DNA from: an uncultured Bacteroidales bacterium
GTDB taxonomy: Bacteria > Bacteroidota > Bacteroidia > Bacteroidales > CAIXZF01
DNA: 33,260 nucleotides
Direction: 5' to 3'
NCBI GenBank assembly: GCA_903923925.1
Contig: CAIXZF010000040.1
Span: 1 to 33,260 of the forward strand
Shown one piece after another: positions 1 to 33,260 of this stretch. Positions within the stretch are counted from its first letter, which is position 1, and each line of letters starts with the position of its first letter. Under the pieces are notes generated by a model. The model saw nothing but the letters and a program-made list of their open reading frames with translations, had not been told where the DNA came from and made no database searches. The position numbers and the translations under genes are program-made.

Positions 1-16
1 ATTGCCCATGGGCAAT
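1..16. repeat. 16-bp perfect palindrome at the window edge
   Basis: ATTGCCCATGGGCAAT reads the same on both strands. It starts at base 1, so it may be longer outside the window. It lies just upstream of the tandem repeats and the broken recombinase. It could be an operator, a recombination site or chance; nothing here decides. Confidence 0.5.
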
Positions 17-44
17 TCCAATTCCCTTGAATCATGCATTCTTA

Positions 45-116
45 TTTACCGAAAGTTGTGTATTCTTATTTTCCGAAAACTGTGCACTACTAATTGCCGA
101 AAACTGTGCAGTGTTA
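45..116 (+). repeat. three tandem 24-bp repeats
   Basis: Three consecutive 24-base units begin at 45, 69 and 93. Their shared core is CCGAAAACTGTGCA (the first unit reads CCGAAAGTTGTGTA). A partial unit precedes them (about 30-44) and the periodicity breaks at 117. There are no unique spacers, so this is not a CRISPR array. The reading frame is open through the repeats only because 24 is a multiple of three. The array ends exactly where recombinase homology begins, which suggests a rearrangement joint. Confidence 0.8.
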
Positions 117-665
117 TTTGCTGGTTACACTTTGACCACTGAAAATGTTTTCATTGATAAAATCCAGGGGAATACCCCATTCTTTGAGCGTCCCGAAGCT
201 GGTCGACTTTTCGAAGCAGCTTTCTCTTTGCAGGGAACTGAATCAGTAACTGTGGTTGTCGATAGCATCGACAGGTTGGGGAGAAATCTTTTGGATATCC
301 TGAAGACCATTGACACCTTCACCCGAAATGCCATAAATCTGAAGTTCCTGAAGGAAGGTTTTGAAACCATAATCAATGGTAAAGAAAATCCATTATCAAA
401 AATTGTGATATCGGTTATGGGTAGCATTGCGGAGTTAGAAAGAAATCGCATTAAAGACCGACAGAACGAGGGGATAGCTATAGCCAAGGCGAATGGGAAA
501 TTTAAGGGGAGAAAAGTTGGTAGCGTTCAGAGCCCGCAACGATTGCTGGAACGCCATGTTATTATTGTTCAGAAATTGAAGAAGGGGATGAGTGTGAGGG
601 ATGTGGCTGAAATAACTGGGAAGAGTACCGCTACGGTGATGAAAGTGAAGAAAGTATTATTTTGA
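117..665 (+). pseudogene. serine recombinase/resolvase, N-terminus lost
   Basis: The frame encodes most of a resolvase/invertase-type serine recombinase: the middle of the catalytic domain with SIDRLGRNLLDIL, the long E-helix segment SVMGSIAELERNRIKDRQNEG, then a GRKVG linker and a C-terminal helix-turn-helix (SVRDVAEITGKSTATVMKV). The family's N-terminal part, with the catalytic serine in a Y-x-R-V-S-T type motif, is missing. In its place the frame runs into 24-bp tandem repeats that encode a meaningless Cys/Phe-rich peptide. The only upstream start is a TTG at 27; the first in-frame ATG is far inside. Without the catalytic serine it cannot cut DNA, so I call it a pseudogene. It ends 11 bp before the convergent DUF4276 gene. 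It is probably left over from the mobile element that brought in the accessory genes. Confidence 0.8.
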
Positions 666-676
666 TGACAACACTC

Positions 677-1360
677 TTATAGATTTTCAAGCTTTGTAAT
701 CCACTCATTAAAATGGGGACACCTGCTCCGTAACATTGTTAATCCAATATCCCCTGCCACTAATGGACCCACTTGTGCTTTTTGTCCTTCATAATCATGT
801 AAATATTTAATAATTCTCTTGGAAGGCGCAGTTCGTTTATTCTCATTAATTTCTTCTGGCTTGATATTCCCGATGTCTTTTTTCAGTTTGTTAATACTCT
901 GCTGTTCATCAGGATACATTGTTACCAATCGGTCTGGATCAACTAACAAAAATGCTTCAAATTCATGTAATTGAACATATGGGATAAAGTGCGGATGATT
1001 TATGTTCTGAGCAATTGCAGCCTCCAAGGCAGTAATCCTTTGATAATGATCACTGATATTTCGGATTTCTGCTGTATATGGACTTTCTGCGTCTTTTGGG
1101 AAAGCATACAAATCAATAAAACTTGTGTAAAAAGTATTTGCTCTTCCTTTATCAGATTCAATCCATCTTAATACATCATTCTTAAATTTTACATATTTCA
1201 ACAACCCACCTTTGGCGGGTTTGCTGTTTACACTATCCCAACCTGTTCTGATTTTTCGAGCTGAAACAAAAATATTCAATGCACCAAAATGCGAAACCAT
1301 AATATCATTTACGAAGGTTTCTTCAGAACTTCCTTCAACAATAATATGCAAGTTCTTCAT
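677..1360 (-). CDS. DUF4276 family protein, Toprim-like partner of an ATPase
   Basis: This 227-residue protein matches the DUF4276 pattern as I know it: an N-terminal beta strand ending in VEGSSEETF (residues 8-16), a GG-x-x-KY stretch near 51-56, the acidic strand SFIDLYAFP (80-88), YVQLHEFEAFLL (128-139) and PSKRI near 179. DUF4276 is regarded as a Toprim-like fold, and E9, E13/E14 and D83 would be the candidate metal ligands. Its ATG overlaps the stop of the upstream ATPase gene as ATGA, and GGAGG sits about 8 bases ahead, so the two are translationally coupled. ATPase plus Toprim-like pairs (RloA/RloB, AbiL, PARIS-type) are known or suspected phage-defence modules, and that is the likely role here. 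Nuclease activity is inferred from the fold, not shown. Confidence 0.8.
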   Translation of the reverse strand: MKNLHIIVEGSSEETFVNDIMVSHFGALNIFVSARKIRTGWDSVNSKPAKGGLLKYVKFKNDVLRWIESDKGRANTFYTSFIDLYAFPKDAESPYTAEIRNISDHYQRITALEAAIAQNINHPHFIPYVQLHEFEAFLLVDPDRLVTMYPDEQQSINKLKKDIGNIKPEEINENKRTAPSKRIIKYLHDYEGQKAQVGPLVAGDIGLTMLRSRCPHFNEWITKLENL

Positions 1361-2460
1361 GGGCGGCCTCCTATAACATTTTTCTCCCAGATTTGCCCTG
1401 TTGAAAATTCTTCTAAGTAAGATTGAAGGTTGCCAGACTCTGGACGATGATATTCCGAATATCTTCCTTTACGGTCAATGACCACCAAATCGTCCAATTC
1501 AAAATTATTAACCAAACTTATAGATTGGGTAGCAATAAAAACCTGGCAATGTGTTGAGGCAGCTTTAATTAATCCCGCTACTGCATCAATTGCACTAGGA
1601 TGTAAGCCTAATTCGGGTTCATCTAAAAACAGTACAGCTGGTAAATCTTTCGGGTTTTGTGCCAAAAGGCTAATTAAAGCGATAGTTCTTAACATACCGT
1701 CCGATGCTTGTCCAGCGTTAAAAACTTTAGTGGTACCTTTTTCTTTCCAGCAAAGTAAAATTTGACCAAATTCGGGATAAAGTTCAAAATCATCGAAAAA
1801 TGGCAACACCAATCTTATGTATTTAATAATTCTTGTGTAGTAAGCTTTCTCAGCATTTTGAATTCGGTATAAAAAACTACCTAAGTTTTCTCCATTTTGT
1901 TTAAGCCATCTTCCATCAGATTGTGACCATTTCAATCGCATAGGTGCGGTATCACTGGTGTTGTGAAATTGGTAAACAATTAATTTTCTCAATAAATTCA
2001 ATATAATCTTTGCTGATTCATTAGTAGTCTCAGGAAGTTTTGCTTCTTCATGCCCAACACCACAACTTGACCAATCTGCTTTATTTTCAAATCTTTTTGC
2101 GGAATATCGATATTTCTCTTCTTTAAAAACAAGCTTGTCTGGTTTTGCAAACATCAGACTAAACTGATACTCGTTAAAACCTGTGCTAGTTTCTATTTCT
2201 ATATGGGCATCTATGCTTTTAGTAACGTCTGCACCGTCATGTAAAATATCATTAGCACCACCCAAGTAGGCTACATGTTCTTGCAGTTTCCCATCAGAAT
2301 TTAACATCCAACTCAAAAACTTAAAGAAGGAAATAAAATTACTTTTACCTGCGCCATTAGGGCCTAATAGAATATTAATAGGATGAGGTTCAAACCCTGA
2401 AATTTCTTTTATGCTTTTGTATCCTTTAATGGTAAAGGATTTTAGCTTTATATCTGACAT
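1357..2460 (-). CDS. AAA/SMC-like ATP-binding protein (AAA_15/AAA_21 type)
   Basis: This 367-residue protein is an ABC/SMC-type ATPase. It has an N-terminal strand and KGYKSI motif, Walker A GPNGAGKS (33-40), a degenerate signature QASDGM (251-256), Walker B VLFLDEPELGLHP (276-288) and a switch ATQS (310-313) where many relatives have ATHS. The middle third (about 60-240) is the helical insertion typical of RloA, OLD and AriA-like proteins. The start is ATG at 2458-2460. The gene is first of a two-gene operon and overlaps the DUF4276 gene by four bases. The family probably senses infection or DNA ends and controls the partner enzyme; that is inference from similar pairs. It is a full-length, intact-looking gene in a region full of broken ones. 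Confidence 0.85.
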   Translation of the reverse strand: MSDIKLKSFTIKGYKSIKEISGFEPHPINILLGPNGAGKSNFISFFKFLSWMLNSDGKLQEHVAYLGGANDILHDGADVTKSIDAHIEIETSTGFNEYQFSLMFAKPDKLVFKEEKYRYSAKRFENKADWSSCGVGHEEAKLPETTNESAKIILNLLRKLIVYQFHNTSDTAPMRLKWSQSDGRWLKQNGENLGSFLYRIQNAEKAYYTRIIKYIRLVLPFFDDFELYPEFGQILLCWKEKGTTKVFNAGQASDGMLRTIALISLLAQNPKDLPAVLFLDEPELGLHPSAIDAVAGLIKAASTHCQVFIATQSISLVNNFELDDLVVIDRKGRYSEYHRPESGNLQSYLEEFSTGQIWEKNVIGGRP

Positions 2461-2655
2461 TATATATATTATTACTGACTATGTTAATCGTTTGTAAATC
2501 TGGACAGAATGAACAAAATTAAAGCTTTTATATGACCAAGCCTCAATAGAGGACAATTTTAGCGAAAGTACAGGGATATAACTATAACACCTTCTGTTAA
2601 CTTTCTTTTAATAAAACCTCTTCATGCTGATATTAAACAATTTACAGTCATGTTG

Positions 2656-2663
2656 TACCTTTA
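2656..2663 (+). promoter_or_regulatory. possible -7 box upstream of a small membrane gene
   Basis: TACCTTTA, preceded by TTG, matches the Bacteroidota -7 consensus TAnnTTTG at seven of eight positions. It lies 21 bases before the ATG at 2685. I see no convincing -33 TTTG, so this is tentative. Confidence 0.35.
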
Positions 2664-2684
2664 CAATATTAATATTTATCCGTC

Positions 2685-2882
2685 ATGAAATCAAAGAATC
2701 TTGGTCTTCAGTTAGCTGGAACGATTTTCGGGCTGGTCGCCATAGCTCATATTATTCGCTTAGTAACAGGTTGTCCTGTTTCAATTTGCGAATGGTTGCT
2801 TCCAATCTGGATTAATGTTATGGGGGCTATAGCTTGTGGTTTTCTAAGTTGGTGGCTATGGAAGCTTTCTTTCCAGAAGTAA
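2685..2882 (+). CDS. small two-helix membrane protein
   Basis: This 65-residue protein has two hydrophobic segments (about residues 8-27 and 38-59) separated by a short loop with two cysteines (CPVSIC). It begins MKSKNLGLQLAGTIFGL and ends in a basic LWKLSFQK tail. I have seen similar small proteins in many bacteria, with the same AGTIFGLVAIAHIIRLVTG-like first helix and a WLW motif in the second, so it is probably a real gene of unknown function in the inner membrane. The start is ATG, 21 bases after a possible -7 box. It is read opposite to its neighbours, ending 11 bp before the convergent membrane-protein gene, so it looks monocistronic. Confidence 0.65.
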   Translation: MKSKNLGLQLAGTIFGLVAIAHIIRLVTGCPVSICEWLLPIWINVMGAIACGFLSWWLWKLSFQK

Positions 2883-2893
2883 GGTGATTATGA

Positions 2894-3307
2894 TCAACTC
2901 GATTGACCTTTCTGGTCTGCTATAACCTGTTTCAGAATTTTCCTGTAACCTTTCAGGAAGTTGATAATCTGGGTTTTACCTCTCATTGGAAGCTCATAAA
3001 TGCTGTAATGCGCAAGGATAAAAACCAAAAGCATTACTGATATAAAGTTCACCATCCTTGGAGTTATACCATATATTAATAATAGCAACGCTGGTAGCCA
3101 AAATAGTCCAATGAAAAAAGATCCGAAGTAAAACCACCTGTTAAGGGTCAGAAGTTTAAAGGAAATATCCTGATATTCCTTCTGATTCTCCTTCATAGTT
3201 CGTGACCTTGCTATAGCCTCCATTTCAATTAAACTTCTTGAAGTGGCTACCTTTTCATAATCAGTTACACCAGGTAAAGGGTCGGATAAAAAGAATATGC
3301 TTTTCAT
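2894..3307 (-). CDS. hypothetical membrane protein, last gene of the AAA+ operon
   Basis: I do not recognise this 137-residue protein. It has a soluble N-terminal part of about 55 residues with many charged residues (SRSLIEMEAIARSRTMKENQ), two membrane helices (about 57-77 and 86-104) and a basic C-terminal tail (KGYRKILKQ). The first helix is followed by GITPRMV, so the topology is probably two helices with both ends in the cytoplasm. It is the last of three or four minus-strand genes that start with the AAA+ ATPase at 5128. The shared direction suggests a common transcript, and the protein could anchor the ATPase module at the membrane. That role is inferred from position alone. Confidence 0.6.
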   Translation of the reverse strand: MKSIFFLSDPLPGVTDYEKVATSRSLIEMEAIARSRTMKENQKEYQDISFKLLTLNRWFYFGSFFIGLFWLPALLLLIYGITPRMVNFISVMLLVFILAHYSIYELPMRGKTQIINFLKGYRKILKQVIADQKGQSS

Positions 3308-3322
3308 AGTGTTTTGATTTGA

Positions 3323-3406
3323 CTAATTTGGGTAGATGGTCATTGCTTTCTTGATTTCCTCCAGACCAGCAGTTACGGTTGTCAGGGTTAGCTCTAAATT
3401 TCTCAT
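3323..3406 (-). CDS. possible 27-residue small protein
   Basis: A short frame starts at ATG (3404-3406), four bases after the stop of the acidic-protein gene, and ends with TAG at 3323-3325. A GGAG lies directly before the ATG, too close to act as a normal ribosome site. The peptide contains TAGLEEIKKAM, which resembles VHIGLEEIERLL in the neighbouring 143-residue protein. It may be a true small gene, or a decayed duplicate of that helix. The evidence is weak. Confidence 0.3.
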   Translation of the reverse strand: MRNLELTLTTVTAGLEEIKKAMTIYPN

Positions 3407-3410
3407 ACTC

Positions 3411-3842
3411 CTAGTTTTCGCAATAATCGTTCAGACAATCTTGTTTTACTGATTCATTAAGTTTACTGAAGAAATCCCGCACAATATCTTCAGCAGTAAG
3501 ATCTTGAGGTTTAACTACGGTCAGCAGTTTTTTCAGTTTTTGATTCTCAATCTTAATGTCGAATTCTTCAGGTGGGGAATATCTTTGAGTGACATCAAAA
3601 AGGAATACAGTAACATGGTCTTCAATATTAAGTGAGATATCATAGGAAAAAATGGGTTCTTCTTCGCCTTCTTCATAAATATTGATATCCGATAATCCTA
3701 TAATACTACGGAATTCATCTGGGATATCGCAATAATCAATATCTATAGATAACGGTCCACCATTTAACAACCTTTCGATTTCTTCTAAACCAATGTGGAC
3801 TTCCTTCATGATACGGTCTAACCCATACACATCATATATCAT
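3411..3842 (-). CDS. acidic hypothetical protein, second gene of the AAA+ operon
   Basis: This 143-residue protein is unrecognised. It is strongly acidic, with runs such as EEGEEEP (56-62) and few basic residues until the C-terminal third. An amphipathic helix (HIGLEEIERLLNG) lies near residues 16-28, a probable beta-rich centre (FSYDISLNIEDHVTVFLFDV) follows, and the end is helical. There is no signal peptide or membrane segment, so it should be cytoplasmic. It lies 56 bp downstream of the AAA+ ATPase in the same direction and ahead of the membrane protein at 2894-3307. An acidic soluble partner fits an adaptor or substrate of the ATPase, but nothing in the sequence proves it. Confidence 0.55.
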   Translation of the reverse strand: MIYDVYGLDRIMKEVHIGLEEIERLLNGGPLSIDIDYCDIPDEFRSIIGLSDINIYEEGEEEPIFSYDISLNIEDHVTVFLFDVTQRYSPPEEFDIKIENQKLKKLLTVVKPQDLTAEDIVRDFFSKLNESVKQDCLNDYCEN

Positions 3843-3898
3843 AGTTCTAGTTTTTACAGGTGAATATTGAGAACACGGTATCTTTATGCTGTTTCATA

Positions 3899-5128
3899 TT
3901 ACTTGTTAAATCCTAGTTTAGGTCTATTGTTTTTGTCAAGCTTTTCTTCACCGCAGAAACTAAAAATATCTGTTGTACTGATAGCTTTGTTGTAAACAAG
4001 CCTTTGTATTGTTGCTTTACGGGCGATGTTATCCATTTCACCTCCTGATAAATCAAATTTTTCAGCCAGTAATAAAGCATCATCATCTGAAAGTAGGGGA
4101 ATCTTTGATTTCCAAATCTTAGCTTTTGTTGTTGTATCTGGAACTTCAAATTCCAATTTCATAAGTAGTCTGCGACTAAAAGCAGGATCCAGATTCCTGT
4201 AATCGTTTAATGTACAAATAATTATACCGATATTATTTTCAAAAAACTCCAATAACATGTTTTGAATTGAATTTGTAGTAGCATCTAATGATCTTTTCAC
4301 CGAAACTCTCGTTGACAATATACTATCAGCCTCATTGAGTAACATAATAGGACATACTGCGCTGTTTTTCACAATGTTATTATACTTCTGGAAGATACCC
4401 CGAAGGTTGGATTCTGATTCGCCATAATAAGCACTTTTAAAATCAGTCACCTGGACAGGAAAAATAGCCCGACCTGTTTTTCTTGCTAACTGGTATACAG
4501 TAGCAGTCTTACCAGTACCAGCTTTTCCGTAGAATAACATGCTTATCCCACTTGTCTGGTTTTCTTCCAGAAGCTGTTTCTGGATTCTGGTGTATGTGTC
4601 ATTTTGAAGTAGTTCATAGATGACATCTAACTTGGAGGTAAAACGGTCATTGAAGAACAGATTAACTGCTGAAAGACTTTCTGCTTTAATCAGATTCGTA
4701 GATTCTGAATTCTTCAAAATCAACATTTCAGCATCCTTCCCGAAAAGCTTCAGGATAAAATCATTGGTGAGACTCACCCTTCCCTCAATTTTAAAGTGAT
4801 CAGCTTCAATTTTGACAATATTCTCTTTTACCACAATGGAGGTCCCTTGGAGTATTCCTTTCTTCATTTTTAACATCACCTGATTTTGATCCGTCACTTT
4901 TGACAGGAGATCATTTAATTCAACTGTCCTTCCGTGAATTGCGAAAATTGATAATGCGATAATCATAAGGATCTCTTCCTCTGTTAAATTAATATAAGAG
5001 TCCAGGAACTTGAAATAATCTAATGATTTATATTCTTCTTTCAAATCTTGAATGTTGTTTACCATCTCTGGTATGGTCATGCTGCTTTCATCTACATCTT
5101 CGAAAAACTCTTGTACTACATTCAGCAA
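3899..5128 (-). CDS. AAA+ ATPase with NEAD Walker B, first gene of an accessory operon
   Basis: This protein of 409 residues has an N-terminal helical domain of about 170 residues, then a classical AAA+ module: Walker A GKAGTGKT (201-208), a pore-loop-like YYGESESNLRGIF segment (234-246), Walker B IMLLNEAD (261-268), sensor 1 TLND (306-309), an arginine-finger region AFSRRL (316-321) and sensor 2 SGGEMDNIARKA (361-372). Asparagine replaces the first Walker B aspartate; I believe the NEA(D) form is usual in a large Bacteroidota group of ATPases, so it need not be dead. Such proteins remodel or unfold partners; the partner is unknown. The start is uncertain. The frame is open upstream to a stop at 5276-5278 but has no ATG there; TTG at 5126-5128 is the nearest start and Met17 (5078-5080) is the alternative. 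The operon continues with 3411-3842 and 2894-3307. The repeated 300-bp element begins 96 bp upstream. Confidence 0.75.
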   Translation of the reverse strand: MLNVVQEFFEDVDESSMTIPEMVNNIQDLKEEYKSLDYFKFLDSYINLTEEEILMIIALSIFAIHGRTVELNDLLSKVTDQNQVMLKMKKGILQGTSIVVKENIVKIEADHFKIEGRVSLTNDFILKLFGKDAEMLILKNSESTNLIKAESLSAVNLFFNDRFTSKLDVIYELLQNDTYTRIQKQLLEENQTSGISMLFYGKAGTGKTATVYQLARKTGRAIFPVQVTDFKSAYYGESESNLRGIFQKYNNIVKNSAVCPIMLLNEADSILSTRVSVKRSLDATTNSIQNMLLEFFENNIGIIICTLNDYRNLDPAFSRRLLMKLEFEVPDTTTKAKIWKSKIPLLSDDDALLLAEKFDLSGGEMDNIARKATIQRLVYNKAISTTDIFSFCGEEKLDKNNRPKLGFNK

Positions 5129-5223
5129 AGAGAAGATGTCCTGATTATGTTCTGGTCTGATTTTATTAGGTTTACCATAAATTATCTTATCAGTTATGGC
5201 TGGTGGGATAATAAAGCAAAGAT

Positions 5224-5521
5224 TGTGGACGGTGGCTTGAAGCCCGAAGAAGGTTTGATTAAAGTACCGCTTGTATCAGTTTTGCGATAGTGGCTGGTTT
5301 TATTTGTCCATGTTATACTTGATTGTGGCTACAATCATATGGCGAAAGAGTAGATTAAAGATAAGAAGAATCTCCGAGAAAAAAAAATTTTCGGTGTCAA
5401 AGTTTGGATAGGCTGATTGTCTGATATATACAGAGACTGATATAGGGCCACCATCGATACCAAATGGGGTTGATAATGGAGTTGGAGAGATGTGTTTGGT
5501 GATTTTTACTGACGGTTAAAT
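5224..5521 (-). repeat. 300-bp duplicated element, copy A
   Basis: This stretch matches 8946-9245. The first 88 bp (5224-5311) differ from the other copy at one base by eye (5294 c against 9016 t). The remaining 210 bp are clearly related but differ at roughly a quarter of positions with small indels. The 88-bp core is bounded by TGGAC (5226-5230) and its complement GTCCA (5306-5310), conserved in both copies, and contains CGGT...ACCG and the dyad GGCTTGAAGCC. Read on the minus strand, the core lies next to the AAA+ gene. No long reading frame spans it. It may be a folded recombination site, a cassette boundary or a leader; I do not recognise it. Confidence 0.8.
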
Positions 5522-5550
5522 CTTGAGTGCAAATTTTGTAATTTTGTATT

Positions 5551-5706
5551 ATGATAAAGCGGATCTACATTGATACTTCAGTTTTTGGAGGATACTTTGA
5601 TAAAGAATTCGAAAAGGAAACTGTTGCTTTTTTTCAAAAAATATTCGAAAAGCGGATAAAGGTCATTGTTTCGGAAATTTTTAATTATGAAGACGACAAC
5701 AAGTAA
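5551..5706 (+). pseudogene. PIN-domain toxin stub, N-terminal third only
   Basis: The frame from ATG 5551 gives 51 residues. The beginning MIKRIYIDTSVFGGYFD is the hallmark start of Bacteroidota PIN-domain proteins, with the first catalytic aspartate (IDTS) followed by a helix rich in Glu and Phe and a VIVSEIF strand. It stops with TAA at 5704-5706, where a PIN domain normally runs for about 130-150 residues with further acidic residues. The downstream 55-residue gene starts inside it at 5687 in another frame. The simplest reading is an internal deletion that removed the toxin's C-terminal two thirds and joined its stub to the partner gene. As a nuclease it should be inactive. Confidence 0.75.
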
Positions 5707-5854
5707 ACTGGATATAGTAAAGAAAATGCGTGAGATTCGGGATAAATTAAGCCTGGAAATAATGGATATGTCTTGGGAGCAAGAAAAGAAATACCTTGAA
5801 AATCAATTGGCTGAATTGAAATTAAGAAAACACAGGAAGCCACACGTTGTGTAA
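5687..5854 (+). CDS. small partner/antitoxin of the PIN toxin
   Basis: This 55-residue protein starts at ATG 5687, overlapping the end of the PIN stub by 20 bases. It is nearly all helical and highly charged: LDIVKKMREIRDKLSLEI, then MSWEQEKKYLENQLAEL, and a basic tail ending KHRKPHVV. Small proteins with a D-x-V-K-x-x-R-x-I-R-D-K helix and an M-S-x-E-x-x-x-x-Y-L segment usually accompany PIN proteins of this type in Bacteroidota, so I take it as the antitoxin. Usually they lie directly next to the full toxin, but here the toxin is only a stub. It ends three bases before the next small gene, suggesting that both are co-transcribed. Confidence 0.55.
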   Translation: MKTTTSKLDIVKKMREIRDKLSLEIMDMSWEQEKKYLENQLAELKLRKHRKPHVV

Positions 5855-5857
5855 CTG

Positions 5858-6007
5858 ATGGAAAATCAATATAATCCAGAAGATAAACCAATTACTGCTG
5901 AAACGGAACTGCTATTGGAAGAAATAGCTGAAGCCGTTAAGAACATAAATTTGGTAAATGAAGGTAAGTTAAAAGCCAGACCTGCTGAAGAACTGCTAAA
6001 TATCTAA
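5858..6007 (+). CDS. 49-residue antitoxin-like protein without a toxin
   Basis: This short gene runs from ATG 5858 to TAA 6005-6007. The product is acidic at the start (MENQYNPEDKPITAETELL), has a central helix LEEIAEAVKNINLVNEG and ends KLKARPAEELLNI. That ending (K-x-R-P-A-E-E-L-L-N-x-I/L) is familiar from small Bacteroidota antitoxins that precede a RelE/ParE-type toxin. No such toxin follows; instead a damaged XRE gene lies head-on nine bases away. It follows the 55-residue gene by three bases. Probably a genuine but orphaned antitoxin gene; function by resemblance only. Confidence 0.5.
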   Translation: MENQYNPEDKPITAETELLLEEIAEAVKNINLVNEGKLKARPAEELLNI

Positions 6008-6015
6008 ATACTGGT

Positions 6016-6180
6016 TTAAATGCTTACGCTTAGTTTTAGATGACCTCCAAGTCCTTCTCTGATTATTCTCATTAAGGTAGACAATCTGATGTCAGAAGCA
6101 TCATTTTCGATACGGGAAATATATGTCTTTGTTTTTCAGCATTTTACTGCAAGTTGTTCCTTGCGTTTATTATACCAAAC
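6016..6180 (-). pseudogene. XRE-family (HigA-like) antitoxin remnant with a nonsense codon
   Basis: On the minus strand a frame ending with TAA at 6016-6018 reads RKEQLAVKC, stop, KTKTYISRIENDASDIR, LSTLMRIIREGLGGHLKLSV. This is the second half of an XRE helix-turn-helix domain of the kind found in HigA antitoxins, where a glycine codon normally sits at the stop position (C-G-K-T-K). One base change, GGA to TGA, would explain it. Upstream of about 6180 the homology fades into unrelated sequence, and no start codon or partner toxin is visible. Dead gene. Confidence 0.7.
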
Positions 6181-6374
6181 GAAGCTTCAAAAGAACCTTT
6201 ACAACATTTTGCGATTACAATAGATAGTGTGGAGTAAGTGACGGGTATCGATTTCTTCTATCAGGTGCTGGCAACATGGTGGAGATTGATGTGTTTACCT
6301 AATCCAATATCAAATTTCCTAACTTCGCTCAACCCAAATATCAAATTTTTACAATAAAGGTTTACTCCAACAAC

Positions 6375-6977
6375 ATGGTAATCAATTCGAAAAACCAACA
6401 AGTCCCATATCCCAAAATTCCATTTGATAATTTATACCTGGAAGGAATTCATGGGATAGCCCACGCATATAGGGTACTTTTGCTTACTCGGAAAATAGCT
6501 GAAGCTGAAAGACTGACCAATAAACAAAAAGATATACTGGCGTTTTGTGCTATTTTCCATGATATCGGGAGAATCAATGATGATGTTGATAATTTACATG
6601 GGAAACGAAGTGTACAAGCTTTGAAGCAAAATTTATACTTTGGATTACTTCAAAATGATACTGATCTTGTAAATTATATCATTGAAAATCATTGTATAAC
6701 TGATACAACAGCATATAGGAATGTCAGTAAGTATAATCTAAATAATACCGAAGAAGCCGTTTATCTGCTGAAGGTCTTTAAAGATAGTGACAACTTAGAC
6801 AGGGTGAGGCTTGGTGATTTTGATGGATCATATTTAAGATGTTCAACATCCCATAACTTTATTAAAACCGCTTTTGAACTATATTGCCAGAAATTCAATA
6901 GATTTGATATAGTGGCTGAATTTGAAAGTGTCCTGAATAAGCTAAAAAATCATCAAAGTAACTATGATTCAAAGTGA
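6375..6977 (+). CDS. HD-domain hydrolase
   Basis: This 200-residue protein is a small HD-superfamily metal-dependent phosphohydrolase. It shows GIHGIAHAYRV (H26, H30), the HD pair in IFHDIGRINDD (H62, D63), H75 in NLHGKRS, H106 in IIENHC and a C-terminal aspartate cluster in FKDSDNLDRVR (137-142). These are the metal-binding positions of the fold, and the length is normal for a one-domain member. The start is ATG 6375. No membrane segment is seen. The substrate cannot be read from the sequence; nucleotides or phosphorylated metabolites are usual, and HD proteins also occur in defence islands. The zinc-ribbon gene begins 25 bp downstream in the same direction and may be co-transcribed. Confidence 0.8.
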   Translation: MVINSKNQQVPYPKIPFDNLYLEGIHGIAHAYRVLLLTRKIAEAERLTNKQKDILAFCAIFHDIGRINDDVDNLHGKRSVQALKQNLYFGLLQNDTDLVNYIIENHCITDTTAYRNVSKYNLNNTEEAVYLLKVFKDSDNLDRVRLGDFDGSYLRCSTSHNFIKTAFELYCQKFNRFDIVAEFESVLNKLKNHQSNYDSK

Positions 6978-7001
6978 CTTAATTATTATAATTTACTATA
7001 A

Positions 7002-7654
7002 ATGTACACTTCCAACATGACCCACTTCCTCGACGAAGAGGGAAATATTTCCGAATCCAATCCTAAAGAAGCCAGGGAACTCGCTAGTTTTTTAGCATTA
7101 GTGATTGATAGTTACACGAGCTTGTTCACTGACGATGAACAAGAAGTGCGCTGTTTTTCAAAGAATTGTCCAGGATTTATTTCAATTGGACGAAGTAATA
7201 TTACAGATGAAATAATTTGGGGATGTCCAGAATGCGGTACAGACGGGACAATAAAAGATTGGCGTGGAACTGTATGGGACATTAAAAATACCACACGATT
7301 GGAAAATCCTGAAATCGAGAAACAAATCATACAAAGGTTTAATCAGTTGAAAGCTAAACTTGTATTTCCGATAGCAGTTACTCCGAATGATTTAATCAAA
7401 GACGATTTCCCTGATGTTGATAATTGGATGCTTACAGGTATAATAGATTGTGTTGAAATTTATGGATTGATTGTCGAAATTGAGACTGGCGGTAAACAGT
7501 TTACCATTCCATTGTTGAAGTAGAAGCAATATCTCATGATGAACAATACACCATAACTGAACTTAAATCACAGTGTGATAAGTGGTTTCATTTTTTCGAA
7601 TTGGAAAAATCTGACTTGGTTGACAAATCTTATAGTGACCTTATAATGGGTTAA
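7002..7654 (+). pseudogene. zinc-ribbon protein of unknown function, frameshifted
   Basis: The first frame (7002-7523) gives 173 residues. NPKEARELASFLALVIDSYT is followed by a Cys4 zinc ribbon (C51 and C56 in CFSKNCPG; C75 and C78 in CPEC) and WRGTVWD. This arrangement is shared by a family of uncharacterised bacterial proteins. Near 7512 the frame breaks: after FTIP the conserved continuation VEVEAISHDEQ appears in another frame and runs, through TELKSQCDKWFHFFELEKS, to a TAA at 7652-7654. Deletion of one base in the codon at 7512 explains it exactly. The full protein would have about 216 residues. The start may be ATG 7002 or the inner ATG 7017 (MTHFLDEEGN). Either a recent loss of function, a sequencing error, or a truncated yet working product. 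Confidence 0.65.
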
Positions 7655-7872
7655 AATGAGTTATTTGATTAACCGATGTAAAGAAGGAATTTACAAAGCT
7701 GGACAAGGATGACTTGGGTAATGTCATGACCGATCTTCAAATCCTAGTATAATATATCTATTTTATCATTATATAGCATAAGTCATATATTCCTATCACT
7801 TTTCAGAGATTGTGCGTTAGATCGAAGGGGAATAGCTTTAAATATACATTTTAGTGACATGTTACCTGCAAG
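7655..7872 (+). other. intergenic decay zone with a 27-codon coding remnant
   Basis: I see no gene in these 218 bases. Codons 7669-7752 read like the end of a protein (DVKKEFTKLDKDDLGNVM, then TDLQILV and stop) without any start, so a gene tail may survive here. The rest is AT-rich and unstructured to my eye. Confidence 0.3.
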
Positions 7873-8187
7873 CTACTGTCCCAGGTTAATTTGAAAATGT
7901 GGTAATTCTACCTGAAGCTTAACTTTTGCTTGTAAAGCACTGAAAACCCTTAATAAAGTATCAATAGTTACATTACTGGCGTTGTTTTCGATTCTTGAAA
8001 TTTGAGCTTTTTGAACACCAATAAGCTTTCCCAGTTCTTCTTGGGTTAAATTACGTTCCTGACGAGTTTGCTTAATGGCTTGTCCGATCAGGTTCATTTG
8101 AAGGTCATATTCAAACTTGTTCCGATCTGGTGTACCGATTTTCCCTATCAGTTTATCTTGAACTTCTTCCAAAGTGTGCGTTTTCAT
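7873..8187 (-). CDS. higA: HigA-type antitoxin, XRE helix-turn-helix
   Basis: This 104-residue protein has an N-terminal arm (KTHTLEEVQDKLIGKIGT) and a textbook XRE DNA-binding domain: IGQAIKQTRQERNLTQEELG (34-53) followed by the recognition helix KAQISRIENNASNVTIDTLL (60-79). The order toxin first, antitoxin second, with a gap of two bases, is the higBA arrangement. HigA would neutralise the toxin encoded at 8190-8537 and repress the shared promoter; a dyad at 8568-8580 is a candidate binding site. The gene is intact. The C-terminal tail is short and ends in NLGQ. Confidence 0.85.
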   Translation of the reverse strand: MKTHTLEEVQDKLIGKIGTPDRNKFEYDLQMNLIGQAIKQTRQERNLTQEELGKLIGVQKAQISRIENNASNVTIDTLLRVFSALQAKVKLQVELPHFQINLGQ

Positions 8188-8189
8188 TT

Positions 8190-8537
8190 CTATTTATTAT
8201 TTACCTGGTCAGCAAAATAGTTTGTTCGCAGTTGTTTAGCCCTATGAAATTCCTTTTCTGGTAGTTTCCTGGATTTTTTAATAAACCCATGAGTCGAAAT
8301 AACCAGAGTGTTTTCTGTATCTGTTTTGTCCCAAAAAGCAAGTAACCGATATTGTAATCCTTGATATAGTGTACGGATTTCCCAAATTTCCTCTTTAAGC
8401 TTTTTGAAAATTTCAGGGTCTTGTTCTATCTGTACTTTACGAATGTTGAACAAAATCTTTTCGTAGTGTTTTTTATCAAGGCTGCTTAGAAATTCAAAAG
8501 CCTCATCTAAAAATATAATGTTAAAAAGGTTATCCAT
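8190..8537 (-). CDS. higB: HigB/RelE-type toxin (Gp49-like)
   Basis: This 115-residue protein is a phage-derived Gp49-like/HigB toxin. It starts FNIIFLDEAFEFLSSLDKKHYEKILFNIRKV, then the FKKLKEEIWEIRTLYQGLQYRLLAFWD core and LVISTHGFIKKSRKLPEKEFHRAKQ, with the conserved IWEIRT, YRLLAFW and HGF-K-K motifs. Proteins of this family are ribosome-dependent mRNA interferases. The gene begins with ATG at 8535-8537, 20 bases after a perfect TATCTTTG promoter box, and is followed after two bases by the antitoxin. All core motifs are present, so the locus is likely functional. Confidence 0.85.
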   Translation of the reverse strand: MDNLFNIIFLDEAFEFLSSLDKKHYEKILFNIRKVQIEQDPEIFKKLKEEIWEIRTLYQGLQYRLLAFWDKTDTENTLVISTHGFIKKSRKLPEKEFHRAKQLRTNYFADQVNNK

Positions 8538-8556
8538 TCCCTCGATTCTTGCTGTG

Positions 8557-8580
8557 CAAAGATAATCTAATGTTTCATTA
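8557..8580 (-). promoter_or_regulatory. higBA promoter -7 box and adjoining dyad
   Basis: On the minus strand TATCTTTG (8557-8564) matches TAnnTTTG perfectly, 19 bases upstream of the higB ATG. Immediately upstream lies the dyad TAATGTTTCATTA (8568-8580), with five-base arms and a three-base centre, between the -7 and -33 positions. That is a good place for autorepression by HigA. The -33 box is weak (TTTC). Confidence 0.55.
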
Positions 8581-8608
8581 AATAGAAACTATTTCGGTTT
8601 ATTTCTGA

Positions 8609-8945
8609 TTACTCCTTTATTATCTTCACCTCAACCCTGAAACCAACCATCGGTTTTAGGAATTCACCAAAATCAGTGAGGGTCATTTCTTTCCCATCAA
8701 CACAAATAGAACATTCTTCGCCATTACCTTCTACAATATGACCCCGAAAATATTCGAAGTTCATATCGGCGAACTTGTTACTGTCAGTTTCCGAAAAAAC
8801 CGTTTGTTTAATTCTTCTTTGATAAGCTGACGAAGTTAGGAACCCATTTAAGTAGAATACTATGGGGGCGCAGGGTGATATTGTGTCCCAAGGTTGAATT
8901 TTTCGAGTGAAAGCATAGGTATAGCAATAAACTAAATTTTTAGAG
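8609..8945 (-). pseudogene. C-terminal remnant of an uncharacterised protein gene
   Basis: A minus-strand frame ending with TAA at 8609-8611 is open through 8945 and has no start codon until an internal Met near the end. It reads RKIQPWDTISPCAP, VFYLNGFLTSSAY, FADMNFEYFRGHIVEGNGEE, then CSICVDGKEMTLTDFGEFL and RVEVKIIKE. The pattern FEYFRGxIVE...ICVDGKEMTxxxFGxxL resembles the C-terminal end of a common uncharacterised family (DUF7713-like, from memory). The frame continues without a stop into repeat copy B, as far as 8998-9000. The N-terminal part seems replaced by the repeat. It lies upstream of higB in the same direction. Confidence 0.5.
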
Positions 8946-9245
8946 TGTGGACGGTGGCTTGAAGCCCGAAGAAGGTTTGATTAAAGTACCGCTTGTATCA
9001 GTTTTGCGATAGTGGTTGGTTTTATTTGTCCATTCTATTCTTGACTGTTGTTACAATCATATGGCGAAATCATAGATTAAAGATAATAATAAACTTCGAG
9101 ATAAATAATTTTTTCGGGGGGTAAAGTATGGATGGTCTGATTATCTAATATATACAGAGAATAATATTGGGCTTGGGTGAATACCAAATTGGGTTGATAA
9201 TGGAGTTGGATGATTTGTTTAGTGATATTTCATGTCATGGTAAAT
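8946..9245 (-). repeat. 300-bp duplicated element, copy B
   Basis: Second copy of the element at 5224-5521, offset by 3722 bp and in the same orientation. The 88-bp core is 8946-9033; TGGAC and GTCCA boundaries are kept. Downstream similarity continues to about 9245 with numerous substitutions. Seen on the minus strand, the core again abuts an open frame (8609-8945). Between the two copies lie the PIN remnant, small antitoxins, HD protein, zinc-ribbon gene and higBA. Confidence 0.8.
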
Positions 9246-9295
9246 AGTTTTGGGCTGGAATACTTTACATGCAAAATAAACGGGTGGAAGATTTT

Positions 9296-9892
9296 CTAAG
9301 TTCTGGCGAACTGAATTAATGGCTGGACGTTCCCTCTATCAGCCTCATAAATTGCATTAAGGTATTGTTTTCGAATATCACTTGTTTTGGAAAGGTTTGT
9401 TCTCCCCCAGGTAAAAACGGGTTTATGAAATATATTTGAGGCTATGATATCAGCCATTAGCCTGGAATGTCGACCATTACCATTTGGGAAAACATGTATT
9501 TTAACTATTCTATGGCTGAACTGAATAGCAATTTCATCTGGATCAAAGGTTTGATTGTCAATCCAATATTTGCAATCATCAATAAGTGTCCTTAATTCAA
9601 CCGTGATCATGAATTTGTCGACCCCAATGTTTTTGTTTGTTTTTCTGATCATACCCGCCCAATTCCAGACTTCGCCGAACATTTTTTTGTGCAGTAGCAG
9701 GATAAAATCTACCGACAGGATTTCCTCTTGCTTAAATGTGTTTTTCAAAGTCCAATCATAAGCCTGCTGAATGTTTGCTTGTTCAAACTCATCAAGTTCT
9801 TCTCTTGTCGAAACTGTTTTAACCCGCAGACCAACTTTTTCATCTTCATCAATAGGGGTCTGACCATCAATATAATCCAAATTTAGTCCCAT
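9296..9892 (-). CDS. Fic-domain protein, mobile mystery protein B
   Basis: This 198-residue protein has the Fic signature HVFPNGNGRHSR (133-144) with the catalytic histidine H133, preceded by the family motif FGEVWNWAGMIRKTNKNIG (72-90), which carries the flap region. It fits the group called mobile mystery protein B, the usual partner of the XRE-type mobile mystery protein A encoded directly upstream. In the canonical HxFx(D/E)GNGRxxR motif the acidic metal ligand is replaced by Asn137, and Pro after the His by Val. I believe Asn is usual in this family. The enzyme would transfer AMP or another nucleotide moiety to a target protein. The start overlaps the upstream gene by ten bases, giving tight coupling. 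Likely the toxin half of a toxin-antitoxin-like pair. Confidence 0.85.
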   Translation of the reverse strand: MGLNLDYIDGQTPIDEDEKVGLRVKTVSTREELDEFEQANIQQAYDWTLKNTFKQEEILSVDFILLLHKKMFGEVWNWAGMIRKTNKNIGVDKFMITVELRTLIDDCKYWIDNQTFDPDEIAIQFSHRIVKIHVFPNGNGRHSRLMADIIASNIFHKPVFTWGRTNLSKTSDIRKQYLNAIYEADRGNVQPLIQFART

Positions 9893-10341
9893 AAATATTT
9901 TGGCATAACTTGTTTCAACTCAACAGCTTTTTCTTGTATTGCTTTTTGAATACGGGATGAATTATTTTCCTGGTCTTCGAGTTTCATTGACTGCGAAGTA
10001 CGACTAACAATATCTTTAGCCAATTCAAAAGCCCGTTGTTCTATAAGTTCTTCCAAGCTCCCATGTTTAGGAATAAAACCATAAACGAATTTCATTTCCA
10101 ATGATTGACCGAATTGTTTTAAAACGTTTAGGGAAATTGTGCCATTTTTTTCCCTATCCTCCATATCTTTAACGCTCTGTGGTGTAATTTTCATTTTATT
10201 ACCAAGTTGTCGGAGTGACATTCCTAAAGCTTGTCTGATGGCATAAATCCAGCCTGACGGTGGTATAGTTAAGTCATCGATTTTTTTAAGGATTACCAGC
10301 TTACGATCAATTTGCTCCAGAATTAAAGTTTGCTTTTTCAT
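9883..10341 (-). CDS. XRE regulator, mobile mystery protein A
   Basis: This 152-residue protein begins MKKQTLILEQIDRKLVILKK and has a helix-turn-helix in WIYAIRQALGMSLRQLGNKMKITPQSVKDMEDRE (about 32-65), followed by the family pattern ISLNVLKQFGQSLEMKFVYGFIPK (69-92). A C-terminal helical region of about 55 residues, rich in Gln/Glu/Lys, may contact the Fic protein. It matches mobile mystery protein A, found beside the Fic partner on mobile elements. The ATG at 10339-10341 is one base from a palindromic operator-like box (10343-10354). Two more such boxes follow at 33-bp steps, so autorepression is very likely. Confidence 0.85.
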   Translation of the reverse strand: MKKQTLILEQIDRKLVILKKIDDLTIPPSGWIYAIRQALGMSLRQLGNKMKITPQSVKDMEDREKNGTISLNVLKQFGQSLEMKFVYGFIPKHGSLEELIEQRAFELAKDIVSRTSQSMKLEDQENNSSRIQKAIQEKAVELKQVMPKYLWD

Positions 10342-10342
10342 A

Positions 10343-10424
10343 ATACTATAGTATTAAAACGTTGGCGCAAATATATGACTATAGTATTAAATACAAAAAT
10401 GTATTTTAAGTCTATAGTGTTAAA
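10343..10424 (-). promoter_or_regulatory. promoter with three operator boxes at 33-bp spacing
   Basis: CTATAG occurs at 10346-10351, 10379-10384 and 10412-10417, exactly 33 bp apart. On the plus strand each is followed by T(A/G)TTAAA. The first is inside a perfect palindrome ATACTATAGTAT (10343-10354). On the minus strand the promoter is TTTG (10394-10397), 18 bases, TATATTTG (10368-10375). The middle box therefore lies between -33 and -7, one box lies upstream and one at the start codon. Helical phasing of three turns suggests cooperative binding by the XRE protein at 9883-10341. Confidence 0.75.
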
Positions 10425-10503
10425 ATATTCCTATCATTGTTAGTTCCTTTGATTTCTTGATCACAACTCAATCATACATCAATTTCATTTGAAAAACTGT
10501 TTC

Positions 10504-11130
10504 TTAGGTTATTAAAGTTGATAAGATTGTTGCTACATCAATATTATCCTGGATCTTCCATGTTGAATAATGATGACCGTCTTTTGGTAAAGATGGTTCA
10601 AGAGGGGTATAGCCATCCCGTATGGTAGATAGCAGGTCCTTCCTGAAGTCGCTAAACAAATCAAGGTGTTGTAGCAAATATCCAAGCCTCTTGTTTACTA
10701 CCTGTACGTTGAACTGTTCCAGATAGGTGTAAAGTTTATCAGTACTGATAATGTTCCTGCTTTTGTATATGGCTTTTATTATTTCCGATATTCCGCCTGC
10801 GTATCGGGGGATAAACAAGGAATCAATAATGGTTTTTTCGAGATCAGAGTAGCCGACTTTATTAAAATCATCTATCCATTGATTTTTAAAACCAAAAAAG
10901 TGATCCTTGCTTAGTGTAACAAATTCGAATGTGGCTTGACCGATTACATGGCGTTTTGGAAGTATCCTTTCAAAAGATACGACATACTCTATCATGGATG
11001 GTTGGGTTATTAATCCATGTAAAATGCAAGGAACCATGGCAAAGCTCAAAAAAATCGTACATCTAAGCATGCACATATCAGACTTCGTCAATTCTGTAAA
11101 CGGGTTATATTTATCAAGAAATCTCTTCAT
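10504..11130 (-). CDS. AbiEi-type antitoxin, N-terminal HTH missing
   Basis: This 208-residue protein resembles type IV antitoxins of the AbiEi family: NPFTELTKSDMCMLR (9-23), a HGLITQPSMIEYVVS segment, KRHVIGQATFEFVTLSKDHFFGF (59-81), the hallmark SDLEKTIIDSLFIPRYAGGISE (95-116) and KRLGYLLQHL (147-156). Family members normally carry an N-terminal winged helix of 60-80 residues, which this frame lacks. The segment CTIFLSFAMVPCIL looks corrupted compared with what I expect there. The ATG overlaps the stop of a start-less frame (11127-11225). No AbiEii nucleotidyltransferase toxin lies downstream; the next gene on this strand is mobile mystery protein A. Probably an orphaned, possibly decaying antitoxin. 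Confidence 0.65.
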   Translation of the reverse strand: MKRFLDKYNPFTELTKSDMCMLRCTIFLSFAMVPCILHGLITQPSMIEYVVSFERILPKRHVIGQATFEFVTLSKDHFFGFKNQWIDDFNKVGYSDLEKTIIDSLFIPRYAGGISEIIKAIYKSRNIISTDKLYTYLEQFNVQVVNKRLGYLLQHLDLFSDFRKDLLSTIRDGYTPLEPSLPKDGHHYSTWKIQDNIDVATILSTLIT

Positions 11131-11225
11131 AGAATGTAATTCTGTGTCACATTCGGGAAAGTATCCACAATGATCTCACCAACCTTTTCCTCAGAAAATT
11201 CATCAGTATTATCAAGATTCCTCTC
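11127..11225 (-). pseudogene. start-less 32-codon gene tail before the AbiEi-like gene
   Basis: Between an in-frame TAG (11226-11228) and the TGA at 11127-11129 the minus strand encodes ERNLDNTDEFSEEKVG, EIIVDTFPNVTQNYIL. There is no start codon. Its stop overlaps the next ATG as ATGA. It looks like the end of a gene whose front has been lost; it could also be the missing N-terminal part of the AbiEi-like protein in another frame. Confidence 0.35.
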
Positions 11226-11362
11226 CTATGGTGTATAATATTCACAGCTCGTGAGCTACACCAGGGCGTGTCAAAGCTTTTTAAAATATTTTACACAATA
11301 ATAGATTTACAATGAGATTATTACAAAGAATTGTTCATCAATTTGCCCCTTTTTATCAATTT

Positions 11363-11403
11363 CTATAATACGGCAGCAAAACTTATTTGCTGCCGTATTA
11401 TAG
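11363..11403. repeat. 18-bp perfect inverted repeat, likely operator
   Basis: CTATAATACGGCAGCAAA (11363-11380) is followed by ACTTA and its exact reverse complement (11386-11403). The right arm contains the -33 box of the DUF6577-like gene. Thirty-six paired bases with a five-base centre cannot be chance. As there is no T-run and it lies upstream of a gene, I take it as an operator rather than a terminator. AbiE-type antitoxins are known to repress through inverted repeats in their promoter. Confidence 0.8.
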
Positions 11404-11417
11404 TTTTCGTATATTTG
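11386..11417 (+). promoter_or_regulatory. promoter of the DUF6577-like gene
   Basis: TTTG (11386-11389), a 20-base spacer and TATATTTG (11410-11417) give a perfect Bacteroidota promoter. Transcription should start near 11424. The -33 box lies inside the right arm of the inverted repeat, so a bound repressor would block it. Confidence 0.65.
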
Positions 11418-12184
11418 CATCGATAAAAAATATAGTCATCGCAGATTCTAAACTCAATATCGACAACTTCCAATCTTTTTTCCAGGGTAAAGGCATCTTT
11501 GGGTCTAAGGATATTTTGCAGTTTTATCAGGAATCAGAACCAGATATTAAACAAACTACTTTAAACTGGAGGGTGTACAATTTGGTACAGGCCGGTATCA
11601 TGAGTCGTGTAAGCAGAGGTAAATTCTCAATTGGCTACGGTAAAAACTTCATCCCGGAAATATCACCAAGGATCAAAACTCTTTATAAACGAATTCACAT
11701 GCAATTCCCATACCTTCAACTTTGTGTCTGGAATACTTCCGTTTTCAATGAGTTTATGCTTCATCAGCCGGGAAGGTTTTATACCCTTATAGAAGTTGAA
11801 AAAGATGCTTTGGAATCTGTTTTTTACTTCCTTAAAGAGAAATATAAAAATGTATTTATTGATCCTTCGGCTGATACTCTTGCCCGCTATGCTTCTGGGG
11901 AACAGGAAACCATAATTGTAAAATCATTAGTTTCAGAGGCTCCTGTTCAGAAGGTAGATGGAGTAGTTACTGTTACTCTTGAAAAAATGTTAGTAGACAT
12001 CTTCAGTGACGATAAAATTTTTACAGCACAGCAAGGACAGGAAATGCAAATTATCTTTACAGAATCTATAAATAAATACACTATTCAGGAAAGCCGGATA
12101 CTTCGCTATGCTGACCGCAAGCGCAGGAAGGAGGCTTTCAGTAAATATCTGAAACAACAACCTAGTTTTCAGCATATCCAGTAG
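11387..12184 (+). CDS. DUF6577-like protein, type IV antitoxin-like, orphan
   Basis: The open frame gives 265 residues. The recognisable protein begins about residue 22 with KLNIDNFQSFF and continues with GKGIFGSKDILQFYQE, TLNWRVYNLVQAGIMSRVSRGKFS (a winged-helix region), FPYLQLCVWNTSVFNEFMLHQPGRFYTLIEVEK, VFYFLKEKYKNVFIDPS, then VTLEKMLVDIFSDD and ILRYADRKRRKEAF. This is the DUF6577 pattern, AbiEi-related antitoxin-like proteins of Bacteroidota that normally precede a nucleotidyltransferase toxin. None is present here; the next gene is convergent. The only canonical upstream start, TTG 11387, lies in the -33 region of the promoter, so it is unlikely to be used. No ATG, GTG or TTG follows before residue 72. 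ATA at 11432 may mark a lost ATG. Confidence 0.7.
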   Translation: MLPYYSFRIFASIKNIVIADSKLNIDNFQSFFQGKGIFGSKDILQFYQESEPDIKQTTLNWRVYNLVQAGIMSRVSRGKFSIGYGKNFIPEISPRIKTLYKRIHMQFPYLQLCVWNTSVFNEFMLHQPGRFYTLIEVEKDALESVFYFLKEKYKNVFIDPSADTLARYASGEQETIIVKSLVSEAPVQKVDGVVTVTLEKMLVDIFSDDKIFTAQQGQEMQIIFTESINKYTIQESRILRYADRKRRKEAFSKYLKQQPSFQHIQ

Positions 12185-12249
12185 GGCAGTAATAAAACCG
12201 TTGATAAGTTAAAAAAAGTTGCCAGTAGTTATGGTTTACTTAAGACTTC

Positions 12250-12594
12250 TTAAGGCTTTTTTTGAAAAGCATTATGCAACTTTTTGAACATTACAAAATT
12301 GTTTACCTCCAAAACATACCAATCTTTATTTTCATCTGAGAAAATATTGGTAGTTATTACAATTTCTCCTGAATCATCAAGCGGTCTGAATCTTAAAGAT
12401 ATTAAGTCATATACTGTTGTGATTTCTAAAAATGTTGCCCTAAATGGTACTAGGGTTTTGTCTTCAATTAGAACCACTTCATATATGTGATTTAGCCTTA
12501 AACTGTTATCGCCAGTTATGATGTTGTCAATATTGTAAAAGTAAAATGTATCATCAGTGACTTTGAAATCTAAAATCTCATTCATTTTTGTCAT
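12250..12594 (-). CDS. hypothetical protein, 114 residues
   Basis: I do not recognise this protein. It starts MTKMNEILDFKVTDDTFYFYNIDNI, has alternating hydrophobic strands (HIYEVVLIEDKTLVPFRATFLEITTVYDLISLRF), and ends VNNFVMFKKLHNAF. It lacks signal peptide, membrane helix and cysteines, so a small beta-rich cytoplasmic protein is likely. The pattern of charged turns between strands looks like real coding sequence. It is convergent with the DUF6577-like gene (65 bp between stops). About 70 bp upstream of its start is a run of eleven Gs (on its strand) that could vary in length. No partner gene is visible. Confidence 0.5.
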   Translation of the reverse strand: MTKMNEILDFKVTDDTFYFYNIDNIITGDNSLRLNHIYEVVLIEDKTLVPFRATFLEITTVYDLISLRFRPLDDSGEIVITTNIFSDENKDWYVLEVNNFVMFKKLHNAFQKKP

Positions 12595-12891
12595 TTGATA
12601 ATAAATACTGTTTGAATTTTAAATGTACACATGGTGGTGGTGGGCATATATCCGCTTTTTGCATCACCCCCCCCCCCATTATATGTATGACCCTAGGCTG
12701 TGGGTGCGGCATAAAAAACTTCTAATCGAAAAAATATTACAAAAATAAATTCCAAAATCTGTGACTGACTTGGCTAATTCAAAACCTCAAAAAATATTCT
12801 AAAAAAAAACTGGCAATGTAGAAATATCTATAAAGCTCTGATTGTCAATTATTTTACAAACATTTGTTGTTGAAGAGACGGTTCTTAAATA
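12595..12891. other. gene-free AT-rich stretch with a poly-C tract
   Basis: Nothing codes here that I can support. It contains repeated GGTGGT around 12635, a run of eleven C at 12667-12677, and an A-rich stretch with many AAAAATAT-like words up to the terminator. It separates the island genes from tRNA-Arg. Confidence 0.5.
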
Positions 12892-12918
12892 AAAAAACCA
12901 CCAAAGTGGTGGTTTTTT
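12892..12918. terminator. bidirectional intrinsic terminator after tRNA-Arg
   Basis: AAAAAACCACCA (12892-12903), loop AAG, TGGTGGTTTTTT (12907-12918): a perfect 12-bp stem with T-runs in either direction. On the minus strand it follows tRNA-Arg by 53 bp. Confidence 0.8.
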
Positions 12919-12971
12919 GCAATGTTCAAAATGGGTTCAAAATCATGTAACTTATTGATTATCACCAGTAT

Positions 12972-13046
12972 TGGTAGCCTCACTAGGAATCGAACCTAGA
13001 TTTAAAGTTTAGGAAACTTCCGTTCTATCCATTGAACTATGAAGCC
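12972..13046 (-). tRNA. tRNA-Arg (anticodon CCT)
   Basis: The minus strand folds into a full cloverleaf: acceptor GGCTTCA with TGAGGCT (two G-U pairs), D arm GTTC...GAAC, anticodon loop TTCCTAA giving CCT, T arm CTAGG-TTCGATT-CCTAG, discriminator A and an encoded CCA (12972-12974). It reads AGG codons. Its 3' end faces the accessory region, the usual integration side for genomic islands. Confidence 0.95.
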
Positions 13047-13059
13047 AGTTTTCAGACTG

Positions 13060-13090
13060 CGAAATTACATTTTTATCACGAATTTGCAAT
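13060..13090 (-). promoter_or_regulatory. promoter of tRNA-Arg
   Basis: On the minus strand ATTG (13087-13090), 19 bases, TAATTTCG (13060-13067). Both boxes differ by one base from TTTG and TAnnTTTG, with the consensus spacing, and the tRNA begins 13 bases downstream. Confidence 0.6.
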
Positions 13091-13182
13091 GAATATACCT
13101 CTGGCTTTGATTCTATTCATTTTCAATATTTTATAACTACGTTGTGCTGGATTTTCAAAGTGGAATTTTCAGGAAAATATTC

Positions 13183-13190
13183 TATTTTTG
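13183..13190 (+). promoter_or_regulatory. -7 box upstream of the CotH gene
   Basis: TATTTTTG matches TAnnTTTG exactly, 14 to 26 bases before the two candidate ATG codons (13205, 13217). No clear -33 box. If real, translation cannot begin at the earlier TTG at 13142. Confidence 0.4.
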
Positions 13191-13216
13191 ATTCTTCATC
13201 TTTAATGATACTGCTC

Positions 13217-15250
13217 ATGGTCCGAATCTTTACGTTTGTCTTTTCATTCCTTTGCCTCCATAGTATCGCACAAACTTTCTCTGGAACTGGTGGCCCTATT
13301 CTTGATGATGGCTCCAATAATTTTTACACTCTTACCAGCAACGGAGTTACCCCCGCTACCATGGACACAAACTATGGATTGGAAACTGTATGCATCAATC
13401 TTACGCATACCTGGGACGACGACCTTGTTATTACGCTTATTGCACCTGATGGTACTGAATTTGAACTAAGCTCCCGAAATGGAGGTGATGGTGATAACTA
13501 CACGAATACCTGCTTCAACTATTCTGCAGCAACACCGATTTACCTTTCCAGCCCTCCTTTTACAGGTACTTTTAAACCGGAAGGAACAATGTCAATGGTT
13601 AACAACGGACAGAATGCCAACGGATTATGGACATTGCATATCCTCGACACCTATCCTTTTGCTGATCAGGGCGACCTCCTTAACTGGTCGATTACTTTTG
13701 GTGACCAACCTGCAAAACCCTTCCCTTTTTCTTTTGCAAATCTGCCTTTAGTTGTTATCTCAACTCATGGTGTTGTTATCCCAAATGATCCGAAAATACC
13801 CGGAGAAATGCGAATAATCAAAAATCCGAACAACTTGCCTAACCATGTTACTGATTCAGCAAATGTGTATTCAGGAAAAATCGGAATTGAACTAAGAGGC
13901 CACAGTGCGCAGGGAATGCCAAAAAGAAGCTATTCTCTTGAAACCCGCTCCAACAATGTTAGCAGCCTCGACGTTTCATTGCTGGGTATGCCGGCTGAAA
14001 ATGACTGGGTTCTCATTGCCAATTATTCCGATAAATCCCTGCTTAGAAATTACTATACCTACTTTATGTACCGGAAAATGGGCCATTGGGCACCCCGAAT
14101 GGAATTCTGTGAAGTAATGATTGATGGCGAATACCAAGGTATCTACCTGCTTGGTGAAAAGATAAAACGCGGTGGCGACAGAGTAGATATTCACTCAATT
14201 TCTGTAAACGATACCATTGGGTCCAATCTTTCGGGAGGATATATTTTCAAAATCGATTGGGAGGATCCTGGTGATATCGGCTGGAATTCAAACTATACTG
14301 CGGTAAATGCTACTAATAACCTGAAATATCTCTTCGTATATCCCAAACCCGAAAATGTAAAGCCAGCCCAAATTGCCTATATGAAAAGCTATGTAGATAG
14401 TTTTGAAAGTGTAATGTATGGGCCTCAATTTGCTGACTCCTTAACCGGATACAGGCAATATATTGATGAACAGAGCTTTATCGATTATATTATACTTACT
14501 GAATACACTAAAAATGTTGATGGGTTGCGCCTTAGCACCTATTTCTACAAGGACAGAGACGGCAAAATTACTGCCGGCCCTCCATGGGATTATGACTTGT
14601 CGTGGGGAAATGCTGACTATTTAGAATGCTACCTGCCAACTGGCTGGGACTATATTGTCCAGCAATCTTATACCAACCAGTGTGCTTTCTGGTGGCAACG
14701 CTTTTTTCAGGATCCTCTTTTTCAAAACAGACTTAGATGCCGCTGGACCCAACTCCATCAAGACATTCTTAATCCTGTTACAATTAACCATGAACTGGAT
14801 TCTCTGGCAAATGTTCTGGGCGTTTCAACAGCTCTGAATTTTACAAAATGGCCTATTCTGGGTATTTATGTATGGCCTAACCCTGCTCCGATTCCAACTA
14901 CATATACCGGCGAAATTGAGAAAATTAAAGACTGGGCAACACTTCGGACTACCTGGCTCGAAAACCACTGGCCGGGAAGCTGTAACCTTTATTCTGGTAT
15001 TAATGATGAAAATAGCGATGTACTTTCCACTGTCTTTCCAAACCCGAATGATGGCTCTTTCCAATTGGTAATTAGTGGGACAGAACAATCAGGAAAGGTT
15101 GATATTCTGGACATTACAGGTAAAAAAGTATACTCATCAGTAATTGAATCTCAGCAAACTGATTTCGCTACTGACCTTAAACCAGGAATCTATTTTCTGA
15201 GATATGAAGGCAAAACAATGCAATGGACAAAAAAATTGATTGTCAGGTAG
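13217..15250 (+). CDS. secreted CotH-kinase-family protein with P-domain and T9SS tail
   Basis: About 677 residues. A signal peptide (MVRIFTFVFSFLCLHSIAQ) is followed by a proprotein-convertase P-domain (about 20-165: WDDDLVITLIAPDGTEFEL, GLWTLHILDTYPFADQGDLLNWSI). A CotH domain comes next (about 175-590: RGHSAQGMPKRSYSLE, DWVLIANYSDKSLLRNY, GIYLLGEKIKRGGDRVDI, GPPWDYDLSWGN). The end is a type IX secretion sorting domain (FPNPNDGSFQL ... GIYFLRYEGKTMQWTKKLIV). CotH proteins are atypical kinases or spore-coat-like proteins; in Bacteroidota they are exported and possibly surface-attached, substrate unknown. I place the start at ATG 13217, or 13205; the longer TTG start at 13142 adds a non-signal sequence and lies upstream of a -7 box. 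It stands alone, convergent with metG 18 bp away. Confidence 0.9.
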   Translation: MVRIFTFVFSFLCLHSIAQTFSGTGGPILDDGSNNFYTLTSNGVTPATMDTNYGLETVCINLTHTWDDDLVITLIAPDGTEFELSSRNGGDGDNYTNTCFNYSAATPIYLSSPPFTGTFKPEGTMSMVNNGQNANGLWTLHILDTYPFADQGDLLNWSITFGDQPAKPFPFSFANLPLVVISTHGVVIPNDPKIPGEMRIIKNPNNLPNHVTDSANVYSGKIGIELRGHSAQGMPKRSYSLETRSNNVSSLDVSLLGMPAENDWVLIANYSDKSLLRNYYTYFMYRKMGHWAPRMEFCEVMIDGEYQGIYLLGEKIKRGGDRVDIHSISVNDTIGSNLSGGYIFKIDWEDPGDIGWNSNYTAVNATNNLKYLFVYPKPENVKPAQIAYMKSYVDSFESVMYGPQFADSLTGYRQYIDEQSFIDYIILTEYTKNVDGLRLSTYFYKDRDGKITAGPPWDYDLSWGNADYLECYLPTGWDYIVQQSYTNQCAFWWQRFFQDPLFQNRLRCRWTQLHQDILNPVTINHELDSLANVLGVSTALNFTKWPILGIYVWPNPAPIPTTYTGEIEKIKDWATLRTTWLENHWPGSCNLYSGINDENSDVLSTVFPNPNDGSFQLVISGTEQSGKVDILDITGKKVYSSVIESQQTDFATDLKPGIYFLRYEGKTMQWTKKLIVR

Positions 15251-15268
15251 ATGAGATTATTATCCTTC

Positions 15269-17326
15269 CTACTTCACGGTAGAACCATTGTGAAATTCAT
15301 CAGCAGGCGACACAAAAGTTAAGCGATGATTACTGTCCTCAGCCATCAGAATCATTCCATGGGAAACTATTCCTTTGATTTCCCTGGCTTGAAGATTGGC
15401 AAGAATACAAACCTTTTTCCCGATAATATTCTCAGGTTCATAAAACTCTGCTATTCCAGAAACCAGAGTACGTACATCGATGCCGGTATCAACCTTTAGT
15501 TTCAGAAGTTTTTTTGTCTTCGGAACTTTTTCGGCTTCAAGAATTGTAGCAGTACGGATATCCATCGTACAGAAGTCATCGTAGGAGATATCGGATTTTA
15601 CGGGAACAACTTCCACCGTTTTAGGCTGGTTATCTATTTTTGTTTGCTGCAACTTTTGCACCTGTGCTTCAATAGCATCGTCATCAATTCTTTCGAAAAG
15701 AAAGGCAGGCTGGTTTAACTGATGACCAGCAGTAAGAAGATCAATTCTGCCACCATCAGCCCAGTTTGTAGAACCCAGATTCATCATCTCCTTAGCCTTC
15801 TCTGAAGTAAATGGAAGGAAAGGTTCCCCCACAACAGTAAGATTCGCACAAATCTGGAGGCTTAGATTTAAAATAGTCCCAACCCTGACAGGCTCTTCCT
15901 TAAACTTTTTCCAAGGTTCTTGTTCTGTAAGGTATTTATTGCCCAACCTGGCAAGATTCATCAGCTCATTCAAGGCCTCACGGAAACGATAGTTTTCAAT
16001 ACTTATAGATATCCTCTTGGGGAATGAAGCAATTTCTTCAATCAAAGCTTCATCTTCAGGTATCAATTCATCAACAGCAGGCACCAGACCTTTGAAATAT
16101 TTATCAGTAAGAACAAGTGTGCGGTTGATGAAGTTTCCTAAAATTGCAAGCAATTCATTGTTGTTTCTGGCCTGAAAATCCTTCCATGTGAAGTCGTTAT
16201 CTTTTGATTCAGGAGCATTCGCTGTAAGTACATACCTCAGTACATCCTGTTTTCCGGGGAAATCAGTTAAGTACTCATGTAACCATACTGCCCAGTTTCG
16301 TGAAGTGGAAATTTTATCACCTTCCAGATTTAGAAATTCATTTGCAGGAACATTATCAGGTACAATGTATGAACCTTCGGCATGCAACATTGCCGGAAAG
16401 ATAATACAATGGAAAACGATATTATCTTTCCCTATAAAATGTACCAGCTTGCTATCTTCACTTTTCCACCATTTCTCCCAATCGCGGCCAGGTTCTTCCG
16501 AAGCCCAATGTCTGGTTGCAGAAATATAACCTATTGGTGCATCAAACCAAACATAAAGTACTTTCCCGTCAGCCCCTTCAACCGGAACTTTAACTCCCCA
16601 ATCGAGGTCGCGGGTAACCGCGCGTGGCTGCAAACCCTGATCGAGCCACGATTTACACTGGCCATATACATTTGTCTTCCAGTCGTCCTTATGCCCTTTA
16701 AGAATCCAGTCCTTTAACCAAACCTCATACTGATCGAGGGGCAGATACCAATGCCTGGTTTCTTTCATCACAGGCAGATTTCCACTCAGAACAGACCTGG
16801 GATTAATAAGGTCGGTAGCATTGAGAGAAGTGCCACATTTTTCACACTGGTCGCCGTAAGCACGATCATTGTTGCAATGCGGACAGGTTCCTGTTACATA
16901 GCGGTCGGCAAGAAACTGCCCTGTTTCTTCATCATAAAGCTGCTGTGAGTTTTTTTCAATGAAATTTCCCTGATCGTACATTTTTTTAAAAAATGCTGAA
17001 GCTGTTTCGTGATGGATGGGAGCAGAAGTCCTTGAATAAATATCAAAGGAGATCCCAAGTTCCTTAAAGGATTGTTTAATAATCTGATGGAATTTATCTA
17101 CAATTTCCTGTGGAGATTTACCTTCCTGTCTCGCCTTAATAGTAATTGGAACACCATGCTCGTCGGATCCCCCGATAAAAAGCACCTCTTCTCCTTTCAG
17201 GCGCTGGTAGCGGGCGTAAATATCAGCCGGAACATAAACACCTGCCAGATGACCGATATGTATAGGACCATTGGCATAAGGTAAAGCACTTGTTATAGTA
17301 AAGCGTTTGGGTTGAGTTGATGACAT
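15269..17326 (-). CDS. metG: methionyl-tRNA synthetase
   Basis: The 685-residue enzyme charges tRNA-Met in the cytoplasm. It is a class I synthetase: HIGH motif at 23-26 ([10 protein letters not shown]), FIGGSDEHG (50-58), zinc knuckle cysteines C148, C151, C161 and C164, [14 protein letters not shown] (261-274), and the KMSKS loop as KISTS (338-342). The C-terminal 105 residues (from about 580: [20 protein letters not shown] ... [17 protein letters not shown]) form the EMAP/Trbp111-type tRNA-binding domain, as usual in Bacteroidota enzymes. It is the last gene of gltX-folB-metG, 45 bp after folB. Start ATG at 17324-17326. Confidence 0.98.
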
Positions 17327-17371
17327 TTCTCTTGATATTTATTCCTGAATCTTTAAATCTGATACTAATAA

Positions 17372-17731
17372 TTAAGCATTGTTCTTCTCCAGCTCAATGC
17401 TAACATTCTCCATTTTTCCACCAACTGGCGGATTCATTTTCGAGACTTTAATCCGGGCATATGTAATAGAAGGATATTCTCTACAGACTGCCTCCAGTAT
17501 TCTTCTGCCAACATGCTCCAGAAGTCTGGATTTTATCTCCATTTCAGCCTTAATAAGATGATATACTGCCTGGTAATTAACAGTCTTGTGAAGATCGTCG
17601 GTTTCCTCTGCCTCAGAAGTTTCGGTTTCAAAACTTAGGTTAACAAGAAAGCGGGTGCCTATAATTTGTTCCTCCGCAAAACAACCATGATAGGCAAAGA
17701 ATTCCATATTTTCAAGACTGATAAGTGCCAT
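17372..17731 (-). CDS. folB: dihydroneopterin aldolase
   Basis: This 119-residue enzyme of folate synthesis cleaves 7,8-dihydroneopterin to 6-hydroxymethyl-dihydropterin and glycolaldehyde. It shows FFAYHGCFAEEQIIG (11-25) with substrate-binding glutamate near 21, NYQAVYHLI with Tyr53, LLEHVGRRI around Glu72, and the catalytic lysine K98 in KVSKMNPPVGG (96-105). The length is normal. It begins one base after the gltX stop codon and precedes metG by 45 bp, so the three are almost surely one transcript. Clustering with synthetases seems to be convenience of growth-linked expression; no functional link is known to me. Confidence 0.95.
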   Translation of the reverse strand: MALISLENMEFFAYHGCFAEEQIIGTRFLVNLSFETETSEAEETDDLHKTVNYQAVYHLIKAEMEIKSRLLEHVGRRILEAVCREYPSITYARIKVSKMNPPVGGKMENVSIELEKNNA

Positions 17732-17732
17732 T

Positions 17733-19253
17733 TTAATTATCTAATTTATAGTGTTTCATTCTTCTGAGCGTTGCATCCTTGCCAATATGGTGCATAATAT
17801 CGAACATTCCCGGACCACCCCCCATTCCGGTTACCACGAGCCTGAGAGGTGATAAAACAGCAGCTGTTCCCAGATTCTTTGTCTCCAGGTAATTTTTGAA
17901 AGCTGTTTCAAGCTCATCCGAGTGTGAGAAATCAGTCGATTCAAAAACAAGTCGCAGATTTTCAATAATTTCGGCAGTTTCTGGTTTCCAGCGTTTTTTA
18001 ATAGTTTCAGCATCAAATGTAACAGGATCCAGGAAGAAAAACAGAGATTGGGGTAGCAAATCTCCAATCAATACAATTCTCTCCTTTATAAGATGAGCTG
18101 CATGATCGACATATTCAATGGCAGGCCAGGCAATTCCAGCCTCATCCAACTGTTTTCTCAAAAGCAGACCAAGAATTATATCATCCTTTGTTTTCAGATA
18201 ATGCTGATTGAACCATCTGGCTTTTTCAAGATCAAATTTTGCCCCTGCTTTATTAACTCTTTCCAGCGAAAAGGATTGTATAAGATCTTCAATATCAAAT
18301 ATTTCCTGTTCTGTTCCTGGATTCCAGCCAAGAAAAGCCAGGAAATTGATAAAAGCATCAGGTAAATATCCGGCTTCCCTGTAACCCGATGAAACTTCTC
18401 CTGTTACCGGGTCCGTCCAACGAAGCGGAAATACTGGAAATCCCAGTCTGTCGCCATCACGCTTGCTCAGTTTACCATTACCATCAGGTTTTAAAAGCAG
18501 TGGCAGATGTGCAAAAGCCGGCATTACATTTTCCCAACCCAGAAAGCGGTATAATAGTACGTGAAGTGGCGCAGAAGGCAACCACTCCTCTCCTCTTATC
18601 ACGTGCGTAATTTTCATTTCATGATCATCAACAACATTCGCAAGATGATAGGTTGGCATACCATCCGACTTAAACAGAACTTTATCGTCGAGGGTAGTTG
18701 TATTAACAACAACCTCACCACGAATCAGATCAGTAAGCCTTACTTCCTGATTTTCAGGCATTTTAATTCTTATCACATACTGCTCGCCCTTTTCCAGCCT
18801 GGTTCTGACTTCCTCCTCAGAAAGTGTAAGGGAATTCCTGAGCGTAAGTCTTGTTTTTCCATCATACTGGAACATTCCTTTGCTGATTTTATGCTCTTCA
18901 GTTCTTCTTAGTTCCAGTTCTTCGGCAGTATCAAAGGCATAATATGCATGTCCATCTTTTACAAGCTGCTCAGCAAAAGGCTTGTAGGATTCTTTTCGTT
19001 CACTCTGACGGTATGGTCCGTAAGGACCTCCAATGCTAACGCCTTCATCGAAATAAATCCCACACCAGGATAAAGCCTCTATAATATATTGCTCGGCACC
19101 AGGCACAAAGCGACCCTGGTCTGTATCTTCGATACGCAGTATGAAAGTTCCGCCTAATTGTTTGGCGAACAAATAATTATATAATGCTGTACGAACACCC
19201 CCTATATGAAGTGGCCCTGTGGGTGAGGGTGCAAATCTGACTCTGACTGACAT
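17733..19253 (-). CDS. gltX: glutamyl-tRNA synthetase
   Basis: The 506-residue class I synthetase attaches glutamate to tRNA-Glu. Motifs: RFAPSPTGPLHIGGVRTALY (6-25) with the HIGH-type HIGG at 16-19, FILRIEDTDQGR (37-48), GMPTYHLANVVDDHEM (198-213), and KLSKRDGD (261-268), the KMSKS loop. The C-terminal anticodon-binding domain includes INFLAFLGWNPG and the end LGTAAVLSPLRLVVTGMGGGPGMFDIM. It leads gltX-folB-metG and is preceded on the same strand by tRNA-Gln and a terminator. From sequence I cannot tell whether it also charges tRNA-Gln. Start ATG at 19251-19253. Confidence 0.98.
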   Translation of the reverse strand: MSVRVRFAPSPTGPLHIGGVRTALYNYLFAKQLGGTFILRIEDTDQGRFVPGAEQYIIEALSWCGIYFDEGVSIGGPYGPYRQSERKESYKPFAEQLVKDGHAYYAFDTAEELELRRTEEHKISKGMFQYDGKTRLTLRNSLTLSEEEVRTRLEKGEQYVIRIKMPENQEVRLTDLIRGEVVVNTTTLDDKVLFKSDGMPTYHLANVVDDHEMKITHVIRGEEWLPSAPLHVLLYRFLGWENVMPAFAHLPLLLKPDGNGKLSKRDGDRLGFPVFPLRWTDPVTGEVSSGYREAGYLPDAFINFLAFLGWNPGTEQEIFDIEDLIQSFSLERVNKAGAKFDLEKARWFNQHYLKTKDDIILGLLLRKQLDEAGIAWPAIEYVDHAAHLIKERIVLIGDLLPQSLFFFLDPVTFDAETIKKRWKPETAEIIENLRLVFESTDFSHSDELETAFKNYLETKNLGTAAVLSPLRLVVTGMGGGPGMFDIMHHIGKDATLRRMKHYKLDN

Positions 19254-19278
19254 TTTTACTTTATATTTAAATTTCCAT

Positions 19279-19312
19279 AAAAAAACCCTGCAAATATACT
19301 ATTTACAGGGTT
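19279..19312 (-). terminator. intrinsic terminator between tRNA-Gln and gltX
   Basis: On the minus strand AACCCTGTAAATA, loop GTA, TATTTGCAGGGTT, then a T-run (13-bp stem with one G-U pair). It ends the tRNA-Gln transcript, so gltX probably needs its own promoter or read-through. Confidence 0.8.
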
Positions 19313-19319
19313 ATGAAAG

Positions 19320-19390
19320 TTGACCTACCAGGATTCGAACCTAGACCGAAAGTACCAAAAACTTTTGTGCTACCGTTACACCATAGGTCA
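19320..19390 (-). tRNA. tRNA-Gln (anticodon TTG)
   Basis: Minus-strand cloverleaf: acceptor TGACCTA with TAGGTCA, D arm GTG...CAC, anticodon loop TTTTGGT giving TTG, T arm around GGTTCGAATCC, discriminator A at 19320. CCA is not encoded, unlike the tRNA-Arg gene of this window. Confidence 0.93.
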
Positions 19391-19411
19391 ATCCGAATTT
19401 TTTTCAGCGTG

Positions 19412-19442
19412 CAAAAGTACTAAAATTATTTTAAGTTGCAAA
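19412..19442 (-). promoter_or_regulatory. promoter of tRNA-Gln
   Basis: On the minus strand TTTG (19439-19442), 19 bases, TACTTTTG (19412-19419): a perfect match to the Bacteroidota consensus, 21 bases before the tRNA. Confidence 0.75.
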
Positions 19443-19560
19443 TTTTTACTTCAATTTTAAACAGAAGCCGCGTTTTATAGGCATGTTTGGTACATTGAAT
19501 TTACTTGACGAATTATTCCATTAATTTTTCTAATTTCGCCAGTTAAACCAGAATCCTTAC

Positions 19561-22500
19561 ATGAAAAATTACAAACTGATTAACAACGTTTTAGGATGGG
19601 GCACCTTCATCATTGCCTCAATAGTTTACCTGTTAACTGTTGAACCCACTGCCAGTTGGTGGGATTGTGGCGAATATATTGCTACAAGTGTGAAATTGCA
19701 AGTTGGGCACCCACCGGGAGCACCTCTGTTCCAGATGATTGGAAGATTCTTTTCCCTGTTTGCTTTCGGGGATGTTTCCAAGGTTGCCTTAATGGTTAAT
19801 ATCATGTCGGCATTAAGTTCAGGCTTTACTGTTCTGTTTCTTTTCTGGACAATAACCTATTTTGCTAAAAGAATTGCCTTAAAATCCGGCGAATTAACAG
19901 ATGGAAAAGTTATTGCTATCATGGGCAGTGCAGTGGTTGGTTCACTTGCTTATACTTTTTCAGATTCAGCATGGTTTTCGGCAGAAGAAGGTGAAGTTTA
20001 CGCTATGTCTTCATTTTTCACAGCTCTGGTATTCTGGTTAATCCTGAAGTGGGATGAAGTTGCCGATGAACAGCATTCAAACAGATGGATTATAATGATA
20101 GCCTTTGTTATCGGGCTTTCTATCGGGGTCCACCTTTTAAATTTACTGGCCATCCCTGCTATTTCATTTGTTTATTATTTCAGAAAATACAAATCAACCA
20201 ACAAAGGAATGATGATAACAGCCCTATTGTCTATCATAATTCTTGCTGTGGTAATGTATTTTATTATCCCCTGGATTGTTAAACTATCAGGTCAATTTGA
20301 GCTATTATTCGTAAATAGTTTCGGATTACCATTCAACTCAGGTACAGTTGCTTATTTTATGATTTTAATTGGTGGACTTGTAGCAGGAATTTATTACACC
20401 GGCAAACACCAAAGAGTTCTGATGAACACCATATTGCTGGCTTTCACTTTCATCTTAATCGGTTATTCATCATTTTTTATGCTGGTAATCCGTTCGAATG
20501 CCAACACACCTATTAATGAAAATGCTCCGAAGGATGCTATCGGACTTCTATCCTACCTGAATCGTGAACAATATGGTACATGGCCATTATTTACCGGACA
20601 GTATTATAATGCTCCAATTGTTTCTTATGAAGATGGAAGCCCTGTATACCAGAGAGATGATAAATCAGGAAAGTATATTATTACGGATGACAGGAAACAA
20701 ACAGAGCCTGTATTCGATCCACGCTTTACAACTTTCTTTCCCCGCATGTGGAGCAATCAGAAATCAAGCCATGTGAGCGCTTACAAAGAATGGGGTGGTG
20801 ATGGAGGAACTCCTATTACTGTTTCAAAAGGGAATAACGGGGAAACCGAAACTATATACAAACCATCTTTCGGGCAAAACCTTGCATTTTTCTTCAAATA
20901 CCAGATCGGGCACATGTATTTCCGGTATTTTATGTGGAATTTTGCCGGCCGGCAAAATGATGTTGAAGGATATGGTGGTGCCGAAAACGGAAACTGGATT
21001 TGCGGTATCCCCTTTATTGATAATCTGCGTTTAGGTAATCAGGACAATCTTCCGGAAAGTATGCAAAGCCCGGCAAAGAATAAGTTCTACCTTCTCCCGC
21101 TTATCCTTGGTGTTATTGGTTTGTTTTTTCACATTAACAAGACTTATAAGGACAGTATCATTATTGCCTTTCTCTTCATAATGACAGGTTTGGCTATTGT
21201 TATCTATTTGAACCAGACCCCCTATCAGCCACGTGAAAGAGATTACAGTTATGCGGGTTCTTTCTACGCATTCACTATCTGGATAGGACTTGGAGTAATG
21301 GCACTGTGGGAATGGCTGCCTAAAAAATGGAACCAGGTGGCTACTGGCTTGGGTGTTACTGTATTGTGTCTTGCTCTTGTTCCGGCAATTATGGGAAAAG
21401 AAGGCTGGGCTGATCATAATCGTGCCGGAAAAACTGCCTGCCGCGACTTTGCAATGAACTACCTTTCCTCCTGCGCTCCAAACGCTATTCTGATAACAAA
21501 CGGGGATAACGACACCTTCCCTCTCTGGTACGCTCAGGAAGTTGAAGGTTTCCGAACGGATGTTCGTGTTGTTAATTACATGCTTTCGTCCGGTGAATGG
21601 TATATTCATCAGCTTCAACGCAAAATCTATGACTCTGAGCCGGTTCCGCTAACACTTCCTGCTGCTAAATATGATAAAGGGATTAATGAATATATTCCTT
21701 TTTATGATATGAAAATTGAGGGTTATACCAATCTCAAAGAAATCATAACATTTATCAACAGCGATGATGAAAATACAAAACTTCCGCTTCAATCCGGAAA
21801 AAAGATAAGCTATCTCCCAACTAAAAACCTCAGGTTGCCTGTTGATTCAGCTGCTTGCGTGAACAATGGTATTGTGCCCAGGGAACTGGCAGGAAAAATG
21901 GTGAAATCCATAGAGTGGAAAATGAAGAGGACTTACCTTTTTAAAAACGACCTGATGATGATGGACTTTCTGGCCAGCAACAACTGGAAACGTCCGTTGT
22001 ATTTTGCCAACCCTGGTACTATTGACGATGTTTTTGAATTCGACAAATACCTCCATCTTGAAGGCTTTGTATATAAGTTTATGCCAGTACTTTCCAGTAA
22101 TTACATTCAGGGAATGGGTGGTATTTCGCAGGCCAACACAAACTACGATATCCTCATGAACAAGTGCAAATGGGGTAATCTGGCCGATCCGAAAGTTACT
22201 GTCGACAGAGAAAGTTACAGGAATTCAATGATTCCGAAAAACAACTTTCTAAGAACAGCGCAGTTGCTGGTTGATGAAGGAAAGAACGAAAAAGCAATTA
22301 AATTACTGGATCATTGCCAGGAAGTTTTCCCGAACAGCAAGATTCCATTCGATATGTACATGTTGCCGTTTGCCGAAGTTTATTACAAGGCTGGTGCTGC
22401 TGTTAAAGGCAGTGATATTGCTTCAAAACTTGCAGATATTTTTGAAGCCAATATAAAATATTATTCCTCTCTTAAACCAAAGTTTGCCTCTTATTATCAA

Positions 22501-22626
22501 AAAGACAGAGAGCAGGCTGTAATGGTTTTACGCAGACTGGAGCAATTGGCTAAAGAATACAAACAGGATGAACTCAGTAAGCGCCTGGGCGCCTACTTTG
22601 CAGCAAATCCACAGCTTGAAAATTAA
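19561..22626 (+). CDS. DUF2723 membrane protein, first copy (GT-C-like)
   Basis: This 1021-residue integral membrane protein belongs to DUF2723, related to protein O-mannosyltransferases (GT-C fold). The N-terminal half has about a dozen membrane helices; the first loop carries SWWDCGEYIATSVKLQVGHP (32-51) with the acidic residues expected for catalysis, then GAPLFQMIGRFFSLFA. A later loop has the conserved NQTPYQPRERDYSYAGSFYA. The C-terminal 400 residues are extracytoplasmic, with CAPNAILITNGDNDTFPLWY and a TPR-like end (EKAIKLLDHCQEVFPNS). The likely role is transfer of a lipid-linked sugar to envelope proteins or glycans; substrate unknown. It is followed 18 bp later by a full paralogue. 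Start ATG 19561; a TAATTTCG box at 19531-19538 may be its -7 region. Confidence 0.92.
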   Translation: MKNYKLINNVLGWGTFIIASIVYLLTVEPTASWWDCGEYIATSVKLQVGHPPGAPLFQMIGRFFSLFAFGDVSKVALMVNIMSALSSGFTVLFLFWTITYFAKRIALKSGELTDGKVIAIMGSAVVGSLAYTFSDSAWFSAEEGEVYAMSSFFTALVFWLILKWDEVADEQHSNRWIIMIAFVIGLSIGVHLLNLLAIPAISFVYYFRKYKSTNKGMMITALLSIIILAVVMYFIIPWIVKLSGQFELLFVNSFGLPFNSGTVAYFMILIGGLVAGIYYTGKHQRVLMNTILLAFTFILIGYSSFFMLVIRSNANTPINENAPKDAIGLLSYLNREQYGTWPLFTGQYYNAPIVSYEDGSPVYQRDDKSGKYIITDDRKQTEPVFDPRFTTFFPRMWSNQKSSHVSAYKEWGGDGGTPITVSKGNNGETETIYKPSFGQNLAFFFKYQIGHMYFRYFMWNFAGRQNDVEGYGGAENGNWICGIPFIDNLRLGNQDNLPESMQSPAKNKFYLLPLILGVIGLFFHINKTYKDSIIIAFLFIMTGLAIVIYLNQTPYQPRERDYSYAGSFYAFTIWIGLGVMALWEWLPKKWNQVATGLGVTVLCLALVPAIMGKEGWADHNRAGKTACRDFAMNYLSSCAPNAILITNGDNDTFPLWYAQEVEGFRTDVRVVNYMLSSGEWYIHQLQRKIYDSEPVPLTLPAAKYDKGINEYIPFYDMKIEGYTNLKEIITFINSDDENTKLPLQSGKKISYLPTKNLRLPVDSAACVNNGIVPRELAGKMVKSIEWKMKRTYLFKNDLMMMDFLASNNWKRPLYFANPGTIDDVFEFDKYLHLEGFVYKFMPVLSSNYIQGMGGISQANTNYDILMNKCKWGNLADPKVTVDRESYRNSMIPKNNFLRTAQLLVDEGKNEKAIKLLDHCQEVFPNSKIPFDMYMLPFAEVYYKAGAAVKGSDIASKLADIFEANIKYYSSLKPKFASYYQKDREQAVMVLRRLEQLAKEYKQDELSKRLGAYFAANPQLEN

Positions 22627-22644
22627 AAACTGAAACCTTAAGAC

Positions 22645-25600
22645 ATGAATGATCTGAACAGAACCTACCGGAGGATGAATAACATCCTCGGGTGGTTCAT
22701 GGGTGTTTTCGCAAGTGCTATTTATATTATTACTTCCGAACCAACTGTAAGTTTTTGGGATTGTGGAGAATATATTTCAACTGCGTACAAATTGCTTGTC
22801 GGCCATCCACCAGGAGCACCGCTATTCCAGCTGATCGGACGATTTTTCTCCTTATTCGCTTTTGGAGATACTGCGATGGTTGCACGAATGGTTAACACCA
22901 TGACAGCTGTTTCAAGCGGTTTTACAATAATGTTCCTCTTCTGGTCTATTACAATGCTGGCAAAAAAAGCTGTTGACTTCAAGAACAATAAGGATAAGGG
23001 AAACCTATTCGTTATTTTAGGAGCTGGACTTGTTGGAGCACTTGCCTATACGTTTACAGATTCATTCTGGTTTTCTGCTGTTGAGGGTGAAGTTTATGGA
23101 ATGTCATCCTTCTTCACAGCTGTTGTTTTTTGGGCCATGCTGAAATGGGATGAAACGGAAGATGAAACAACAGCACTCCGCTGGATTATTTTTATCTTTT
23201 TCATGGTAGGACTTTCAATAGGTGTCCATTTGCTGAACCTGCTTACAATTCCAGCAATGACATTTGTCTATTATTTCAAGAAATACAAAAACCCAAGCTG
23301 GAAAGGAATACTTCTGGTTGGCATCATTTCTTTTGTTTTACTTGGTATTATCATGAGTGTGATTATCCCATGGGTAATTAAACTAGCCGGTTTGTTTGAA
23401 TTATTCTTTGTGAATGTCATGGGGTTCCCATTTAATTTCGGAACTGTAATATACTTTATTGTTCTGGTCGGTGGTATTGTATGGGGACTATATTTTACAA
23501 CAAAACACAATAAACTGGTTGCCAATACAATATTAATTGCTTTCACATTTCTTCTGATTGGATATAGCAGCTTTTTTATGCTTGTGATCCGTTCGAATGC
23601 TGATACTACTATTGATGAAAACAATCCGGATAACGCCATTAATCTCCTGGCATATATGCAAAGAGAACAATATGGTGACTGGCCAATTTTATACGGACAA
23701 TATTATAATGCCCCTGCTACCGGAAGAGATGATGGAAACCCTGTTTACTCAAAAGACCGGAAAACAGGAAAATATGCTATTACTGACACGAGAAAAGGTG
23801 TTATTCCGAAATACGATTCACGGTTCATGACCATTTTCCCACGTATGTGGAGCAATGGACAGGATGATCATGAAAAAGCATATCAGAACTGGGCTAATAT
23901 TAAAGGTGTACCTATTAATGTTGAGAATAATGAAGGTCAGCCTGAAACGATAAACAAACCAACATTTGCCGAAAATTTCAGATTTTTCTCGCGTTACCAG
24001 GTAAACTTTATGTACCTCAGGTATTTCATGTGGAACTTTGTCGGAAGGCAAAATGATATACAGGGCATGGGGTATACCCAAAATCCTAAAGGCGACATTG
24101 TTAATGGGAACTGGATCAGTGGCATAAAATTTCTTGATGAAAGCAGGCTCGGGCCACAGGATAATATCCCGGAAAGCATGAAAAACAGAGGAACGAACAA
24201 ATTCTACTTCCTTCCTCTGATTCTTGGAATGATAGGACTCTTCTACCATTCACGAAAGCATTACAAGGACTCTCTGGTTGTTCTTGCCTTATTCTTTATG
24301 ACAGGTATGGCAATTGTACTTTACCTCAATCAATATGCCCCTCAGCCCAGAGAAAGGGACTATTCATACGCTGCCTCATTCTATGCTTTTGCTATTTGGA
24401 TAGGACTAGGCGTGATTCCTTTATTCGATTTGCTGAAAAAATATATTCCAAAGGTAAACCCTATAATCCTGGCCTTTGGGGTTACATTCCTTTGTACGCT
24501 GGCTGTTCCTGGTGTTCTGGCCAAAGATGGCTGGGATGATCATGATCGTTCCGGGAGGTATTCTGTTCTGGAAATTGCATCCTGTTACCTGAACTCCTGC
24601 GCACCAAATGCAATATTGTTTACGAATGGCGACAATGACACCTTCCCGCTCTGGTATGCCCAGGAAGTTGAAGGCATACGCACTGATGTTCGTGTTTGTA
24701 ACCTTAGTCTTTTACAAACAGACTGGTACATCGACCAGATGAAACGAAAAGCCTATCTGTCGGAACCTGTACCTTTTTCCCTTAATAAAGATAAGTATCG
24801 CCAGGGAACTCTCGATGTTGTTTATATGTATGATAATCCTGAAGTTGTTGATACCAACAGGTACTACGATCTGAAGGACCTCATCAAATTTGTATCCAGC
24901 GATAATCCAAATACAAAAATACAAACAGAAATGGGGCGTCTGGATTATATTCCGACAACCCGGCTTCGTATTCCTGTTGACAAAGAAACCGTTATCAAAA
25001 ATGGAACAGTTTCTGCATCACAGGCAGATCAGGTTGTTTCTTCAATAGAATGGAGGCTTAACAAACCAGGCCTTTCAAAAAACCACCTTATGGTTCTTGA
25101 TCTGTTGAGCAACTTCGGATGGAATCGCCCGATATATTTTGCGATGACAATTGGTGATGAAAATTACCTTGGCCTCGAAGAATATTTCCAGCTTGAAGGT
25201 CTTGCATACAGGCTTGTTCCTATTAAAAGTCAGACATCTCAGGGTGGCCCTTCAAAAATTAATACTGCAGTAATGTACGATCATCTCATGAATAAATTCA
25301 AATTAAACATGAGCAATCCGGCTATTTACTACAACGAGGACCATATGAGAATGACTATAAATATGAGGAATATTTATGGCAAACTTGCATCTTCATTATT
25401 AGCTGAAAACAAAAAGGATTCTGCTATTGCTGTATGCGACCGTTGCCTGGCTATGATGCCTGACAAAGTAATTCCATACAGCTTTTCTATGCTCCCCATT
25501 GCTGATGCTTATTACAAGGCAGGCGCCAGGGACAAAGCATCCGGAATTATAGAACGACTTATCACTCTTTATAGCCAGGAACTCGACTATTTCTTCGGGT

Positions 25601-25776
25601 TCAAAGGCTTTGCATCATCTCAGGTTGCCCAGGAAAAGGAAATGGCACTTGGAGCTATGCAGAGAATTGGTACAATAGCTGAACGTAACAATGATCTTGC
25701 TCTCAACAAAAAATCAAAGGAGTATTTCGAAAAATACTACAAGGTTTATGTGGAACAGGAACAAATGACCCGTTAG
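22645..25776 (+). CDS. DUF2723 membrane protein, second copy (GT-C-like)
   Basis: This 1043-residue paralogue is collinear with the upstream gene throughout: VSFWDCGEYISTAYKLLVGH in the first loop, GAPLFQLIGRFFSLFAFGD, a helix-rich first 600 residues, NQYAPQPRERDYSYAASFYA, then CAPNAILFTNGDNDTFPLWY and a helical-repeat C-terminus (DSAIAVCDRCLAMMPDK). Conservation of all these motifs in both copies suggests that both work, perhaps as a heterodimer or with different acceptors. The spacing of 18 bp upstream and 13 bp downstream places it in a four-gene operon with the deacetylase and the lipoprotein. The N-terminus starts MNDLNRTYRRMNNILGW at ATG 22645. Confidence 0.92.
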   Translation: MNDLNRTYRRMNNILGWFMGVFASAIYIITSEPTVSFWDCGEYISTAYKLLVGHPPGAPLFQLIGRFFSLFAFGDTAMVARMVNTMTAVSSGFTIMFLFWSITMLAKKAVDFKNNKDKGNLFVILGAGLVGALAYTFTDSFWFSAVEGEVYGMSSFFTAVVFWAMLKWDETEDETTALRWIIFIFFMVGLSIGVHLLNLLTIPAMTFVYYFKKYKNPSWKGILLVGIISFVLLGIIMSVIIPWVIKLAGLFELFFVNVMGFPFNFGTVIYFIVLVGGIVWGLYFTTKHNKLVANTILIAFTFLLIGYSSFFMLVIRSNADTTIDENNPDNAINLLAYMQREQYGDWPILYGQYYNAPATGRDDGNPVYSKDRKTGKYAITDTRKGVIPKYDSRFMTIFPRMWSNGQDDHEKAYQNWANIKGVPINVENNEGQPETINKPTFAENFRFFSRYQVNFMYLRYFMWNFVGRQNDIQGMGYTQNPKGDIVNGNWISGIKFLDESRLGPQDNIPESMKNRGTNKFYFLPLILGMIGLFYHSRKHYKDSLVVLALFFMTGMAIVLYLNQYAPQPRERDYSYAASFYAFAIWIGLGVIPLFDLLKKYIPKVNPIILAFGVTFLCTLAVPGVLAKDGWDDHDRSGRYSVLEIASCYLNSCAPNAILFTNGDNDTFPLWYAQEVEGIRTDVRVCNLSLLQTDWYIDQMKRKAYLSEPVPFSLNKDKYRQGTLDVVYMYDNPEVVDTNRYYDLKDLIKFVSSDNPNTKIQTEMGRLDYIPTTRLRIPVDKETVIKNGTVSASQADQVVSSIEWRLNKPGLSKNHLMVLDLLSNFGWNRPIYFAMTIGDENYLGLEEYFQLEGLAYRLVPIKSQTSQGGPSKINTAVMYDHLMNKFKLNMSNPAIYYNEDHMRMTINMRNIYGKLASSLLAENKKDSAIAVCDRCLAMMPDKVIPYSFSMLPIADAYYKAGARDKASGIIERLITLYSQELDYFFGFKGFASSQVAQEKEMALGAMQRIGTIAERNNDLALNKKSKEYFEKYYKVYVEQEQMTR

Positions 25777-25789
25777 GGGAATCTGTAAG

Positions 25790-26410
25790 ATGTACCTTGC
25801 TACAGTACCTGATTTATTAAAACCTTTGTTTGGTAATGACCTGCTTTGGAAAGTCGAATCTGAGGAACCAGATATTTATCTGACTTTTGATGACGGTCCG
25901 GTTTATGAAGCTACTGTTCCAATTCTCAAAATACTCGAGCAGTTTAACGTGAAAGCTACTTTCTTTTGCGTGGGCGAGAATGTATTTAATAATCATGATC
26001 TTTATCTTGATATCCTGCAACGAGGCCATCTGACCGGGAACCATACCTACAACCATCTCAATGGATGGAAAACACCTGAAAAAGTATATTCCGACAATGT
26101 AAAGTTATGCAGCGACCTTGTAAATTCGTCTCTTTTCCGGCCTCCCTACGGAAGAATCAGCCGATCGCAGCTTTTTGCGTTAAAAAACCATTACACCATT
26201 GTAATGTGGACTTTACTTGCTGGCGACTTTGATGCGAAGCTACAGAAAGAGAAATGCCTGGAAAGATTAATTACAAATCTGAAACCAGGTTCAATAATTG
26301 TTTTGCACGACAATTTAAAGACAAGGGAAATGATTAATTTCGTATTACCCAGGTTTCTTGAACATGCTCTCGGAAAATCCTATAAATTCAGAACCCTTAC
26401 ATTGATCTGA
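25790..26410 (+). CDS. polysaccharide deacetylase (NodB/CE4)
   Basis: This 206-residue protein has the NodB homology motifs in order: TFDDGP (32-37, catalytic base D34 and metal ligand D35), GNHTYNH (83-89, metal ligands H85 and H89), RPPYG (117-121), and VLHDN (171-175, H173 as general acid). Such enzymes remove N-acetyl groups from chitin-like or peptidoglycan sugars. No signal peptide is evident, although the N-terminus (MYLATVPDLLKPLF) is mildly hydrophobic, so its location is uncertain. It follows the DUF2723 pair by 13 bp and precedes the lipoprotein by two bases, supporting a joint role in glycan or envelope modification. Confidence 0.93.
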   Translation: MYLATVPDLLKPLFGNDLLWKVESEEPDIYLTFDDGPVYEATVPILKILEQFNVKATFFCVGENVFNNHDLYLDILQRGHLTGNHTYNHLNGWKTPEKVYSDNVKLCSDLVNSSLFRPPYGRISRSQLFALKNHYTIVMWTLLAGDFDAKLQKEKCLERLITNLKPGSIIVLHDNLKTREMINFVLPRFLEHALGKSYKFRTLTLI

Positions 26411-26412
26411 AA

Positions 26413-28116
26413 ATGCAACAAAAGACAAAATCTATACGCTATCTTTTCACCAAAATTCTGGCTTTTCTGCTGATAGGTTGTCTTTTGTATTCTTGTGCAA
26501 ACATTGTAGCTCCGGAAGGTGGAATAAAAGACATTATTCCGCCTGAAATCGTGAAGTCTGATCCCCCCAATTTTGCAACTTCATTCAGCGGGAAGGAAAT
26601 CAGAATTCAGTTTGATGAATTTATTCAGTTGAAGGATATTAGTAAAAATCTGCTTATTTCACCTCCTTTTGACAATCCACCTGATTGCAGAATAAAGGGC
26701 AGGTCTCTTATTATCCGGTTTGAGGACAGTTTACTAAAGAATACCACCTATAATTTATTTTTTGGAGATGCAATTGCTGACCTTAACGAAGGGAATCCGC
26801 TCAAAGGCTACCGTTTTGTATTCTCTACCGGAGCAGCACTCGACTCAATGCAAATAAGCGGTACCGTTAGGGATGCATTAACACTGGAATCCCAGAAGGA
26901 AGTAAATATTTTATTGTACGACAAATTTGAGGATTCAATCCCATTCAAAGAAAAACCAAAATATGTTTGCCGAAGTCAGGCTAATGGCAACTTTATCTTT
27001 GAAAATCTTGGTAAGGGTCCCTATAAAATGCTGGCTCTGAAGGAAAAGAACAACAACTTTATGTTCGATGATAAAAGTGAGGAAATTGGCTTTATTGATT
27101 CACTTGTTGTTACTGATCCTATGCCAGCCAAATGTATTGATAGTATTCACAACGACAGTATTCCGAAAATAATAACAGACACTGCCAAACTGTCAATCTA
27201 TTTATTTAAAGAAAAAGAAAATATAATCCGGATTATTAAACGCCAGCTTATTAAGTCAAGGCATATTTCATTGGTATTCAGCGATAAAACAACAAATATT
27301 TCTTTTGCACCAATTGATACCAAACCACTGCCCCCCGGAACAAGGCTGCTCCACGAATTAAATACCGGTAAGGACAGCCTTTCTTTGTGGGTAACAGGTG
27401 ATAGTATACCAGATTCACTCAGCCTTAAGGTATCAGTAAATAACAGGCCTCCTGATACAATCGCATTTGATTTGAGAAAGTTTGACAAAAGTTCCAGAGT
27501 GAGGAAGCAGGATGTAAAGAACAAGATAAGCTTTACTGCAAATGCAAATTCCAATTTCAACCTTAACGACAGTATCCGGATCAGCTTCTCCTACCCTCTT
27601 TTAAACATTGTTAGCGATTCCATCAGACTACTGGCGGATACTGTCCTGGTTAAACCTGTGATAAGCACAGACAGCGTCAAAAGACTGGTTTATATTAAAA
27701 CGCAATGGAAAGAAAACACCAAATACCATTTATATATTCCACCTTCTTCACTTACAGATCTTACAGGCCATACAAATGATAGTATTAGTCTGACTCTTTT
27801 CACAAAACAGCTGAAAGATTATGGTACTCTTACAATTCATTATGAACCTGAATTAAAAGGGAATTACATTCTTCAATTAATAAACGACAGAAATAAGGTA
27901 GAGAAAGAGTTTTGTTTTAAGGAAAAATCAACTATTGACTGGACTTACCTGAGCACGGGTAAGTATAAGTTAAGGCTTGTATTTGATAACAATAATAATG
28001 GTGTTTGGGATACAGGAAACTACCTGAAAAAACAACTCCCGGAAAAAGTAAGATACTTTCCCCGGGAGATTGAAATCCGAGCTAACTGGGAGCTCGAAGA
28101 AATCTGGAAATTTTGA
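26413..28116 (+). CDS. lipoprotein with N-terminal Ig-like Big_5 domain
   Basis: This 567-residue protein starts with a lipoprotein signal (hydrophobic 11-25, lipobox LYSC with C28). Residues 40-140 form a Big_5-type Ig domain (PPEIVKSDPPNFATSFSGKE, TTYNLFFGDAIADLNEGNPL, YRFVFSTG). The centre holds beta-sandwich repeats with a prealbumin-like segment (SGTVRDALT ... NGNFIFENLGKGPYKMLALKE). A second Ig-like part (390-470) follows, and the end has a calcium-loop-like FDNNNNGVWDTGNY. Anchored in the membrane facing outwards, it is probably structural or glycan-binding. It is last in the operon; its stop abuts the convergent ArsR-like gene with no gap. Confidence 0.88.
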   Translation: MQQKTKSIRYLFTKILAFLLIGCLLYSCANIVAPEGGIKDIIPPEIVKSDPPNFATSFSGKEIRIQFDEFIQLKDISKNLLISPPFDNPPDCRIKGRSLIIRFEDSLLKNTTYNLFFGDAIADLNEGNPLKGYRFVFSTGAALDSMQISGTVRDALTLESQKEVNILLYDKFEDSIPFKEKPKYVCRSQANGNFIFENLGKGPYKMLALKEKNNNFMFDDKSEEIGFIDSLVVTDPMPAKCIDSIHNDSIPKIITDTAKLSIYLFKEKENIIRIIKRQLIKSRHISLVFSDKTTNISFAPIDTKPLPPGTRLLHELNTGKDSLSLWVTGDSIPDSLSLKVSVNNRPPDTIAFDLRKFDKSSRVRKQDVKNKISFTANANSNFNLNDSIRISFSYPLLNIVSDSIRLLADTVLVKPVISTDSVKRLVYIKTQWKENTKYHLYIPPSSLTDLTGHTNDSISLTLFTKQLKDYGTLTIHYEPELKGNYILQLINDRNKVEKEFCFKEKSTIDWTYLSTGKYKLRLVFDNNNNGVWDTGNYLKKQLPEKVRYFPREIEIRANWELEEIWKF

Positions 28117-28416
28117 TTAATCAGTGTTGCATTTGTTAATACAGTCAATGATTTGAGTCAATGTTTTACTTCTAAGAGAATAGAAAATCTTCTTTCCATC
28201 ACGCCTTGAAGCAAGGACCCCTTTGCTTTTCAGGATATTTAAGTGATGAGATGCAGAAGCCTGCTCAATTTTGAGCTTCTTGTAAATCTCTGTAACACTG
28301 AGTTTTTCCTTCTGTTGAAGAAGTTCGATGATCGCAATTCTCATTGGATGAGCCATCGCTCGCAGCCTGTTGGCCGCCATCTCTAATTTTGTAATGTCTA
28401 AATCTAACTTTGCCAT
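28117..28416 (-). CDS. ArsR-family transcriptional regulator
   Basis: This 99-residue winged-helix repressor reads MAHPMRIAIIELLQQ, LSVTEIYKKLKIEQASASHH (recognition helix), LNILKSKGVLASRRDGKKIF and YSLRSKTL. The ArsR metal site ELCVCDL is absent. Two cysteines near the C-terminus (CINKC) are the only thiols and could sense redox or metal. I begin at ATG 28414-28416 (MAKLDLDITKLEM); an upstream extension MCFCYIFVQ looks untranslated. The palindrome at 28455-28468 is a probable operator. The regulon is unknown; the nearest genes are adenine deaminase and the envelope operon. Confidence 0.88.
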   Translation of the reverse strand: MAKLDLDITKLEMAANRLRAMAHPMRIAIIELLQQKEKLSVTEIYKKLKIEQASASHHLNILKSKGVLASRRDGKKIFYSLRSKTLTQIIDCINKCNTD

Positions 28417-28454
28417 TGTTTTGAAATTTTGTACGAATATATAACAAAAGCACA

Positions 28455-28468
28455 AGTAATCGATTACT
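28455..28468. promoter_or_regulatory. 14-bp palindrome, candidate operator
   Basis: AGTAATCGATTACT is perfectly symmetrical and lies 39 bases upstream of the ArsR-like start codon, between it and the adenine deaminase stop. ArsR-type repressors bind such imperfect or perfect dyads at their own promoter. Confidence 0.6.
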
Positions 28469-28519
28469 AAATTTAAAAATATGTATTTTTTAACAATTAC
28501 ATGATACTAAATTATGCAC

Positions 28520-30160
28520 TTAGTCCGCATAAATACTTATAAACTCAAATTTTTTTCCGTCGAAAAGTCCTTTATCACTGAGTTTTAGTTCGGGAATCAC
28601 CAAAAGAGCCATAAAAGACATTGTCATATAAGGAGCTGATAATGAACTACCTAAATTTTTAGCCTCCAAATGAATTTTTAAATAATCGCTGGCAACCTTC
28701 CATGCATCATCCGCCGACATAATACCGGCCACCGGAAGCGGCAATAAATAGTGTTTTTTTTCGGCAACAAGCGAAATCCCACCTTTACAGTCAATCAGAA
28801 GGTTTACAGCAGCTGCAATATCCTCATCATTTGTGCCAACAGCAATGATATTATGACTATCATGTGCAACTGTAGAGGCAATTGCTCCATGCCTCAGCCC
28901 AAACCCATTAATAAAACTTATTGCTGGCTCAGTAGGCTGATACCGATTCATTACCAGCATTTTAAGAATATCTCTTTCAGTATCTGAAACAATATTTTCA
29001 TCAATAACTAATGGTTTGGCTTCAAAGCTATCAGTAATAAGTTGCCCATCTAATGCCCTTTGGACTCTTATATTTTTGTTTGTAAACTCCAGCTTCAAGT
29101 CCTCAACCTCTATCTTTTTAGCATTAAATGCATTTGGCAACTCCTCTTTGATCGAAACAATATGTGTTTCCCCGTTTTCTGCTACCTTCTCCCCATTTAC
29201 ATAGGTCGCAAGAACAATAAAATCACTCAGGTTATTTACCAGGATAAAGTCGGCATAATCACCCTGCTGCAACAAACCTACCGGCAAATTATAATGCTTA
29301 ACAGGGTTAAGAGAACAACTGCTAAGGACATCAAATAAATCATAACCCATTAACAATGCACGTTTTACAAGCAGATTGATATGACCCTCCACTAAATCAT
29401 TTGGATGTTTATCGTCTGAACACATCATGATGTACTGCGGATGCGTTTTAATCAGCGGAATCAAAGCTTCAAAGTTCTTTGCTGCACTCCCCTCCCGGAG
29501 AAGGATTTTCATCCCTGCCTTAATTTTATCGAGGGCTTCTTCTTCAGTAAAACACTCATGGTCTGTTGTAATACCAGCGGCAGCGTATTTTCCGGCATCT
29601 TCGCCTTTTAAGCCGGGCGCGTGCCCGTCAACAACTTTGCCATATTTTCTGGCCAGTGCAAGTTTACCCATTACCTCCGCATTTTCAAAGAGAACTCCGG
29701 GGTAATTCATCATTTCCGACAGGTATAAAATCTCATCGTTCTGCAGGAGTTGTTCTGTTTCTAAAAGACCAAAAACTGCACCCGCTGTTTCGAAAGGAGT
29801 AGCAGGGACACAGGAAGGGGCACCAAAGAAAAATTTAAAAGGAACCTTTTTACCATTGGCAATCATAAACTCTACACCTTTAATGCCCAGCACATTGGCT
29901 ATTTCATGGGGATCAGAAACAGTGGCAACAGTTCCGTGAGTAACTGCAACTCTTGCAAATTCTGAGGGAATAAGCATTGAGCTTTCCACATGTACATGTG
30001 CATCTATGAAACCGGGCAATATGAAAATATCGCCCGTTACATCTTTTTCTGAAATACTAAGTATACGTTGATCTTCAACGATTACTTCACCACGGAATAT
30101 TCTCCTTCCAACAACATCAACAATATTCCCGGTAAACCTTTTTAAACCGCTTGTCACCAT
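28520..30160 (-). CDS. ade: adenine deaminase
   Basis: This 546-residue amidohydrolase converts adenine to hypoxanthine and ammonia for purine salvage. It has the metal motif GFIDAHVHVESSM (50-62), THGTVATVSDPHEIANVLG (75-93), VVDGHAPGLKG, TTDHECFTEEEA, CSDDKHPNDL and a C-terminal domain with AVGTNDEDIAAAVN and ADDAWKVASDYL. This is the bacterial COG1001 type (unrelated in sequence to the eukaryotic-type Add/Ade deaminase). Its ATG overlaps the DUF4468 gene by seven bases (ATGGTGA), so they are translationally coupled. Length is normal. Confidence 0.95.
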   Translation of the reverse strand: MVTSGLKRFTGNIVDVVGRRIFRGEVIVEDQRILSISEKDVTGDIFILPGFIDAHVHVESSMLIPSEFARVAVTHGTVATVSDPHEIANVLGIKGVEFMIANGKKVPFKFFFGAPSCVPATPFETAGAVFGLLETEQLLQNDEILYLSEMMNYPGVLFENAEVMGKLALARKYGKVVDGHAPGLKGEDAGKYAAAGITTDHECFTEEEALDKIKAGMKILLREGSAAKNFEALIPLIKTHPQYIMMCSDDKHPNDLVEGHINLLVKRALLMGYDLFDVLSSCSLNPVKHYNLPVGLLQQGDYADFILVNNLSDFIVLATYVNGEKVAENGETHIVSIKEELPNAFNAKKIEVEDLKLEFTNKNIRVQRALDGQLITDSFEAKPLVIDENIVSDTERDILKMLVMNRYQPTEPAISFINGFGLRHGAIASTVAHDSHNIIAVGTNDEDIAAAVNLLIDCKGGISLVAEKKHYLLPLPVAGIMSADDAWKVASDYLKIHLEAKNLGSSLSAPYMTMSFMALLVIPELKLSDKGLFDGKKFEFISIYAD

Positions 30161-30693
30161 GAGTCATCCTTTTTTACTGCGGGTTCCATTGCCTTTTTAA
30201 GGCCGGCTATTGTCGTTTTAAAATACGCATCAACCTGGTTCAGGTAATCGTCCCATTGCGGATTGTATGCAGGATTTTTTGTGTTCATCCATAATTCCAC
30301 TGCCTGACGTGAGGCTTCTTTACGCGACATGTCAGTAAAAACGTAGCGATATCTTCCCTCCTTGAATTCGAGTGTCAATGCATATTCAATCATAGGACCG
30401 TCTTTCTTGAAGCCGTCCTTATCATTGTAAAATGTTTTAAACCTTGCAACTCCTTTAATTAGTCCATTATCTCTGTCGCGGGTTCGGGTAACGTCAATCG
30501 GGTTCTTGAAGTATGAATTTATCCATTCAATTCCTCTGACATAGAGCTCATCTTTTGTCCCTTTAACCGTAACTACTTCTTTATAAGTAACCAATTTTGT
30601 TTGATCATCTACAGGAACAGAAGCAGCCTGTTGGGCAGAGAGGCTGGTAATTGCAAAAAAGCCCAAAATGAAGGCAAGAATTTTATGCATCAT
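30154..30693 (-). CDS. DUF4468 domain protein, exported
   Basis: This 179-residue protein has a signal peptide (MMHKILAFILGFFAITSLSA) cleaved near AQQ and then the DUF4468 pattern: VPVDDQTKLVTYKEVVTVKGTKDELYVRG with the conserved aromatic WI-x-x-YF, followed by FKEGRYRYVFTDM. DUF4468 is a TBP-like fold found in exported Bacteroidota proteins of unknown function. It is first in a pair with adenine deaminase, overlapping its start. That coupling is probably regulatory convenience since the two proteins act in different compartments. Confidence 0.85.
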   Translation of the reverse strand: MMHKILAFILGFFAITSLSAQQAASVPVDDQTKLVTYKEVVTVKGTKDELYVRGIEWINSYFKNPIDVTRTRDRDNGLIKGVARFKTFYNDKDGFKKDGPMIEYALTLEFKEGRYRYVFTDMSRKEASRQAVELWMNTKNPAYNPQWDDYLNQVDAYFKTTIAGLKKAMEPAVKKDDSW

Positions 30694-30760
30694 ATAATAT
30701 TAATAGATTGACTACCGACTAACAAAAAGTGAACCAAAAAGTTTATTTGAGGGCGCTAAA

Positions 30761-30798
30761 TTAAAGAGCCCTGACGAAAGTTCGACAGGGCTCTTTAA
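30761..30798 (-). terminator. intrinsic terminator after groEL
   Basis: TTAAAGAGCCCTG and its exact complement CAGGGCTCTTTAA form a 13-bp stem around a 12-base centre (30774-30785) that can pair further (CGAA/TTCG). It lies 18 bp past the groEL stop codon; the minus strand continues TTTAG. Confidence 0.8.
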
Positions 30799-30816
30799 AA
30801 ATTTATGAAACAGATT

Positions 30817-32454
<1,638 letters not shown>

Positions 32455-32486
32455 GATAAAAATATATTAATCGATTATTTGAAAAT

Positions 32487-32765
32487 TTAGATAATTGCAA
32501 GGATGTCAGATTCTCTCATCATAAGGAAATCTTTACCATCAACAGAAATTTCAGATCCTGAATACTTGCCATAAAGCACTACATCACCTGGTTTAACAGT
32601 CATTGGTTCATCTTTTTTACCAGGACCGGCAGCAACTACGGTACCTCTTTGTGGTTTTTCTTTAACCGTATCGGGGATAATGATACCACCGGCGGTTTTT
32701 TCTTCCTGAGCAACAGGCTCAACCAATACACGGTCGGCCAAAGGTTTAATTGAAATGTTTGCCAT
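32487..32765 (-). CDS. groES: co-chaperonin GroES (10 kDa)
   Basis: This 92-residue cap of the chaperonin begins [18 protein letters not shown] and includes the mobile loop [20 protein letters not shown] and the ends [20 protein letters not shown] and [12 protein letters not shown] use ATG at 32763-32765; the frame extends eight codons upstream (MLIINYKQ), which does not resemble GroES. It leads groES-groEL. The upstream region shows inverted repeats but no CIRCE element. Confidence 0.97.
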
Positions 32766-33019
32766 TTGTTTATAATTTATGATTAACAATAATATTTTAG
32801 AACTAGGTTTCCTGTCGGGCTGGCAAAGTCAGTAATTGTGCCAAATTAAAAGCAGCTCATTTAAAACGTCAATTTTGCAGTAAGAGAGAATTCTACGCTG
32901 AAAGTTGTCACATTAACCTGACATGTTGGCATTAGGCTAAAGATGTTGGCTCCGGAAAAACTTTTGATTCTCTTTTATTTCTTAACAGAAGTTCTCTTCT
33001 GGCTTCTTTCAAAGGATAG
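32766..33019 (-). promoter_or_regulatory. groES upstream region with short inverted and direct repeats
   Basis: No gene seen. Visible structures: TGGCA...TGCCA (32821-32843), TGTCA...TGACA (32906-32923) and a direct repeat ATGTTGGC at 32923-32930 and 32943-32950 with a 20-bp period. Any of these might regulate groES. No perfect TTTG/TAnnTTTG promoter is seen; TTTG-N18-TAGTTCTA on the minus strand near 32795-32825 is the closest. Confidence 0.35.
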
Positions 33020-33135
33020 AGGACCAGTTCGCTCATGGCCGCGTGGCCCCGTAACCACAACGCGACTGCGCCTGACGCTTCGGAGCAGGCAAACTTCGCC
33101 CTGGTTTGATACCGCGCCAGACGAGGTCGCTTATT
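33020..33135. other. GC-rich patch of foreign-looking composition
   Basis: Roughly 115 bases around 33020-33135 contain many CGCG, GCGC and GGCC words, about 60 percent GC by eye in an AT-rich window. An 87-codon open frame (32943-33206) crosses it, but its product (RSWPRGPVTTTRLRLTLRSR) is low-complexity arginine-rich and I do not accept it as a gene. It may be a dispersed repeat or transferred fragment. From 33136 to the end I see nothing. Confidence 0.45.
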
Positions 33136-33260
33136 CGGTTACTGGTATGATTGACTTTCTTTTTAGGACTAAATGCCCATACATTGCTATATTGTTACCT
33201 TGGTAAACTGGTAAATTGTTACATTAAGCTTTGGTTTGGTACAGAGGTCAATGTGCTACA

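Follow-up and report, generated by a model that had tools for sequence, protein, structure and literature searches.

Evenly spaced palindromic boxes upstream of mobile mystery protein A–Fic operons: a putative operator array with a 32–33-bp period in two phyla

Self-regulated toxin–antitoxin operons and the mobile mystery locus

In HipB–HipA operons, the gene for an Xre-fold antitoxin precedes that for the toxin, and several palindromic operators lie in the operon's own promoter. The hipBA operon of E. coli K-12 has four sites of the form TATCC-N8-GGATA, which we take to be the hipBA operator consensus, spaced 28, 39 and 28 bp. The operon considered here, mmA–mmB of the mobile mystery family, putatively shares this layout, but its boxes are spaced 32–33 bp instead of 28/39/28 bp or the 40–41 bp of Bacteroidota HipB-type operons, and the partner is the Fic protein mmB, not a kinase.

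Toxin–antitoxin operons that regulate themselves from several operators are already known, as is a self-repressing Fic-HTH protein. According to the available parts of the papers, PaaR2 regulates a toxin–antitoxin locus, with operator arrays of the PaaR2/lambda CI type (PMC8630535), and the Caulobacter HipA1 and HipA2 promoters have three operator sites (PMC8545095). The PaaR2 and lambda CI arrays differ from the present one in that they belong to lambda-like phage promoters and a three-gene system, with Fic not mentioned in the part of that text available. CccR of Yersinia pseudotuberculosis, which combines Fic with an HTH, is a repressor of its own promoter, where it acts through palindromic boxes located near −35 and −10; these form, however, one bipartite site of two 10-bp half-sites 26 bp apart, and CccR is a single polypeptide, a Fic of class II that contains an inhibitory helix itself (available parts of PMC9755527). 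A toxin–antitoxin survey records, in the section available, 22 pairs with Fic_Doc beside xre (PMC2701414), so the Xre–Fic pairing as such is already known, and a TIGR02612-like neighbour of Fic has been called an antitoxin by context (PMC3936711, in part). Concerning the operators of the mobile mystery family, no description was found in the available portions of the open-licence literature. On that evidence, a family-wide 32–33-bp ruler with a box sequence that follows the recognition helix is a new form of an otherwise known type of arrangement.

The window analysed here is a stretch of 33,260 nucleotides from an uncultured Bacteroidales bacterium (contig CAIXZF010000040.1). The relevant features are:

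9296..9892, minus strand: mobile mystery protein B (mmB), a Fic protein; TIGR02613 236.4 bits, cut-off 124.4
9461..9496, minus strand: Fic motif HVFPNGNGRHSR of mmB; HxFxx[GAS]NGRxxR in 79/86 mmB matches
9883..10341, minus strand: mobile mystery protein A (mmA), predicted HTH repressor and putative antitoxin; TIGR02612 133.2 bits, cut-off 122.6
10341..10356, no strand: proximal putative operator box TAATACTATAGTATTA; perfect palindrome, 8/8 pairs
10368..10375, minus strand: predicted −7 element TATATTTG; in 19/40 loci TTTG is found equally far from the middle dyad
10374..10389, no strand: middle putative operator box, inside the promoter spacer; 6/8 pairs
10394..10397, minus strand: predicted −33 element TTTG; TTTG at offset −18 in 14/40 loci
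10407..10422, no strand: distal putative operator box, upstream of the −33 element; 6/8 pairs

The operon runs mmA, then mmB, with an overlap of 10 bp. Among the 82 loci where both genes could be placed, the window's own being one of them, 45 have this 10-bp overlap and 26 have one of 4 bp. The partnership is close, mmB being present at the same locus in 86 of 89 non-redundant mmA loci. Within the window's order, mmA was found in 24 of 393 genomes (E 1e-10) and mmB in 23 (E 1e-20), all 23 among the 24. No DNA relatives were found among plasmids; at the protein level, relatives are encoded in 238 plasmid records, all below 60% identity, and two queries against viral contigs returned no encoded relative.

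Just upstream of the boxes lie AbiEi-like genes at 10504-11130 (minus strand) and 11387-12184 (plus strand), with PADLOC E values of 2e-49 and 5e-88 (four proteins scanned). Together with a HigBA-like pair (7873-8537), they give the surroundings what looks like a defence island. mmB itself matches the PADLOC candidate defence family PDC-S04 (E 4e-22). Elsewhere in the window, at 677-2460 (minus strand), open reading frame translations judged by eye point to an ATPase-like gene followed by a smaller gene, likely an operon.

Three boxes over the predicted promoter

The sequence-only reading had placed CTATAG at 10346, 10379 and 10412, and these positions are correct. The hexamer by itself is not rare (7 in the window, 5.2 expected), and its counts alone were dropped as evidence, CTATAG being without enrichment in this AT-rich stretch. 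The 13-mer CTATAGTRTTAAA was found, searching both strands of the window, only at 10346, 10379 and 10412, with 0.01 expected; three copies of it appeared in 0/100 shuffles, and three CTATAG within 120 bp in 0/400 further shuffles (plus strand). The three-box observation is real and stronger than first described.

The geometry was computed directly from the sequence. Each CTATAG forms the centre of a palindrome of 16 bp, and the spacings are 33 and 33 bp. On the minus strand, the proximal box ends with the A of the mmA ATG. On the same strand TTTG (10397-10394) and TATATTTG (10375-10368) are separated by 18 bp; we take them to be the −33 and −7 elements of a Bacteroidota-type promoter. The middle box, which overlaps TATATTTG by 2 bp, had been said to lie between these two elements, and the window sequence bears this out. 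A similar arrangement is seen in relatives. In a set of 19 Bacteroidota arrays whose end is 7 bp upstream of the ATG, 13 have TTTG at 4-15 bp beyond the middle dyad, 16 have TTG at about 11-22 bp ahead of it, and 11 have the two elements around the middle box. Palindromes thus overlap the predicted operon promoter, as in autoregulated type II toxin–antitoxin operons, and the earlier description of the boxes as operator-like and as belonging to the mmA–Fic operon stands. A family-wide superiority of the proximal box was considered and ruled out, as the mean number of palindromic pairs was 5.9, 5.9 and 6.0 of 8 in 28 loci.

The spacing had also been described as exactly three turns, with all the sites on one DNA face. 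At 10.5 bp per turn, 33 bp correspond to 3.14 turns, so that neighbouring sites are about 51 degrees apart and the outer two about 103 degrees. The first description is therefore inexact, and the second holds roughly but not exactly. The phase offset between neighbours would be 17 degrees at 32 bp, compared to 51 degrees at 33 bp.

In its own genome, the perfect box occurs at this locus only. Boxes with up to 3 mismatches gave no regulon signal there (64, versus 86 for a reversed control pattern), so control appears to be local. The pattern CTATAG-N27-CTATAG has two matches in the genome, both here, in what is a weak test, since the reversed control pattern also has 2. The HigBA-like operon of the window showed, when searched for an operator array, nothing above shuffles.

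Spacing and box sequence across the family

The mmA loci gathered comprised 67 from Bacteroidota, including the window's own (69 loci minus L002, a weak Xre match, and L069, a fragment, both without an mmA match), and 86 from Pseudomonadota (L071-L156: one Vibrio, the others Alphaproteobacteria as far as titles show). Removal of five truncated loci (L051, L063, L066, L067, L150) from these 153 left 148, or 89 at 85% identity. Their upstream regions, except that of L009, which was too short (n = 88), were submitted to a free-spacing search for three similar palindromic boxes at spacings of 20-50 bp, with relatives above 85% identity removed. Three loci with a disturbed mmA reading (L131, L137, L146) were kept in this search and left out of the 86-row protein alignment.

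Both spacings fell within 31-34 bp in 69 of the 88 loci (40/54 Bacteroidota and 29/34 Pseudomonadota), versus 0/88 dinucleotide-shuffled upstream regions and 0/89 random stretches of mmA loci. Considering single spacings, 33 bp accounted for 60/108 in Bacteroidota and 35/68 in Pseudomonadota, and 32 bp for 25/108 and 23/68, respectively. The best triple exceeded all 19 shuffles of its own upstream region in 43/54 Bacteroidota and 29/34 Pseudomonadota loci, compared to 4/89 random stretches. In each of the two phylum sets, the autocorrelation of the upstream regions peaked at 33 bp, with 66 and 32 bp next. Extension in steps of 31-34 bp showed that arrays can be longer than that of the window: in Bacteroidota, 29 of 39 have three boxes and 10 have four, while in Pseudomonadota 5 of 19 have three, 12 have four and 2 have five.

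In the other 19 of the 88 loci, the free-spacing search did not place both spacings within 31-34 bp; misplaced start codons or displaced arrays may account for some of them. A locus outside the Pseudomonadota set, L070 (Xanthobacter mmA), was examined separately. There, a weak 33/34-bp array lies at 1144-1201, inside the annotated gene, and is seen only from an internal start; it scored 44, versus at most 40 in 19 shuffles. The annotated mmA start of this locus may be too far upstream.

As a control, the same free-spacing search was run on 29 of 30 fetched Bacteroidota HipB-type loci (L167-L196), taking the most upstream ATG. Both spacings were within 31-34 bp in 0/29; the prevailing spacings were 41 bp (22/58) and 40 bp (16/58), and searching for pairs of boxes yielded 40 or 41 bp in 18/29, with boxes TATACCC...GGGTATA. 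Since the search finds arrays in the HipB-type family too, the 32–33-bp period is not general to Xre operons. Xre antitoxin families may each have an operator period of their own, 32–33 bp for mmA and 40–41 bp for the Bacteroidota HipB type, the spacing of E. coli hipBA being non-uniform.

These data bear on whether the boxes could have arisen simply through tandem duplication of a 33-bp unit, without serving any regulation. Over 58 loci, the boxes of a locus are 74% identical to one another and the spacers 42% (the better of two alignments), when 30% is expected from composition, and this somewhat high likeness of the spacers implies that some arrays may have grown by duplication. The boxes, however, stay palindromic and alike while the spacers diverge (in the window, spacers are 24% identical and boxes 81-88%), the same period with unlike boxes in two phyla suggests selection, and HipB-type operons have a different period. 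Duplication as the whole explanation is thus most improbable.

The sequence-only reading had looked to conservation of the boxes upstream of close homologues. In this respect, the architecture is kept (69/88 loci), so that at this level the boxes are conserved, but the exact box sequence is not. The closest homologues (L015, L021, L022; 70-73% identical) have AAGG-type boxes such as TAAGGCTATAGCATTA, and other lineages have TCAGTCTATAGACTGA, TTGTTATAAATATCAA, ATGCTATAAATAGCAT or ACAATTTATAAATTGT, all at 32-33 bp; this listing of box sequences used spacings limited to 30-35 bp, the unbiased spacings being those of the free-spacing search. The change of sequence was related to the protein, with the following segment as the outcome:

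10150..10182, minus strand: mmA residues 54-64 PQSVKDMEDRE, recognition helix; covariation rank 1/142; model helix 54-66

Pairwise distances between boxes were compared with those between 11-residue windows of mmA, with correction for the divergence of the remaining protein, in 58 loci with an array score of at least 60 (L141 and L036, of doubtful box register, were excluded). The window of residues 54-64 ranked first of 142, with a partial r of 0.529 that was reached by 0/999 within-phylum permutations; these keep phylum but not the full tree, so that shared ancestry is removed only in part. The same segment stayed first when register shifts were disallowed, when the 5 most divergent loci were dropped, and when the test was confined to Bacteroidota, either all 39 loci or the 35 that remained after removal of divergent members. 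It ranked 16 of 142 in Pseudomonadota alone (18 loci with little box variety), and in the whole set column 116 of mmA, outside the HTH, equalled helix residue 56 in score. In the AlphaFold model of mmA (152 residues, pLDDT 90.2), helices 43-50 and 54-66 form the helix-turn-helix. Of all segments of the protein, the recognition helix of mmA is thus the one that the box sequence as aligned here tracks best.

This covariation supports the earlier proposal of binding by mmA, which is the most likely binder of the boxes, and it must be weighed against binding by some different regulator encoded by the host or the element. The window does contain a second HTH gene, HigA-like, at 7873-8187. Nevertheless, the box sequence follows the mmA recognition helix across lineages and the arrays accompany mmA in two phyla, which makes another regulator very unlikely. 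Across distant mmA relatives the spacing is maintained, with putative sites that vary in sequence along with the protein, a pattern that suggests a built-in ruler.

Predicted repression and a possible antitoxin role

It is very probable, judging from the arrays and from the covariation, that mmA represses its own mmA–mmB operon from the three boxes, cooperatively, with the spacing held by touching complexes. One mmA dimer would bind directly to each palindrome. The dimer on the middle site would occlude the spacer between the −33 and −7 elements and block RNA polymerase, and that on the proximal site would cover the leader of the transcript as far as the start codon. The distal site, joined in some relatives by a fourth or a fifth, would extend the array upstream. 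Adjacent complexes would be in contact, whether directly between mmA molecules or by way of mmB acting as a corepressor, and would hold the neighbours at 32–33 bp. Such contact would make repression cooperative and therefore switch-like; the cooperativity is what we infer from the fixed spacing. The sequence-only reading had offered DNA looping as another possibility, for which nothing was seen in support. When mmA falls, e.g., by dilution or proteolysis, repression would be lifted and the mmA–mmB pair resynthesised. The mmB of Mesorhizobium loti (mll2066) has a value of 4.02 in a heat-shock table, as given in the available part of PMC3989490. If this value stands for induction, it would fit derepression through mmA loss.

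Contact between neighbours about 33 bp apart is the simplest cause of the period. It could also be argued that the sites are bound independently and that steric packing or promoter layout sets the 33 bp with no cooperative contact. The middle and proximal boxes do occupy functional promoter positions, and the spacing varies between 32 and 33 bp, a phase change of 34 degrees. But the fourth and fifth boxes keep the period (steps of 31-34 bp) upstream of the promoter, where it should impose nothing, and the 16-bp boxes leave gaps of 16-17 bp, so that steric packing would permit other spacings. Promoter geometry alone is thus unlikely to set the spacing, and the constraint is probably in the complexes themselves. 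Independent binding seems to us rather unlikely, and cooperative repression by mmA remains the preferred reading.

Structure and domain searches with mmA mostly returned its HTH. Foldseek matched the mmA model best to HipB-O1-O2, though weakly (E 0.048), with no match at E ≤0.001; mmA sequence relatives in the PDB were HTH proteins, weakly matched (best 2.8e-4), with no other solved relative found; and VIA-align of residues 25-87 gave a best Z of 8.3, in the HTH region only. In a Pfam search of 84 members, no known antitoxin domain appeared outside the HTH: among the 25 families listed HTH leads, with HTH_3 in 83 members, and ECH_1 gave weak matches in 19/84. The protein alignment, on the other hand, draws attention to a stretch outside the HTH, at the end of the long model helix 96-121:

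9976..9990, minus strand: mmA residues 118-122 SMKLE, an [S/T]xxxE motif like that of the Fic inhibitory helix; near-invariant in 86 rows

The conserved pattern is [S/T]118-M-x-L-E122-x-Q124, with S/T in 77/86 (N in 8), M in 84, L in 84, E in 85 and Q in 84. The Fic inhibitory helix carries [S/T]xxxE[G/N], and its glutamate pairs with an arginine of the Fic motif (available part of PMC5033356). The final G/N of this motif is missing from mmA in 72/86, position 123 being N/G in 14/86 and mostly D or A, and the full [S/T]xxxE[G/N] starting at residues 111-120 is found in 9/89.

As to mmB, a search for an inhibitory motif of its own, [ST]xxxE[GN], gave only 6 scattered matches in 82 sequences. 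A candidate N-terminal inhibitory helix with T28xxxE32 was ruled out because it is not constant (E in 51 and D in 29 of 82). A toxin with no inhibitory motif of its own is characteristic of class I Fic systems, and the folds closest to the mmB model are those of class I toxins from crystal structures that include the antitoxin: VbhT (Z 18.0, rmsd 2.4, 169 residues aligned), Fic-1 (Z 17.6) and EcFicT (17.1), with FICD nearly tied at 17.0. The mmB alignments with FICD begin at 250, those with C. difficile Fic at 51, and those with NmFic reach up to 163. The inhibitory residues are S31/E35 in C. difficile Fic and S182/E186 in NmFic, as given in structure titles, and the inhibitory motif of FICD is presumably near 230-235; these three proteins thus align to mmB only outside their inhibitory stretches. 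BT_2513 (3cuc) aligns further upstream, from residue 8 of the mmB model, and the resemblance to class I is drawn from the other matches.

The pair therefore resembles the class I pairs VbhT–VbhA, EcFicT–EcFicA and Fic-1–AntF in the fold of mmB (Z 17.1-18.0) and its lack of [S/T]xxxE[G/N], in having the mmA HTH gene directly upstream of mmB, and in the near-invariant [S/T]xxxE of mmA. It differs from them in that mmA is a 152-residue HTH protein with mostly D or A, not G/N, at position 123; the main texts about EcFicA and AntF, as far as these were available, make no use of the term DNA-binding. The hypothesis of a class I pair whose antitoxin doubles as a repressor would fit both the motif and the modelled fold of mmB, and mmA may be both repressor and antitoxin. 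A fuller proposal, put forward tentatively and with more doubt than confidence, is that mmA combines in one chain a repressor, whose HTH reads the operator array, and a Fic antitoxin of the class I type, whose conserved [S/T]xxxE helix end plugs the active site of mmB, and that an mmA–mmB complex bridging neighbouring operators sets the 32–33-bp ruler, so that occupancy would report the toxin:antitoxin ratio; more generally, Xre antitoxin families may keep periods of their own.

With this array, the mobile mystery pair, named for want of a function, gains a testable regulatory logic, in which the ruler is suggested to switch off a possible toxin operon. As the array is conserved in spacing, not in sequence, across two phyla, it can be used to predict the target sequence of each member, and perhaps also to correct start codons, with L070 as a case. 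The covariation between operator and recognition helix offers a code, found in nature, from which orthogonal repressors could be built. Should the inhibitory motif prove real, mmA would be a Fic antitoxin that regulates transcription too.
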